Positions 1 to 64,000 of a stretch of DNA of 64,000 nt are shown in pieces. The position numbers and the translations under genes are program-made. This stretch comes from Phycisphaeraceae bacterium. GTDB lineage: Bacteria > Planctomycetota > Phycisphaerae > Phycisphaerales > SM1A02. Each line of letters opens with the position of its first letter. Position 1 is the first letter of the stretch. The notes beneath the pieces were generated by a model. The model made no database searches. It was not told the origin of the DNA and saw only the letters and a program-made list of their open reading frames with translations. The stretch is from assembly GCA_015709595.1 (NCBI GenBank), contig CP054178.1, positions 434,001 to 498,000 of the forward strand, read 5' to 3'.

Positions 1-2
1 CC

Positions 3-1793
3 CCCGTGCTGGCGGCGATCGGCCCGCTGGCCTTGGCGATCGTCGCGTGGCGACTCACCTCGGGCACGGTGCAGTCCGGCTTCGGGGCGGCGCTGGCGTC
101 GGGCCTGCGGGGCGTCGCCATCCTGCTGTTCGGCACCGAGGTGCTTCGCATTCTCTGCCGCCCCGACGGCGTGGGCGACGCCCACCTGGGGTGGCGCGCC
201 GATTCGCTGCGGCTGGTGCGCCACCACCTGCGCTGGCTGGTGCTGATCGCCATGCCGGCGGCGTTCGTCATCGGCGTGGCCGACGCCGCCGAGGAGCGCG
301 CCCGCGAACCGCTGGAGGCGCTCTCCCGCCTGGCGTTCGCCCTGGCGCTGCTGGGCGGCGCGGTCTTCGCGCATCGTGTGTTCCACCCGGACCGGGGCGT
401 GCTGCGCGACGTCATCGCCCGCTACCGGGGCGGGTGGATCGACCGGCTCCAGACCCTGTGGTTCTGGGGGCTGGTGCTGGCGCCCGCCGCCCTGGCCGCG
501 GCGTCGCTGGTGGGCTGGCACTACACCGCGCTGCAGCTCGAGAGCCGGCTTCTCTCCTCCGCCATTCTGGTGCTCACGATCGTCACCGCCCACGCCATGT
601 TCATGCGCTGGCTCACGCTCACGCAGCGGCGCATCGCCATCGAGCAGTGGCGCAGGAAGCGGGCCGCCATGGCCGAGCAGGCGGCGGCGCCATCCGCGGA
701 AACCGGCGAAATCGCCTCCGCCGCCCCACAGGAGGAAGGCATCGACGTGGCGGCGGTCAGCGAGCAGTCCAAGCGGCTGCTGGGCGTGGCGGCGGTCTTC
801 GCCCTGGTCATCGGACTGGCGTGGGTCTGGGCCGAGGTCATGCCCGCCTTCCGCATCCTCGACACGATCGTGATCTGGCACGATTCGCGCACCGTCACCG
901 ACGCCGACGGCATCTCATCCATCATCGCGGCGGACATCACGCTCACGCACCTGGCCATCGCGCTGATCATCTTCATCGTCACCTACGCGGTAAGCCGCAA
1001 CATCCCCGGCCTGCTGGAGATCACCATCCTCCAGCGACTGCCGCTCACGCCCAGCGCGCGCTACGCGGTCACCACCCTGGTGCGCTACGTCATCGTCATC
1101 GTGGGCGTGGTGCTGGGGTTCAACGCCGTGGGCATCGGCTGGTCCAAGGTGCAGTGGCTGGCGGCGGCCATCACCTTCGGACTGGGCTTCGGACTTCAGG
1201 AGATCTTCGCCAACTTCGTCTCGGGCATCATCATCCTGTTCGAGCGCCCCATCCGCGTGGGCGACGTGGTCACCGTGGGCGACGTGTCGGGCGTGGTGTC
1301 CAAGATCCGCATGCGGGCCACCACCATCACCGACTGGGACCGCAAGGAGCTCATCATCCCCAACAAGGAGTTCGTCACGGGCCGGGTGATGAACTGGACG
1401 CTCTCCGACTCGACGCTGCGCGTGCGCATCACCGTCGGCATCGCCTACGGCTCGGACACCGAGAAGGCCAAGCAGGTGCTGCTGGACATGGCGGCGAGGA
1501 ACCCGCTGGTGCTGCGCGACCCCCCGCCGCGGGCGCTCTTCATCGGCTTCGGCGCCAGTTCACTGGATTTCGAACTGCGCTGCTTCGTGGCCAGCGTGGA
1601 CCACAACATGCAGGTGCGCGATGAACTGAACATGGCCATCGACCGCGCCTTCCGCGAGCAGGGCGTCGAAATCGCCTTCCCGCAGCAGGACATTCACATC
1701 CGGTCGGTGGATGCGCCGATTCCGCTGCAGCGCGTCGGGCGCGATCAGTCCGATCAGGAGCCGCCGTCGGTCGAACCACCCCGCGAAGCGTGA
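3..1793 (+). CDS. MscS-family mechanosensitive channel (5' end outside window)
   Basis: Membrane channel that opens under hypo-osmotic tension to release solutes. About 597 codons are visible and the frame stays open to the left edge, so the GTG at 6 is probably not the true start. The N-terminal two thirds holds many hydrophobic segments. The MscS core follows: pore helix with GLGFGLQEIFANF, then RPIRVGDVV and ITDWDRKELIIPN of the beta domain, then the alpha/beta C-terminal domain. Escherichia coli MscS has 286 residues, so this is one of the larger MscK/YbdG-like forms with extra membrane helices. The family call is firm. The subfamily and any gating ligand are not known. It is followed within 10 bases by a convergent small lipoprotein gene. 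Confidence 0.93.
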   Translation, partial: PVLAAIGPLALAIVAWRLTSGTVQSGFGAALASGLRGVAILLFGTEVLRILCRPDGVGDAHLGWRADSLRLVRHHLRWLVLIAMPAAFVIGVADAAEERAREPLEALSRLAFALALLGGAVFAHRVFHPDRGVLRDVIARYRGGWIDRLQTLWFWGLVLAPAALAAASLVGWHYTALQLESRLLSSAILVLTIVTAHAMFMRWLTLTQRRIAIEQWRRKRAAMAEQAAAPSAETGEIASAAPQEEGIDVAAVSEQSKRLLGVAAVFALVIGLAWVWAEVMPAFRILDTIVIWHDSRTVTDADGISSIIAADITLTHLAIALIIFIVTYAVSRNIPGLLEITILQRLPLTPSARYAVTTLVRYVIVIVGVVLGFNAVGIGWSKVQWLAAAITFGLGFGLQEIFANFVSGIIILFERPIRVGDVVTVGDVSGVVSKIRMRATTITDWDRKELIIPNKEFVTGRVMNWTLSDSTLRVRITVGIAYGSDTEKAKQVLLDMAARNPLVLRDPPPRALFIGFGASSLDFELRCFVASVDHNMQVRDELNMAIDRAFREQGVEIAFPQQDIHIRSVDAPIPLQRVGRDQSDQEPPSVEPPREA

Positions 1794-1801
1794 CGCGGCG
1801 A

Positions 1802-2044
1802 TCAGTACCCGCAGTGCGGCGCGCGACGCGGCAGGTGGACCGGCGGCCCGCCATGATGGCGGCCATGGCGCGTGGAATGCACGTGCCGCACGTGATGCAC
1901 GACCACGGGGTCGCAATGGTCGTCGTAGTACGCCGGGCCGTACGAGGCGTATGACACGCGCGAGTACACGTGAGAGCCGCGATGGCAGCCGGCGAGGATG
2001 ACGAGCAGCACGCCGAGCGAAGCGAGGATGAGGGTCTGGCGCAT
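1802..2044 (-). CDS. Small histidine-rich lipoprotein
   Basis: Predicted 80-residue lipoprotein. The ATG at 2044 was chosen over upstream in-frame codons because it begins a clean signal peptide ending in the lipobox LAGC (Cys20) and has a GGGAG-type ribosome site just upstream. The mature part has about 61 residues, 12 of them His, in clusters such as VVHHVRHVH and RHGRHHGG, plus several Tyr. Such composition could bind metal ions at the cell envelope, but no named family is recognised and this is inference. It is convergent with the MscS gene, with eight bases between the two stop codons. Confidence 0.65.
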   Translation of the reverse strand: MRQTLILASLGVLLVILAGCHRGSHVYSRVSYASYGPAYYDDHCDPVVVHHVRHVHSTRHGRHHGGPPVHLPRRAPHCGY

Positions 2045-2177
2045 GGCGGACTCCCGTGCAGTGTGTTCACGGGAAGGACACACTGGCCTCCTGATGCATT
2101 CCCACTGACGCCCACACACCCGAGCCGCCCCGCGACCGCACGTGCGCCTTCTGACTCGCCTGAACAACACCCAACAA

Positions 2178-2780
2178 TCAGGCCCTGTCCGGACGTGACC
2201 AGCCGATCGGATTCACTATGGCAATCCATGCAAACACGAGCACAAACACCGCGTTGCGCATGAGCGTCCCGCCGGCCCCGTCGCGCCTACCAGAACCGCC
2301 ACCAGCGCGCCAGAAGTGCCACCAGCGCGCGTCGGCTTGCCCTCGGGCGAGGGGAGCACCACCGCCACGCGGGTTTCGCGGGGCGACTTCGCGCACGATC
2401 CTGACGCCGCGCTCGTTGCCCCGCAGCATCATGCCAAGATCGCGCCGGGGGTTGATGACGCGGCCTTCCTGCGGATCAAAAACGGTCAGGCCACCCTGGA
2501 TGCACGCCCGCTGCAGCACCGCGGCGAGCCGGTCGAAGATGCGCTGGGCCTCCCGACCGGAGTCGTGGTACGGGATATTGATCGCGAGAAAACCGGTTTC
2601 GCGATTGGCCGCACCGAACGCATCGACCACCGCCTCGATCTCGGCGAACCAGCGATCCATCGCGGGATCCTCGTCAAGATCGAGCGGTGTCAGCGTCTCC
2701 TCCGCCTCGATGAGTTCCTCGATCACCTGCTCCGGATCGCGGCCGGGCGGCGTTCTGTAGACATACAGGTCGTAACTCAT
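2178..2780 (-). CDS. Hypothetical protein with MSYDLY N-terminus
   Basis: A 200-residue reading frame of unknown function. The first 130 residues look like a soluble, acidic alpha/beta domain starting MSYDLYVYR, a start seen in uncharacterised bacterial proteins. A low-complexity GGGSGRRDGAGG stretch follows. The last 25 residues are a hydrophobic segment, FVLVFAWIAIVNPIGW, that could be a tail anchor. The ATG at 2780 is the first start in frame and no strong ribosome site precedes it. It sits upstream of the small lipoprotein gene on the same strand, about 130 bases away. The tail could be a separate small ORF, or the result of a frameshift. Confidence 0.6.
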   Translation of the reverse strand: MSYDLYVYRTPPGRDPEQVIEELIEAEETLTPLDLDEDPAMDRWFAEIEAVVDAFGAANRETGFLAINIPYHDSGREAQRIFDRLAAVLQRACIQGGLTVFDPQEGRVINPRRDLGMMLRGNERGVRIVREVAPRNPRGGGAPLARGQADARWWHFWRAGGGSGRRDGAGGTLMRNAVFVLVFAWIAIVNPIGWSRPDRA

Positions 2781-3116
2781 TTCAGGCGTCCCCGCTTGGT
2801 GATTCGGTCAATCGCTCTCGCGTGCATCCTACCGCGCGCGGCCTCGACCCGGGGCGTTGCCCCGGGCTCTGATTGGGTCTGCCCTTCGGGCTTGCCAGCG
2901 GCGGAGTCGCGGGGCCGCCCCCTCTCCCGGCGGGAGGGGGTGGGGAGAGTGCGATCGTGGGGAGCCGGGTGGAATGACGCCTTGAGAATCCCACCGTTGC
3001 GGCGAGGTAGCGGCGGGTGGGACGCGGTGGGGTTCTCGGAGTCATTCCACCGCACGATCCCGTTGGAGTCTGAAGCGTGTGTTGATCTCACAGGAGTCGC
3101 TTGGTATTCTGTGGAT
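2781..3116. other. Intergenic region filled with palindromic repeats
   Basis: This 336-base spacer between divergent genes holds no supportable coding region. It contains a CCCCCTC/GAGGGGG palindrome near 2927-2950 and a long imperfect inverted repeat at 2968-3050, both related to repeats elsewhere in the window. An AGGAG at 3092-3096 lies about 20 bases before the ATG at 3117. Confidence 0.7.
2968..3050. repeat. Imperfect inverted repeat, family B copy 1
   Basis: The left arm at 2968-2995 begins GGTGGAATGAC and ends GAATCCCACC. The right arm at 3025-3050 begins GGTGGGGTTC and ends GTCATTCCACC. The arms are about 26 bases long with a few mismatches, around a GC-rich centre of 29 bases. The same arms occur at 33481-33557 and one arm occurs near 6690-6710, so this is a dispersed element. 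Confidence 0.75.
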
Positions 3117-3707
3117 ATGCCGCTTGGGATTGACATTATCGCGTGTCCGAACGAACCCGATACCGCCGGGAACTGCGCCACGTACCGCCATCCGCGCCGG
3201 TATCGACTCGATGACATCAATCCGTGCTCACCAGAGGTCGGGGTGTTTGTGCAGCGGGTCACGGTCTGTGCGACATGCACGACATGCCCGGGCGATCTGC
3301 CGGATGACGATTGTTTCGTGTACTACGAGGAAGTACCGGTGGCTCCGCAATCAACCCCGTGGGCGCCGATCACATCAGAATGCGATTTCTTCCACTGGGC
3401 GTCGCCGGGATGTGGCGATGGCACGAAAGGCGAGTTGCTTGTCACGGCAGACGTTCGGTACTTCTGTATGACAGACTTTTCGGATGGCGTGAACCCGTTC
3501 AACGGCGCACGGTCGGGCGTGATTCCCGTCAGTTCACTTCCCTGTCATTGCATCACCAGTTGGGATACGGGTGGTTTTCGATACCGACTCTACTCACAGC
3601 CGCCGGATTGGTGGGACAACCACCGAGCAAAGACGAGCCGCACCGCAATTGTCAAGTGGGATTGCTGCGAAGGGACTTCGCCGACTGATGTGGAGTACAT
3701 CCCCTGA
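3117..3707 (+). CDS. Cysteine-rich hypothetical protein
   Basis: A 196-residue protein with no recognised family. It has about 15 Cys, spread over its length in groups such as CATCTTC, PCHC and DCC. It also has many Asp, Pro and aromatic residues. Such a pattern suggests either disulphides outside the cytoplasm or metal binding, but no signal peptide is visible. The ATG at 3117 was chosen. A GTG at 3111 is also in frame and is better spaced from the AGGAG at 3092-3096. A secreted-protein gene on the same strand follows after 42 bases, and the two may be cotranscribed. Base composition is a little less GC-rich than in neighbouring genes. Confidence 0.6.
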   Translation: MPLGIDIIACPNEPDTAGNCATYRHPRRYRLDDINPCSPEVGVFVQRVTVCATCTTCPGDLPDDDCFVYYEEVPVAPQSTPWAPITSECDFFHWASPGCGDGTKGELLVTADVRYFCMTDFSDGVNPFNGARSGVIPVSSLPCHCITSWDTGGFRYRLYSQPPDWWDNHRAKTSRTAIVKWDCCEGTSPTDVEYIP

Positions 3708-3749
3708 TTGAGCGACGACGTGAAGTGAGATTCTGTACGGAGGTTGATC

Positions 3750-4487
3750 ATGGTTCACACATCACCCTGGCGAAGTGCGCCCTTGTCGATCGTGTTGGTG
3801 GCGCTGTCGCTGACCCTGACGGGCGGCAGACTTCAGGAGAATCAGACGAACGCGCGCGACATGCCTCTGAAGTGGACCGAGTACTCCGACATCGCCACGC
3901 TTATCGAACGGCTTCCCGCGTGGGGCGATCGTGATTTCACCGCCGAGGAATGGCAGCGGTATCTCGTGCTCGCCGATGCCCTGCAAGCTCTCGACGACGA
4001 GTCCATGGAGCGGATTTTGCTGATCTATCTCGATCGCGCATGGCAGACGCACAAGAGAAGGTGCCAGACTGAGGCCTATACGCAGCCAATGATCCTCATG
4101 CGGTTGATGTTCAGCACTTCCGCGGAGTTGTTCGATGGACAGGGCCAGGACGGTGTGCGCGGCTCACTTCAGGGACGGGGGGTCAGCATCATGGGCTCGG
4201 GTATGTGGTACAAACCGTTTGATGCCGGTGTGGATCGCATGAAGGTCGCGGTGACCTACCCAGTCGTGTTGGATGAGCATGGACCCCGGCTGATCGGCGC
4301 AGTTCAGTCGGGGTTCCCAGGGAGCACGCCCTCCCGCCCGGAATACCAGATGCATCTGGAGCATCGTGCTTTCCGCGAGTTGTACCAGCATCGTGATCTC
4401 GCACCGTTTGTCAAGGATCGGCGGACATGGCGACAACTTGTCGCGATCGGTGCGGATGAGCCGGTGAACGGAGCGGGCCAGCACTAG
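3750..4487 (+). CDS. Secreted hypothetical protein
   Basis: A 245-residue protein of unknown function. The ATG at 3750 is preceded at ideal spacing by ACGGAGG (3737-3743), so it is preferred to the TTG six bases upstream. The N-terminus (SAPLSIVLVALSLTLTGG) looks like a signal peptide without a lipobox Cys, so export to the periplasm is likely. The rest is mostly soluble, with helical segments around LADALQALDDESMERILLIYLD. No enzyme motif is recognised. It lies just after the Cys-rich gene and converges on rny. Confidence 0.65.
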   Translation: MVHTSPWRSAPLSIVLVALSLTLTGGRLQENQTNARDMPLKWTEYSDIATLIERLPAWGDRDFTAEEWQRYLVLADALQALDDESMERILLIYLDRAWQTHKRRCQTEAYTQPMILMRLMFSTSAELFDGQGQDGVRGSLQGRGVSIMGSGMWYKPFDAGVDRMKVAVTYPVVLDEHGPRLIGAVQSGFPGSTPSRPEYQMHLEHRAFRELYQHRDLAPFVKDRRTWRQLVAIGADEPVNGAGQH

Positions 4488-4497
4488 GCCCGCGCTC
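4474..4497. terminator. Weak hairpin between convergent genes
   Basis: CGGGCC at 4474-4479 pairs with GGCCCG at 4487-4492, and GAG/CTC outside can extend the stem with a bulge. The hairpin covers the TAG stop of the secreted-protein gene and lies 40 bases from the rny stop. No U-run follows, so termination is uncertain. Confidence 0.35.
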
Positions 4498-4535
4498 GAT
4501 CATTTCCGCGTCTTACATCGTGCTGCTCAAGTCGC

Positions 4536-6122
4536 TCACCGCGCCACCGCCTCCGCCCGCACCTCGCGCAGCACCGTCACCTTGATCTCGCCGGGGAAGG
4601 TCATCTGCTCCTCCACCGCCTTGGCGATGTTGCGTGAAATCGTGAAGGCGTCCTCATCGGTGGCGCGCTTGGCATCCACGATCACGCGCACCTCGCGCCC
4701 GGCCTGGATGGCGTGGGCCTCGGTCACGTGCGGCTGCTCGCGGGCGATGCCCTCCAGCTGCTCCAGACGCTTGATGTACATCTCCATGCTCTCGCGGCGG
4801 GCCCCCGGACGGGCGCCGGAGATGGCGTCGGCCGCCATGACGATGGGCGTGTAGGGCGTGGTGGACTCGATGTCGCCGTGGTGCCCGCCGATGGCGTTGA
4901 GCACGGCTTCGGACTTCTCGCCGTACTTGCGGGCGAACTCCATGCCGATGGCGGGGTGGCCGCCCTCCATCTCGTGGTCCATGGCCTTGCCGATGTCGTG
5001 CAGGAAGCCGCAGCGGCGGGCGATGCGCCCGTTGAGGCCCAGTTGATCGGCGATCATCTGGCTGATGAAGGCGACCTCGATGGAGTGGCGCAGCACGTTC
5101 TGGCCGTAACTGGTGCGGAAGTGCAGCTTGCCCATGGCCTCGACGATCTTGGGGTGCAGCCCGCGCACGTCGGCCTCGATGATGGCCTCGTTGCCGATCT
5201 TGTTGATGCGCTCGGTCATCTCGGCGCGGACCTTCTCGACCATCTCCTCGATGCGGGAGGGATGCACGCGCCCGTCGGCGACGAGTTTCTGAAGGGTTTC
5301 GGCGGCGATGGCCCGGCGGATCGGGTCGAAGCAGGAAACGGCGATGACGCCCGGCGTGTCGTCGACGAGAATGTCCACGCCGGTGGCCTTCTCCAGGGCG
5401 CGGATGTTGCGGCCCTCGCGCCCGATGATGCGGCCCTTCATCTCGTCCGTCGGCACCTTCACGGATCGCACGGTGGAGTCGGCCACGTGCTCCGCGGCGA
5501 AGCGCTGGATGGCCATGAGCGTGATCTCGCGGCTGCGGTCGCGGGCGTCGGCTTCGGCCTTTTCGAGAATCTCCTGCGTGAGCCGGTTGGCCTCGTGCTC
5601 GGCGTCGCGTCGGACTTCCTCCATGTACAGGTCGTGGGCCTGCTTTTCGGTAAGACCGGAGACCTGCTGCAGCCGGGCCTTGAGCGAGGTCCGCAGGTCG
5701 GCGACCTCGGCGCGGGTGCGCTCCAGCTCCGTCTCGTGCTCGCGCAGGGCGGTTTCGCGGTCGTCCAGGCGCTTCTCGCGCTCCGCCACGAGGGAGAGCT
5801 TGCTGTCGAGCGTGTCGAGCCGCTTGGCCAGCTTGGATTGCTCGTCCCTGATCTCGGCTCGGTCCCTGGCCAGGGCGGCTTCAAGTTCGCTTCGACGCTG
5901 CTGGGCTTTCTTCTCGGCCTCGAGTTCGATGCGCTGACGGGCGGCTTCGCCATCGGCCTCGGCGCGGCGGATGATCTCGCCCGATTCGCGCCGGGCGGCG
6001 GCCAGGGTGCGGCCCGTGATGAGGATCAGGCCCAGGACGCCCAACACCAGGCCGACGACCACGCCGAGGGCGGCCATGGGCCAGGGGTCGAGGAAGGCGA
6101 GAAGGATGGGTGACAGGTCCAC
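4536..6122 (-). CDS. rny: Ribonuclease Y
   Basis: Membrane-anchored endoribonuclease that starts mRNA decay. The 528 residues match family length. A transmembrane helix lies at about residues 17-37, and a long charged coiled coil spans roughly 40-205. The KH RNA-binding domain contains GRIIGREGRNIR near 230. The HD phosphohydrolase domain has the metal motif FLHDIGKA with His375-Asp376. The GTG at 6122 is the start, with CGGGAG about ten bases upstream. The gene stands alone, convergent with the secreted-protein gene and divergent from the ABC permease gene. It is one of several RNA and translation genes in the window. Confidence 0.96.
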   Translation of the reverse strand: MDLSPILLAFLDPWPMAALGVVVGLVLGVLGLILITGRTLAAARRESGEIIRRAEADGEAARQRIELEAEKKAQQRRSELEAALARDRAEIRDEQSKLAKRLDTLDSKLSLVAEREKRLDDRETALREHETELERTRAEVADLRTSLKARLQQVSGLTEKQAHDLYMEEVRRDAEHEANRLTQEILEKAEADARDRSREITLMAIQRFAAEHVADSTVRSVKVPTDEMKGRIIGREGRNIRALEKATGVDILVDDTPGVIAVSCFDPIRRAIAAETLQKLVADGRVHPSRIEEMVEKVRAEMTERINKIGNEAIIEADVRGLHPKIVEAMGKLHFRTSYGQNVLRHSIEVAFISQMIADQLGLNGRIARRCGFLHDIGKAMDHEMEGGHPAIGMEFARKYGEKSEAVLNAIGGHHGDIESTTPYTPIVMAADAISGARPGARRESMEMYIKRLEQLEGIAREQPHVTEAHAIQAGREVRVIVDAKRATDEDAFTISRNIAKAVEEQMTFPGEIKVTVLREVRAEAVAR

Positions 6123-6669
6123 GGCAGCAACTCCCGCAAGGGCCGGCCCGTGGCGATGCGAGGCGCTGCGGCGACGCCACAGCGGATCGGATCACCCGAT
6201 CGCCTGCGCCACCCCGCCGACGTTGATGCCGAACTGATCAGATGCTGCCTGCCGACACTCCAAATCAACGGAGCTTCACCACCCCCCGCCACTCGCGCAG
6301 CCCCCGGAGCCAGCCCCGTCGTTTCCCCTTTCCGCCCCCCGACCCCACCCCCGGCTGATGGTCTGGCGCTTCGAACTCAACCTTGCTGTCGCCTGCAACA
6401 CGAAAACCCGATCATTCGCATCAATCTATGTTCGCGGGTGAAAGGCGGTGTTCGCCTTGCCCACGAACCGGCTGGGCGCCGCGCACGCGCGGGCTGGCCG
6501 TGAGAACCGGCTGACGAGCGGCCGCGCCGCCCGGCAGGCCGGGGAATCGTTCACCCCCCATTTCAGACCTCGCAGGGGGTTCAGTCAAGATGGCGACGGG
6601 GGAATGTTGGGGTGATGTGACAGCGGACGGGCGGGGATGGGGGGGACGGCGCTCCAAGCGGTCTTCGTG

Positions 6670-6694
6670 CGCCACGGCTCTGTGAGCCGTGGCG
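6670..6694. repeat. Perfect palindrome, family A
   Basis: CGCCACGGCT and AGCCGTGGCG form a perfect 10-bp stem around the loop CTGTG. The same core (CCACGGCT...AGCCGTG) forms a tandem array at 33110-33264 and recurs at 33408-33436. It is immediately followed by a half copy of family B. Confidence 0.8.
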
Positions 6695-6772
6695 GCGTTC
6701 GGGGACTCAACCCCGGCCGGGATTCGGATGTGTTCCTGCCGGCGTCTGGTGGCTCATCCCTCGCCCCTCGAA

Positions 6773-6810
6773 CCCTCACCCCGGCCCTCTCCTCCAGAGG
6801 GAGAGGGGGA
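6773..6810. repeat. CCCTCACC...CCCTCTCC palindrome, family D
   Basis: A CCCTCACC lead is followed by CCCTCTCC, a short loop and GGAGAGGG. Related copies lie at 2927-2950, 19119-19151 (inside glnS), 50167-50192 (half) and 55511-55548 (inside the GH2 gene, opposite orientation). Confidence 0.7.
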
Positions 6811-6863
6811 CGGGCTGAGGATCGTTGCACGTCGCCCGTGATCGCCGATAGGATGCCCCGCTC

Positions 6864-8714
6864 ATGCCTGCCTTCCTGAACTGGCTTCTGCGGCTGCTGC
6901 CCACCAATCCCATCTGCATGCGCCTGGTGCAGGGCGGCTCGCAGCGGATGCGGCACTTCTACATCCGCGTGGGGTACCTCACGGTGCTGATGGCCGCGCT
7001 CTTCCTGCTGATTCTGGGCGGCAGCTCCGACACCACCTTCACCGCGCTGGCGACCAAGGGGGCGCAGGCGTTCTACATCGTCTCCTACATGCAACTGGGG
7101 CTGATCTGCCTGCTGACGCCGGTGTTCATGGCGGGAGCGATCGCGCAGGAGGCCAACCCCCGCACGTGGGACATCCTGCTGACCACGCCGCTGAACAACC
7201 TGCAGATCGTGCTGGGCAACCTGTTCGGACGGCTGTTCTTCATTCTGGCGCTGCTGTTCTCGACGCTGCCGCTCTTCGTGGCGGTGCAGTTCTTCGGGGG
7301 CGTGCCGGGCGAGTCGATCTTCCTGAGCTACATGATCGCCGCGGCGGCCGCACTGTTCGTGGCGGCGGTGGCGGTGACGCTGAGCGTCACGCGCACGGCG
7401 GGGCGACGGGCGGTGTTCGTGTTCTACATCACCGTGGTGATGTACCTGTTCGTGACCTACGCCATCGACTACCAGTTGCGCCAGCCGCAGGCCACCGGCT
7501 CGGCGACGATGCTGACGACGTGGATCACGCCGCTCAACCCCTTCCTGGTGATCGAGGTGCTGCTGCGCTCGAACACGTACGCGCCGCACAACTTCACGGG
7601 CGTGGAGGCGTCGTGGCTGGCGAAGTTCTGGCTGGGCACGCCGATCGCGGCCTTTGCGTGGCTGTCAATCGGGTCGAGCGTGCTGCTGGTGGCGTTCTCG
7701 ACGATCCGGCTGCGGGTGATCGGTGCGAAACTGGGCGCGGTGCCGTGGTACCGCCGGATGTTCGGTCTGGGGGCGCGGGACTCCACCGAGCGCCCGCCCC
7801 GGCACGTGGGCGCCAACCCCATCGTGTGGCGCGAGGCGGTGGCCCGCGGCGCCACGCTGACGGCGGTGCTGTCGCGCTGGGGCTTCGCCGGGCTGGGACT
7901 GACGGTGGCGCTCATCGCCATCGCCCTGCTGCACACGGGGTCGCTTTCGCCCGACCAGTTCCGCAGCGCGCTGGTGGTGATCGTGGCGGCCGAGATCGTC
8001 ATCATCACGCTGACCGCGCTCAACATGAGCGCGACCGCCGTGAGCAAGGAGCGCGAGGACGGCTCGCTGGACATTCTGCTCACGACGCCCATCCAGCCGG
8101 GGCCGTACCTGTACGGCAAACTGCGCGGGCTGGTGCAGTTTCTGATTCCCATGCTGTGCGTGCCCGTGGGCACGCTGCTGCTGGCGGGCCTGTACGTGCT
8201 CTTCGGCGGGCTGGGCAACGGAGGTGCGGTGAGCGTGCCCACCAACTGGGGTACGGCGAACGCCACGCTGCCCGTGATGCTGCCGGAGGGGGCCATCGCC
8301 ATGCCGCTGGCGCTGGTGCCGTTCATCGCCTTCTGCGTGATGGTGGGTCTGCAGTGGTCGATCCGCAGCAAGGGGACGATCGGCTCGGTCATCGCGGCGG
8401 TGGGCATCGTCATCGCCATCGGCGGTGTGGTGGGGCTGTGCGGCATGTTCGCGGGCAACACGCTGGGACCGCTGGGGCCGATCCTGTCGGCGTTCAACCC
8501 CATCAATCTGGTGATCGGCATCGTCACGCCGCACCTGGGCTTCTCCGATGCGCTGGGCAGCGGGCGAAGCAGCGACATTCTCTCGGCGCGCATCACGCTG
8601 GTGGTGGGCGCGGCGCTGGCGGCGGGCGTGTACGTGCTGGTGGTCTACGCCATGCACACCAATATGAAGCGGACGTTCCACATGACGGTGCGGCGGCTGG
8701 CGGGGCAGAAGTAG
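6864..8714 (+). CDS. ABC-2 type transporter permease
   Basis: A 616-residue polytopic membrane protein with about 12 hydrophobic segments. The N-terminal half carries an ABC-2 permease signature: IAQEANPRTWDILLTTPLNN, in a segment that normally contacts the ATPase. A similar KEREDGSLDILLTTPIQPG in the second half, near residue 395-410, suggests two tandem permease modules fused in one chain. The ATG at 6864 follows an AGGATG. No ATPase gene is adjacent, so the nucleotide-binding partner must be encoded elsewhere. The substrate cannot be inferred. The next gene starts 52 bases downstream and may be cotranscribed. Confidence 0.82.
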   Translation: MPAFLNWLLRLLPTNPICMRLVQGGSQRMRHFYIRVGYLTVLMAALFLLILGGSSDTTFTALATKGAQAFYIVSYMQLGLICLLTPVFMAGAIAQEANPRTWDILLTTPLNNLQIVLGNLFGRLFFILALLFSTLPLFVAVQFFGGVPGESIFLSYMIAAAAALFVAAVAVTLSVTRTAGRRAVFVFYITVVMYLFVTYAIDYQLRQPQATGSATMLTTWITPLNPFLVIEVLLRSNTYAPHNFTGVEASWLAKFWLGTPIAAFAWLSIGSSVLLVAFSTIRLRVIGAKLGAVPWYRRMFGLGARDSTERPPRHVGANPIVWREAVARGATLTAVLSRWGFAGLGLTVALIAIALLHTGSLSPDQFRSALVVIVAAEIVIITLTALNMSATAVSKEREDGSLDILLTTPIQPGPYLYGKLRGLVQFLIPMLCVPVGTLLLAGLYVLFGGLGNGGAVSVPTNWGTANATLPVMLPEGAIAMPLALVPFIAFCVMVGLQWSIRSKGTIGSVIAAVGIVIAIGGVVGLCGMFAGNTLGPLGPILSAFNPINLVIGIVTPHLGFSDALGSGRSSDILSARITLVVGAALAAGVYVLVVYAMHTNMKRTFHMTVRRLAGQK

Positions 8715-8765
8715 ATCCCGTGCATCCACAGGCGGCGAACCGACTCGAATCGGAGCATTGCTGCG

Positions 8766-9923
8766 ATGACGCATCGACCTGTCGTGACCGCCATCCTGAT
8801 GCTGGTGACAAGCGTGGCGCCGGGGCGCGAATGGCGACCGCCGCCGTATCTCGATCCGCCCGATGCGATGAAGCCGCCCGCCGCCGACTCGCCGCGCACG
8901 GTCGATGTCCGCATCGACCCGCGCGTGGAGTTGATGAGCATCATCTTCCGGCTGGCGGGCAACCCGGAGTACAACCAGGGCCGGTTCACCATGTACCTGA
9001 AGGCCATCGACGAGCGGTTCGGCCCGCACAGGGAGCATCCGCTCTTTCCGTACGTCCGCAACCTGCGGGCGACGCGCGGCGTGTCATACGACGCGGTGAT
9101 GAGCATGGCGGCTCACCTCAAAGACCCGGAGCAGCTGGAGGAACTGATCCCCTTCGACGCGCCCGGCATCGCACTGGATGCGCGGTGGAAGCCGGATGAG
9201 GCGCGGGAGTTCCTGCGGCTGGCGCGCGACTTTGCCGCAACGAGCGACTTCAAGGGCTTCATGGCCGAGCATTCGGGCATGCACGCGATGATCGAGGCCC
9301 GCATGAAGGCGATGCTCGCCGAGCACGCCGACTTCGCGTGGTTTGACGCCTTCTTCGGCGGCCGGCCCACGGCCACGTTCACGCTCATCCCCGCGCCGGT
9401 GAACGGCGGACAGAACTACGGCCCTCGCGTGGTGTATGAGAACGGCCAGGAGGAGTTCTTCGCCATGATCGGCGTCTGGCAGTTCGATGCCGACGGCCTG
9501 CCCGTCTTCGATGCCCGCGTGCTGCCCACGGTGATTCACGAGTTCGCCCACTCGTTCGTCAACGACTGCGTGGCGAAGCACGCCGAGGCGCTCAAGCCCG
9601 CAGGAACCGTGATCTTTCCGAAGGTTGAGCAGGGCATGCGGCGACAGGCCTACGGCAACTGGCGGACGATGATCAACGAGTCGCTGGTTCGGGCTTCGGT
9701 CATCCGCTACATCCTGGCCCACGACGGCAGGCCGGCGGCGGACCGGGCCATCGCCGGGGAGATGCAGCGGAGTTTCCTGTGGATGCCGGGACTGGTGGAA
9801 CTGCTGGGAGAGTACGAGGCGGACCGCGCCGCGTATCCGACGCTGGACTCATTCATGCCGCGGGTGGCGACGTTCTTCGACGGCGTCGCCCAGCGACTCG
9901 GTCAGCCGACGGATGATCGCTGA
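8766..9923 (+). CDS. Secreted DUF4932-like metalloprotease-fold protein
   Basis: A 385-residue protein. The first 20 residues resemble a signal peptide (VVTAILMLVTSVAPG). The key feature is IHEFAHSFV at residues 257-265, an HExxH zinc motif (His258, Glu259, His262), with a second conserved-looking segment MINESLVRASV about 50 residues later. This is the layout of DUF4932 proteins, predicted zinc peptidases of unknown substrate. Export suggests it acts outside the cytoplasm. It follows the ABC-2 permease gene by 52 bases and converges on the M28 peptidase gene, leaving only eight bases between the stops. The enzyme activity is inferred from the motif only. Confidence 0.78.
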   Translation: MTHRPVVTAILMLVTSVAPGREWRPPPYLDPPDAMKPPAADSPRTVDVRIDPRVELMSIIFRLAGNPEYNQGRFTMYLKAIDERFGPHREHPLFPYVRNLRATRGVSYDAVMSMAAHLKDPEQLEELIPFDAPGIALDARWKPDEAREFLRLARDFAATSDFKGFMAEHSGMHAMIEARMKAMLAEHADFAWFDAFFGGRPTATFTLIPAPVNGGQNYGPRVVYENGQEEFFAMIGVWQFDADGLPVFDARVLPTVIHEFAHSFVNDCVAKHAEALKPAGTVIFPKVEQGMRRQAYGNWRTMINESLVRASVIRYILAHDGRPAADRAIAGEMQRSFLWMPGLVELLGEYEADRAAYPTLDSFMPRVATFFDGVAQRLGQPTDDR

Positions 9924-9931
9924 CGGTGGCG

Positions 9932-11725
9932 CTACTCCTTCGTGGCGGTGAACTCGGAGCTGAACACGCCTTCCAGCCCCATCGTGCCCTTCATGTTCCT
10001 GCCGTCCACCTTGCCGTTGAAGGTGACGGGCGATCCGTTGAAGGTGATGGTGAAGCGCAGGTCGCCCGTTTCGGGGTTGAAGAATCCGCGCTCGATGGGG
10101 TTGGTTCCGATCTCGGAGGTGACCGAGCCGCGCACGCGCCCGTCGGCGGCCATCTCGATGGCCATGGTCAGCGCGGTCGCCGCCCCGGCGGGGCTGGTGA
10201 ACTGGGCCTTCCACGTACCGGAAACCGGGCCATCCACCGGCTCGAAGGGTCCGCGCCCCCCCGCTCCCCCGCGGGGACGCTCCTCGCCCGGCGCAGCGGC
10301 CACGTCCGCGGGCTGGCGCGGCAACAGCGTATCGGCGCAGGCCAGGTTGTAGGCGGTAATCGCCGTGGAAACGGACGACTGCACCAGGTACTCCGGCACG
10401 GCGTACCGGGGCGTGTCGTGCTGGGTGTGATGGATGAACTGGTAGTTCTTGCCCTCGCGCCCGCCGGAACCGATTTCATCCCAGAAGAAACCGGGGATGC
10501 CCACGGCGTTGAAGGAGGCGTGATCGCTTCCGCCGCCCCGCGGCATGCGCTCGACCACGCGAATTCTCACCGGCATGTCGGGAAAGGCGGCGTTGACCGG
10601 CGCCACCGCCTGGCGGAGCATCTCGGCCATCGGCTCGATGCATACCAGCCCACCCTGGTAGTTGGTGCCGCCGTCATCCACCAGGCAGGCGGAGATCCTG
10701 GCCTTCTCCTCGTCGCTCAGCGAGTTGACGTAGGCCCGCGAGCCGAGCAGCCCCTGCTCCTCACCCGTCCACAGAATGAAGCGGATCGTCCGCTTGGGCT
10801 GGGCGCCGGCGGCCATGAGAATCCGCGCCGCTTCCAGCGTCACCGATGAGCCGGTGCCGTTGTCCTGCGTGCCCATCGAGCCGGGACCGTCCCACGTGTC
10901 CAAGTGGGCGGAAACGATGATCACCTCGTCCGGCTTCTCCGTGCCGCGAATCTCGGCGATGGTGTTGTACAGCGGGAACGGCCCCTGCACGAACTTGTTG
11001 TCGGCGTTGATCTCGACCTCGACCTCTTCGCCATCCGCCAGGCGACTGTTGAACCGGTCATAGTCGGTCCGGGTGATCATGACGCTCACTTCCGTGGGCA
11101 GGTTGTCCCACTCCAGGTTGCGCCACGAGCCGGAGGTGATGACCAGGTCATTTCGGCTGACGGTGATGTACCCGGCGATACCCGCCTCCTTGAGCACAGC
11201 GGCGAGTTCGTCGCCCACGATCGGCTCCTCACCCACCGGCACGACTCCTCCACGGGTGCGCGGGGGCGTGAGGATCCATGCCCCGGCCAGCTTGTCGCGC
11301 ACCGCCTCCAGTTGCTGCCTGGTCTGCGGCTGGCGGATCACCTGACCGCGCACGGGCCCGTTGGTGCCCGCCGTCCACGAACGGGTGGTGAAGGCGATCT
11401 CCTCCGCGAAGGGTCGCAGCACCTTGAAGTGGCTGGGACCGCGGTCGAAGCGGATGGGAATCTCGCCCCACTGCTGCAGATGGCAGTTGGTCAGCCCCCA
11501 TTCCTCGAACTTGGACATGGTCCACTTGTTGGCGATTTCAAGCCGGGTGGAGCCGGTCAAGCGCGTGCCGATTTCGTGGGAGAGATATTCCAGGTGATTC
11601 CACACCTGGTTGTTCTCCTTGCCCTCCTTGACAATCTTGGCGATGACGGCGGGGTCGCCCTGACCCAGTGCCGGCAACGCGAGGACAATCGACAGAAGAG
11701 ATGCGCTGCGGGCGTGCCTGAACAT
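9932..11725 (-). CDS. Secreted M28-family metallopeptidase
   Basis: A 597-residue zinc exopeptidase resembling carboxypeptidase Q and bacterial aminopeptidases. After a signal peptide (LLSIVLALPALG) comes an M28 core interrupted by a protease-associated domain (about 125-245). Metal ligands are visible: HLDTWD (His274), DNGTG (Asp288), GEEQGLLGS (Glu322/323), VDDGG (Asp350/351) and a His pair near 432. The last 110 residues form a separate beta-rich tail that begins about VDGPVSGTWKAQF and may bind substrate or the envelope. It probably degrades peptides in the periplasm. It lies downstream of the S8 peptidase gene on the same strand, but a 203-base gap with a palindrome suggests its own promoter. 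Confidence 0.9.
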   Translation of the reverse strand: MFRHARSASLLSIVLALPALGQGDPAVIAKIVKEGKENNQVWNHLEYLSHEIGTRLTGSTRLEIANKWTMSKFEEWGLTNCHLQQWGEIPIRFDRGPSHFKVLRPFAEEIAFTTRSWTAGTNGPVRGQVIRQPQTRQQLEAVRDKLAGAWILTPPRTRGGVVPVGEEPIVGDELAAVLKEAGIAGYITVSRNDLVITSGSWRNLEWDNLPTEVSVMITRTDYDRFNSRLADGEEVEVEINADNKFVQGPFPLYNTIAEIRGTEKPDEVIIVSAHLDTWDGPGSMGTQDNGTGSSVTLEAARILMAAGAQPKRTIRFILWTGEEQGLLGSRAYVNSLSDEEKARISACLVDDGGTNYQGGLVCIEPMAEMLRQAVAPVNAAFPDMPVRIRVVERMPRGGGSDHASFNAVGIPGFFWDEIGSGGREGKNYQFIHHTQHDTPRYAVPEYLVQSSVSTAITAYNLACADTLLPRQPADVAAAPGEERPRGGAGGRGPFEPVDGPVSGTWKAQFTSPAGAATALTMAIEMAADGRVRGSVTSEIGTNPIERGFFNPETGDLRFTITFNGSPVTFNGKVDGRNMKGTMGLEGVFSSEFTATKE

Positions 11726-11781
11726 GCTGGCTCCTTCAGACCGTGATGCGATGCCGAACGGTCAATCGTGACCGGATGACG

Positions 11782-11816
11782 AACTCCGTACGTACGTGGA
11801 CCAACCCCACGGAGTT
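11782..11816. repeat. Inverted repeat upstream of the M28 peptidase gene
   Basis: AACTCCGT (11782-11789) and ACGGAGTT (11809-11816) are perfect 8-base arms 19 bases apart. They lie 57 bases upstream of the M28 start, in the right place for an operator. No regulator is indicated. Confidence 0.4.
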
Positions 11817-11928
11817 ACCCGTGATTATGGGCAGAATCCCTCGCGGTTGCAATCACCCGACGCGGGCCGGAGGCGAAGGTTCCGGGTTCGGAACCCCCGG
11901 ACCAACGCCCCGCCACCCGCAGGCGCCC

Positions 11929-13638
11929 TCATTGACGCACCGTCACCTGGACCTGGTCGATGAAGGAATCAAAGTAGTTGGAGGCGGGCGGCACCGTGAC
12001 GACGTGACGAATCATCACCCGGATCCGCCCGGCGCTGTCGATGAAGTTCCCCGCCGGAAGCCCGTTGACGCGCTGCGCCTGCATCGTTCTTCCCAGGGCG
12101 TACTCGTCCACCTTCACCCACTTGTTGGTGGTGAAGTCGCGGAGGAAGAGACGGGCCGTGCCGGCCGGCACACTCAGCCGTGACCGGACCTTCAGGTCGA
12201 TCCCGGAGGGTTGAGCAATCGTTGTCGCGGCATCGACGATCAGGTCCATGCGATGATTGCCGGTCCCAGCAAGGACAGATCGGACCCGCATCTGCCCGCC
12301 CCCCACCTCGATCAGCCCCTGCCACGGCCCGTCACCCACCAGCGACCCCTTGCGGATGATGGCCCCCGTCAGCCAGGTGCCCGACACGTCGTGGGTCATG
12401 GCGGCGGCGGCATCCACCCGACCAACGCCCAACATGCGCTCGTACTCGGGCAGGTTCAGATGATCGATGGGAACGGATGATCCCTCGAGCGCGGTGCGGA
12501 TGGCCAGCGACTTGGAGATCGTCCGGGGCATGTGGGCCACGCGCTGCGAGACCAGTGCCGCCGCGCCGGACACCAGCGCGGTGGAGGGGCTCGTCCCCAG
12601 CCACTCGGCGTACTGGTAGCCCTGCCCGTCGGTGGGAATCGTGCTGTAGATGCCCACGCCGGGCGCTGAAAGAGACGCCTTGCGGTTGTAGTTGCTGAAC
12701 GGGGCCTTGACGTCGTTCTCATCCACCGCCACCACGCCGATGACCTCGGAGCGCATGGCGGGATACTCCCGGGGCTCCTCCCACGCCATGTTGCCTGCCG
12801 CACCGACGACAACGATCCCCTTGGACACCGCCTCGGCGATGGCCTCCTCCACCGCCTTGGCATTATACGTTGACCCGAGCGACATGTTGATCACGTCCGC
12901 TCCCTGATCGATGGCGTAGTACACGCCCGCGGCGAAGAGGAAGCCGTCGCCGTGCCCGTCGGAGTTGAGCACCTTGATGGGCAGAATCTTCGCATCCGGA
13001 GCGACCATCGCCACCAGACCGGCCATGAACGTGCCGTGCCCGTGCGACTCATCGATCAACGTATCGCCGTCGTTGTCCTGCCCGTCGGGCAGGTCGAGCG
13101 TGTTGGCGTTGTCATCGACGAAGTTGTAGCCGTTGGGGAGCAGGCGATCGATGAGTTCGGGGTGCGTGGCGTCCACGCCCGTGTCGAGCACGGCGACAAT
13201 GACGCCCTGGCCGGTGGCGGTCTGATGCGCTTCCGCAAGCCGCAGCGTGGCGCGCGAGTACTGCGTTCCGTAGCGATTGCGCGCGTTGACGCCCGCCACA
13301 TAGAAACTGCCGGTGCGGCCTTCGCCATCCTGCCCGTCGTAGTTGATCTCGCTCCACAGGTAGCCGGGAGGCGGGTTCTGCCGCAGCGCGTTGTTCCACG
13401 CCTCCTCGTTGGTGCCTTCGGGCAGCAGCAGCAGGTGCGTGTTGCGCGTGACGATGGAGCGAAGCGTCTGCGTGCCGTACTGCTGGTTGAAGGCGTCGAT
13501 GGAGTAGCCCGGCGCCAGGCGGATCATCACCTGGAGTTCAATCGGCGGATCTTCCTGGGCCCGAACCGGCACGGCGACGACGGCCGCCGCCAGCGCGGCG
13601 GCGCAGACAAGCCATCGGAAGCGATTGTTCATGTTCAT
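11929..13638 (-). CDS. Secreted S8 (subtilisin-like) serine peptidase
   Basis: A 569-residue subtilase. The ATG at 13638 overlaps the CHAT gene stop as ATGA and has AGGTGGG upstream, so the longer frame is not used. A signal peptide spans about 1-27. Residues 35-100 resemble a propeptide. The catalytic triad is complete: Asp152 (VLDTGVDATHP), His201 (HGHGTF) and Ser350 (GTSPSTALVSG), with oxyanion Asn283. The Ser box is atypical, since most subtilases have GTSMAxP. A 130-residue beta-rich domain follows from about 440. The coupling implies coordinated synthesis with the CHAT/TPR protein, but this enzyme is exported and CHAT appears cytoplasmic. The substrate is unknown. Confidence 0.92.
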   Translation of the reverse strand: MNMNNRFRWLVCAAALAAAVVAVPVRAQEDPPIELQVMIRLAPGYSIDAFNQQYGTQTLRSIVTRNTHLLLLPEGTNEEAWNNALRQNPPPGYLWSEINYDGQDGEGRTGSFYVAGVNARNRYGTQYSRATLRLAEAHQTATGQGVIVAVLDTGVDATHPELIDRLLPNGYNFVDDNANTLDLPDGQDNDGDTLIDESHGHGTFMAGLVAMVAPDAKILPIKVLNSDGHGDGFLFAAGVYYAIDQGADVINMSLGSTYNAKAVEEAIAEAVSKGIVVVGAAGNMAWEEPREYPAMRSEVIGVVAVDENDVKAPFSNYNRKASLSAPGVGIYSTIPTDGQGYQYAEWLGTSPSTALVSGAAALVSQRVAHMPRTISKSLAIRTALEGSSVPIDHLNLPEYERMLGVGRVDAAAAMTHDVSGTWLTGAIIRKGSLVGDGPWQGLIEVGGGQMRVRSVLAGTGNHRMDLIVDAATTIAQPSGIDLKVRSRLSVPAGTARLFLRDFTTNKWVKVDEYALGRTMQAQRVNGLPAGNFIDSAGRIRVMIRHVVTVPPASNYFDSFIDQVQVTVRQ

Positions 13639-16523
13639 GGCAATCCCACCTGAACAAAGGAGGCCCAGCACGCGGGGTGCGGACGGCGTGCCATCATGGA
13701 ACGCTGGGCGCAACGGAGCGCGGCGCTGCGCTCCATCGACCCGGATGCCGCCTGATGATAGAACGACCGCATCAGTTCCAGCGTGGCGTCATCGGAAACG
13801 ATCCACAGCGACGACGTGACCGACGAGGCGCCGGCGGTGAGGAACGCCCGCTGCAGGCCGATCAGCTCCTCGCCGCTCTCGACCGAAGCCAGCCCGGTTT
13901 CGCAGCCGCTGAGGATGACCGCCGCGCCGTCGAGCGACAGCCGCGCCACGTCGCGCATGGTCACCCAGCGATCAGCCAGGCGAATGCCGGACGAGAGCGG
14001 GCTGCCGGGGTCGAAGCGACCGTGAGCGGCGACATGGATCAGCCCGGCGTTGCGGGACGCCTCGGTGAAACGATCGAACGCGGCGTCTGCGCCCAGCAGC
14101 AGCGTCGAGCCGGGCAGCATCGAGGCGACGGCCATCGCCTCCTCGGTGATTCGGGGCGCACGAGCGTCCGCCACGCCGACCACGAGCGTGCCGTGGTCCC
14201 CGTGTGCCGCGTCGAAGTGAGCCGCGATCGTGAGGGAGCGATCTGGTGACCAGGCGCGCTCGCGCAAGTGGGCCAGCAACGCCGCGCTGGGGAGTTGAAT
14301 CACTTCGTTCGACTCAATCAGGTAACGCTCCTCGCCCCACAGCGCGCTGAAGGGCAGCGCGTGGAGCGGACCCCACGGCACGATGAACAGCCGATCGACG
14401 GTTTGCAGGTGCTCCGCCAGCGGACGGATAAGCGCGTCGTACAGCGCGGCGCAGGCGCCCCGAGCATCGGCGGCGAGGCGTGCCTCTCGATCCCCATCCA
14501 GCGCGCCGGGGCGCAGGGCGCGACCAATCTGGAAGTGGAAGCGGCGGACGAGATCCGTCGCCGCACCGGGCGTGCAGCCCAGCTCCCGAACCGTCAGCCC
14601 GTGCGGGGTGACGACGAAGGCCGCCAGCGCGTCACCGATGCGGGCATACTCGATGAGGGCCTCCCTGGTGGAGAGCGTCCGCTGAACCTCGGCAAGCGTG
14701 GCGCCGTGGCTGAAATACGCCGCGACTCCCTGCGTCGCGCTCAGGCGGACTTCGAGCTGCGCGACTTCATCCTCCAGGGTGCGTACGTCGGACCGCCACC
14801 CGGGGTCGGCGGGGCGCCCCTCGTCGAAACGTCGGTACAGATGGTTGAGCCGTCGCTGACAGTCGCCGAGCCGGGCGAGCAGATCCGCCTCCTCCGTCGT
14901 GCGGGCAACTCCCGCGCCGGCGGGGTCGATGACGCCGCGTACGAGATCGAGCAACGAGCGGCTGCGCTGCTGTTCGACGACGTGGAACGCCTCGGCCAGC
15001 GCCTCGGGCGAGCCGACCTCCAGCAGCGCGCGGGCGAGATGACCGTAGGGCTCCAGCCGGTTGCCCAGCAGCGCGGCCCGGAAGCGGTCGGCCTGCAGCG
15101 CGCCGCGCACGCGCTCGATGCGCTCGATGGCGGCGCGGTACTCGACGATGGCGCGGGCGCGATCGCCCCGTGCTTCGCTCGCCTGCCCGCGCAGGTGCAG
15201 CAGGTCGCCCGCCAGCGGCGCAAGGCCGTGCTCCTCCGCCACCGACAGAGCGGCCTCGATCTCCCGCTCGGCCTGAGCGGCGTCGCCCCGCAGCAGCGCG
15301 AGGCGGGCCAGGTGATACCTCGCCGTGGCGGCATCAACCGGACGCTCACGCCACGCCTCCAGGGCGGCGTGGACGAGTCGGGCGGCCTCCTCCATGTCGC
15401 CCGCCAGCACGGCGCGTTCGCTGGCGAGCAGTTCCACGCGGGCCAGTTCGGTGCGCCGGTTCAGGGCGCGAAGCCCGTTCGCCGCCTGATCGAGCAGCGT
15501 CATCGCCTCGGCGGCCCGATTCTGCCTCAGGCGCACGCGCGCCAGCCCCGCGGCGGCCCGGGCGGCGTCGAATGGCTGACCGGCGCGCTCCAGTTTCACC
15601 AGTGCGGCGTCGTAGTCGGCGGCCGCGTCATCGAGCAATCCGAGCGCGGCTTTGGCGTCGGCCTGCTCCACGAGCAGTCGCGCCAGATGCGTGGGCGACT
15701 GGTCCTTCTCCAGCAATCGACGCGCGGACTCGAAGTGGAAGAGCGCCCGATCCAGCCGTCCCTGCCGCGTGGCCAGATCGGCAAGATTGCCCTCCACGAT
15801 CGCCGCGCCCCAGCTCTGCCCGGTCTTGTGAAACGCCGCAAGCGACGACTGAAATGCTTCCTCCGCCCCGTCAAGATCGTTCAGATCGAGGAGCGCTTCG
15901 CCCAGGTTGCTTTCCAATCGCGCCAGGATGCCCGGCTCGTTCGCCAGCGGCCCGCGGGCGCGCTGAAAGTGCATGACGGCGCGAGAGGGGTCGTCTCGCT
16001 TGCGGTGAATGACGCCCAGGTTCAGGTCCGCACGGGCCGCCAGCGCCGGCTCGCCCGCTTCGGTCAGCATGGTCCACGCCTGTTCGCCGGCCCTGACGGC
16101 GTCATCGAGCCGACCCGTCTCGCCCAGCGGGTGGATCGACGCCAGCCGCGCGCGAGCCGCGTGAACCACCTCGCCCGCCTGATCAGCGATGACCGCCGCC
16201 CCGCGGCAGACATCGAGGGCGGCGTGCAGTTCACCGGCATAGGCGAGGGCCTGCCCCAGCGCCCGCCTCGCCCGCGAACGCGCCGCGGGTCCGCCCACCT
16301 GGTCGGCCAGTGCGACAACAATTTCAGCGGCGGCCCTGGCACGGGCGACCTCCACGCCCAGGAGTCGCTCGGCCTCGTCGCCCAGCGCGAGGAGCAGGTC
16401 ATTCACCGCCCCCGCATCGTGCCCTCGAAACTCACGCACCGCCGCGGCGCGCTCCGATGGCGCCAGCCCGGAAAGGGCCTCAAGCAGCGTCGCGTTGGAT
16501 GCGGAGCGATCGGTCATGGGCAT
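13635..16523 (-). CDS. TPR-repeat protein with C-terminal CHAT protease domain
   Basis: A 962-residue protein. Residues of about 60-560 form a helical array of TPR-like repeats (for example AVMHFQRARGPLA, GAEEAFQSSLAAF). The C-terminal third is a CHAT domain, a caspase-fold cysteine protease. The dyad is intact: His834 in IHVAAHGRFD and Cys874 in ILSGCETG. There is no signal peptide. CHAT/TPR proteins are known as activated proteases, such as TPR-CHAT in type III-E CRISPR systems. Here the partners are a sigma factor, an anti-sigma-like protein and an S8 peptidase. The start could also be the ATG at 16517. Bases 14217-14240, in the coding region, resemble a dispersed repeat of the window. Confidence 0.9.
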   Translation of the reverse strand: MPMTDRSASNATLLEALSGLAPSERAAAVREFRGHDAGAVNDLLLALGDEAERLLGVEVARARAAAEIVVALADQVGGPAARSRARRALGQALAYAGELHAALDVCRGAAVIADQAGEVVHAARARLASIHPLGETGRLDDAVRAGEQAWTMLTEAGEPALAARADLNLGVIHRKRDDPSRAVMHFQRARGPLANEPGILARLESNLGEALLDLNDLDGAEEAFQSSLAAFHKTGQSWGAAIVEGNLADLATRQGRLDRALFHFESARRLLEKDQSPTHLARLLVEQADAKAALGLLDDAAADYDAALVKLERAGQPFDAARAAAGLARVRLRQNRAAEAMTLLDQAANGLRALNRRTELARVELLASERAVLAGDMEEAARLVHAALEAWRERPVDAATARYHLARLALLRGDAAQAEREIEAALSVAEEHGLAPLAGDLLHLRGQASEARGDRARAIVEYRAAIERIERVRGALQADRFRAALLGNRLEPYGHLARALLEVGSPEALAEAFHVVEQQRSRSLLDLVRGVIDPAGAGVARTTEEADLLARLGDCQRRLNHLYRRFDEGRPADPGWRSDVRTLEDEVAQLEVRLSATQGVAAYFSHGATLAEVQRTLSTREALIEYARIGDALAAFVVTPHGLTVRELGCTPGAATDLVRRFHFQIGRALRPGALDGDREARLAADARGACAALYDALIRPLAEHLQTVDRLFIVPWGPLHALPFSALWGEERYLIESNEVIQLPSAALLAHLRERAWSPDRSLTIAAHFDAAHGDHGTLVVGVADARAPRITEEAMAVASMLPGSTLLLGADAAFDRFTEASRNAGLIHVAAHGRFDPGSPLSSGIRLADRWVTMRDVARLSLDGAAVILSGCETGLASVESGEELIGLQRAFLTAGASSVTSSLWIVSDDATLELMRSFYHQAASGSMERSAALRCAQRSMMARRPHPACWASFVQVGLP
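14217..14240. repeat. Half copy of family C within the CHAT gene
   Basis: GTGAGCCGCGATCGTGAGGG followed by AGCG at 14217-14240 matches one arm of the full family C elements at 54815-54873 and 59822-59891. It lies in the coding region of the CHAT protein near residues 762-769, and does not disrupt the frame. Confidence 0.6.
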
Positions 16524-16609
16524 GGGTCGGATGCTTCCGGGCCTCCTTGCCCGCGGGACGGATGAATCACTGGTGCGCGCGGTCTTGTCCGAAACACGTC
16601 GCGGAATGC

Positions 16610-17236
16610 TCAGGTCAACTCAAGAGAAGGAACCGTCAGAATGCGCCCGGACACGTGGAGCAGCAGGTCGTACGCTCCCGGCTCCACGAGCAGTTCGAAG
16701 GTGCCGTCCGGCAGCACGGGGCCGTCCGCCGCGACCTCGCGCGTGCCGGGACGGCAGAACGCGACGTGATCCGCCTTCGGCCCGCTCGGACTCATCTGTC
16801 CGATGACGCGGGCCCGCGCGTCGCCGGCGCCGTCGGGCGGCAGCACTTCCAGGTCCACGTCGCCCAGTTCGCAGGTGAAGGAGAGACGCACAACTTCCGC
16901 CGTGCCGCGAAACCCGGCCATGGCCGGCTGGGTGCGGCTGTCGAAGACCAGCGTCGCCAGCACGCGGTCGAGCAGCTCCAGCCACGCCGCCCGAGGCGCG
17001 GCTGCTGAAGCCGGACGAGCGGCGTACATCTGCTTCACACGGGCGACGACCTGCTCAGACGGAGTCGTCGTGTCATCGGTGCGCCACGCAGCGGCCACGG
17101 ACCGCCACGCCTCAACGGTGGCCCGGGCGTGCGGATCGACCTTGACGTGGGCGGCCACCGCGGCGGCCTCGTCGCCGGTCAGATCTCCGCTGGCGTAGGC
17201 GATCAGTTGTTCGTGCGTGATGCTGCGTGACGTCAT
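16610..17236 (-). CDS. Anti-sigma-like protein with C-terminal beta domain
   Basis: A 208-residue protein in the gap between the sigma and CHAT genes. Residues 1-50 (ITHEQLIAYASGDLTGDEAAAVAAHV) have the length and layout of the N-terminal domain of ECF anti-sigma factors, but lack the Cys residues of the zinc motif. The C-terminal 100 residues look like a beta sandwich of the type seen after such domains, ending DGTFELLVEPGAYDLLLHVSGR. No transmembrane segment separates them, so the protein is probably soluble. It most likely controls the sigma factor encoded 137 bases upstream. This is inferred from position and length, not from a firm homology. Confidence 0.7.
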   Translation of the reverse strand: MTSRSITHEQLIAYASGDLTGDEAAAVAAHVKVDPHARATVEAWRSVAAAWRTDDTTTPSEQVVARVKQMYAARPASAAAPRAAWLELLDRVLATLVFDSRTQPAMAGFRGTAEVVRLSFTCELGDVDLEVLPPDGAGDARARVIGQMSPSGPKADHVAFCRPGTREVAADGPVLPDGTFELLVEPGAYDLLLHVSGRILTVPSLELT

Positions 17237-17372
17237 GGTCGTATACCCGCCTTCCGACCTGTAGAGTGTTGCACACGAACCAGGAATACACCCCCTGGGG
17301 ATTTTGCCTTATTTTGGCACACGCCTGAGATGCCCCGATCCCGTCTCTGCCGCAGGAGGCCGTCCTGCCCGG

Positions 17373-17957
17373 TCAGCCGCCATCGGCTCCCCCCGTTGCT
17401 CCGTCCGGCGTGTAGCCCATCTCATCAAGGATGGTCTGCATCTTCCTGAAGCACCTCGCCCGCGTGGGGCCGATGCTGCCGATCTTCATGTTGAGCGAAC
17501 GGGCGATGGCCTCGTATCCCGGTTGCGAGGTGTTGAGGAACAGGGCTTCGAGGAGCGATTTGCACGGGTCGCCCAGTCGCTCCAGGGCGGTACGGACGAT
17601 GTGCTGCCGCTCCCACCGGTCGATCAGGGCGTCAGGCGGGGCGTCGGCTCGGATGTCGCGCTCCTCCAGCGGTTCGTCCTTGGGCTTGCGCCGCCCCAGC
17701 CGCCAGCACTCCCGATGGGCCGTCGTGATGAGCCACGCACTGAGCTTGGTCTGATCCTGCAACTGATCGAGATGACGCAGCAGGATGGCGAAGACGTTCT
17801 GAAAGACGTCCTCTGCGTCGGCGTCGTCCATGCCGTAGCGGCGCGGGATGGAGTAGACCAGCCGCTTGTAACGATCGACCATGGTCTCCCACGCGCGCGA
17901 CTCGCCCGCCAGGCATCGGCGGATCAACGCGGGATCGCTCTGTCGATCGGTGGACAT
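17373..17957 (-). CDS. ECF-type RNA polymerase sigma factor
   Basis: A 194-residue sigma-70 family factor. Region 2, for core binding and -10 recognition, spans about 10-80 and includes RLVYSIPRRYGMDDADAEDVFQNVF and AWLITTAHRECWR. Region 4, the -35 binding helix-turn-helix, spans about 118-180 and contains GYEAIARSLNMKIGSIGPTRARCFRKM. There is no sigma-1.1 or sigma-3 domain. It is the first gene of the minus-strand cluster with the anti-sigma-like, CHAT and S8 genes, so it probably drives that cluster under some signal. Its own promoter was not recognised. Confidence 0.92.
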   Translation of the reverse strand: MSTDRQSDPALIRRCLAGESRAWETMVDRYKRLVYSIPRRYGMDDADAEDVFQNVFAILLRHLDQLQDQTKLSAWLITTAHRECWRLGRRKPKDEPLEERDIRADAPPDALIDRWERQHIVRTALERLGDPCKSLLEALFLNTSQPGYEAIARSLNMKIGSIGPTRARCFRKMQTILDEMGYTPDGATGGADGG

Positions 17958-18192
17958 TGGTGCGGCGCAACCGGAGCATCCATCCGGGGCGCCTCACGGG
18001 CCCCGATACGGTCAGGATCATACGGCGGAGCCGGGCGCCCTCTCATCGCGCGTCCGCCGTGGAATCGAATGAGGGGATGTATCACCCGCCGCGCGTGCCG
18101 CTCTGCTGTGAGGTCGCAGCCACCCGCGTGTGCGGAACCCGGACGCGACCCGCGTTTCCTCCCTCTCTCCAGTTTCCCGGAAGGACCATCCC

Positions 18193-18645
18193 ATGAAGAA
18201 GATGCTTGCCATGACCATCGCCACGGGCGCCCTGCTGCTGCCCCTGGGCCACCTCGCCACGACTTCGATCGCCTCGGCGGCGCCGACGTCGGCCGCCGTC
18301 AGGGCCGACTGGTACAAGGCCGTCGCCCGCCTGCGCGGCCAGACCCTGGCCAGCGGCAAGGGCGTCTACCGCGACCGCGAACGCCGCGCCGGCGTCGAGC
18401 AGCGCCTGGCCATCGAGATCGAGGACGCCGAGCCGAACTGGGTCTACGAGGTTCATTTCAACGGCACGCTGCTCGGTGAGATCACCACCGATGAGTTCGG
18501 CACCGGCGAACTCAACCTGAAGACCGCCCGCTTCATCGACGACCCCGAGGAATGGCAGCCCCTGCCCGAGAACTTCCCCCGCGTGATCGAGGGCGACTCG
18601 CTCACCGTCGGCCCGGTGTCGGGGAATTTCCGCGTGCGGAGCTGA
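18193..18645 (+). CDS. Secreted hypothetical protein
   Basis: A 150-residue protein of unknown function. The ATG at 18193 is preceded by GGAAGGA at good spacing and starts a typical signal peptide (MKKMLAMTIATGALLLPLG...) with a likely cut near ASAA. The mature part is small, acidic and probably beta-rich (WVYEVHFNGTLLGEITTDEFGTGELNLKT). It is monocistronic: divergent from the sigma-factor cluster and followed by a strong hairpin. Confidence 0.72.
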   Translation: MKKMLAMTIATGALLLPLGHLATTSIASAAPTSAAVRADWYKAVARLRGQTLASGKGVYRDRERRAGVEQRLAIEIEDAEPNWVYEVHFNGTLLGEITTDEFGTGELNLKTARFIDDPEEWQPLPENFPRVIEGDSLTVGPVSGNFRVRS

Positions 18646-18695
18646 CAAATCGCGGCGGTCAATCCCGCGCCGTCGGCAGGATCGACTGCCTCACC

Positions 18696-18723
18696 AAGCG
18701 CCCCCACGCCGGGGGCGCTTTCC
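18696..18723 (+). terminator. Terminator after the 18193 gene
   Basis: AAGCGCCCCC (18696-18705 region) pairs with GGGGGCGCTT across the loop ACGCC, giving a perfect 10-bp GC-rich stem followed by TTT only. It is a probable intrinsic terminator for the secreted-protein gene. Confidence 0.7.
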
Positions 18724-18797
18724 ATTGGATCGACTCACGAGGAAACGCCGCTCACCTGTGGGAGCCGAGCGCTTGGGACGAGATGAACGGAGTGGAA

Positions 18798-18882
18798 TGC
18801 CGAAGGAGGGAGTCGAACCCTCACGCCTTTATGGGGCACCGGATTTTGAATCCGGCGCGTCTGCCAATTCCGCCACTTCGGC
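18798..18882 (-). tRNA. tRNA-Leu (anticodon CAA)
   Basis: A complete 85-base tRNA on the minus strand. Acceptor arms GCCGAAG (5', 18882-18876) and CTTCGGC (3', 18805-18799) pair fully, with discriminator A at 18798. The anticodon stem CCGGA/TCCGG encloses the loop TTCAAAA, so the anticodon is CAA and it reads UUG Leu. A long variable arm (TGCCCCATAAAGGCGTG) fits a class II tRNA, and GGTTCGACTCC is the T arm. CCA is not encoded. It lies just downstream of glnS on the same strand. Confidence 0.95.
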
Positions 18883-18992
18883 TGCATCGTGACGCGACCC
18901 ATTATTGGCGCGATGCGTGGAGCCGCCACCACCCGCGCACGTCATCGCTGAGTCGCCACGGCCATTCCCTCTCGTACGCCTCATCCGGACCC

Positions 18993-20759
<1,767 letters not shown>

Positions 20760-20780
20760 GGTGTGATCGGGTTGAACAGT

Positions 20781-22493
20781 TCACGTCGCGGCGAAGGATC
20801 CGCGCCTGGAAAGACATCGCTCGATGCGGCGTAGGGTTGCGTCTTTCCCCAGGATCGCCAGCGTCTCGAAGATGGCCGGGCTGACCGTGCCGCCGCTCAC
20901 CGCGACACGGAGCGGCTGCGCGACCTTGCCGAGCTGCCCGTCCGCGTGGGCATCCGCGTACTGCTTGACGGCATGCTCGATGGACTGAATCGTCCACGGC
21001 TCCAGTGCGCGCAGAACGGGTTGCATCGCCTCGAGGTGATCGAAGCCCCCTCGGCTCCCATCGCCGCCTTCCCCACCGCTCCCGCCGCCCAGCGCCTTGC
21101 GCACCGGCTTGCTGTCCTCGATCTCGATGGCGTCATCGGGCAGCACGAAGAACCGGCCGTCGCGGAACGGGTCGTCCAGCGTCTTCGATCGCGCCTGGTT
21201 GGCGCGGGCGAACAACGCGAAGCGCTCCGGCCCCAGCGCGGCGATGAACCGCGGATGATACCGCTCGCCGTGACGCCGCAGCCGCGCCGCGAACTCGTCC
21301 GCCGGGAGCGCCGCGATGGCGTCCACGTTGAAGGCCAGCAACTTGGCGCGATCGAACTTCGCGGGCGACTTGATGACCCGGTCGAAGTCGAATTTCTCGA
21401 TGAGAAACGCGGCGTCGAACTTCTCGACGTTCTCGCCGGGGTTCCAGCCGAGCAGAGCCAGGTAGTTGATCATCACCTCGGGCAGGTAGCCGCGCCTGCG
21501 GAAGTCATCCACGTTGATCTCGGGCAGGTCGATGGCCATCACCGCCGCAAGCCGTTCGGCCTCCTCAAGGTCCAGCTGATGATCGCCCGATTCCAGCCAC
21601 CACGCCCAGCGCGACGGCGCGACGGCCCCTGCGGGCGGGGCGGACAGTTGACGCTGCTTCACCGCGGCTCGCAGGGCTTTGTCCTTGTCCCGCTTGCTCA
21701 TCTTCGACCCGTCCGGGTTCGTGATGATCGAGATGTGCGCGTACACCGGCGTGCGGTATCCCAAGGCCTGTTGCAGCAGCATGTGCTTGGGTGTGTTGGA
21801 GAGGTGCTCCTGGGCGCGGATCACGTGCGTCACGCCCATCAGTTCATCATCCACCACCACCGCGAAGTTGTACATCGGGAAGCCGTCCTGCTTGCGGATG
21901 ACGAAATCGTCCAGTTCGCGCAGGTCGGTGACCACGTCGCCCCGCACCTGGTCGCGCACGACGACTGAACCCTCATCCGGAACGCGGAAGCGCACCACGT
22001 GCGGGCGGCCTTCGTTCAGGTATTGCTCGATCGTCGCCCGGTCGAGTCGCAGCGAAGCGCGGTCGTAGCGATAGGGTCGCTTCTCCGCGGCGGCCCGGGC
22101 GCGGGCGGCGTCGAGCTCCTGAGGCGTCTCAAACGCGCGGTAGGCCCTGCCCTCGCGGATCAGGCGATCGATCTCGCGGTCATAAATGTCCAGCCGCTGG
22201 CTCTGGAAGTACGGCCCGTACTCGCCCCCGCCAGCGCGGCGTCCGTCGGGCGCCTCGTACACCGGCCCTTCGTCCCAGTCGATGCCAAGCCACATGAGAT
22301 CCTCGAGGAACCCCACGCTGGCGGCGTCCGAGGAGCGCTTCTGGTCGGTGTCCTCGATGCGCAGCATGAAGCGCCCGCCGCGCGCCCGGGCGTAGGCCCA
22401 GCAGAAGAGCGCGGTGCGCGCCCCGCCCACGTGCAGGTGGCCCGAGGGGCTGGGCGCGAAGCGTGTGCGCACGATGGCGGACGAATCAGGCAT
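20781..22493 (-). CDS. gltX: Glutamyl-tRNA synthetase
   Basis: Charges tRNA-Glu. From the ATG at 22493 (a TTG nine bases upstream is unlikely) it has 570 residues. Class I signatures are HLHVGGAR near residue 19-26 and SKMSKRDK in the second half. Other GluRS hallmarks include LRIEDTDQKRS and DDELMGVTHVIRAQEHLSNTP. A Gly-rich stretch, GGGSGGEGGDGSRGG, about two thirds into the C-terminal part is an unusual low-complexity insert. It is downstream of pssA by 60 bases and upstream of glnS by 21 bases, probably in one operon. Confidence 0.96.
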   Translation of the reverse strand: MPDSSAIVRTRFAPSPSGHLHVGGARTALFCWAYARARGGRFMLRIEDTDQKRSSDAASVGFLEDLMWLGIDWDEGPVYEAPDGRRAGGGEYGPYFQSQRLDIYDREIDRLIREGRAYRAFETPQELDAARARAAAEKRPYRYDRASLRLDRATIEQYLNEGRPHVVRFRVPDEGSVVVRDQVRGDVVTDLRELDDFVIRKQDGFPMYNFAVVVDDELMGVTHVIRAQEHLSNTPKHMLLQQALGYRTPVYAHISIITNPDGSKMSKRDKDKALRAAVKQRQLSAPPAGAVAPSRWAWWLESGDHQLDLEEAERLAAVMAIDLPEINVDDFRRRGYLPEVMINYLALLGWNPGENVEKFDAAFLIEKFDFDRVIKSPAKFDRAKLLAFNVDAIAALPADEFAARLRRHGERYHPRFIAALGPERFALFARANQARSKTLDDPFRDGRFFVLPDDAIEIEDSKPVRKALGGGSGGEGGDGSRGGFDHLEAMQPVLRALEPWTIQSIEHAVKQYADAHADGQLGKVAQPLRVAVSGGTVSPAIFETLAILGKDATLRRIERCLSRRGSFAAT

Positions 22494-22553
22494 CGAACGC
22501 AAGGGTATTCGGAGGATGACGGGTTGTCGAAGATCGCCGACGCCGCCGGAAAC

Positions 22554-23546
22554 TCAGGCGGCCATCGCGGGGGGCGCGGGAGGCGAGGGGAGCGTGGGGG
22601 GACGCTTCTGACGCACTGATCGCCAGAGCAGCCGCACCGGGCCCGACGCGGCGTACGTGGCGAAGACCACCGCCAGCGTGACCTGCAGCCACCACACCGC
22701 CAGCGCCAGCACGATGACGATGCGGGCGATGTAGGCGAAACTCTGCGGCCCGCGCAGATACCGGTTGGTCACGTGGACATACGGAATCGAACTGACCATG
22801 CCGATGGCGCAGAGCAGCATCACGAATGGAACAATGAGGGCGGTTCCCTGCACAAAACCCAGCGGTACGTCCGGCGGGGGGAAGGTCGTCACCAGCAGGT
22901 GCTGATGGAGAATCACCAGACTGGCCACCGCCCCCGCCGCCCCGGGCGTGGGCAGTCCGCGGAACAGCGTGTGGTCGTTGACGCCGCTCAGGTCGGACTC
23001 GACGTTGAAGCGCGCCAGCCGCAGCGCCGCGCAGCACACGTACGCCGCCGCGATGCCCCAGAGGATCTTGCCGAAGACGGAATCGGCCTCAGGCCCGATC
23101 ATCCACACCTGCCCCTCGAGCCGCTCGATGTGAACGATGATGAGTCGCAGGGCCATGAAGGCCGGAGCCACGCCGAACGTCACCATGTCGCAGAGCGAAT
23201 CGAGCTGAGCGCCGAGTTTCGAGGTCGATCGCGTCAGCCGCGCCACCGTACCGTCCACGCCGTCGAAGAACATGCCCACGAAAATGAGCAGCCCGGCGAG
23301 CGTCAGACCCGTCCAGCCCCACGGCCCGCGGAACAGGGTGGGATCCTTGGCCGCGAAGTGAATCGCGGCGAATCCCGCCACCAGGTTGCCCAGCGTGCAC
23401 AGGGTGGGCACCACCGACATGGGGGGCAGACGACGACGACGACGATGCGGCCTGAGGCGGCGCCGACCTTCCAGATCACGCGATCGACGGCGGTTGTCCG
23501 GCTCCACCGGAGACCCCGGAGCGGGTGATGGCGTCGGCGGCGTCAC
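22554..23546 (-). CDS. pssA: CDP-diacylglycerol-serine O-phosphatidyltransferase
   Basis: Integral membrane enzyme that makes phosphatidylserine, the precursor of phosphatidylethanolamine. Of 330 residues, about the first 45 are Arg-rich and cytoplasmic. The rest has multiple membrane helices. The CDP-alcohol phosphotransferase motif is complete: FDGVDGTVARLTRSTSKLG followed by AQLDSLCD, with all the catalytic Asp residues. The ATG at 23546 overlaps the stop of the upstream lipoprotein gene as ATGA, so translation is coupled. An alternative role as another CDP-alcohol transferase is possible, but position and motif spacing fit PssA best. Confidence 0.88.
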   Translation of the reverse strand: MTPPTPSPAPGSPVEPDNRRRSRDLEGRRRLRPHRRRRRLPPMSVVPTLCTLGNLVAGFAAIHFAAKDPTLFRGPWGWTGLTLAGLLIFVGMFFDGVDGTVARLTRSTSKLGAQLDSLCDMVTFGVAPAFMALRLIIVHIERLEGQVWMIGPEADSVFGKILWGIAAAYVCCAALRLARFNVESDLSGVNDHTLFRGLPTPGAAGAVASLVILHQHLLVTTFPPPDVPLGFVQGTALIVPFVMLLCAIGMVSSIPYVHVTNRYLRGPQSFAYIARIVIVLALAVWWLQVTLAVVFATYAASGPVRLLWRSVRQKRPPTLPSPPAPPAMAA

Positions 23547-24574
23547 GGCGCGGCCCCCGTTTGAGGTGAAGACGGCTCGACGGCATCATCGCCCCCGTCG
23601 CCCGGCGTGTTCCACGGCGCCAGCTCGGGGGGGTAGAGCGTGGCGGGAATGTGGGGGATGAACACAATCACCAGGCGGTTGCTGACCGGCTCATTGCCGC
23701 GCAGCAGCGTCTCGCCGATCGTGGCCGGTCCGGCGCTGTCCGGCCCGAACACATCCATCGGACCCACGCTGCCTCGGACGCCGCCGCCGCTGGGGGGGGT
23801 GACGCGATCGGGGTTGTTGCGCTCACTGGTCAGCCGCGTCCAGTCCGCCCCTGGAGACTCGCCCGTGATCACGTAGGCGTAGCCCGGCTCCAGCCGCAGG
23901 CCCACGTGGAGCAATCCGAACGCCTCCACACCGGGCTTCTCATCCAGCAGACGACGAATCGGCGCCCCTTCGTTGCGGGTGAAGGCGGGCACGAGGTCAA
24001 ACTGCAGTCGCGGCCCGTCTTCGGTCTTGGTGGTCCAGGCCCGGATGAGCAGCGTGAACTCTCCCCCGCCGAAGGGTCGCACCCGGCCGTCCACCGCCAC
24101 ACCCCGCGTCTCGCCGCCCATGCCTCGGCGGAAGACCTCTCGCCATTCGAACACCTGCCCGAACCACCACTTCTGGTCGATCGAAGCCCCACCCAGAAGC
24201 CGGCGCAACTCCGGCAGATTCGCCAGAGGCACGCGAGCCATGCGGAAGCCATTCTCACGCAGGCGTTCAAGCCGGGCGGGCGGCAGCGACAACGGCTCGC
24301 CCAGAGAGGTAAACGCCGGTCCGACCACCGCCGGGTCGTCGCCGACGATCCACATCTTGACCTCCAGCCCGTTGTCCGAGATCGAGACCGCCCCGACGGA
24401 TGCTCCCGCCCCGCCCGCGGCGACGGCGTCGGCGAGCGTGCTCCCACCCGGACGCGAGCCGGAAGACCCGCCCCCGGCCGTCCCCCCTGAATCCTTGGAA
24501 GTCGAGGCGCAGGACAACGCCAGCGTCGTGCTGAGCAGGAGAAGCACCGGCGGCAGGAAGCGTCGAATCGTCAT
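23543..24574 (-). CDS. Lipoprotein of unknown function
   Basis: A 343-residue protein from the ATG at 24574. The ORF could extend to a TTG at 24586, but the ATG gives a good signal peptide ending LSCAS, so the lipid is on Cys near residue 22. A Gly/Ser-rich linker follows (GGTAGGGSSGSRPGG). The remainder is a soluble domain of about 270 residues, with segments such as WWFGQVFEWREVF and RPFGGGEFTLLIRAW, and no family is recognised. It is translationally coupled to pssA and divergent from the thrS leader. Its envelope location fits an accessory role, but no function is assigned. Confidence 0.72.
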   Translation of the reverse strand: MTIRRFLPPVLLLLSTTLALSCASTSKDSGGTAGGGSSGSRPGGSTLADAVAAGGAGASVGAVSISDNGLEVKMWIVGDDPAVVGPAFTSLGEPLSLPPARLERLRENGFRMARVPLANLPELRRLLGGASIDQKWWFGQVFEWREVFRRGMGGETRGVAVDGRVRPFGGGEFTLLIRAWTTKTEDGPRLQFDLVPAFTRNEGAPIRRLLDEKPGVEAFGLLHVGLRLEPGYAYVITGESPGADWTRLTSERNNPDRVTPPSGGGVRGSVGPMDVFGPDSAGPATIGETLLRGNEPVSNRLVIVFIPHIPATLYPPELAPWNTPGDGGDDAVEPSSPQTGAAP

Positions 24575-24641
24575 TCGTCGTCGCAACTGGGGGCGCGGCG
24601 TGCGAGCGGATCATAGCGCCTCCGACCCGGAAGGTCGGCCA

Positions 24642-24669
24642 TTGACCGGGACACCTGTCGGGATATGCT
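24642..24669 (+). promoter_or_regulatory. Promoter of the thrS leader
   Basis: TTGACC (24642-24647) and TATGCT (24664-24669) are separated by 16 bases, a good sigma-70-type match. The predicted transcript would start near 24676, two or three bases before the leader ATG, so the leader peptide may be translated with almost no untranslated sequence. Confidence 0.65.
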
Positions 24670-24678
24670 CCACCGACC

Positions 24679-24735
24679 ATGTTCTCTGCTCGCCCCGCCA
24701 CCACGACGACCACCACCACCGCCTCCGCGCGGTGA
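24679..24735 (+). CDS. Threonine-rich leader peptide of thrS
   Basis: An 18-codon reading frame, MFSARPATTTTTTTASAR, with seven successive Thr codons (24700-24720, ACC or ACG) and a TGA at 24733. It is too short to appear in ordinary ORF searches. It lies between a promoter and an intrinsic terminator, and upstream of the threonyl-tRNA synthetase gene. This is what a ribosome-stalling attenuator peptide should look like: lack of charged tRNA-Thr would stall the ribosome on the Thr run. The peptide probably has no role other than its translation. It is inferred from the sequence alone. Confidence 0.8.
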   Translation: MFSARPATTTTTTTASAR

Positions 24736-24736
24736 C

Positions 24737-24808
24737 GGCCGTTGCGTGCTGGACGCGATCACACGATCATGCACGGGCACGGCCGACGCCGGGCCCGTTG
24801 TTTGTTTT
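24737..24808 (+). promoter_or_regulatory. thrS: Attenuator: competing antiterminator and terminator of thrS
   Basis: Two alternative structures share bases. The terminator is ACGGGC-A-CGGC (24773-24783) pairing with GCCG-G-GCCCGT (24788-24798) around the loop CGAC, and is followed by TGTTTGTTTT. The antiterminator is GGCCGT/CGTGC at 24737-24749 pairing with GCACG/ACGGCC at 24771-24784, which would destroy the left terminator arm. A ribosome stalled on the Thr run leaves 24737-24749 free. A ribosome that reaches the stop at 24733 covers it. This gives threonine-dependent read-through. Confidence 0.8.
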
Positions 24809-24975
24809 GGAGCGGTTGTCGGGAATCACGAGTCGGTTCTCAATCACGCCACGAGTCCGCGACGCCGCTGATCGAGGCGTTCGATGACCGATAAACCACA
24901 TGCTCCAATCCCCTGTTCGCGCAACCTCCGATGACCGCTCCCTGACTTCTGACCTCTGACTTCTGGACGCCCCTC

Positions 24976-27087
24976 ATGCCACGCATCACTCTCCCGGACG
25001 GAAGCGTTCGAGAATACCCCGGCCCGGTCACCGCGAAAAAGGTGGCCGAGGACATCGGACCCGGGCTGGCCAAGGCCGCCATCGGCGCCAAGATCGATGG
25101 CGTCCTGAGCGACCTGACCGCGCCCATCGACCGCGACTGCTCACTGGCGCTGATTACCGCCATCGACCGCAAGACCGGCCAGTCCAGCCCGGACGCGCTG
25201 TACTTGATCCGCCATTCCGCCGCCCACGTGATGGCGGAGGCGATTCAGCGCCTCATCCCCGGCGTGCAGCTGGTGTACGGCCCGCCCGTGGACAACGGTT
25301 TCTACTACGACATGGCCGTTCCGTCCGAGCGCCCCCTTTCCACCGCCGACTTCGAGCGCATCGAGGCGGAGATGGCGAAGATCATCGCCGAGGATCGACC
25401 ATTCACCCGGTACGAACTGCCCGTTCACGAGGGTCTGCGCAAACTCAAGGCCGAGGGCAGCAAGTACAAGCTTGACAACGCGCAGCGCGCCATCGAGGGC
25501 GGATCGGACCGGCTCTCGTGGTACGTCACCGGCCCGGTTCCCGCCGATCCGACCGTGCCCGGCCCGCAGTCGTGCTGGGAAGATCTCTGTCGCGGCCCCC
25601 ACGTGCCATCCACCGGGCGCATTCCCGTCGGCGCGTTCAAGGTGATGTCGCTGGCCTCGTCCTACTGGCATGGCGATGAAAAGTCCGACCGCCTCACCCG
25701 CGTGTACGGCACCGCGTTCGCCGACCCGAAGCAGCTGGAAGCCCACCTGAACCAGATGGAGGAGGCCCGCAAGCGCGATCACCGCGTCCTGGCCAGGAAA
25801 CTCCATCTCTATCACATCGACGAGTCCGTCGGACAGGGGCTGATCCTCTGGACTCCCAACGGCGCGGTGGTGCGGCGCGAGTTGGAGGAGTTCATCCGAG
25901 GCGAACTCGTCAAGGCGGGCTACGTCTTCGTCTACACCCCCCACATCGGCAACCTGAATCTCTATCGCACCAGTGGACACTACCCGTACTACGCCGAGTC
26001 GCAGTTCCCGCCGCTCATCGAGCGCGACACCGTCAATCGGCTGGCGCTGGAGGGCTGTTCGTGCGCGGAACTGAGCAACCGGCTTGGTCGCGGCGAACTG
26101 GACGGCTTCCTGCTCAAGCCGATGAACTGCCCGCATCACATCAAGATCTTTGACTCGCAGCCCCACTCGTACCGCGACATGCCGCAGCGCCTCGCCGAGT
26201 TCGGCACTGTGTACCGCTTCGAGCAGTCGGGCGAGTTGAACGGCCTGACCCGCGTGCGCGGCTTCACCGTGGATGACGCCCACCTCTTCTGCACCGAGGA
26301 CCAGGTGCCCGTCGAGGTGATGGGCTGCCTCAACCTCGTGAAACTCGTCCTCACCACCCTGGGCATGACCAACTACCGGGTGCGGGTAGGTCTGCGCGAT
26401 CCCGATTCAAGCAAGTACGTGGGCGATCCCGCCAACTGGGACAAGGCGGAGGCCGCCTGCCGCGCCGCCGCCAAGACCCTGGGCGTGCCCTTCTCCGAGG
26501 AACCGGGCGAAGCGGCCTTCTACGGTCCCAAGATCGACTTCATCGTCAAGGACTCGATCGGGCGTGACTGGCAACTGGGCACCGTGCAGGTGGACTACAA
26601 CCTGCCCATCCGATTCGACCTGTCGTACGTGGGGCCGGACAACAAGCCCCACCGTCCGGTGATGATTCACCGTGCTCCCTTCGGCTCGATGGAGCGGTTC
26701 TTCGGCGTGCTGATCGAGCACTTCGAGGGGGCCTTCCCCACCTGGCTGGCCCCGGAGCAGGCGCGGGTGCTGCCCATCAGCGAGAAGTTCAACGACTACG
26801 CGGGCCGGGTGCTGGCGGCACTGTCCGAGCGGGGCATCCGGGCGACCCTCGACAGCGGCAACGACCGGCTCCAGGCCAAGATCAAGGCCGCCTCGGAGAT
26901 GAAGGTGCCCTACCTGGTGGTGGTGGGCGGGCGCGATCAGGAGATGGGAACCGTCTCAATTCGGCTGCGCGGCGCGGGTGACGTGGGCGCCGTGCCGCTG
27001 GATGAGTTCATCGACCGGCTTGCCGAGGAGATCGCCGCCCGCTCGCTGACCCATCCGTGGGGGGCTTCCCAGCCGGTCGGCGGTTAG
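24976..27087 (+). CDS. thrS: Threonyl-tRNA synthetase
   Basis: Charges tRNA-Thr and clears mischarged Ser. The 703 residues match the family. An N-terminal TGS domain (about 1-65) precedes the editing domain with HSAAH (His80, His84) and DLCRGPH (Cys205, His209). The class II core includes LKPMNCPHH (Cys385 and His387 region, zinc site), GEAAFYGPKIDF, and HRAPFGSMERFFG (motif 3). The anticodon domain ends the protein. A segment of about 25 residues between the SGHYPYYAE motif and MNCPHH is longer than in Escherichia coli. The leader carries a threonine attenuator. infC follows after 244 bases. Confidence 0.97.
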   Translation: MPRITLPDGSVREYPGPVTAKKVAEDIGPGLAKAAIGAKIDGVLSDLTAPIDRDCSLALITAIDRKTGQSSPDALYLIRHSAAHVMAEAIQRLIPGVQLVYGPPVDNGFYYDMAVPSERPLSTADFERIEAEMAKIIAEDRPFTRYELPVHEGLRKLKAEGSKYKLDNAQRAIEGGSDRLSWYVTGPVPADPTVPGPQSCWEDLCRGPHVPSTGRIPVGAFKVMSLASSYWHGDEKSDRLTRVYGTAFADPKQLEAHLNQMEEARKRDHRVLARKLHLYHIDESVGQGLILWTPNGAVVRRELEEFIRGELVKAGYVFVYTPHIGNLNLYRTSGHYPYYAESQFPPLIERDTVNRLALEGCSCAELSNRLGRGELDGFLLKPMNCPHHIKIFDSQPHSYRDMPQRLAEFGTVYRFEQSGELNGLTRVRGFTVDDAHLFCTEDQVPVEVMGCLNLVKLVLTTLGMTNYRVRVGLRDPDSSKYVGDPANWDKAEAACRAAAKTLGVPFSEEPGEAAFYGPKIDFIVKDSIGRDWQLGTVQVDYNLPIRFDLSYVGPDNKPHRPVMIHRAPFGSMERFFGVLIEHFEGAFPTWLAPEQARVLPISEKFNDYAGRVLAALSERGIRATLDSGNDRLQAKIKAASEMKVPYLVVVGGRDQEMGTVSIRLRGAGDVGAVPLDEFIDRLAEEIAARSLTHPWGASQPVGG

Positions 27088-27098
27088 GAAAGAAAAAG

Positions 27099-27127
27099 TT
27101 GCTCCGTCGCGTCCGGGAAGATAGTCT
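27099..27127 (+). promoter_or_regulatory. Candidate promoter of infC
   Basis: TTGCTC (27099-27104) and TAGTCT (27122-27127) with 17 bases between. It lies just after the thrS stop and would give infC its own transcript with a long leader of about 200 bases. The match is moderate. Confidence 0.45.
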
Positions 27128-27331
27128 AGGGACATCGGAAGCAGCCCCGGCGTGGCCCGCAGGCGGCTTCCCGATGGAGTTGGATCGTCCGATGCATCAT
27201 CTCTCCTTGAAGCGGCGCGGGACGTGTTGACGCATGCGCCCCGCCCTTCGCACCGGATCCAAGTGAGTTTCCACCCGTGGGCGCGGCCCGTGCGCCGCGC
27301 TGTGTCTTCGTGCCGCCACACCTGAAAGGAC

Positions 27332-28036
27332 ATGCCCATCAGTCGCCGACCATACTACTCGAGAGACGATCGCCACTTCCGCGGTCCGCGGATGAATGAG
27401 CAGATCCGCATCAGCCCCATCCGGCTGATCGACGAAAACGAACAGAACGTGGGAGAAGTCCCCACGTATGAGGCCCTGCAGCGCGCCCGCGAACTCGGGC
27501 TGGACCTGGTCGAGGTGGCCGCCGACGTGCGCCCCCCCGTCTGCCGCATCATGGATTACGGCAAGTTCAAGTACGAACAGGCCAAGAAGGACAAGGCGAA
27601 CAAGAGCAAGTCCAAGGGCGGGGAACTGAAGGAAGTCCGGCTGGGCCGGTCCATGAAGATCGACCCCCACGACGTGGCCATCCGCCTGCGCAAGGCCCGC
27701 GAGTTCCTGCTCGAGGGCCACAAGGTGCAGATCGTCCAGAACTTCCGCGGACGCGAGCTCCAGCACAAGGGACGCGGCGACCAGCGCATGCAGGAGATCA
27801 TCCAGGAACTCGGCGACGTGGCCAAGGTGGAAGTGCCGCCGCGCCTCTTCGGCAAGCGCATGTCGATGATCCTGGCGCCAGACAAGACCAAGGTCGAGCA
27901 GTACAAGCGCAAGCTCCAGGCGGAGGGCAAGACCCTCCCGGCCTCCACCCCCGACCTGCCGCCCATCGACGATGATGACGATGATGATGATCTGATCGAC
28001 GAGACGCAGGAGGAAACGGCGGCTTCCGACGCCTGA
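27332..28036 (+). CDS. infC: Translation initiation factor IF-3
   Basis: Binds the 30S subunit and monitors start-codon selection. The 234 residues start at ATG 27332, with GAAAGGA at good spacing. An in-frame ATG at 27392 gives the classical length. The N-domain contains VCRIMDYGKFKYEQAKK; the linker is Lys-rich; the C-domain contains KEVRLGRSMKIDPHDVAIRLRKA. A tail beyond the normal end is extremely acidic (DDDDDDDD). It follows thrS as in many bacteria, but the expected rpmI-rplT pair does not follow. Instead a terminator and acnA come next. Confidence 0.96.
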   Translation: MPISRRPYYSRDDRHFRGPRMNEQIRISPIRLIDENEQNVGEVPTYEALQRARELGLDLVEVAADVRPPVCRIMDYGKFKYEQAKKDKANKSKSKGGELKEVRLGRSMKIDPHDVAIRLRKAREFLLEGHKVQIVQNFRGRELQHKGRGDQRMQEIIQELGDVAKVEVPPRLFGKRMSMILAPDKTKVEQYKRKLQAEGKTLPASTPDLPPIDDDDDDDDLIDETQEETAASDA

Positions 28037-28062
28037 CGTCCCGTTCGTCCCCGGCGTGATCC

Positions 28063-28092
28063 CAAGGCGGCCCCGTGCCGCCTTGTTTGTTG
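28063..28092 (+). terminator. Terminator after infC
   Basis: CAAGGCGGC (28063-28071) pairs with GCCGCCTTG (28077-28085) across the loop CCCGT, followed by TTTGTTGG. This separates infC from acnA. Confidence 0.8.
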
Positions 28093-28198
28093 GACGATCA
28101 CTGGACAAGGACCCTTCCGCGTCGGCTCATGGGCAGGATTCCACCGGCGCGCCGCATACACTTGGGCGTCGCCCGTTCAGCCACGGAACCAACGCCCC

Positions 28199-31003
<2,805 letters not shown>

Positions 31004-31076
31004 CGCATCGACACCCGCGCCGCAGTCCACCCGCCTTCAGCCATGCCGAGATGGGGCGCCCGCCAGCGCCCACCAC

Positions 31077-31829
31077 TCAGCACGCCGCGTCCACCATCGC
31101 CAGCGCGCGCTCGATTGAGATCACGTCCCCCGCAGTGATCCGCTCCGGCAGCGCCTCCAGCCCGACCGCCATGGATTCATCGAACGGCCCCACCGCCGTG
31201 CGCCGCAGCGACGCGCAGAAGCCCCCCGTCCCCAGCGCCTTCCCCAGGTCGCGCGCCAGCGAGCGCACGTAGAACCCCTTGCCGCAGTGCAGCTCCACTT
31301 CCGCAATCGGCCAGTCGTAGCGCGACAGCGCGATCGAATGCACCACCACCGCCCGCGCCGCCAGGTGCGGCGGCTGACCCTGACGCGACAGCCGGTACGC
31401 CCGCCGCCCGCCCACCTTCATCGCGCTGTAGCTCGGCGGCTGCTGCATGATCCGCCCCGCGAACCCCGCCAGCGCCCGTTCAACATCTTCCCGCGTCGGC
31501 GGCCCCCCCACACATCCCACGCCACCCACCCCCCCCGCGCGCTCCACGTCCAGCCGCTCGCCCTCGGCGTCATCCGTCGTGGTGAACGCGCTCAGGTCGA
31601 TCGCCGTGCGGTAGCGCTTGCTGGTGTTCATCAGCCGCTCGATGATTTTTGTGGCCTTGCCCAGCGCGATCACCAGCACGCCCGTGGCCAGCGGGTCGAG
31701 CGTGCCCGCGTGACCCGTGCGCACGCCCCCCGCCCGGCGCTTCACGATCGCCACCGCCCGCGCGCTGGACAGACCCACCGGCTTGTCCACCACCAGCACG
31801 CCCGACACGGGTTCACGCGACTCGCTCAC
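31077..31829 (-). CDS. truB: tRNA pseudouridine-55 synthase
   Basis: Makes pseudouridine 55 in the T loop of most tRNAs. The 250 residues hold the catalytic motif [14 protein letters not shown] with Asp45, followed by [29 protein letters not shown] and [13 protein letters not shown] Gly/Val run, [13 protein letters not shown], lies between the DAEGERL segment and the active-site cleft; most TruB proteins have nothing similar. The gene converges on acnA and diverges from the propeller-protein gene, whose start is 84 bases away. Confidence 0.95.
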
Positions 31830-31913
31830 GGGGCAGGATACGTCGCCCGCCCCGCGGTACCATGTCGCGTCCCGCTTCCCTCACGCCCCACGTTCACCGC
31901 TCAGGAACACCAC

Positions 31914-33104
31914 ATGACCGCCATCCGCGTTCTCGTCGGCACCAAGAAGGGCGCCTTCATCATCACCTCCGACGCCGCCCGCAGAAAGTGGACCGTCAAC
32001 GGCCCGCACTTCGCCGGCTGGGAGATCTACCACATGAAGGGCTCGCCTGCCGACCCCAGCCGCATCTACGTCTCCCAGTCCAGCGGCTGGTTCGGCCAGA
32101 TCATCCAGCGCTCCGACGACGGCGGCCAGACCTGGCACACCCCCGGCTCCAGGCCCGAAGACCTTGTCGGCGACTACGGCATGCCCAAGGGCGAATCCAA
32201 CAAGTTCCTCTACAACGAAGACCCCGCCTGCGGCGGAGCCCCCCTCACCACCCATCAGTACTACGACGGCACCCAGAAACCCTGGGTGTTCAAGCGCGTC
32301 TGGCACATCGAACCCTCCCTCGACAACCCCGACATGGCCTACGCCGGCGTCGAGGACGCCGCCCTCTTCCGCACCACCGACGGCGGACGCTCCTGGCACG
32401 AACTGGCCGGTCTCCGCGGCCACCCTTCCGGGGGGCAGTGGCAGCCCGGCGCGGGCGGCTTGGGACTCCACACCATCCTCATCGACCCCACTTCCGGCGG
32501 CAGGCGGCTCTACATCGCCATCTCCGCCGCCGGGTGCTTCCGAAGCGATGACGCCGGCCAGACCTGGAAGCCCATCAACAAGGGACTGCGATCCCAGTTC
32601 ATCCCCGACCCCGACGCCGAAGTCGGCCACTGCGTCCACCGCATCGCCCTGCACCCTTCCCGCCCCGACACCGTCTTCATGCAGAAGCACTGGGACATCA
32701 TGCGCTCCGACAACGCCGGCGAACACTGGACCGAAGTCTCCGGCGACCTGCCCAGCGACTTCGGCTTCCCCATCGATGTCCACGCCCACAACCCCGACAC
32801 CATCTACGTCGTGCCCATCACCAGCGACTCGCTCCACTACCCGCCCGAAGGCAGACTCCGCGTCTACCGCAGCACGTGTGGGGGGGGCGACTGGGAGCCC
32901 CTCACCAACGGCCTGCCGCAGAAGGATTGCTACGTGAACGTGCTGCGCGACGCCATGGCCGTGGACACGCTCGACCCCTGCGGCATCTACTTCGGAACCA
33001 CCGGCGGCCAGGTCTACTGCTCACCCAACGGCGGCGACTCCTGGCAGCCCATCGCGGAGCATCTGCCGGGGGTGCTGTCAGTCGAGGTGCAGGTGGTGAC
33101 CTGA
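31914..33104 (+). CDS. Asp-box (BNR) beta-propeller protein
   Basis: A 396-residue protein made of repeated Asp-box hairpins, S/T-x-D-x-G-x-x-W: [32 protein letters not shown] and a variant SPNGGDSW. These mark sialidase-type six- or seven-bladed propellers. No signal peptide is visible and the chain starts directly with [15 protein letters not shown], so the protein is probably cytoplasmic. The Arg triad of true sialidases was not identified, so no glycosidase activity should be assumed. The ATG at 31914 follows an AGGA. A long repeat region follows the stop codon. Confidence 0.85.
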
Positions 33105-33109
33105 CGCCC

Positions 33110-33264
33110 CCGTGCCACGGTTCGGTGAGCCGTGCGATCCCCGTGCCACGGCTCTGTGAGCCATGCGATCCCCGTGCCACGGCTCGGTGAGCCGTGCGAT
33201 CCGCGTGCCACGGCTCGGTAAGCCGTGCGATCCCCGTGCCACGGCTGTCTCAGCCGTGCGAGCG
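33110..33264 (+). repeat. Tandem array of 31-bp units, family A
   Basis: Five units starting at 33110, 33141, 33172, 33203 and 33234. Each has the form CCCGTGCCACGGCTC plus a short loop plus GAGCCGTGCGATC, so each can fold as a small hairpin. Differences between units lie mainly in the loop. The period is constant at 31 bp with no intervening spacer. Confidence 0.9.
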
Positions 33265-33463
33265 GGCAGCGATGTTCGATCGCGCCGGTGCCTCGGTTCG
33301 GACAGTCCCCCTCACGACTCGGTCCTTCATCCCGCCGCACCGCTCTCGCGCGACCGCACGGCCGTCACGGCCGTGGCACACCAAGCCGCATCTGACCCCC
33401 ACGCTCGCGTGCCACGGCTGTCTCAGCCGTGCGAGCGGCCCACGACGTTCGATCGCGCCGGTG
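33236..33463 (+). repeat. 56-bp direct repeat
   Basis: Bases 33236-33291 and 33408-33463 match with few differences: CGTGCCACGGCTGTCTCAGC, then CGTGCGAGCGG, then GTTCGATCGCGCCGGTG. The first copy begins inside the last 31-bp unit, so the array and this repeat overlap. Confidence 0.8.
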
Positions 33464-33480
33464 TCCCGTTGATGGAGGAT

Positions 33481-33557
33481 GGGATGACGCTCCGGGAATC
33501 CCACCGATCCGTGAGCGGGGGTCGCGGCGGGAACGGTGGGGTTCGAGGACTCACCCC
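33481..33557. repeat. Imperfect inverted repeat, family B copy 2
   Basis: The left arm (33481-33505) ends GGGAATCCCACC. The right arm (33535-33557) begins GGTGGGGTTC and ends CTCACCCC. It has the same architecture as 2968-3050. Confidence 0.7.
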
Positions 33558-33667
33558 ACCCTACTATCTTCATCCCCTCCATCCGTGTTCATCCGTGGAC
33601 ACCACCCCACTATGCTTTCTCTTCGTGTCCCTCTGTGGCCCTCTGTGTTGATCCCTCCTCCCCGACC

Positions 33668-35377
33668 CTACACCGGCAGCCGGTCCAGCTCGCCCTGCAC
33701 TTCCTCCATCAGCGCCTTCATCATCGCCGGGCCGAAGTCGAAAGCCAGCCCCGCCGCGTTGAAGAGGTCGGGCAGCGGTCGTGAGCCGCCGAGGGCGAGG
33801 GCCTGGGTGTAGTGTTCGATGGCGGTGCGGGGGTCGCGGCGGTACTGCGACCAGAGCTGCAGCGCGCCGAGCTGGGCGATGCCGTACTCGATGTAGTAGA
33901 ACGGCGCGCCGAAGAGGTGGCCCTGCCGCTGCCAGCCCACCGCGCGGTACTGCTCCAGCCCGGACCAGTCATCCGCCGGGCCGAAGCGTTCCTGGAGGAG
34001 CAGCCACTGTTTCGTGCGGTCCTCGCGCGAGTGGCCGGGGTGGGTGTAGATCCAGTGCTGGAACGCATCGATCGTCGCGATCCACGGCAGGAGCGTGGCG
34101 AGCTGCTCCAGGTGGCGGCGGCGGGCGCGATGGGCGTCTCCCTCACTCCCGTAGAACTCTCCCAGGAACGGGTGGGCGGTGAGCTCCATGCTCATCGAGG
34201 CCACCTCGCAGAACTCCAGCGGGGCGTGGCGATACGCCAGCAGCGGCTGGTGCTGGCTGAGCAGGGCGTGGAAGGCGTGTCCCGCCTCGTGCACCATCGT
34301 TTCGACATCGCGCTGCAGCCCGGCGGCGTTCATGAAGATGAAGGGCTTGCGGGAGCGGTCGCGCTGGTACTGGTAGCCGCCGGGCGCCTTGCCCTTGCGG
34401 GATTCCAGGTCGAGCATTCCCGGCCCCCGGAGTTGATCGAACAACTCGCCCAGCCGGCCGTCCATGCGGTGGAACAGCCCGGCGGTTTTTTCGATGAGGT
34501 CCGCCGCCCCATCGAAGGGTTTGAGCGGCCCGCGGCCCTTGATGTCCACGGACAGGTCCCAGGGGCGCAGCGTGTCGATGCTCAGTTCCCTGCGGCGCTG
34601 GGCGTTGAGTTTCCGCAGCAGGGGCACGCAGCATTCCTCCGCCGCCTGGTGGAACTGCTCGCAGTGGGCGGGCGTGTAGTCGAAGCGGTGCTTGCGCTTG
34701 AAGGCGTAGTCGCGGTAGTTCTCAAAGCCGGCGTTGCGGGCCATCTGGTGGCGCAGGGTGACCAGCCGGTCGAAGATGCCGCTGATTCGTTCGTGGTCGG
34801 CGAAGCGGCGTTCGGCCACGCCGCGCCACGCCTCCTCGCGGGTGGCGCGGTCGGTTTCTTCGAGGAACCGGCCCATCTGCGGCAGGGTCTTCTCCTCGCC
34901 GCGGAAGGTGACGGTCATCGCGCCGCAGATCTGGTCGTACTGCTGGTCGAGTTTGGTCTCCTCGGTCTGGAGTGGGATGTTCTCCTCGCGGAAGAGTTCG
35001 ACATCGGCCTTGAGGTCGCGCAGGAGGACGCCGTAGGCGGCGGGGTCGAGTTTCGCCACGTGGGGGGAGGAGACGATCTTGCGGTCCAGCTCGAAGGAGA
35101 CCTGCTTGACCTTGGGGTCCACGTGTTCGACGAAGTGCAGGTAGGCCGCTCGGCGGTTCTCATCATCCGTGTGGCAGGTCATCTGGATGTACAGGTTGGC
35201 CTGGGCCTCGCTGACGGCGCTGTCGAGTTCGCTGCGGTCGAGCAGGAGCTGGCGGAGACAGCCGTCGCATCGCAGCGTGCGATTGAGCAGGGCTCGGTAG
35301 AGCGGCTCGATGGCCGTCCAGTCGGCGGCGTTGAGATCGGCGGGAACAAACGGCGATGCGGCTGTCGCGACAGTCAT
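33668..35377 (-). CDS. M3-family oligoendopeptidase
   Basis: Zinc peptidase of the oligoendopeptidase F/thimet class that cuts short peptides in the cytoplasm. The 569 residues match the family. The metal motif is MVHEAGHAFHALL with His363, Glu364, His367, followed by the third-ligand helix FCEVASMSMELTAHPFL. The C-terminal QLGALQLWSQYRRDPRTAIEHYTQALALGG also fits. No signal peptide. It probably recycles peptides. The gene lies between the repeat region after the propeller gene and a second repeat region before ispE. Confidence 0.93.
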   Translation of the reverse strand: MTVATAASPFVPADLNAADWTAIEPLYRALLNRTLRCDGCLRQLLLDRSELDSAVSEAQANLYIQMTCHTDDENRRAAYLHFVEHVDPKVKQVSFELDRKIVSSPHVAKLDPAAYGVLLRDLKADVELFREENIPLQTEETKLDQQYDQICGAMTVTFRGEEKTLPQMGRFLEETDRATREEAWRGVAERRFADHERISGIFDRLVTLRHQMARNAGFENYRDYAFKRKHRFDYTPAHCEQFHQAAEECCVPLLRKLNAQRRRELSIDTLRPWDLSVDIKGRGPLKPFDGAADLIEKTAGLFHRMDGRLGELFDQLRGPGMLDLESRKGKAPGGYQYQRDRSRKPFIFMNAAGLQRDVETMVHEAGHAFHALLSQHQPLLAYRHAPLEFCEVASMSMELTAHPFLGEFYGSEGDAHRARRRHLEQLATLLPWIATIDAFQHWIYTHPGHSREDRTKQWLLLQERFGPADDWSGLEQYRAVGWQRQGHLFGAPFYYIEYGIAQLGALQLWSQYRRDPRTAIEHYTQALALGGSRPLPDLFNAAGLAFDFGPAMMKALMEEVQGELDRLPV

Positions 35378-35688
35378 GAATCACTCCCGTGAGGGCTTGG
35401 AACCACGAAGAACTGGAACCACAGATAAGCACGGATGAGGTTGAGAAAAAGTTCCTCGACGTGGATTCACCGCAGAGGCGCGGAGTTCGCAGAGAGAGAA
35501 GTCGGGGTTCCTGATCCTGTCTTCTCTGCACACTCTGCGACTCTGCGGTGAATCTCTCTTTGGCGGTTCGGGAATCGCGTTGGTGTTCGTTGGAACCGCA
35601 GAAGCGGGGCTTGGGACATCTGGGCCACAACCGTAGCGCTCTTCTCCCTATCCGTGTTCATTCGTGTTCATCTGTGGTTGCACCCGAC
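35378..35688. repeat. Nested inverted repeats between the M3 peptidase gene and ispE
   Basis: This 311-base spacer is nearly all repeat. The outer arms are ACCACAGAT (35418-35426) and ATCTGTGGT (35670-35678), each in a longer CACGGATGA-type context. The inner arms are GATTCACCGCAGAG (35464-35477) and CTCTGCGGTGAATC (35541-35554), with additional GCAGAG/CTCTGC matches inside. Related segments occur at 33580-33655 and 57325-57360. No gene is seen here. Confidence 0.85.
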
Positions 35689-36558
35689 TCACAGCGTGCG
35701 CACGGGGACGGCGGGCAGTTCGAGCCGCTGCTCGATCGCCGCGGCGAGGGCTTCGGCGTGCAGGGCGTCGTCACAGAGCACGAAGACGGTGGAACCGCTG
35801 CCGGTGACGTGGGCCGGTCGCTCGGCGAGGGCGCCGACGGCGTCGAGCAGCGGGCGCAGTCCCGGGGCCACGCGCATCGCGGCGGCGGCCAGGTCGTTGA
35901 ATGGCGCCGCGGGGTCGAGCCGGGGCGCCGTCGCCAGCGCCCGCACCGCCTGCGACCGCAGGGGCGGCGCGGGAGTCTCATCAAACGCGCCGTACACGCG
36001 GCCCGTGGGACAGGCGAAGTCGGGAAACGCCGCCACCGCGTGGAGCGGCGGGCGCGGCGGGAGCGGGTCGATCACGTCGCCCAGCCCTTCGACGATGGCG
36101 TGTCCGCCGCGCACGAAGAAAGGCACGTCGGAGCCAAGCCCGCCGCCGATCCGTGCCAGCTCGCCCGGCGGCAGGTTCAGTTCGAACAGCTGGTTGACGG
36201 CGTGGAGCATGGCGGCGGCGTTGGATGATCCTCCGCCCATCCCGCCGCCGACGGGAATCCGCTTCTCCAGGCGCATCTGCACGGGCAGACGGCGATCCAG
36301 GAGGTTCTCCAGCGCCAGGTGGGCGCGCACCGCCAGGTCGCGCGTGATGGGCCAGTTGATGTCGCTTCGCCGCCTGGCCTGCCTGTGCCACAGAATGGCG
36401 TAGCGGGAGAGCCGATCCTCCGGCAGCCGCGTGACGGTGAGTTCGTCGGCCAGATCGACGGTGGCCATCCACGAGCAGATGGGGTGCATGCCGTCCTCGT
36501 CGGGCGGACCGACGGCGAGGGCGAGGTTGAGCTTGCCGGGCGATGAAATGGTGAGCAC
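35689..36558 (-). CDS. ispE: 4-diphosphocytidyl-2-C-methyl-D-erythritol kinase
   Basis: Phosphorylates CDP-methylerythritol in the MEP pathway of isoprenoid synthesis. About 289 residues from the GTG at 36558. The ORF can be read 29 codons further to 36645, but that segment is coded by a dispersed repeat and lacks the family start, so it is excluded. The GHMP-kinase loop is PVGGGMGGGSSNAAA, with the N-terminal SPGKLNLALAVGPPDEDGMH and the C-terminal VTGSGSTVFVL. No clear ribosome site was found, so the start could be one of several nearby GTGs. It stands alone, beside a repeat region. Confidence 0.9.
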   Translation of the reverse strand: MLTISSPGKLNLALAVGPPDEDGMHPICSWMATVDLADELTVTRLPEDRLSRYAILWHRQARRRSDINWPITRDLAVRAHLALENLLDRRLPVQMRLEKRIPVGGGMGGGSSNAAAMLHAVNQLFELNLPPGELARIGGGLGSDVPFFVRGGHAIVEGLGDVIDPLPPRPPLHAVAAFPDFACPTGRVYGAFDETPAPPLRSQAVRALATAPRLDPAAPFNDLAAAAMRVAPGLRPLLDAVGALAERPAHVTGSGSTVFVLCDDALHAEALAAAIEQRLELPAVPVRTL

Positions 36559-36607
36559 GTCGGGCACGGGAGAGGATAGGAGGGGGCGCGTCGGTCGAAC
36601 CCCCTGT

Positions 36608-36633
36608 GCGAGCCGCGACCGTGAGGGAGCGGA
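36608..36633. repeat. Half copy of palindromic family C
   Basis: GCGAGCCGCGACCGTGAGGG followed by AGCGGA. It matches one arm of the full elements at 54815-54873 and 59822-59891. It sits in the leader of ispE, on the opposite side from the PilZ gene. Confidence 0.65.
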
Positions 36634-36668
36634 CTGGTCGGTCAACTCTCAGAGAGCGCGGCGACGAT

Positions 36669-36691
36669 CACCGCGCACTTCCTGCGCGGTG
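36669..36691. promoter_or_regulatory. Stem-loop upstream of the PilZ gene
   Basis: CACCGCGCA (36669-36677) and TGCGCGGTG (36683-36691) form a perfect 9-bp stem around CTTCC. It lies about 90 bases before the PilZ start and no U-run follows. It could be a protein-binding or RNA regulatory hairpin; its role is unknown. Confidence 0.4.
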
Positions 36692-36780
36692 CAACCGTTC
36701 CGAAACACATGACGCCGACCCAAGTCGCCATGCCGCCGCGCCGATAACGACAGGGCGGCGGGGCGATCGGGAATGCGACC

Positions 36781-37143
36781 ATGCACGAAGAAGTGAAGAC
36801 CGTCAACATTCGCGACCGGCGGCGCCACCCGCGCGTCGATGCACGGCAGTTCGGCAAGATCTACGAACCCCGCTGCGGGCGGTACTTCCCCTGCACCACG
36901 TGCAACATCTCCGAGGGCGGCGCGTTCATCGAGATCGCGCGGCCCCTGCCTCTGGCGCCGGGGGACCGCCTGCTGGTGGGCCTGGCCGCGGGCGATCGAC
37001 CCGCGATCCTGCGCTCCAAGGAGCTCTTCCCCGTCGAGGTGCTGCGCTCCGTGGTGACGACGGATCATCGTCAGGGCATCGCGGTGCGCTTCATCGAGGC
37101 GAAGGAGACGCCGGTGGACGCGGCGCTGCGACTGGCGGCGTGA
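36781..37143 (+). CDS. PilZ-domain protein
   Basis: A 120-residue single-domain protein. The two signatures of PilZ c-di-GMP receptors are present: RRRHPRVDAR near the N-terminus (the RxxxR loop) and NISEGGAFIEI (the D/NxSxxG beta strand) 30 residues later. It probably binds cyclic di-GMP and acts as a small adaptor controlling motility, adhesion or secretion. Binding was not shown. The start ATG is preceded by GGGA at fair spacing. No partner gene is adjacent; uvsE lies 48 bases beyond its stop in the opposite direction. Confidence 0.87.
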   Translation: MHEEVKTVNIRDRRRHPRVDARQFGKIYEPRCGRYFPCTTCNISEGGAFIEIARPLPLAPGDRLLVGLAAGDRPAILRSKELFPVEVLRSVVTTDHRQGIAVRFIEAKETPVDAALRLAA

Positions 37144-37191
37144 GTTGAAGGGTGGCGAAGCGCTCCGCGCGGAACTCGGGCTCGATCCGAC

Positions 37192-38166
37192 TCACCGATG
37201 CGTCGGCGGACGGGGTCGGCGCGGCCTGCTCCACGGTCGCTTCGTGATCTCGCGGTGCGGGACGCTCGTCGGCGGCGGTTCGAGCTGCCGTTTCAGCCGC
37301 AGCACCGCCTTCTCCTTCTTCTTGGCTTCCACCTCGATGGTGACATTCAACCCGCGCCAGCACGCGGGGAAGTCGGTGATGTTGATGAAGTCGTGATGTC
37401 GGCGCGGATTGCGTGAACGCCACCCGCCCACCGGACTGGAGATGTGCAGCAGCGGCTCGCGGCTCCAGGTGGCCAGCGCGGCGGCGGTGGCTTCCTCGAT
37501 CGAGAGATCATCCCGCAGGCAGCGGTGGTGATGCACGTCGTACACGAGCGGAATGGACTCGACGCGGCAGAGCTCGAGCAGGTCGGCGGGCGTGTAGGTG
37601 ACGTCATCGTTCTCCAGCGTCAGCAGCGAACGGGCGTGATCGCTCAGCCGGGCGGCGGCGCGTCGGAAGCGATCGAGCGCGGCGGGCTTGTCGCCGTACC
37701 CGCCTCCCGCGTGAATGTTGATCACGTCCGCGCCGATCCACGTCGCCACCATCGCCTGGTATTCGATCTCGGCGATCGAGGCGCTGACCACGCGCTCGTC
37801 CGGCGAGGAAAGCACGACGAACTGGTCGGGATGGAACGTGGTGCGGAAGCCGCGCTCGCGGGCGAACGAGCCGCAGGCGCGGAAGGCGGCGACGATGGCG
37901 TCGCATCCCGGCAGATCCTCGATTCGGTAGCCGTGCGCGGGATGGGTGATGATCGGCAGCACCTGGCTCACCACGCGGAAGCAGCCGATCCCGTGCGCGT
38001 CGCACCACTCCATCGCCTCCAGCAGGGCGGCGGCGTTGTGACGCGCGATGTCGGCCAGTTTCTCCAGCCCGCGCGGTCGGGTCAGGCGGGAAAGGACCGC
38101 CGCCGTGGTCGTACGGAAACGAATGGGCACGCCGACGAACTGGCAGCAGAGGCCGAGACGGGTCAT
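37192..38166 (-). CDS. uvsE: UV damage endonuclease
   Basis: Endonuclease that nicks next to UV photoproducts and other lesions, starting repair independent of UvrABC. The 324 residues start at MTRLGLCCQF (38166), the typical UVDE start; the longer ORF is not used. TIM-barrel signatures are visible: FRVVSQVLPIITHPAHGYR, FHPDQFVVLSSPDERVV, NIHAGGGYGDK and LTLENDD (metal-binding Glu). The last 35 residues are a Lys/Arg/Pro-rich tail beyond the usual end. It is divergent from ettA's direction of travel only in spacing: ettA lies upstream on the same strand with 93 bases between. Confidence 0.94.
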   Translation of the reverse strand: MTRLGLCCQFVGVPIRFRTTTAAVLSRLTRPRGLEKLADIARHNAAALLEAMEWCDAHGIGCFRVVSQVLPIITHPAHGYRIEDLPGCDAIVAAFRACGSFARERGFRTTFHPDQFVVLSSPDERVVSASIAEIEYQAMVATWIGADVINIHAGGGYGDKPAALDRFRRAAARLSDHARSLLTLENDDVTYTPADLLELCRVESIPLVYDVHHHRCLRDDLSIEEATAAALATWSREPLLHISSPVGGWRSRNPRRHHDFINITDFPACWRGLNVTIEVEAKKKEKAVLRLKRQLEPPPTSVPHREITKRPWSRPRRPRPPTHR

Positions 38167-38259
38167 GGCGGGGTCGCTCCCTCTCGGTTGCGGCTCGCTC
38201 TGCTTCCGCACACCGGCCCGCACGCCGGCTGGATCACGAGACAGGCGATGGGCGGCACC

Positions 38260-39948
<1,689 letters not shown>

Positions 39949-40156
39949 GGGAAGGACTCACCAAGGGCGGGGGAAAGCAGGAATGATAGGGCGAAGGGTC
40001 CGGCAGTCCTGGCGCTGGCTGTCGGTTCCCGGTGGTCGGCGGTCGGTTGTCAGACTTGAGTGGTCGGGGCGGCGGAACGCGCATCTGATCCCGTGTCGAT
40101 CCCGACGCCCCGCACTCAGGACCGCACCCCTCTTCCCTTCCCCCGCTCCACCCCCG

Positions 40157-40423
40157 ATGCTCCACTGGCTCCTTCTCATCCACCTGATCGTCGGCGGCGT
40201 GACGCTGGTCGTCTACGCCTTCGACAAGTGGGCGTCGATGCGCCAGCGCCGCCGCGTGCCCGAAACCACGCTGCACCTGCTCGCGCTGCTCGGGGGCGTC
40301 AGCGGCGCAATCGTCGGACAGTGGGCGCTGCGTCACAAGGTGCGCAAGCGCGGATTCGTGGCGGCGACGGTCCTCATCGCCATGCTGCACGGGGCGCTTC
40401 TGCTGTGGGCGGCTCTCTCCTGA
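40157..40423 (+). CDS. Small DUF1294 membrane protein
   Basis: An 88-residue membrane protein. The ATG at 40157 gives the family start MLHWLLLIHLIVGG. Features of DUF1294 are present: YAFDKWASMRQRRRVPETTLHLLALLGG after the first helix, then two or three more helices with RHKVRKRGF. Members are probably inner membrane proteins of unknown function. The longer frame that begins at 39920 overlaps ettA upstream and is rejected. A strong hairpin lies after the stop. Confidence 0.88.
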   Translation: MLHWLLLIHLIVGGVTLVVYAFDKWASMRQRRRVPETTLHLLALLGGVSGAIVGQWALRHKVRKRGFVAATVLIAMLHGALLLWAALS

Positions 40424-40456
40424 GCGATGCGTCCGTCGCCCCGGGCTGAATGACAA

Positions 40457-40484
40457 CAACGCCCGGTCCACCATCCGGGCGTTG
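40457..40484. terminator. Bidirectional hairpin between convergent genes
   Basis: CAACGCCCGG (40457-40466) pairs with CCGGGCGTTG (40475-40484) over TCCACCAT: a perfect 10-bp stem. It separates the convergent DUF1294 and B12-domain-like genes. The U-run is weak on both strands, so efficiency is uncertain. Confidence 0.6.
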
Positions 40485-40521
40485 CTGCGTCTGGACTGTT
40501 GATTGACGGCTGACCGTCGGA

Positions 40522-41229
40522 TCACGCCGCCTTGGCGATGCGCCGGGTCTTGCCGACCGTGCGCTGATGCTCCATGGCGGCGCGTCGGGCACGCTGGGTC
40601 ACCAGCAGGTCGAGCAGTTCGCCGGGATCGCGAGCCCACAGGTCGGCGCCGATTTCCTCGGCAAGCCCCTCGGCGCGGTTGAACACGCCGCCGCCCACGA
40701 CGATCTGCATGTTCGGGCACGCCCCGACGCCTCGGATGGTGTCGATGAGCTGGCGGATCATCGGCGCGTCGCTGGCCGCGGAGGCGAACATGAGAAGAAT
40801 GTCAGCGCCTCGCTCGGCGACCTCGGTGAGAATCTCGTCCTGCGCGATGCCGCCCCCGCCGAAGAAGACGTCGTAGCCGTCCGCCTCGGAAAGATCGGCC
40901 ACCAGCTGCCCGGCGAGCTCCTCGGTTTCGCTGGGACCGCTGAAGAGGCAGACGGTCCGGTTGCGGCGTGGCTTCTGCACGTAGCGCACCTGCGCCTGAT
41001 CGGCCACGGAGCGAAGGATGCGCGTGGCGTAGTGGTGCGAAAGCGTGGACATCTGATCGGCGCGGAAGAGCCGATTCACCGCCTCGAGCGTGGGCCACAC
41101 CACGCGGAGCGAGAGTTCCTCGGCGGGCATGCCGTCGTGGATGGTTTCCTGCACGATCTGACGCGCGCCGCGACGATCGCCCGAAACCGCGGTCTGGAAG
41201 AGCCGTTCGATGAGCATTTCTTCGTTCAC
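40522..41229 (-). CDS. B12-binding-fold protein without the canonical His motif
   Basis: A 235-residue protein. The GTG at 41229 has GAGGGAG at proper spacing, so it is preferred to the GTG at 41238. The N-terminal 90 residues (LSLRVVWPTLEAVNRLFRADQMSTLSHHYATRILR) resemble the helical cap domain of cobalamin-binding modules. The rest (TVCLFSGPSETEELAGQLVADLSEADGYDVFFGGG) resembles the Rossmann-like B12 domain, including the GDADILLMF and MQIVVGGGVFN strands. The DxHxxG motif for base-off cobalamin is missing. It could bind cobalamin in another mode, or another ligand. A 17-bp palindrome lies about 190 bases upstream. Confidence 0.65.
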   Translation of the reverse strand: MNEEMLIERLFQTAVSGDRRGARQIVQETIHDGMPAEELSLRVVWPTLEAVNRLFRADQMSTLSHHYATRILRSVADQAQVRYVQKPRRNRTVCLFSGPSETEELAGQLVADLSEADGYDVFFGGGGIAQDEILTEVAERGADILLMFASAASDAPMIRQLIDTIRGVGACPNMQIVVGGGVFNRAEGLAEEIGADLWARDPGELLDLLVTQRARRAAMEHQRTVGKTRRIAKAA

Positions 41230-41421
41230 GGGTATCACTCCCTCAGGTCGGGTTGTCCCGGGCGTCCGTGGCCGGGGACAACGTATGGGTGGGTGGTGCG
41301 GCGACCTCCGTGGCCGCGGCGGATCAACTGACGCCCGTGTTCATCGAGCGACCGTCGCGTGATCCTGCAAGCGCCGCGACGCGACACGACGCACGCACCT
41401 ATCGGACAAGGCGGGATAACC

Positions 41422-41438
41422 CGTCACCAAACGTGACG
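41422..41438. promoter_or_regulatory. Perfect 17-bp palindrome upstream of the B12-fold gene
   Basis: CGTCAC (41422-41427) and GTGACG (41433-41438) flank CAAAC. It lies in the 288-base space between the B12-fold gene and the HxlR gene (both on the minus strand). It is a good shape for a dimeric repressor site, but no regulator is indicated. Confidence 0.4.
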
Positions 41439-41526
41439 CTGAGAGTCCAATAACCAGTCACACTGAAGCATGTCGCCTCGATCGACCCGGGGGCGACGCG
41501 AAGACACCGAAATGACCGGCTCGCAT

Positions 41527-41874
41527 TCAATCCGACCCACGCCTCTCGGCCTTCGACACGTCCGGGAACCGCTCACCCCATTCGTGCATCGCCATCAGGA
41601 TCGGCTTCAGACTCCCGCCCAGAGGGGTGAGCGAATACTCCACGCGCGGGGGAATCTCCGGGTAGACCGTGCGGGCGACGATCCCATCGCGCTCCAGATC
41701 GCGCAACTGGCTGGCCAGCGTGCGAGCCGAGATGCCGCCCAGGAGCCGCTGCAGCGCGTTGAATCGCTGCGTGCTCTCAAGCAGGAAGTGAAGGATCATC
41801 ACTTTCCACCGCCCGCCGATGACGCGCAGGGTCACTTCGACAGGGCATCCGACTGACTTTCGACTTGGACGCAT
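41527..41874 (-). CDS. HxlR-family transcriptional regulator
   Basis: A 115-residue winged-helix regulator. The N-terminal CPVEVTLRVIGGRWKVMILHFLLESTQRFNALQRLL and the next helix SARTLASQLRDLERDGIVARTVYPEIPPRVEYSLTPLG are characteristic of HxlR/MarR-like proteins, including the Cys at residue 10 that in some members is a redox or electrophile sensor. It probably acts as a dimeric repressor. It is transcribed away from the pirin gene, with a 104-base shared regulatory region, so it likely controls that gene. The signal is unknown. Confidence 0.93.
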   Translation of the reverse strand: MRPSRKSVGCPVEVTLRVIGGRWKVMILHFLLESTQRFNALQRLLGGISARTLASQLRDLERDGIVARTVYPEIPPRVEYSLTPLGGSLKPILMAMHEWGERFPDVSKAERRGSD

Positions 41875-41890
41875 GACACTAACCTTATTG

Positions 41891-41946
41891 ATAGTACATG
41901 ATGTGAATGTGCATACTTGAACATTGTATCGTTTGGTTCGTAGTAT
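41891..41946 (+). promoter_or_regulatory. Divergent HxlR/pirin regulatory region with pirin promoter
   Basis: A sigma-70-type promoter reads rightward: TTGAAC (41917-41922), 18 bases, TAGTAT (41941-41946). The start of transcription would be near 41953, about 25 bases before the pirin ATG. A short imperfect palindrome, ATAC...GTAT (41913-41929), covers the -35 box. On the other strand TACTAT (41896-41891) is a possible -10 for the HxlR gene. This is where the HxlR protein would be expected to bind. Confidence 0.55.
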
Positions 41947-41978
41947 GGCCAGCGAATCACCGCTGTGGAGAACGATCC

Positions 41979-42848
41979 ATGATCCGCACCAAGACTGTGA
42001 TGGAAGTGAAGCCCAGCCCGGACATGCACTGGGTGGGCGACGGATTTCCCGTTTCGTCCGTGATCTCGCCGCAGACCACGCAGTCGCGGCTCAGCCCGTT
42101 CGTGCTGATGGACTACGCCGGTCCGGCGCGGTTCGAGCCATCGAGCAAGCCGCGCGGTGTGGATTCCCACCCTCACCGCGGCTTCGAAACCGTCACCGTG
42201 GTCTACCAGGGCGAACTGGAGCACCGCGACACCGCGGGCAACCGGGGAAGCATCGGCCCCGGCGACGTGCAGTGGATGACCGCCGCCTCGGGGGTGCTGC
42301 ACGAGGAGAAGCACTCTGACCGCTTCACCCGCGAGGGCGGCACGCTGGAGATGGCCCAGTTGTGGGTGAACCTGCCGGCGCGCCACAAGATGGACGCCCC
42401 GCGATACCAGGAACTGCGGCGCGAGGCGATCCCCACGATTGACCTGCCGCACGGCGCGGGCTCGATTCGCGTCATCGCGGGCGACTTCAACGGTACGTCA
42501 GGCGCCGCGAGCACCTTCACCCCCGTCATCCTGTGGGATGTACGGCTGAGCCCCGGCGCGGCCGTCACGCTGCCCATTCGACAAGGCGCCAACGCCGCGG
42601 TGTTCGTGCGGAGCGGATCCGTCCGGATCGGCCCGGATCGCCCGGTGAGCGCCCGTGAACTGGCGGTGCTGGATCGCGATGGCGCGGGCATCGACCTGCG
42701 CACCGACGACGGGGCGGACCTGCTCATCGTGGGCGGCGAGCCGATTGATGAGCCGGTCGTCGCCTATGGCCCATTCGTGATGAACTCCACGCGGGAGATT
42801 CACCAGGCGGTGGAGGACTTCCGCTCGGGACGTTTCGGACAACTGTGA
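41979..42848 (+). CDS. Pirin-family protein
   Basis: A 289-residue bicupin. The ATG at 41979 has GGAG nine bases upstream and is preferred to the upstream starts in the same frame. The metal-binding residues of the N-terminal cupin are present in DSHPHRGFETVTVVYQGELEHRDTAG and the HEEKHSD segment. Bacterial pirins act as quercetinases or modulate redox enzymes. The C-terminal cupin is intact but degenerate in ligand residues. Divergent from the HxlR regulator gene, which suggests expression under oxidative or electrophile stress. Confidence 0.92.
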   Translation: MIRTKTVMEVKPSPDMHWVGDGFPVSSVISPQTTQSRLSPFVLMDYAGPARFEPSSKPRGVDSHPHRGFETVTVVYQGELEHRDTAGNRGSIGPGDVQWMTAASGVLHEEKHSDRFTREGGTLEMAQLWVNLPARHKMDAPRYQELRREAIPTIDLPHGAGSIRVIAGDFNGTSGAASTFTPVILWDVRLSPGAAVTLPIRQGANAAVFVRSGSVRIGPDRPVSARELAVLDRDGAGIDLRTDDGADLLIVGGEPIDEPVVAYGPFVMNSTREIHQAVEDFRSGRFGQL

Positions 42849-42904
42849 ACGACACGGGCGCGGGTGTGTGCGGCGTGGCGCCCCTGGCCCTCGCCGTGCA
42901 TGCC

Positions 42905-43693
42905 TCAGCGCTGCCCGATCGAGATCGTGCAGACGCCCATCGTCAGCGGCACGGCGCGGGTGGAGGTGAACCCCGCGCGGCGGATCAGGTCGAGCAGATC
43001 GTTCCCTTCGGGAAACGTCTCCACCGAGCGCGGCAGGTATCGATAGGCCCCGCTCCGGTCCCGCGCGATGAGCGTGGCTGTGAGCGGCATGACGCGGCGC
43101 GTGTAGAAGTCGTTGCCCGCCCGAACAAGCCGGTTGCGCGGGCGGCTGAACTCCAGCACCACCAGACGCCCGCCGGGCCGAAGCACACGCCGGAACTCGG
43201 TGAGCGCCCGCGGCGGGTCGCTCACGTTGCGCAGCCCGAAGGCGATCGACACAATGTCGAAACTCGCATCGCTGTATTCGAGATTCATGGCGTCGCCGTG
43301 CTCGAAGCGGAGCCGTTCGCCCAGCGCCCCGCGCCGACGCGCCTTGTCCCGCGCCAGGTCGAGCATCTGCGGCGTGAAGTCCGCTCCGATCACCTGCCGC
43401 GCCCCCGCCCGGGTGAACGCCAGCGACAGGTCGCCGGTGCCGCAGGCCACGTCCAGCACGTCGCTCTCGGACGTGACGCCCGCTTCGCGCACGGCGCGGG
43501 CGCGCCAGCATCGGTCCAAGCCGAAGGAGTGGAGCCGGTTGTTCAGGTCGTAGCGACGCGCGATGGCGCCGAACATCCGCCGCACCCGCGCCGCCTTGTC
43601 CGCGGCGGCGTGCGGATCGCCGGCCAGATCTGACGGCGACCAGGCGCGATCGGGGGCAGACGAAACGGGATCGACGGAAGACGGCTGGGACAT
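42905..43693 (-). CDS. ubiE: Demethylmenaquinone/ubiquinone methyltransferase
   Basis: SAM-dependent C-methyltransferase in quinone synthesis. The 262 residues start with about 30 variable residues, then the UbiE core: VRRMFGAIARRYDLNNRLHSFGLDRCWR. The SAM-binding loop is DVLDVACGTGDLSLAF. Two more UbiE signatures follow: FGLRNVSDPPRALTEFRRVLRPGG and FSRPRN. It probably serves menaquinone synthesis, since planctomycetes mostly use menaquinone; that part is inference. It is divergent from the M48 peptidase gene. Confidence 0.92.
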   Translation of the reverse strand: MSQPSSVDPVSSAPDRAWSPSDLAGDPHAAADKAARVRRMFGAIARRYDLNNRLHSFGLDRCWRARAVREAGVTSESDVLDVACGTGDLSLAFTRAGARQVIGADFTPQMLDLARDKARRRGALGERLRFEHGDAMNLEYSDASFDIVSIAFGLRNVSDPPRALTEFRRVLRPGGRLVVLEFSRPRNRLVRAGNDFYTRRVMPLTATLIARDRSGAYRYLPRSVETFPEGNDLLDLIRRAGFTSTRAVPLTMGVCTISIGQR

Positions 43694-43754
43694 TCGTGCG
43701 TGATACTATGAACGTGTCGGACCAACCGCGCACACACTTCTCAGGAGCACCCCG

Positions 43755-44762
43755 ATGCCGCGCCTCGTTGCAACCGTCCTCTTCTCGCTCGGGCTGCTGG
43801 CGACCGCGAGCGGCTGCTCCACCAATCCCGCCACGGAGCGCAGCCAGTTCCTGCTCATGTCTGACGAGCAGGAGATCGCGCTCGGTGCGGAAGCCAAGCC
43901 GCAGCTGGTCACCGAATACGGCGGCGAGGTGAAGTCCGCCGACCTGCGCGCCTACGTCGATGGCATCGGCAAGCGGATGGCCGCTCTCACCGAGGCCGAC
44001 TACCCCAACCTGCCGTGGGAGTTCACGGTGCTGGATTCGGACGTGATCAACGCCTTCGCCCTGCCGGGCGGGAAGGTGTTCATCAGCCGGGCGCTCATGT
44101 CGTACATGAGCAACGAGGCCCAGCTCGCCGCCGTGCTGGGGCACGAGATCGGCCACGTGACGGCGAAGCATGGCAACGAGCGCATCAGCCAGGCGATGGT
44201 CATCCAGGGCATCGCCGAGGCGTTTACGGGAGACAGCGCGGTTGGGCAGATCGTCCCGCTCGTGGTCGGCGCGGGCGGACAGGGGTACCTGCTCAAGTTC
44301 GGGCGAGACCAGGAGCGCGAATCCGACCGGCTGGGCATGCGTTACATGACGGCGGCGGGCTATGACCCCATGGGCATGGTGGAGCTGCTGGGGATTCTGG
44401 TCAGCGTCTCGACCGGCGAGCGCCCGCCGGAGTTTCTGTCCACTCACCCCAACCCGGAAAGCCGCCAGCGCGACGCCCGCCAGCTGGTGGAGACAACCTA
44501 CGCTCACACACAAGGCAACCCATCGTTCGGGCTGTTCGCCGATCGGTTCGCGCGGCGGGCGAAACCCTACTTGCCTCCGCCACCTGGCGCTTCGTTGCGG
44601 CAGGAAGGTCTTCCGACTCTCGCCGCAGACACAAGCTCCGCTGAATCAGTGGGTTCCGTGTCAGTTGGGTCGCTGGATGATGCACCTGCGACGCGCCATC
44701 GTCTGCTGGCGCGGGTAGGCGGGTGGTGCGCCCACTGCCGGTTTGGCGGTCCGGTCGATTGA
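43755..44762 (+). CDS. M48-family metallopeptidase, lipoprotein
   Basis: A 335-residue envelope zinc protease of the BepA/LoiP type. The signal peptide ends in the lipobox TASGC (Cys21). The zinc motif is LGHEIGHVTAKH (His130, Glu131, His134), and ERESDRLGMRYMTAAGYDP holds the third ligand Glu. The last 60 residues, after GASLRQEG, are not conserved in the family. CAGGAG lies just before the start. It probably cleaves misfolded envelope proteins. Divergent from ubiE. Confidence 0.93.
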   Translation: MPRLVATVLFSLGLLATASGCSTNPATERSQFLLMSDEQEIALGAEAKPQLVTEYGGEVKSADLRAYVDGIGKRMAALTEADYPNLPWEFTVLDSDVINAFALPGGKVFISRALMSYMSNEAQLAAVLGHEIGHVTAKHGNERISQAMVIQGIAEAFTGDSAVGQIVPLVVGAGGQGYLLKFGRDQERESDRLGMRYMTAAGYDPMGMVELLGILVSVSTGERPPEFLSTHPNPESRQRDARQLVETTYAHTQGNPSFGLFADRFARRAKPYLPPPPGASLRQEGLPTLAADTSSAESVGSVSVGSLDDAPATRHRLLARVGGWCAHCRFGGPVD

Positions 44763-44829
44763 TGTCACACTGGGTAACCTGACCCGCGCAACTTCTGCCG
44801 TCAGCCCGTGCGGGGCTGGCGCGATCCGT

Positions 44830-44835
44830 TATAAT
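44830..44835 (+). promoter_or_regulatory. -10 box upstream of the amidohydrolase gene
   Basis: A perfect TATAAT at 44830-44835, preceded by a CAGCCC/GGGGCTG hairpin ending 11 bases earlier. The corresponding -35 (CGTGCG) is poor. The leader to the ATG at 44901 would be about 60 bases. Confidence 0.45.
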
Positions 44836-44900
44836 CCAACCTGTGCATTCGACCCACGGCTTTGGTCGATGGGCACCGTAGGACGCTTCGGAATCGACGC

Positions 44901-45851
44901 ATGATCATCGACCTTCGGACACGGATCTGGTCCAAACTTGACCTGCTGGGCACGGAGATCGCCAACCAGTTGCGACGCCGCTACGCCGACCGCTGGAACA
45001 TGCTCGACGGCTCGGCCGCCGGCCATGATCGGGCGTCCGGGTGCGTCACGGCCTCGTGCGTGCTGGGCTTCCGTTCCGACCTGCTCGGGGCGACGCTTCC
45101 GAACGAGGTGATCGCCGAGTTTGTGGCGGGCGACCCGCGGCGCCGGGTGGGCATCGCGGGCATTGATCCCATGTCCCCCAACGCCATGACGGAGCTGGAG
45201 AAGGCCGTTCACCTGGGTCTGTGCGGCGTCTGCCTCAGCCCCGGCATGCAGGGCTACCACCCCGCCCACTCGCTGGCGATGCGCGTCTATGAGCGGTGCG
45301 CCGAACTGCACCTGCCCGTCTTCGTGACCAATGACATTCCCCACTCGGCCTCCACGGTGCTGGAGTTCGCCCGTCCCTACCTGTTCGATGAGGTGGCCCG
45401 CAGCGTTCCCACGCTGAAACTGGTCATCGGCGAGATGGGCTGGCCGTGGGTGAGCGAGACCATCGCCCTGATCGCCAAGCACCCCAACATCTATGCCGAC
45501 GTCGCCTGCCTGGGCGGCAAGCCGTGGGAACTGTACAACGCCCTCGTGGCGGCGGATGGCGCGGAGGTGATGGACAAGATCCTCTTCGGCTCCGGTGGGC
45601 CATTCGTAACCCCGTCGCAGGCCATCGAGGCGATGTACTCGCTCAACGCCTTCGCCCAGGGAACACACCTGCCCACCATCCAGCGGTCGCTGATCCGGTC
45701 GATCATCGAACGCGACTCGCTCCAGGCGCTGGGCATCGAGAGTGAAATCTCCAACCAGCGGATGGAATCGCGGACGACGGACGAATCGGACCCCTTCTCC
45801 GAGATGGCCCACGCCGCCGCGGAAGCGGATGAGGACGATGATGCGGAATAG
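44901..45851 (+). CDS. Amidohydrolase-2-like TIM-barrel protein
   Basis: A 316-residue protein from ATG 44901. The overall fold follows the amidohydrolase 2/ACMSD family: a start IIDLRTRIW, LRVYERCAELHLPVFVTND, LKLVIGEMGWPWVSETIALIAKHPNIYADVA, and the last barrel strand FGSGGPFVTPSQAIE. The HxH motif that usually follows the first strand is absent (DLRTRIW), and the residue corresponding to the family Asp after the last strand is altered (SGGP rather than SDxP). The protein may lack activity or use other ligands. An acidic tail ends the chain. The next gene is a lipoprotein, 103 bases on. Confidence 0.75.
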   Translation: MIIDLRTRIWSKLDLLGTEIANQLRRRYADRWNMLDGSAAGHDRASGCVTASCVLGFRSDLLGATLPNEVIAEFVAGDPRRRVGIAGIDPMSPNAMTELEKAVHLGLCGVCLSPGMQGYHPAHSLAMRVYERCAELHLPVFVTNDIPHSASTVLEFARPYLFDEVARSVPTLKLVIGEMGWPWVSETIALIAKHPNIYADVACLGGKPWELYNALVAADGAEVMDKILFGSGGPFVTPSQAIEAMYSLNAFAQGTHLPTIQRSLIRSIIERDSLQALGIESEISNQRMESRTTDESDPFSEMAHAAAEADEDDDAE

Positions 45852-45863
45852 CGGCGGTCAGAA

Positions 45864-45920
45864 CAGCGGCGTGGGCGTCCCGCCCGCCCCTACCACCAGT
45901 GGCGTGGGCGTCCCGCCCGC
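45864..45920 (+). repeat. 24-bp direct repeat
   Basis: CAGCGGCGTGGGCGTCCCGC (continuing CCGC) at 45864-45887 is repeated at 45897-45920 with one mismatch. It lies between the amidohydrolase-like gene and the lipoprotein gene. Similar CAGTGGCGTGGGCGTC units form an in-frame array in the GH2 gene at 55417-55491. Confidence 0.75.
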
Positions 45921-45954
45921 GATCAATCGATCACCCTCAACCGCCCATCCATCG

Positions 45955-46605
45955 ATGCGATCCCGGCGCAATCTCCCGATCCTCGCCGCCCTTCTTCTCA
46001 CGGGGGCCGCTCTCGCCGGCTGCTCAGGCAAGGCCGTCTCCGGTACGCTCCGGGTTGAGTCCTACGGGGCCGACGCGGTCACGCTGCCCGGACGCTTCAC
46101 CACCTCGGTGTACCGCCCGTCGGAAGAGAACGTCGCGTCGTTCTTCCTGCTCGACGCTCCGACGAAGGACATGCTCGAAGGCCGCATCGACCGGGGCCAG
46201 TTCGTCCACATCGAGCTGCTCTGGCTGCCCCGTGCCGGCAAGACGCCGCTCGACTCCGCCGCCACCAACTGCTCGGTGCGGCACGTGATCTTCGTGGGCG
46301 AGGAGTTCGGCATCTACGCCGGGGCGGGGTTTGCGAAGCCGTCAGGAAAGGTCGGATCAGGCAGGATGACCATTTCCGTGCCCGAGGCGTCCCTGACGCT
46401 GGTGGAATCCTCCGCCGGCTGGGTGGACCGGCTTGGACCATCCTCTCTGACCGGCAGTTTCACCGCCACGCTGGACGACCGACTGGCGAGACGGCTCTCT
46501 TTCGCCGCCAGCCAGATCGTGACCAATCGACTGGGACGCCCGCGTTACGTGATGGGCGAGAATCGGGTCATTGATCGGGCGCAAAAAGAGAAGCGCCCCG
46601 GTTGA
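45955..46605 (+). CDS. Lipoprotein of unknown function
   Basis: A 216-residue lipoprotein. The ATG at 45955 begins the signal peptide MRSRRNLPILAALLLTGAALAGC with the lipobox LAGC. No strong ribosome site precedes it, and the repeats upstream make longer starts less likely. The mature domain is mostly beta, with segments such as RVESYGADAVTLPG and GSFTATLDDRLARRLSF. No family is recognised. The TGA at 46603 lies in the loop of the hairpin at 46593-46613, which may stabilise its mRNA. Confidence 0.7.
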   Translation: MRSRRNLPILAALLLTGAALAGCSGKAVSGTLRVESYGADAVTLPGRFTTSVYRPSEENVASFFLLDAPTKDMLEGRIDRGQFVHIELLWLPRAGKTPLDSAATNCSVRHVIFVGEEFGIYAGAGFAKPSGKVGSGRMTISVPEASLTLVESSAGWVDRLGPSSLTGSFTATLDDRLARRLSFAASQIVTNRLGRPRYVMGENRVIDRAQKEKRPG

Positions 46606-46613
46606 CGGGGCGC
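46584..46613 (-). terminator. Terminator of rplU
   Basis: On the minus strand GCGCCCCG and CGGGGCGC form a perfect 8-bp stem over TCAAC, followed by TTCTCTTTTT. It lies 40 bases after the rplU stop. It is a strong rho-independent terminator for rplU. Confidence 0.85.
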
Positions 46614-46653
46614 GGGTCGTTCACATCCGAGTATCGATCCGGGACGGACGTAT

Positions 46654-46971
46654 TCAGCCCTTCACGTCGCCGATCTTCACGCGCAGGTAGCGCTGGCGGT
46701 GGCCCTGCTTCTTCTTGTAGCCGTGCCGCCGCTTGAACTTGATCACATCGATCTTCTCGCCCTTGAACTCCTCGAGCACCTCGGCGGACACCGAGGCCCC
46801 CTTCAGATAGGGCGTACCAACCTTGGCGGCGGACTTACCGTCGCCGACCAGCAGCACGCGGTCGAAGGTGATGGTGGATCCCGCCGTCGCCCCGTCCCGG
46901 AGATCGATCTCCAGCACGTCGCCCGGCGTCACTTTGATCTGCGTCCCGCTGTCTTCGATGATGGCGTACAC
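46654..46971 (-). CDS. rplU: 50S ribosomal protein bL21
   Basis: Large-subunit protein that binds 23S rRNA near the base of the subunit. A GTG at 46971 gives the family start (V/M)YAIIEDSGTQIKV and 105 residues, with AGGGAG eight bases upstream. The longer frame to 47136 has no ribosome site and is not used. The C-terminus FKRRHGYKKKQGHRQRYLRVKIGDVKG is diagnostic. rpmA, which usually follows rplU, is not next to it: the downstream side is a strong terminator. Confidence 0.95.
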   Translation of the reverse strand: MYAIIEDSGTQIKVTPGDVLEIDLRDGATAGSTITFDRVLLVGDGKSAAKVGTPYLKGASVSAEVLEEFKGEKIDVIKFKRRHGYKKKQGHRQRYLRVKIGDVKG

Positions 46972-47147
46972 GGTTCGACTCCCTGCATGGCCCTCCGCGA
47001 TGCGAAGGGTCGATATCTTAGCCGTCTGAATCGGCAAGCCAAGCGACCCGGACAGGTGGTCGGCTCGTGAGGCGGCCGCCAGGCCGGGCGGCTCGACACC
47101 CTTCCCGTCCTCCCACCACGTCCCTGCCCCGATCAACCCGCCGCCGC

Positions 47148-48878
47148 GTGAATCCGCCCTTCTCCATCCTGATCGCCACCGCCGCCACGGTGTCGGCCCC
47201 CGCGACCACTTCCGGAAGCGACCCTGGAACCATCCCCGGAGTAACCCCCGGTGTGATCCCCGGTCTGGCCCGCTTCACCGCCCTCGACTGGGCGGTGCTG
47301 CTGGGGTACATGGTGATCGTGGTCATCATCGGCGTTGCGGTGAGCATGAAGCGTCGCGGCGCGGATGATTTCTTTCTCGCCGGTCGCCGCATCCCGATGT
47401 GGGCCGCGGCGGTGTCGGTGCTGGCGACGTCCATGTCCGCCGCCACGTTTCTGGGAGGTCCGCAGCAGGCCTACGCGGGCAACCTGACGTACTTCGCCGT
47501 CAACCTCGCCGCGCTGCTGGCGGTGGTTCTTTCCGCGCTGTTCTTCATCCCCACGTACTACCGGCTCAACGTCACCAGCATCTACGAGGTGCTGGGTCGG
47601 GGGCTGGGCGTCGGCGCGCAGCGGGCGGCCACCGTGATGTTCATGATCGGGCGCGTCTTCGCCAGCGGGGCGCGGCTGTTCATGGTGGGCATCCCCTTCT
47701 CCACGATCGTGTTCGGCGACACCGACCCGCAGCATCTGGCCCTCTCGATCGTGCTCATCTCCGTGGGCGCCACCGCGTACACGATGGTGGGCGGCATCCG
47801 GGCGGTCATCTGGACCGACGTGCTTCAGGCGATGGTCTTCATCTCCTGCGTGGTGATCGCACTTGTCTGGATCATGGTCCGCGTGCCCGTGCCCGCGGGC
47901 GATGTCTACGACGCTCTGGCGGCCACCCGGCACGCCGGTGGGACGAAACTGCTGGTGCTTGATACGCAGTGGTCGCTGACAAACCAGTACACGCTGCCCG
48001 CAATCCTGATCGGGTGGACGCTGTTCTTCCTGGCCGCGTTCGGGGCGGACCACGACCTGGTGCAGCGGATGCTCACCTGCCGCAGCGCGAAACGCGGCGC
48101 ATGGTCGGTCATCGTGTCCAACCTGCTGACATGGCCCGTGGTCGCCCTGTTCCTGCTGATCGGGCTGCTGCTGTACGTGTTCTACGAGCGGTCCGACCTG
48201 ATGGGCGATGCCGCGCCGGGCTACACGGTGATGGATCAGCGGCAGGTGTTCCTCGAGTTCATCCTGCACGAGATGGGCGCGGGCATGCGCGGGCTGATGG
48301 TGGCGGGTCTTTTCGCCGCAGCGATGAGCACGCTGGACTCGACGCTCAACGCGCTGGCCTCGACCACGGTGACGGATTTCTACCGGCCCTACGCGAGGCG
48401 GCGGAGCGCCCGCGCCGCAGAGCGAGCCGGCGCGGGCCACGGCGACAGCATGCCCCGGACATCCGCCGCCACGCCGGACCGCGCCGAGCGGTGGGTGTCG
48501 CGCCTGGCCGTGATGGGCTGGGCCATCGTGCTGGCGGGCTTCGCGTTCATCTGCATCACATGGCAGACGGCGAGCGGCAAGACGCTGATCGACTTCGCCC
48601 TGGGCGTGATGCTCTACGCCTACACGGGGCTGCTGGCGGTGTTCATGGTGACGCTGTGGACGCGGCGGGGCAACAGCGTGTCCGCCATCACCGCCCTGCT
48701 GACGGGGTTTGTCACGATCCTGACCATTCAGATGGGCTGGCTGGACGGCGTGCTTCGTCCCCTGCTGGACGATGCAGGGCTGACCAGCACGGCCCGGCTG
48801 GCCATGCCCTGGCAGATGGTGATCGGAACGGGGTTGAGTGCGGGGGTGTGTCTGATCGGAAGACGAACCGCCGAGTGA
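47148..48878 (+). CDS. Sodium:solute symporter family protein
   Basis: A 576-residue Na+-coupled transporter of the SSS family with about 13 membrane helices. Typical segments are FFLAGRRIPMWAAAVSVLATSMSAATFLGGP and VMFMIGRVFASGARLFMVGIPF, with GLFAAAMSTLDSTLNALASTTVTDFYRPY near the C-terminal half. The start is uncertain: a GTG at 47148 gives a short hydrophobic lead followed by a PGTIPGVTPGVIPG repeat before the first helix, and 47067 is the longest possibility. The substrate may be a sugar, amino acid or carboxylate; it cannot be chosen from sequence. Confidence 0.88.
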   Translation: MNPPFSILIATAATVSAPATTSGSDPGTIPGVTPGVIPGLARFTALDWAVLLGYMVIVVIIGVAVSMKRRGADDFFLAGRRIPMWAAAVSVLATSMSAATFLGGPQQAYAGNLTYFAVNLAALLAVVLSALFFIPTYYRLNVTSIYEVLGRGLGVGAQRAATVMFMIGRVFASGARLFMVGIPFSTIVFGDTDPQHLALSIVLISVGATAYTMVGGIRAVIWTDVLQAMVFISCVVIALVWIMVRVPVPAGDVYDALAATRHAGGTKLLVLDTQWSLTNQYTLPAILIGWTLFFLAAFGADHDLVQRMLTCRSAKRGAWSVIVSNLLTWPVVALFLLIGLLLYVFYERSDLMGDAAPGYTVMDQRQVFLEFILHEMGAGMRGLMVAGLFAAAMSTLDSTLNALASTTVTDFYRPYARRRSARAAERAGAGHGDSMPRTSAATPDRAERWVSRLAVMGWAIVLAGFAFICITWQTASGKTLIDFALGVMLYAYTGLLAVFMVTLWTRRGNSVSAITALLTGFVTILTIQMGWLDGVLRPLLDDAGLTSTARLAMPWQMVIGTGLSAGVCLIGRRTAE

Positions 48879-48918
48879 CGGCTGATCTCATGATTCGCCC
48901 GCCTGATCGCACGTTGGA

Positions 48919-50070
48919 TCACCCCACCAGCCGCGCCATCCGCCCGATGGCTTCCCGCAGCGTTGCATCATCCTTGCAGAACGCGAAGCGCACCAGAGTG
49001 CGGCCTTCCTCGCGGTTCACGTAGAACACGCTGGGCGGAATCGCCGCCACGCCGATGTGCTCGATCAGGTGGCGGCAGAAGGACACATCGTCCGCGAAGC
49101 CGAAGGGCGTGTGGTCAACGTACGCGAAGTACGTGCCGCGCGGCTTGTGGACTCGGAAGCCCACGCGGGCCAGCCCGTCGCACAGCAGGTCTCGCTTGGC
49201 GCGGTACATGGCCAGCAGGGCGTCGTAGTACGACTGCGGCGCGTTCAGCGCGGCGACCGCCCCGTGTTGCAGCGGCGTGGCGGTGGCGAAAGTGAGGAAC
49301 TGGTGGGCCGCGCGCACGCCTTTCGTCAGCGCGGGCGGTGCGATGGCCCAGCCGATCTTCCAGCCCGTCAGCGAGAACGTCTTGCCCAGCGACGACAGCG
49401 TCACGGTGCGCTCGCGCATGCCATCCAGCGCCGCCATTCGCACGTGTTCGCCCTCGAAGATGATCCGCTCGTAGACCTCATCGGTGATGGCGATGGCGTC
49501 GTGCTTCATGCACAGCTGAGCGATCAACTCCATTTCCCCGCGTGAAAACACCTTGCCCGTGGGGTTGTGGGGCGTGTTGACCACGATCGCCCGCGTGCGG
49601 TCGGTAAACGCCCTGCGAAGTTCGCGCTCGTCGAACCCGAAGTCCGGCGGGCGCAGCGTCACCACCCGCACGGTCGCCCCCGCGAACGCGGCGCAGGCGG
49701 GGTACGAGTCGTAGAACGGCTCGAACAGGATGACTTCATCGCCGGGATTGACCAGCCCGAGCAGGGTCGCGGGCAGGGCCTCGGTGCAGCCGGAGGTGAT
49801 GGTCACCTCGGTTTCGCCGTCCACAGTCAGTCCGCTGTCGAGACGGAATCGCTCGGCGACGGCGCGGTTCAGGTCCGGCACGCCGTACATGCGGGCGTAC
49901 TGGTTGTGCCCGGCGCGGATGGCGTCGATGGCGGCATCCTTCACGAATGCAGGTCCATCAAAGTTGGGGAAGCCCTGCCCCAGGTTGACCGCCTGGTGCT
50001 TCACCGCCATGCGGGTGATCTCTGTGAAGATGGTTTCGCCGAACGGGGCGAGTCGCTGCGCGATGGTCAT
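48919..50070 (-). CDS. Class I/II pyridoxal-phosphate aminotransferase
   Basis: A 383-residue fold-type I aminotransferase from ATG 50070. PLP-binding Lys230 is in LSSLGKTFSLTGWKIGW. Other signatures include NTPHNPTGKVFS (Asn) and ITDEVYERIIF (Asp/Tyr). The sequence resembles YbdL/kynurenine-type enzymes that use methionine, glutamine or aromatic amino acids. The exact substrate is not certain. The ribosome site is weak. It is divergent from the transglutaminase-fold gene. Confidence 0.9.
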   Translation of the reverse strand: MTIAQRLAPFGETIFTEITRMAVKHQAVNLGQGFPNFDGPAFVKDAAIDAIRAGHNQYARMYGVPDLNRAVAERFRLDSGLTVDGETEVTITSGCTEALPATLLGLVNPGDEVILFEPFYDSYPACAAFAGATVRVVTLRPPDFGFDERELRRAFTDRTRAIVVNTPHNPTGKVFSRGEMELIAQLCMKHDAIAITDEVYERIIFEGEHVRMAALDGMRERTVTLSSLGKTFSLTGWKIGWAIAPPALTKGVRAAHQFLTFATATPLQHGAVAALNAPQSYYDALLAMYRAKRDLLCDGLARVGFRVHKPRGTYFAYVDHTPFGFADDVSFCRHLIEHIGVAAIPPSVFYVNREEGRTLVRFAFCKDDATLREAIGRMARLVG

Positions 50071-50166
50071 GGGGGGAGGGTAGCCGAAGGGCTCGGGGGT
50101 TGTCGATGGTGACTCCCTGCCGCTGAGCACGCCGATCGGGTCGGTGGCGGACGCGAGGATTCTCTC

Positions 50167-50192
50167 TCACCCCGGCCCGCCCCAGGGGGAGA
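50167..50192. repeat. Half copy of family D upstream of the transglutaminase-fold gene
   Basis: CACCCCGGCCCGCCCCAGGG followed by GGAGAGGG lies in the spacer between the aminotransferase and transglutaminase-fold genes. It resembles 6773-6810. Confidence 0.55.
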
Positions 50193-50344
50193 GGGAGTGA
50201 CATCTCCTTCGTACCACGCGGTCGGAGGAATGTGATGGACCGCGCGTGGTGTCCTTGAGAAAGTGACAGGGATCAAACCGGGAGTCATCCGGTAGAATCA
50301 GGCGGGGAAGGGTGAATCTCCGCCCACAGACAGGGAGCCGCTCC

Positions 50345-51541
50345 GTGGTGAAGCGCCTGGGAAGTGCCGTCGTCGCTGCATCGCTGTTGACCGTCGCCGG
50401 TTTCGTGCGGGTGGCGGAAGGTGACAGCCCGCCGATCAACGCGCTTCGGCGCTACGAACCGCGGCTGTACGACGTGTCGTACACGGTCACGATCCAGACG
50501 CAGGCGGCCACCGGCGACGCCGCCCGATACGGGCTGTTCCAGTTCGACGAGGCGCCGATCGTCATGCCCGTCATCTTCATGGGGCAGTACAGCAAGGTGT
50601 TCGTGAACACGGATCAGGGATTCGTCTTCGTCAACGAGCACCGCGTGCCGCCCGAGAAGCTCGCCATGTCGCGCGAGAAGGACAAGCCCTACAACACGCA
50701 CCTGCTGCGCATGGTGGTGCCCCAGGTGACCCCCCAGATGATGGCGCGATCGGTGCGCTGGGGCGTGAGTTTCCGCACGCAGACGTGGTCGGCGGACATC
50801 GACGAGAACCTGGCCCAGCGCACGGCGTGGCCGCGCGACCGCGCGTGGCCCGATCACGTCAAGGACGGGCTGGCGGCCCAGTGGGGCATCGAGTCGGACA
50901 ATCCCATTTTTCGCACGATGGTGCAGGCGGCCTACGGCGATCACCTGCTGACGGAGACGCCCTATCGGCTCGCCAAGAAGATCGTGGCGGACACGATCAA
51001 CAACTTCCAGATCAACGGCGAGGGTGTGAATCGGGGACTGTACGGGCTGCATGGGCTGAACATGCGCGGGGCGCTGGCGGTGGTGACGACCCCCGACCGG
51101 GTCAAGCGATGGATCGGCACCGAACATGACCTGGTGTGCGTGTGCATCGCCCTGCTGCGCGCCGCGGGCATTCCCGCCAGGCCGGTGATCGGGCTGGAGG
51201 AGATTCTCACCGGCACGGGTGACAAAACCACCTTCGTCTCCTGGGGCGAGTTCTACCTGCCCAACTCCGGATGGGTCGCCTTCGACCCCAACGCCATCCG
51301 CGGCAAGGGCGGCAGCCAGTACAGCAACCTGGCCAACAAGTGGGAGTTCTTCGGTCGCCTGGACGACCTGAACAGGCGCGTGGTGCTGGCCTACCACTTC
51401 ATCCCGCCGGCCACGGTGGAGACGCCGCGAAATCCCGCCCTGTGGGGGTGGGATCCCCGGCCCCAGAAACAGCCCAGCTACGACCAGACGATCACATTCA
51501 CCATCACGAAGCGGGGACGAGGCGAGGACGACCCGGGCTGA
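50345..51541 (+). CDS. Secreted transglutaminase-fold protein lacking the catalytic residues
   Basis: A 398-residue protein. GTG at 50345 (or 50348) follows GGGAG and begins a signal peptide (KRLGSAVVAASLLTVAG). The C-terminal half follows transglutaminase-like domains: DLVCVCIALLRAAGIPARPVIG and TFVSWGEFYLPNSGWVAFDP. Aligned with active proteins, the position of the catalytic Cys is Glu260 and the position of His (HAWxE) is Val in FVSWGE. Only the Asp of FDP remains. It is probably a binding or scaffolding relative. Its role in the envelope is unknown. Confidence 0.82.
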   Translation: MVKRLGSAVVAASLLTVAGFVRVAEGDSPPINALRRYEPRLYDVSYTVTIQTQAATGDAARYGLFQFDEAPIVMPVIFMGQYSKVFVNTDQGFVFVNEHRVPPEKLAMSREKDKPYNTHLLRMVVPQVTPQMMARSVRWGVSFRTQTWSADIDENLAQRTAWPRDRAWPDHVKDGLAAQWGIESDNPIFRTMVQAAYGDHLLTETPYRLAKKIVADTINNFQINGEGVNRGLYGLHGLNMRGALAVVTTPDRVKRWIGTEHDLVCVCIALLRAAGIPARPVIGLEEILTGTGDKTTFVSWGEFYLPNSGWVAFDPNAIRGKGGSQYSNLANKWEFFGRLDDLNRRVVLAYHFIPPATVETPRNPALWGWDPRPQKQPSYDQTITFTITKRGRGEDDPG

Positions 51542-51565
51542 CGCGACAGAACCGGCGCGGCCTGC

Positions 51566-52360
51566 TCACGGACCGCTGAACCAGTCCGGCGTCGGCAGGA
51601 AGGTGTAATCGGGCGTCGTGTTCACCACGCCCTCGGGAATGCGCGCCCCCAGCAGCACGTGCCCGTCGAGGAACCACATGCTGGCGCGAACATCGCCGTT
51701 GTACCACGCCTGTCGACGGTTGCCGCCCTGCTGGTAGTTGTAGATGGGGTGCTCCGCCACCACCCAGGTCTTGGTGGTATCGGCGATGCGGGGCATCCGC
51801 CCGCCTGGTCTGCCGTCCGGCCCGATGGCTGGCACCAGCGTCGAAAACTCCTCCCCATCCAGCGAGTGATCGTTGAGCGTGTAGCTCGATCCGAGGTAGT
51901 CGTACAGCGAGCTGGCGGCTCCGAAGCCGGTATCGGGCTGGCCGATGTCCAGCGGGGACTGGAACACCGTCATCTCCTGATCGCGCCCGTTGTCAAGCGG
52001 CCCGAGATTCCCGGAGATGAACCGATTGAGCGGTCGCTCATCCGAACCCACCTGGTTGATGCCGAAAAACGGCAGCGTGCCCCGCTTGCCGCCGAACAGA
52101 GCGCCGACAATGACGCGCGTGCCGCCCCCGATGTCCCACGCCTTCTGGGGCAGGTGGTTCTCATACGTGTTCAGGTAGGCGTGAATCGCCGCCCCGATCT
52201 GCTTGAGGTTGCTGCCCGTGGTGGCCATCTTGGAGGACATCGAGGCGCTGCGCAGCGCGGGAATCAGGATCGCCATGAGGATGGCGATGATCCCGATGAC
52301 CACCAGCACCTCGATCAGCGTGAAGGCGCGGCGGATTGGCAGGGCTCGGATCAGGTGCAT
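51566..52360 (-). CDS. Pseudopilin-type protein with prepilin cleavage site
   Basis: A 264-residue protein from ATG 52360 (an ATG at 52378 is also in frame). The prepilin peptidase site is RRAFTLIEVLVVIGIIAILMAILIPAL at about residues 10-36, with the +1 Phe and +5 Glu, but Ala rather than Gly at -1. The hydrophobic N-terminal helix is followed by NLKQIGAAIHAYLNTYENHLP, typical for the planctomycete DUF1559-like family, then a globular domain with WFLDGHVLLG near the end. It is probably a minor pseudopilin-like component of a type II-like secretion apparatus, or a surface protein made by that route. Confidence 0.87.
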   Translation of the reverse strand: MHLIRALPIRRAFTLIEVLVVIGIIAILMAILIPALRSASMSSKMATTGSNLKQIGAAIHAYLNTYENHLPQKAWDIGGGTRVIVGALFGGKRGTLPFFGINQVGSDERPLNRFISGNLGPLDNGRDQEMTVFQSPLDIGQPDTGFGAASSLYDYLGSSYTLNDHSLDGEEFSTLVPAIGPDGRPGGRMPRIADTTKTWVVAEHPIYNYQQGGNRRQAWYNGDVRASMWFLDGHVLLGARIPEGVVNTTPDYTFLPTPDWFSGP

Positions 52361-52462
52361 GTGACAAGTATGATACATGCCACGGACGCCGCCGCCAGAA
52401 AAAATAACCCATAACTCGCCGGAAGCGCCGTTCCCAAACCCCCGGGAAGCACCCTGTCCCCG

Positions 52463-52732
52463 TCAACGGGTCAGGACAATCACCAGCACGACAAACGCCA
52501 CGGCCCCCACCAGAACCGCCGTCTTTCGCCATGCCCGCTTCATGTCACGAACGACGGGAGGTTCGGGAGAGGCCATCTCGAAGTAGGCCCCACAGTCGGA
52601 GCAGTGCTGGGCATCGTCCCACACCTCCGCACCGCACGTGGGGCAGTAGGCGCTCTGATGGCCGAACCGCTCCAGATCCTCGATGGAGGGTTCTTCGTGG
52701 TCCTCATCATCCACGGGCCGCCGGTGGGTCAT
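52463..52732 (-). CDS. Small zinc-ribbon membrane protein
   Basis: An 89-residue protein. A CPTCG...CSDCG pair (about residues 30-49) forms a zinc ribbon. The last 20 residues are a transmembrane helix (TAVLVGAVAFVVLVIVL). Such small proteins are common in planctomycetes and have no known function. The gene is close to the pseudopilin-type gene on the same strand (102 bases). Confidence 0.75.
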   Translation of the reverse strand: MTHRRPVDDEDHEEPSIEDLERFGHQSAYCPTCGAEVWDDAQHCSDCGAYFEMASPEPPVVRDMKRAWRKTAVLVGAVAFVVLVIVLTR

Positions 52733-52849
52733 GGTGGATGGAAGACGCTGCGCTGGTTGAGGTCAATCGACGAGCAAAGACCATCCCCCGGCAAGCCATC
52801 GCGTTTCAAGGTCGAGTTCCGTCCCCTCACCCTCCATATCGTTGCCCGC

Positions 52850-55800
52850 ATGTCGCCCCCAATGCTCAACGCGTCACGCTCGCTCCCGCTGAACGGCGAG
52901 TGGCTACTGCGCTCCGATCATGGCAACGTCGGGCTGGCGGAGGGGTGGCACAAATCGCCCGATGAGTTCCTTTCGCCGGCTCAGTGCCACGCCGCGACGG
53001 TTCCGGGGGCGTGGCAGCACGTCCTCGGCGAACACTACCACTACCTCGGGTGGTACCTCAAGCGGGTCACATTGCCCGACGACTGGTCGCACCCGCGAAC
53101 GCGCATCCGCTTCGAGTCCGTCGCCACCGCCATCGACGTGTGGGTGAACGGACACCATCTCGGACGTCACGAAGGCGACTGGATTCCCATCGAGTTCGAC
53201 CTCTCAACCCATGCCGGACCGGGGCGGACGATCGACGTGGTCGCCCGCGTCGATGAGATGCTCGGCCACATCACCAAGGGCTTCCACGACATGCTCTCGA
53301 TCCACCACGGCGGGATCTGGGGTGACGTGTCGATCATCGGCTCCGGCGCGTGCTTCGCCCGGCCCAATGGAGTGAGCGTGCGCGCCGACGCACGCACCGG
53401 GCGGGTGTCGGTCACGGCTGAACTGGCGGATGGCGCGGCCGATGGACGACTGGTCGCTGAAATCCGTGACCCGCGCGGCGAGGTCGTGGCACGCTTTGCG
53501 AGCGGAGAACACGCGACTCGGAGCGTCGCGCCGTCCGACGGTGGCGTCCTCCCACCCAGGAGGATCGAAGCAACGACGATCATCGGACCCGTCGAGCACT
53601 GGTCGCCGGACACCCCCTCGCTCTACACCGCGACCGTGTCGCTGGAGGACGAATCCGGCGCTGCCGACACGCACATCGTCCGTTTCGGCTTCCGCACCGT
53701 CGAAGTGCGCGGCACGCGCGTGCTGCTCAACGATACGCCGCTCCACATCCGCGGCATCCTGCACTGGGGGCACGAGCCGAAGCATCTCGCCCCCGCCCCC
53801 ACGCCGCAGCAGGTGCGTGATGAGTTCATCCACCTCAAGAAGCTGGGATTCAATGCGGTGTGTCTGTGCATGTGGTATCCGCCGCGCCATTTTTACGAGA
53901 TCGCGGATGAGACGGGCATGCTGCTCTGGCAGGAGCACCCCAACTGGCACGCGCCGATGACGGATGACAACGTGGCGGAGTACCAGCGCCTGTACGGCGA
54001 GTTCCTCCGACGCGACCGCAACCACCCGTCGATCGTGCTCGTCAGCGCGACCTGCGAACACCCCACGTTTCACCCCGACGTCGCCTCGTGGTGGTGGCGG
54101 ACGGCGCGGGCCATGCTGCCGGACACCCTGCTTCAGGTGCAGACCGCCAGCTTCGCCTGGTCGGACCCGGACCAGACCGACCTGTACGATGAGCACACCT
54201 ACGACAACAACAACCGCTGGGTGACGTACCTGCGCGACCTGCAGGAGAAGCTCGCCGAACTGCCCGCCAAGCCCTTCATCATGGGTGAGACGGTGCTGTT
54301 CCATTCGTGGCCCGACTTCGAGGCCATTCACGCCGCGGTGGATCAGTCGCTGCGCTGGTCGCTGCCGTCGATGGCCGAAAGCGGCATGGACTTCGAGCAG
54401 CAGGTCATCGAACGCTGGGGGCGCGACACGCTGGAGCGTTTTCGCCGCCAGGCCGATCGCCACCACCTGCTGGGGCGCAAGTTCCAGATCGAGCTCTTCC
54501 GCCGCTACCCGAATCACGCCGGTCTGGTGACAAACCACCTGATCGATGTGCCACCCTGCTCGTGCGGCTTTCTGGACGCGGTTGGCCGCTGGCGCTTCAC
54601 GCCCCAGCAGACGCGCGGCTGGCTGTGCGATGCCCCGCTGCTGCTCGCCACACCGGACGAGCGGCGGTCGTTCATGTCCGGCGAGCGTGTGGACGTGCGG
54701 GTGATGATCGCCAACTTCTCGCCGCGGGACATTGACACGACAGTGGGGGTGATGCTGAAACCAGCATCGGAAGCGATCGACATCGCCTCCAAAGTGAGCT
54801 GCGACCCCTCTGAAGTGAGCCGTGACCGTCAGGGAGCGGTGGACCAACCACTCCCTCACGGTCGTGGCTCGCTTGGTGAGAACGACTCGATGCGGGCGAA
54901 CACGAACGTCGGTCGCCTCACCGCGCGCCGGGGCGAGGTCGGCGCGGTGATGGTCATGCTCACGATGCCCATCGTTGATCGCCCCACACGTGTCACGCTG
55001 GTCGTCTCAACCCCCGAAGGCCGCCGCAACGACTGGGACCTGTGGGTGTTCCCCCCACCGCCGCCGCTTCCCCCAGCCACGTACCGCCTCGACGGGCTGC
55101 CCTTCGAGCCGCGGGACGCGGAACCGGACCCGCTGGAGAAGGGCTACTCGCGCGGCTTCGGCCTGCCCGTGAAGACCTGGATCAACCGCCTGCCCGACTC
55201 CGCGGTCCTTGTGCCCGACGCCTTGCCCTGGCGGCCGGATGAGTCGATCCCCACCGACGCGCGGATGATCGTGACGCATCGTCTCACCCACGCACTCCTC
55301 CACTTCCTCGAGCGCGGCGGCCGCGTCCTGCTCCTCGCCTCCAAGGCCCCCGGCGGGCTGGGCACGGAGTACCAATGGCTCTTCGGCCAGTGCCCCCTGG
55401 TGATCGACTCCGAACCCAGTGGCATTGGCGTCAGTGGTGCGGACATCAGTGGCACAGGCGTCAGTGGCATTGGCGTCAGTGGGGCAGGCGTCTCGCCTGC
55501 CATCCTCTCCAAACCCTCTCCCGAGAGGAAAGGGCTGGGTGAGGGTTCCTCCTCCCCCCTCCAACCCGGCGACTCCGACTGGATCATCGACCTGCTCGGC
55601 ATGGACCTGACACGCACCTACGCCCGCGTCATTCCGGTCGGGAAACTCGGACTGCTCAAGCACGTCGATCCCATCGTCCGGCTGGTCTACACCCACGACG
55701 CCAAGGAACTCACGTTCTTCGACATGCTCTTCACGACGCGCGTGGGCGATGGCGTGTTGGCTGTGAGTTCGCTCGACCATCACGACCCTGCGGGGCAGTG

Positions 55801-55900
55801 GCTGCTGCACCAAGTGGTCGAGTGGCTGGCAAGCGATGGCAGTTCGCCGAACGCCGCACTCCCGATCGACGTGACGCGCCCATACACGATCACCGCGTGA
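52850..55900 (+). CDS. Glycoside hydrolase family 2-type enzyme
   Basis: A 1016-residue protein from ATG 52850. The first 200 residues are a sugar-binding beta sandwich (LNGEWLLRSDHGN..., FHDMLSIHHGGIWGDV). An immunoglobulin-like domain follows, then the (beta/alpha)8 core: RGILHWGHEPKHLAP, GFNAVCLCMWYPPRHFYEIADETGMLLWQEHPNW. The acid/base Glu403 lies in SATCEHP, where most GH2 enzymes have SxxNE. The likely nucleophile is Glu480 in FIMGETVL. Two long tail inserts are coded by repeats (54815-54873 and 55417-55548). It faces the sugar transporter genes and its stop overlaps theirs by 11 bases. It probably cleaves a beta-linked sugar. Confidence 0.85.
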   Translation: MSPPMLNASRSLPLNGEWLLRSDHGNVGLAEGWHKSPDEFLSPAQCHAATVPGAWQHVLGEHYHYLGWYLKRVTLPDDWSHPRTRIRFESVATAIDVWVNGHHLGRHEGDWIPIEFDLSTHAGPGRTIDVVARVDEMLGHITKGFHDMLSIHHGGIWGDVSIIGSGACFARPNGVSVRADARTGRVSVTAELADGAADGRLVAEIRDPRGEVVARFASGEHATRSVAPSDGGVLPPRRIEATTIIGPVEHWSPDTPSLYTATVSLEDESGAADTHIVRFGFRTVEVRGTRVLLNDTPLHIRGILHWGHEPKHLAPAPTPQQVRDEFIHLKKLGFNAVCLCMWYPPRHFYEIADETGMLLWQEHPNWHAPMTDDNVAEYQRLYGEFLRRDRNHPSIVLVSATCEHPTFHPDVASWWWRTARAMLPDTLLQVQTASFAWSDPDQTDLYDEHTYDNNNRWVTYLRDLQEKLAELPAKPFIMGETVLFHSWPDFEAIHAAVDQSLRWSLPSMAESGMDFEQQVIERWGRDTLERFRRQADRHHLLGRKFQIELFRRYPNHAGLVTNHLIDVPPCSCGFLDAVGRWRFTPQQTRGWLCDAPLLLATPDERRSFMSGERVDVRVMIANFSPRDIDTTVGVMLKPASEAIDIASKVSCDPSEVSRDRQGAVDQPLPHGRGSLGENDSMRANTNVGRLTARRGEVGAVMVMLTMPIVDRPTRVTLVVSTPEGRRNDWDLWVFPPPPPLPPATYRLDGLPFEPRDAEPDPLEKGYSRGFGLPVKTWINRLPDSAVLVPDALPWRPDESIPTDARMIVTHRLTHALLHFLERGGRVLLLASKAPGGLGTEYQWLFGQCPLVIDSEPSGIGVSGADISGTGVSGIGVSGAGVSPAILSKPSPERKGLGEGSSSPLQPGDSDWIIDLLGMDLTRTYARVIPVGKLGLLKHVDPIVRLVYTHDAKELTFFDMLFTTRVGDGVLAVSSLDHHDPAGQWLLHQVVEWLASDGSSPNAALPIDVTRPYTITA
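54815..54873. repeat. Palindromic element of family C inside the GH2 gene
   Basis: Arms: GTGAGCCGTGACCGTCAGGG/AGCGGT (54815-54840) and ACTCCCTCACGGTCGTGGCT (54850-54869). The second is nearly the reverse complement of the first. The centre is GGACCAACC. It is read in frame as residues of about 656-675. Confidence 0.8.
55417..55491 (+). repeat. 15-bp tandem repeat inside the GH2 gene
   Basis: Five 15-base units starting at 55417, 55432, 55447, 55462 and 55477, of the form CAGTGGCATTGGCGT with variations. They encode the five-residue repeats SGIGV, SGADI, SGTGV, SGIGV and SGAGV. The next bases continue as the palindrome at 55511-55548. Confidence 0.85.
55511..55548. repeat. Family D copy inside the GH2 gene
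   Basis: AAACCCTCTCCCGAGAGG followed by AAAGGGCTGGGTGAGGGTTCC. In frame, next to the 15-bp tandem repeat. Opposite orientation to the copy at 6773. Confidence 0.6.
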
Positions 55901-57320
55901 TCGCCGCCAGCCCCTTCGCCCGCCGATCGCGGTCGATCGTGTCGTGCACGGACCGGGCCGCATCGCGCACGGCGTCTGTCGGGGCTTTCTCGCCGCGCAC
56001 CACCTGCACCATGGCGCGGGCGATCTGGCTCTCCAGTTCCTGCTGATAGGGGCCGACGGGCACGAAGCCGGGAATGTCGCCGCTGCTTCCTGGGCCGCTG
56101 CCCTCAGGCGTGATCGTCGCCAGCAGCCATGCCGCCTTGCGGTCGAAGTCCTCGGGCTTGAGCGGGGGCACCCACACGCGCCCGTCATCATCGGTCAGCC
56201 CGCTGGTTGCGCGAAAGGCCGGGTCGGTCAGCACGCTCACGCGCGCGGGCGGGGCTACGCGCAGGGCGTCCCAGTAAAGCAGCGAGCCCTCGCGGCTGGT
56301 CATCCATTTGATCATTGCCCACGCCTGCTCCTTGTGCTCGCTGTGCGCGTTGATGGCCCACAGCACTGCGCCGCTCACCACCGCCCGCTGACGGTGGCGC
56401 GGCAGGGGCGCCACGGCGTAATTCAGACCCGGCATCTCCTTGTCGATGCTCGGCACGCGCCAGCAGCCGTCCAGCAGGATCGCCGCCCGGCCCTGCATGA
56501 ACAACTGCACGGGGCCGACCGCCGGCTCGGCAGTCTCCAGCGAGCGGATCGGCGCCGTGGAGGATGCCAGTTCCTTCACCAGTTCCATCGCCTCGACGCC
56601 TTCTGGCGAGTCGATCAGGCACGTCGTGCCCGTTTCATCCCAGATCGCCCCGCCCGCCTGCCGCAGGAACGCCAGGTACGGCCACGCCCACAGGTCGAAG
56701 ACCACCCCATGCCGCACCACGCGGCCATCTCCACTTCGTTCAGTCATCAACCGGGCGACGCGGCGGAGGTCATCCCACGTCCATGATGAATCGGGGTAGG
56801 AAATGGGCTCGTTCGGGTGGGCGGCGTTGTAGGCATCGAACACATCGCGGTGATAGAACAGCCCCATCTGGGCGTTGTCCGAGGGCAGCGCGTGCACCGA
56901 GCCGTCCACGTCCAGCAGCGAATACACGTGGGGGAAGAAATCAGCCCGCTCCTCAGACGAAAGCCCGACCTCGGGGTCGTTGATGAAGCGGTCAAGCGGC
57001 TCGATCAAGCCCAGTTCCACCATCGCGTGGTAGTTGGTGATCGGCAGCCGCAGCACATCCGCCCCGCGCCGCGCGAAGTGCCACGACTGGTACTTGGGGA
57101 TCAGCCCGGCGGAGACGAACCGCTGGTAGCGCACCCGCCAGCCGGGGTGCAGTTCCTCGAACCCGCGCGCGTAACGGTCGCGGAAGAGCAGGTCTTCGAA
57201 CGGCATGCCCCACACCGCCATCGTGAGTTCCCGCGAAGCAAGCGGAACCACGCGGCGGGGCGTCGCCACGATGAGCGTGACCGCGGCGATCAACAGGATG
57301 GTGAGATGGCTGGACCGCAT
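55890..57320 (-). CDS. ABC sugar transporter, substrate-binding protein
   Basis: A 476-residue periplasmic binding protein of family 1 (MalE/UgpB type). The signal peptide is LTILLIAAVTLIVATPRRV. Characteristic segments are MAVWGMPFEDLLFRDRYARGFEELHPGWRVRYQ, PSDNAQMGLFYHRDVFDAYN, SWTWDDLRRVARLMTERSGDG, and VKELASSTAPIRSLETAEPAVGPVQLFMQGRAAILLDGCW. The sugar is not identifiable. It is the last gene of the transporter set on the minus strand, with two permease genes upstream. Its stop overlaps the convergent GH2 gene by 11 bases. No lipobox was found. Confidence 0.9.
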   Translation of the reverse strand: MRSSHLTILLIAAVTLIVATPRRVVPLASRELTMAVWGMPFEDLLFRDRYARGFEELHPGWRVRYQRFVSAGLIPKYQSWHFARRGADVLRLPITNYHAMVELGLIEPLDRFINDPEVGLSSEERADFFPHVYSLLDVDGSVHALPSDNAQMGLFYHRDVFDAYNAAHPNEPISYPDSSWTWDDLRRVARLMTERSGDGRVVRHGVVFDLWAWPYLAFLRQAGGAIWDETGTTCLIDSPEGVEAMELVKELASSTAPIRSLETAEPAVGPVQLFMQGRAAILLDGCWRVPSIDKEMPGLNYAVAPLPRHRQRAVVSGAVLWAINAHSEHKEQAWAMIKWMTSREGSLLYWDALRVAPPARVSVLTDPAFRATSGLTDDDGRVWVPPLKPEDFDRKAAWLLATITPEGSGPGSSGDIPGFVPVGPYQQELESQIARAMVQVVRGEKAPTDAVRDAARSVHDTIDRDRRAKGLAAITR

Positions 57321-57324
57321 GGGG

Positions 57325-57446
57325 GATTCACCGCAGAGGCGCGGAAGACGCAGAGGGGGAGAGGGCAGAGGTCAGAAGACAAAAGTCAGAAAACAGGAGA
57401 CAGGACTCGGAACTCGGAACTCGCAACTCAGAACTCAACTCACGCC
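57325..57446. repeat. Spacer repeats between permease and binding-protein genes
   Basis: GATTCACCGCAGAGGCGCGG and AAGACGCAGAGGGGG (57325-57360) are related to one arm of the repeats at 35464-35502. They are followed by AG/AC-rich segments such as GGTCAGAAGACAAAAGTCAG and GGACTCGGAACTCGGAACTC. Nothing coding is seen. Confidence 0.7.
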
Positions 57447-58307
57447 TCACCCTTTCACCCCCGTCAGCGTGACACCTTCGACGAACGCCCGCTGGAACAC
57501 CAGGAACACCACCAGCACCGGCAGCGTGATGATGGTCGCCGCGGCCATCTGGATCGGCCACGACTCCGTGTACAGCCGGCTCGACAGGGCGCTCACCGCC
57601 AGCGGCAGCGTGAAGAGGTCGTTCGAGTCGATCACGACGAGGGGCCAGAAGAACGAGTTCCACGACCCCATGAAGGTGAAGATCGCCAGCGCCGCCACCG
57701 CGGGGCGGATCGACGGCAACACCAGGTGACGGAAGAGCTCGAAGTCGGTGAAGCCGTCAAGGCGCCCCGCATCCAGCAGATCATCCGGCACGCTCATCAC
57801 CGCCTGACGCATATAGAAAATTCCGAACGCGCTCGCCAGAAACGGCACGATCAATGCCTGCAGGTTGTCGATGAACCCCAGCCACGCGCAGAGCAGGTAC
57901 GCGAAGATGAACGACACCTGAAAGGGCAGCATCATGGTGATGAGCAGCCCCAGGAACATCACCTTCCGACCCCGGAACCGCAGCTTGGCGAAGGCGAAGC
58001 CCGCCAGCGCGTTATGGATGCCGGCCAGCACCGTGGTCACCGCCGCCACGATGAGCGAGTTGAGGTAGTAGTCTCCCAGGTGCGCGATGCGCCACGCCTC
58101 GGCGAAGTTGCCCCACTGCCAGACCTCGGGCAGGAGCGTGATCCCGCCGCCTCCCGCATCCTCTGCCCCCCCCACGGCTTCCTCGTTGGTCTTGAGCGCC
58201 GTCAGCACCATCCACACAAAGGGCAGGATCATCGTGAGAGCAGCAAGCCACACCATGCAGCAGGCGAGCAGTCGAAGCAGCAGGTTAGGGCGGTGCAGCG
58301 CGCTCAT
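57447..58307 (-). CDS. ABC sugar transporter permease (MalG type)
   Basis: A 286-residue inner membrane permease with six helices. The EAA loop signature is DAGRLDGFTDFELFRHLVLPSIRPAV. The C-terminus FVEGVTLTGVKG is typical for MalG-type proteins. Its ATG at 58307 overlaps the stop of the upstream permease gene as ATGA. Its partner ATPase is not encoded nearby, so a shared ATPase such as MsmX or UgpC is likely. Confidence 0.93.
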   Translation of the reverse strand: MSALHRPNLLLRLLACCMVWLAALTMILPFVWMVLTALKTNEEAVGGAEDAGGGGITLLPEVWQWGNFAEAWRIAHLGDYYLNSLIVAAVTTVLAGIHNALAGFAFAKLRFRGRKVMFLGLLITMMLPFQVSFIFAYLLCAWLGFIDNLQALIVPFLASAFGIFYMRQAVMSVPDDLLDAGRLDGFTDFELFRHLVLPSIRPAVAALAIFTFMGSWNSFFWPLVVIDSNDLFTLPLAVSALSSRLYTESWPIQMAAATIITLPVLVVFLVFQRAFVEGVTLTGVKG

Positions 58308-59188
58308 CCGAACACGCCCCCCCTCTCACCCCGCCCCCGCCACATCTGCGCCAGCGTCACCGCCAGCGTCAGCAGCAGAATGCACACGCCGATCGCCGCG
58401 GCGAAGCCCAGGCGGCTCTGCGTGAACTCGCGATAGAGATACACGTTCAGCACATCCGTCCACGGCTGCTCAATGGTGCCGATCATCACCATCGGCAGGT
58501 CGAAGATCTGCATCGCGCCGATCATGCCGGTGATGAGCAGGAACGCCGTCATCGGTCTTACGCCCGGCCACGCGATGTGCCAGGTGGTCTGCCAGGGCCC
58601 CGCCCCGTCCACGGCCGCCGCCTCGTACAGTGAGCGCGGCACGTTCGACAGGGCGGCGAGATACAGCACGATCGAAAAACCCAGCCCGCGCCAGATCGAA
58701 ATCGCGATGATGACTCCCATCGCCCGCGGCGAGTTGCCCAGCCAGTCGATCGGCTCATCCATCACGCCCAGCCACGCCAGCAGCGCGTTGAGCAGCCCGG
58801 ACTGACCCGGGTCCAGCACCCAGCGCCAGATGAAGCCGATCGCCACGATCGAGATGATCGTGGGCAGAAACAGCAGTGTGCGGGCCAGCGTGCGCCCGCG
58901 AAACCACGAGGCGTTGAGCACCACCGCGAAGCCGAACGCCACCAGCACCGTGATGGGCACCGACAGCACCGCGAAGAGCAGCGTGTTGCGCAGCGCGGGA
59001 CCGAAGGTCTCCCCCGAGAAGAGCGCCCGGTAGTTCTCCAGCCCCACGAAGCGCGGCGAGCCGCCCCCCGCCCACTCGAAGAACGACAGAACCACGCCCG
59101 CCGCCGTGGGCATGGCCGTGAAGAGAAAGACCACCGCCAGCGGAAACGCGATGAACCCCCACGCGCTGCGGCTGGGCCGGTCGAGCAT
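58304..59188 (-). CDS. ABC sugar transporter permease (MalF type)
   Basis: A 294-residue permease. The ATG at 59188 begins MLDRPSRSAWGFIAFPLAVVFLFTAMP, the typical MalF-type start; the longer upstream frame is a shadow of cstA. The EAA loop is YEAAAVDGAGPWQTTWHIAWPGVRPM. There are six helices. It forms the transport channel with the gene immediately downstream (overlap ATGA). It is the first gene of the three-gene transporter. Confidence 0.93.
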   Translation of the reverse strand: MLDRPSRSAWGFIAFPLAVVFLFTAMPTAAGVVLSFFEWAGGGSPRFVGLENYRALFSGETFGPALRNTLLFAVLSVPITVLVAFGFAVVLNASWFRGRTLARTLLFLPTIISIVAIGFIWRWVLDPGQSGLLNALLAWLGVMDEPIDWLGNSPRAMGVIIAISIWRGLGFSIVLYLAALSNVPRSLYEAAAVDGAGPWQTTWHIAWPGVRPMTAFLLITGMIGAMQIFDLPMVMIGTIEQPWTDVLNVYLYREFTQSRLGFAAAIGVCILLLTLAVTLAQMWRGRGERGGVFG

Positions 59189-59259
59189 GGTGGCAGGATA
59201 CCGGAAACATCGACATTGGACAGACCGCTGGTGGGCGGGGAGCCCTCCATGCTCACCTG

Positions 59260-61428
59260 TCACCCCGCCCCCGGCGCCCCCGCCGCGCCCGGCACCGGCG
59301 GCAAGGCCGGCTCGGGCCTTCCGAACACGCGCGGCCAGAGCAGGGCCGCCTCCACGATCATCCACGCCTCGATCGCCAGCGTGGCGAGGCCCATCGCCAC
59401 CAGCGCCCAGTTGGGGCTGGCCGCGTTGATCCATCCCGGCTGATCGCCCGGGTTGGAGATGAACAACTGCCACACCATCGCCCACCCCGGCATGATGAGC
59501 ATGAAGATCATGGGCGGGATGATGAACCAGACGGGTAAGCGGCGGCGGCGAAGCCAGAAGGCGATCACCAGGAACGCCAGCCCGCCGAGCAGTTGATTGG
59601 TCGCCCCGAACATGGGCCAGAGCAGCAGCCCGCCCTGGCCCGCGTTGGCCCATGACCACGACTGCCCCGCGGGCGGAATGGCGGCCAGCACGGCGGCCAG
59701 CACCACGGCGAGCATCGTGGCGGCATGCTTGTTGGTGAGCCACACGAGGGGGTTTCCAGCGAGGGGCGAGCGTGCGTGAACGACATGGCCTCGCTCAGTG
59801 AAACGCAAGCCATCGCGCGACGTGAACCGCGCCCGTGAGGGAGCGGTTTCTCCCGCGTCGATCGGACCGCTCCCTGACGGTCGCGGCTCATTGTCCGGTT
59901 GCGGCTCACTCGGAATCGCCTCACTGTGGACCGTTTGCCCGCACTCCGGGCACGCGCCGCTCACGTTGAACGACAGGTCGTAGCCGCACGCGGCGCAGGC
60001 CGTGGGCGAAATGCGCGGAGCGAACGTGGCCGCCAGTTCCTGGATGACGTACCGCTGCAGGCGGCAGGCGGTGTCGAGGGTGGTGCCCGCGAACGAGGCC
60101 ACCAGCACGCCCATCAGGGCGATGGCCACGCCGCGCGGAATGCCCATCGCGGTGAGGAAGTTGGCGCTGCCATCGACGAAGGCGCCGACCATGGCGCGAA
60201 GCCCCCCCGCGGCGGTCCATGACGCATACCGCGCGTCAAACGCCTCCGTCCCGGTCAGCGACGGCGTCCCATCTGCTGCGAAAACGCCCAACCCCAGCCC
60301 CGCGGCGCACGCCAGGATCACCAGCACCGCCAGGTACCCTTCCGTCAGCATCGACCCGTAACCGACGAACTGGGCGTCCGTCTCGCATGCGATCTGCTTG
60401 CTCGACGTGCCGGAACTCACAAGGCAGTGGAAGCCGCTGATTGCCCCGCACGCGATGGTTATGAAGAGGAACGGAAAGAGCATGGGCGCGCCTGCGGGAT
60501 CGACGTTCCACACCGGCGCAACCAGTTCCAGGGGCGGGCGAACCGCCCCTTCCACCGGCGGCGCGCCCCCCGCGAACGCCGCCACGCACAGACCCACCAC
60601 CAGCAGCCCCAGCGCGCTGAGGAGCTGCAGCGAGTTGATGTAGTCGCGCGGCTGCAGCAGCACCCACACCGGCAGCACCGAGGCGATGTACGAATACACC
60701 AGCAGCGCGATCACCCACGCCATCACCGGCCAGCCCGCCAGCGCGGTGTTGAAGGCGTGCAAGGCGCCGCCGATGGTTTCATCGAAGAAGGCCACGCCGA
60801 CCAGCGTGTTCTGATCGCCGAAGATGACGGTCAGGTACATGACGATGAGCGCGAGGATCGACGGGATGAGCAGGTTCGCGCCCTTGCGGTGCAGGTACAC
60901 GCCGATCGCCACGGCGATGGGAATCTGCACCACGCAGGGGAAGATCGCCGCCGGGTACGCCCGGAAGACCGCCGAGATCACCAGCCCGAAGATCGCCAGC
61001 ACGATCGTCAGCCCGAGGAACAGGATGGTCAGGAACAGCAGCCGCGCCCGCGGGTTGAGCACGCGGCCCGCGATATCGCCCACCGTCTGCCCCCGGCTGC
61101 GCATCGACACGACCAGCGAGCCGAGGTCGTGCACCGCGCCGATGAGGATCGACCCGAAGAACACCCACAGCAGCGCAGGCAGCCAGCCCCAGATGACGGC
61201 GATGGCCGGACCGACGATCGGCCCCGTCCCCGCGATCGACGTGAAGTGATGGCCGAAGACGATCGACTTTTTCGTGGGCACGTAGTCCCGGTCGTCGTTG
61301 AGCGCCACGCTGGGCACCGGGGCGTCGGCCCGAAGCCCGAAGATGCGGCGGCTGAGCCACCGGCCGTACGTGTGATAGGCGATCAGGTAGCCGACGAAGG
61401 CGCCGATGGCGATGAGAAGCGTGCCCAT
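59260..61428 (-). CDS. cstA: Carbon starvation protein A (peptide/pyruvate transporter)
   Basis: A 722-residue membrane protein of the CstA family, implicated in peptide or pyruvate uptake. About 16 hydrophobic segments follow the family: the start GTLLIAIGAFVGYLIAYHTYGRWLSRRIFG and FFGSILIGAVHDLGSLVVSMRSRGQ. In a cytoplasmic loop at about 477-497 it has a zinc ribbon, CAACGYDL...CPECG, that is not usual in CstA. The loop continues with a repeat-coded peptide (59822-59891, residues of about 513-536) before the helices resume. The C-terminus ends AAGAPGAG. It lies between mutS and the sugar transporter genes. Confidence 0.92.
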   Translation of the reverse strand: MGTLLIAIGAFVGYLIAYHTYGRWLSRRIFGLRADAPVPSVALNDDRDYVPTKKSIVFGHHFTSIAGTGPIVGPAIAVIWGWLPALLWVFFGSILIGAVHDLGSLVVSMRSRGQTVGDIAGRVLNPRARLLFLTILFLGLTIVLAIFGLVISAVFRAYPAAIFPCVVQIPIAVAIGVYLHRKGANLLIPSILALIVMYLTVIFGDQNTLVGVAFFDETIGGALHAFNTALAGWPVMAWVIALLVYSYIASVLPVWVLLQPRDYINSLQLLSALGLLVVGLCVAAFAGGAPPVEGAVRPPLELVAPVWNVDPAGAPMLFPFLFITIACGAISGFHCLVSSGTSSKQIACETDAQFVGYGSMLTEGYLAVLVILACAAGLGLGVFAADGTPSLTGTEAFDARYASWTAAGGLRAMVGAFVDGSANFLTAMGIPRGVAIALMGVLVASFAGTTLDTACRLQRYVIQELAATFAPRISPTACAACGYDLSFNVSGACPECGQTVHSEAIPSEPQPDNEPRPSGSGPIDAGETAPSRARFTSRDGLRFTERGHVVHARSPLAGNPLVWLTNKHAATMLAVVLAAVLAAIPPAGQSWSWANAGQGGLLLWPMFGATNQLLGGLAFLVIAFWLRRRRLPVWFIIPPMIFMLIMPGWAMVWQLFISNPGDQPGWINAASPNWALVAMGLATLAIEAWMIVEAALLWPRVFGRPEPALPPVPGAAGAPGAG
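59822..59891. repeat. Palindromic element of family C inside cstA
   Basis: Arms: GTGAACCGCGCCCGTGAGGG/AGCGGT (59822-59847) and ACCGCTCCCTGACGGTCGCG/GCTCAT (59866-59891). Rev-comp of the second matches the first at all but four positions. It is in frame in the cytoplasmic loop of CstA. Confidence 0.85.
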
Positions 61429-61542
61429 GCCGGGGGAACTCTCCGGTCGGCGCCGGCGGCCGGGTCATCCGTCGACCGGCCGCACAGGACATGCCCGCAT
61501 GCGTCGACGCGGAGGTCACCCTACGGGATTCCGGTCCGCTCT

Positions 61543-64000
61543 TCAAGCCCCCTTGGCGGTCGCCTGGTGCTGCAACTTCCTCAGCACATCGAACGCCTGC
61601 ATGGGCGTCAGGGAGGTCAAGTCGAGCGCCCTGAGGTCGCGCACCACGGGGTGATCGACATACTCGGTGAAGAGGGAGAGCTGCGCCCCGGCAGGGGTGG
61701 TGCGGGGCGCGGCGGCCTCGGGCACGGGGGCATGCTCGGTCTGCACCGCCAGCGTGTCCAGCACCGCCTGGGCGCGCTCCACCGTGGCGCTGGGCAACCC
61801 CGCGATGCGGGCCACGTGGATGCCGTACGACCGGTCCGTCCGCCCCGGCAGGATGCGGTGCAGGAAGACAATCTCTTCGTGCCCCGGCGCCCCCCACTCG
61901 CGCACCGCCACGTGCAGGTTGCACACCGCGGGCAGACGCTCGGCCAGTGCGGTGAGTTCGTGGTAGTGCGTGGCGAAGAGCGTGCGGCAGCCCACGCCCG
62001 CCAGCGTCTCGGCGATGGCCCACGCCAGCGACAGCCCGTCGAGGGTGGAGGTGCCCCGCCCGATCTCGTCGAGGATGACCATGCTGCGTGGCGTGGCGTG
62101 ATGCAGGATGTTGGCCGTCTCCGTCATCTCCACCATGAACGTGGACTGCCCGGCGTGCAGTTCGTCCTGCGCCCCGATGCGGGTGAAGATGCGGTCGGCC
62201 AGCCCGATGGTCGCCGCCTCGGCGGGCACGAAAGACCCCGTGTGCGCCAACAGCACGATGAGCGCCACCTGGCGGATGTACGTGGACTTGCCCGCCATGT
62301 TGGGGCCGGTGATGAGGGCGAGTGAGGCCGTTGGCAGGTGGCTTGCGGCTCCCGGCTCCTGGATCGAATCCCCCTCCGGCTGCGGGCTGACGGATGACGG
62401 ATGACGAATCTCCCCCAACTCGCAGTCGTTGGGCACGAAGCGGTCGGCCAGAATCCGGTCCAGCACGGGGTGGCGTCCCTGCGTGATCGAAAGGACCGGC
62501 GCCTCGACCAGTTCCGGCTTCACGTAGCGATAGCGCGTCGCCACCTCGGCGAAGCACAGCAGCACGTCCAGCCGCGCGATCAGGTCGGCGTAACCCGTCA
62601 GGTCATTCACGCGATCCAGCGCCTCGCGGCACAACTGGTCGAAGAGCTGCTGCTCGCGCTCGATGGCGCGGGCTTCGGCGGTGGTGATCTTCTCCTCGAA
62701 CTCCTTGAGCTGCGGCGTGATGTAGCGCTCGGCGTTCTTGAGCGTCTGCTTGCGCGAGAACGTGTCAGGCACGCGGCGGGTATTGGCGTGACTGACCTCG
62801 ATGTAGTAGCCGAACACCTTGTTGAAGCCGACCTTCAGCGAGGCGATGCCCGTCTGGTCGATCAGCTCCTTCTGATAGCGGGCGAGGAACGTATGCCCGT
62901 CGCGCTGCAGCAGGCGGCACTCGTCGAGCTCCGCGTCCACGCCGTCACGGAAGAGCCCGCCTTCGCGCAGATGGCCGGGCGGCGCGTCCACGCACATCGA
63001 GCCGATGCGGTCGGCCAGCGGCACAAGACGGGCGGCGAGGTCGCTGAGCCGCTTCGATTCGTAGTCGAACGCGGGATGCCCGGCCAGCGACTCGTTGACC
63101 GAGGCGATCACGGCCACGGAGCGGCCCAGCGCGGTCAGGTCGCGGGGCGTGGCGCGTCCCGTCGAGAGCCGCCCGGCGATGCGGGCCACATCCTGCACGT
63201 TCGAGAGCCGCTGCGAGAGCTGCTCCGCGAGGTCACGATCCTGAACGAACGCCCCCACGGCCCGCTGTCGGCGGCGCAGACGCGCCAGGTCGCGGATGGG
63301 GAAGCACAGCCATTGCCGCAGCAGCCGCTTGCCCATGGGGCTGCGGCAGTGCTGCAGGGTGGCGAGCAGCGAGCCATCCACGCCGCCCGTGCGCAGGGTG
63401 CGCTCGATCTCCAGGGCGCGCAGCGACGTGGCGTCGATGATCACGAAGTCGTCCGCCCGTTCGCGCCGGGGCGGGCGCAGGTGGGCCAGCGCGGGGGTGG
63501 AGACCGCATCGCCTCCCGCGCGTGTCGGGCGGCGAATGCTGGCGGTGTCGGCGTCGGAGGAGCGGGCCTCTCCCGAGAGGTGTCCCACCTGCGTCTCGCG
63601 CAGGTAGCGGAGCAGCGCGCCGGCGGGGCCGATCGCCGCGTCGTCGTCGCTGAGCCCGAAGCCCGTCAGCGTGGCCACGCCGAAGTGCCCGAAGAGCGTC
63701 TCCCGCGCTTCCGCGGGACGGAACGTCCACGCGGGCCGGGGGGTCAGCGCGCAGGGGGCCGCCTCGCGCAGCCGCGCCACGCGCGGGGGCGGCTGACCCG
63801 TCGCCGTCTCGACGTACAGCACCTCGCTGGGCGCCAGCCGCGCGACCTCGTCGGCGACGCGGTCGGCGGGCAGGTCGTGCAGCGTGAACGAGCCGGTGGA
63901 GAGTTCCGCCATCGCCAGCACGGCGGGGGCGTCGTCGCCGGCGCCGGTGAAGAGGATGGCCGCGACCTGGTTGGGACGGGACTCGTCCAGCAGCGTCTCA
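61543..64000 (-). CDS. mutS: DNA mismatch repair protein MutS (5' end outside window)
   Basis: Recognises mismatches and recruits MutL. About 818 codons are visible and the frame is open to the right edge; the reverse strand continues TLLDESRPNQVAAILF, so the N-terminal mismatch-binding domain lies outside. The ATPase has GPNMAGKSTY (Walker A), DEIGRGTSTLDG (Walker B) and FATHYHELT. An extra segment just before Walker A (RHPSSVSPQPEGDSIQEPG, coded by bases 62340-62420) is absent from most MutS proteins. The C-terminus ends in FDVLRKLQHQATAKGA. Confidence 0.95.
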   Translation of the reverse strand, partial: ETLLDESRPNQVAAILFTGAGDDAPAVLAMAELSTGSFTLHDLPADRVADEVARLAPSEVLYVETATGQPPPRVARLREAAPCALTPRPAWTFRPAEARETLFGHFGVATLTGFGLSDDDAAIGPAGALLRYLRETQVGHLSGEARSSDADTASIRRPTRAGGDAVSTPALAHLRPPRRERADDFVIIDATSLRALEIERTLRTGGVDGSLLATLQHCRSPMGKRLLRQWLCFPIRDLARLRRRQRAVGAFVQDRDLAEQLSQRLSNVQDVARIAGRLSTGRATPRDLTALGRSVAVIASVNESLAGHPAFDYESKRLSDLAARLVPLADRIGSMCVDAPPGHLREGGLFRDGVDAELDECRLLQRDGHTFLARYQKELIDQTGIASLKVGFNKVFGYYIEVSHANTRRVPDTFSRKQTLKNAERYITPQLKEFEEKITTAEARAIEREQQLFDQLCREALDRVNDLTGYADLIARLDVLLCFAEVATRYRYVKPELVEAPVLSITQGRHPVLDRILADRFVPNDCELGEIRHPSSVSPQPEGDSIQEPGAASHLPTASLALITGPNMAGKSTYIRQVALIVLLAHTGSFVPAEAATIGLADRIFTRIGAQDELHAGQSTFMVEMTETANILHHATPRSMVILDEIGRGTSTLDGLSLAWAIAETLAGVGCRTLFATHYHELTALAERLPAVCNLHVAVREWGAPGHEEIVFLHRILPGRTDRSYGIHVARIAGLPSATVERAQAVLDTLAVQTEHAPVPEAAAPRTTPAGAQLSLFTEYVDHPVVRDLRALDLTSLTPMQAFDVLRKLQHQATAKGA

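Follow-up and report, generated by a model that had tools for sequence, protein, structure and literature searches.

A conserved cassette of ECF sigma factor, anti-sigma-like protein, TPR-CHAT protease, and subtilase in Phycisphaeraceae and other bacteria: a possible CRISPR-free counterpart of Craspase signaling

The four-gene locus, its proteases, and its distribution

The locus described here lies in a 64,000-nucleotide stretch of a Phycisphaeraceae genome (hereafter the window, i.e., the whole stretch of DNA that was analyzed). It consists of four neighboring minus-strand genes in the order ECF-type sigma factor, second gene (encoding an anti-sigma-like protein), TPR-CHAT protease, and S8 subtilase (Table 1), which confirmed the gene set proposed in the first-pass annotation. 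The start codon of the S8 gene (position 13638) overlaps the CHAT stop codon within ATGA, and PF12770 gave one CHAT match in the window's own genome. A divergent gene encodes a small, putatively exported protein with no homologue at an E value of 1e-3 in 60 loci of the family. In addition, an M28 peptidase gene (9932-11725) was considered as a fifth member and left out, because the gap upstream of it showed no promoter-like element by eye.

Table 1. Genes and other features of the cassette, in window coordinates
Feature	Position	Strand	Evidence
ECF-type sigma factor, 194 aa	17373..17957	-	TIGR02937, 74.4 bits (cutoff, 42.9); Sigma70_r2, E 4e-14
Putative soluble anti-sigma-like protein, 208 aa (second gene)	16610..17236	-	Profile matches and structural model
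TPR-CHAT cysteine protease, 962 aa, H834/C874	13635..16523	-	CHAT PF12770, E 8e-61, and TPRs
S8 subtilase, 569 aa, signal peptide, D152/H201/S350	11929..13638	-	PF00082, E 3e-47
Codon of Arg110 in the second gene	16907..16909	-	R in 64/64 profile-aligned proteins
Promoter-like element TGTATT-N18-CTCT in the sigma/anti-sigma spacer	17263..17290	-	Exact match and motif statistics
Second promoter-like element TGTATC-N17-CTCT, upstream of the divergent gene	18078..18104	+	Exact match
Putative regulon member, small exported protein	18193..18645 (ATG at 18193)	+	Signal-peptide-like start, element upstream

The catalytic residues named in the first pass held in all aligned family sequences. The CHAT protein has a PF12770 domain whose His and Cys were invariant in 41/41 aligned proteins (from 48 usable CHATs), and the subtilase has a PF00082 domain whose Asp-His-Ser set (153/202/351 in alignment numbering) was invariant in 37/37 (from 51 usable S8 proteins). 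The structural model of the CHAT protein (mean pLDDT, 90.7) had Csx29 (8eey_B) as its top match, with an E value of 5.8e-17, followed by separase. In a Csx29, K670 is described as replacing the separase Asp that reads an Arg at P1 (PMC9729208), and CHAT residue 915, which lies opposite K670, was L, A, or R in 27 of the 41 aligned proteins; since this position does not match the separase Asp, a separase-type Arg cut is unsupported. Asp911 was tried as an S1 acid and rejected, being near-universal in CHATs (41/41 in the family and, in the named-genome scan, 17/17 cassette and 71/74 other open reading frames).

The S8 protein of the window starts with a signal peptide and the CHAT protein has none, so that cleavage of the S8 proenzyme by CHAT, an activity raised in the first pass, is unlikely. 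A crude hydrophobicity cutoff of 1.9 was passed by 36 of 52 family S8 proteins, including that of the window, and 15 of the 16 below it scored 1.5 to 1.9. Four Chloroflexota S8 proteins scored 0.8 to 1.5, with no signal peptide visible by eye. Dockerin-like tails were detected by pattern in 43/52 family S8 proteins; the window's protein is without one, and two of the nine misses end at contig ends.

CHAT matches at an E value of 0.001 were present in 60 of 181 family genomes, representing 29 of 45 genera. The 60 family stretches that were fetched correspond to CHAT matches down to an E value of 3e-12, minus G077:C127 and G081:C280, with weaker rows excluded. Where the contig left room, 48 of 49 loci had a sigma gene upstream of CHAT (the miss being L088) and 50 of 54 had an S8 gene downstream (misses, L036, L046, L088, and L091). 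Many of the genomes are incomplete, and the counts are not independent, as the loci are related. Rather than lying apart in all relatives, the genes proposed in the first pass to belong together therefore keep their company and order, and the four-gene cluster is a real conserved cassette. L088 carries a distant CHAT (E 3e-12), and L091 matches only in part. Two copies of the cassette, each with its own sigma gene, occur in at least seven genomes (G057, G047, G060, G061, G007, G096, and G076). Moreover, up to 13 loci share flanking gene families, in genera g3, g18, and g28 among the ten loci listed, which hints at vertical inheritance.

The best 80 loci were retained from a scan of named genomes, and at least two of the sigma, anti-sigma, and S8 genes accompanied CHAT in 15 of the 20 loci with the top CHAT scores and in 2 of the remaining 60. 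Complete ordered sets outside Planctomycetota were found in Acidobacteriota (L095, L096, L097, and L101), Chloroflexota (L105), and Actinomycetota (Modestobacter L135 and Ilumatobacteraceae L120); the cassette order is common to at least four phyla. In addition, 392 Planctomycetota genomes were drawn, 27 of which gave a CHAT match at an E value of 1e-100 or better. Among the 29 out-of-family loci fetched from 30 matches (G327:C336 was omitted), a sigma gene was detected upstream by profile in 11, an S8 gene downstream in 16, and both in 6; ten had S8 with no sigma gene found, two of which (L181 and L192) have little or no room upstream.

The second protein and its invariant arginine

Based on profile matches and a structural model, the protein encoded by the second gene is read as a soluble anti-sigma-like protein, a reading that combines the anti-sigma models, the ChrR-like fold, and the lack of any transmembrane stretch visible in its sequence. 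Its N terminus matched four anti-sigma models, including a ChrR-type one, with E values of 6.5e-7 to 5.7e-5, all below the curated cutoffs. The AlphaFold model (mean pLDDT, 87.6) predicted helices up to about residue 71, a linker, and a C-terminal beta-sandwich at about residues 91 to 207, and the top Foldseek match was the anti-sigma factor ChrR (E 5.5e-3; TM, 0.22), with none reaching an E value of 0.001.

Zinc-type anti-sigma factors carry the motif H-x3-C-x2-C. These ligands are absent from the sequence of the window's protein, in which the zinc ligand set is incomplete, and the complete motif is kept in some relatives, e.g., L096 and L098. Among 33 relatives, CarboxypepD_reg matched nine (best E value, 2.6e-8) and zf-HC2 matched four (best E value, 2.8e-4) at an E value of 0.1 or better; of these two profiles, the window's protein gave a weak match to zf-HC2 alone and none to CarboxypepD_reg. 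Three of five distant second proteins scored above the zf-HC2 cutoff. The N terminus is short in some relatives, and the mean column identity of the family alignment was 26%. Searched by sequence against the PDB, the window's protein gave no match to Csx30, its top match being NOMO2 (E 1.6e-4). Likewise, Csx30 was not among the structural matches listed for the beta-sandwich, and the best C-terminal structural match had a Z score of 7.8, which is no more than unrelated sandwiches commonly give.

At the N-terminal edge of the beta-sandwich, the structural model places Arg110 in a coil. An Arg was present in all 95 rows covering this column (98 rows in total), a few distant ones being less certain because the profile favors aligning Arg on Arg. 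Of 109 loci, 44 contained matches to a profile of the loop and sandwich, 48 in all with E values of at most 1.3e-6, including 20 outside the profile's own members; the sole further match had an E value of 0.3. The occurrence of the beta-sandwich followed the CHAT score, as it was found in 38 of 44 loci with at least 400 bits, in 5 of 16 with 320 to 400 bits, and in none of the 48 below. The loci with at least 400 bits and no beta-sandwich match were L093, L184, L188, L192, L196, and L200. L204 has a beta-sandwich and a CHAT gene running off the contig. Because the sandwich accompanies high-scoring CHATs even where no sigma gene was found, it is tied to CHAT and not to sigma.

Moreover, the sandwich occurs without an anti-sigma domain. 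Such proteins lie behind a histidine-kinase-like gene in other Planctomycetota (L189, L193, and L197, by eye), adjoin a GGDEF-HD gene in Meiothermus (L100), and are encoded by sandwich-only genes 3' of S8 in one Planctomycetota group (L185, L186, L190, L191, and L194). Versions with a zinc-finger-like start were found in L181 and L194, with sandwich-only genes beside them or replacing them. Proteins made of the sandwich alone offer no anti-sigma domain that a cut could set free, yet they keep the Arg, which may thus serve in docking or structure. The idea that Arg110 acts as a P1 residue of the separase type was weakened by this persistence, together with the unmatched specificity Asp.

A promoter-like element shared by the sigma/second-gene spacers

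A common element, TGTATY-N17/18-CTCT, was found in the spacers between the sigma and second genes. The discovery set comprised 30 spacers of at least 40 bases, including the window's own, after 10 of 40 had been dropped as shorter; ten sigma loci whose start was not settable had been dropped before counting. GTATY occurred in 25/30 spacers against a shuffle mean of 2.1 (maximum of 7 in 500 shuffles), and the bipartite form occurred in 17/30 against a mean of 0.4 (maximum, 3). Twenty further loci with a sigma gene, none of them in the discovery set, gave counts of 11/20 for GTATY (shuffle mean, 1.4; maximum, 5) and 5/20 for the bipartite form (mean, 0.2; maximum, 3). The former is the cleaner test, because the GTATY form was fixed beforehand and the bipartite pattern was revised with some of these loci already inspected. 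Kept outside the 20 were L103, L104, and L110, which have divergent sigma genes and a spacer without GTATY, and L209, with a 4-base spacer.

In the 14 loci with no sigma gene found near CHAT, the bipartite form was absent (0/14) and GTATY occurred in three. One of these loci, L184, has a weak sigma-profile match elsewhere on the minus strand (E 9e-05). Upstream of the sigma gene, GTATY showed no excess (6/42 against a chance mean of 4.9), and a GTATY-type promoter of the sigma gene itself was rejected on this count. Among the matches listed, the bipartite form lies upstream of sigma in L043 and L045, whose sigma/anti-sigma spacers are short (27 and 6 bases).

The window's own genome contains five exact matches to the element, compared with two for a reversed control. 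One is in the spacer, one lies 815 bases away, and three fall inside long, mechanically called open reading frames, a soft criterion, given that a spurious frame antisense to sigma (17304-18479) covers the element at 18078. Between the end of this second element and the ATG of the divergent exported gene lie 88 bases. Across 1.65 Mb from 61 loci, 38 matches were obtained (18 in the spacer, 8 divergent of sigma, and 12 elsewhere), a count that is descriptive only, as the pattern was tuned on the same spacers. One of the eight divergent matches, in L064, falls inside sigma. Relatives and the window have 12 further elements close to the cassette. Four of these have an exported-looking protein behind them (L033, L035, L044, and the window), and others precede a sensor kinase (L036), an acyltransferase-like gene (L080), a short HTH-like gene (L050), or no clear gene (the divergent one of L043). 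That the regulon consists of exported proteins is therefore no more than a lead.

Judging from the place of the element and its co-occurrence with the sigma gene, we infer that the cassette sigma reads TGTATY-N17/18-CTCT. In contrast to typical ECF promoters, which are described with AAC and CGT boxes (PMC8103513), the element has neither box. The proteolytic module with its own transcription control that was suggested in the first pass is thus supported by the co-ordered genes, the anti-sigma-like domain, and the promoter-like element between sigma and the rest.

Possible mechanisms and comparison with known systems

In type III-E CRISPR systems, the substrate of Csx29 is Csx30, a protein that binds an ECF sigma factor with its N-terminal domain and is recognized and cleaved through its C-terminal domain (PMC10028731). 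The cassette resembles this Craspase system (Cas7-11, Csx29, Csx30, and CASP-sigma) in having a TPR-CHAT protease with His and Cys, a two-part candidate sigma-binding protein, and an ECF sigma factor, and it differs in having an S8 protease and a 208-aa second protein without detectable sequence kinship to Csx30. RAMP-type Cas proteins (PF03787) were absent from the window's own genome (0/1) and found in 4 of 14 control genomes. Since the cassette shares the Craspase parts list minus these proteins, cleavage of the second protein by CHAT is favored, and we tentatively propose a plausible yet far from settled reading: TPR-CHAT would cut the anti-sigma protein and thereby free sigma, as a Craspase-like switch that works without CRISPR.

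At rest, the N-terminal anti-sigma domain of the second protein would hold the ECF sigma factor, presumably inhibiting it, with the C-terminal beta-sandwich docked on TPR-CHAT. The TPR part might then sense a trigger, upon which CHAT would cut the second protein, the likeliest site being the loop with the invariant Arg110 at the N-terminal edge of the beta-sandwich, and sigma would be released. Freed sigma would transcribe from TGTATY-N17/18-CTCT promoters the anti-sigma/CHAT/S8 unit, providing feedback and an exported subtilase, and also the divergent exported gene. Against such a switch, the cut N-terminal part of Csx30 is described as staying bound to sigma in vitro (PMC10028731 and PMC9729208), so that a cut need not free sigma. 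Also counted against it were the anti-sigma matches below cutoffs, the incomplete zinc ligands, the short N termini, and the presence of L036 and L046 without S8. If correct, the cassette would be a CRISPR-free counterpart of the Craspase signaling arm with a candidate substrate, loop, and promoter, which could be tested in vitro.

A broader and rather doubtful extension of the proposed switch is that the loop and beta-sandwich form a portable CHAT substrate module, carried by varied regulators and cut at or near the invariant Arg, with the Csx29/Csx30/CASP-sigma arm as the CRISPR-captured member of a widespread, older class. The cassette would then hint at the parts from which Craspase may have arisen. 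The settings in which the loop and sandwich were seen are an anti-sigma domain here, a histidine-kinase-like gene in other Planctomycetota, and a GGDEF-HD gene in Meiothermus.

ChrR is a soluble, ligand-responsive anti-sigma factor with a C-terminal cupin. By analogy, the second protein could be an ordinary soluble anti-sigma factor whose beta-sandwich senses a ligand and releases sigma, with CHAT and S8 as outputs acting on other proteins, which we consider a serious yet on balance unlikely alternative. It would fit the ChrR match, the best structural match of the second protein, and the position of the element before the anti-sigma/CHAT/S8 unit, from which CHAT is probably sigma-induced. Like ChrR in the SigE-ChrR pair, the cassette protein appears soluble with an anti-sigma-like N terminus; unlike ChrR, it has a C-terminal beta-sandwich, incomplete zinc ligands, and a coupling to CHAT and S8. 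Moreover, the sandwich stays with high-scoring CHATs where no sigma gene was found, which argues for a tie to CHAT.

Such a tie could also take a securin-like form, in which the beta-sandwich protein would be mainly an inhibitor or pseudosubstrate of CHAT, with the Arg loop in the active site and sigma tuning the amount of inhibitor. Separase is the next-best structural relative of CHAT, the two sharing a helical repeat with a clan CD protease, and the Arg is retained in sandwich-only partners. However, a sigma gene and an anti-sigma-like N terminus accompany the sandwich in nearly all family loci, making this form improbable. CHAT differs from separase at the residue opposite the Asp that reads the P1 Arg, where no acidic residue is conserved.

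The conflict role suggested in the first pass, i.e., a phage defense or cell death module, fared poorly. In its favor, type III-E CRISPR immunity employs TPR-CHAT proteases (PMC10028731 and PMC9729208), and some caspase systems that include an ECF sigma gene are described as serving in conflict (PMC8195603). However, PADLOC gave just a BovA match (6.5e-05; CHAT residues 814-911) and a subtilase model, none cassette specific, and the own genome is without a RAMP-type Cas protein, the flanks are recurrent, and S8 is exported, which makes this role quite improbable. The EACC2/caspase conflict systems likewise place a caspase-type protease beside an ECF sigma factor and a TPR protein, but they have other constant domains (EACC2), and the available text does not mention S8 or a beta-sandwich partner (PMC8195603).

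Very improbable here is the control published for ECF54, in which the proteases degrade sigma itself with no anti-sigma factor involved; the cassette has neighbors of the same kinds (PMC8999054), yet the carboxypeptidase neighbor may equal the anti-sigma-like protein with its carboxypeptidase-regulatory-like fold, an identity that we infer. In the available text of PMC8999054, ECF54 is described with carboxypeptidase, subtilase, and CHAT neighbors and without an anti-sigma factor, which differs from the cassette with its anti-sigma-like second protein, candidate promoter element, and occurrence in at least four phyla. The likeness, compared by neighborhood description, is that of an ECF sigma factor beside CHAT, a subtilase, and a "carboxypeptidase"; if the last is an anti-sigma factor, as it may be, the published idea of control for those sigma factors would change.

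These neighbors had already been noted (PMC8999054), and to that extent the architecture is not as new or poorly described as the first-pass annotation supposed. Our literature search did not find in print the anti-sigma character of the second protein, the promoter-like element, the invariant Arg, or the sigma-less forms. New here are the soluble anti-sigma-like second protein with its predicted beta-sandwich, the promoter-like element, the tie between sandwich and CHAT, and Csx29 as the top match of the CHAT model. Finally, the ECF54 example is from Geodermatophilus amargosae (PMC8999054), and the full set was found here in Modestobacter L135, both belonging to Geodermatophilaceae.

Genes flanking the cassette

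Features flanking the sigma-CHAT-S8 cassette in the window
Feature	Position	Strand	Remark
M28 peptidase	9932-11725	same as S8	directly 3' of S8
Small exported protein	18193-18645		Ig-like match NF058592, score under the cut-off
tRNA gene	18798-18882	minus	Rfam

The N terminus of the M28 peptidase resembles a signal peptide, and the promoter-like element (TGTATY-N17/18-CTCT) was not seen 5' of its gene. A copy of this element lies 5' of the gene for the small exported protein, for which no homologue was found among the 60 family loci at an E value of 1e-3. In other genomes, a single family of large proteins, with repeats judged by eye to be FG-GAP-like, repeatedly adjoins the cassette (loci L032, L033, L038, L044, and L046).

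CHAT loci in other lineages

Because no signal peptide was recognisable in the S8 neighbours of four Chloroflexota CHAT loci (L104, L110, L112, and L115), both proteases may be cytosolic there. Sigma genes were not found at the CHAT loci L189, L193, and L197 of other Planctomycetota, which are ordered histidine-kinase-like gene, loop-plus-beta-sandwich protein gene, and CHAT, or, by profile search, at Meiothermus L100 and L102, where a GGDEF-HD protein (assigned via Pfam in L100 and by eye in L102) is encoded between the CHAT and beta-sandwich-only genes.
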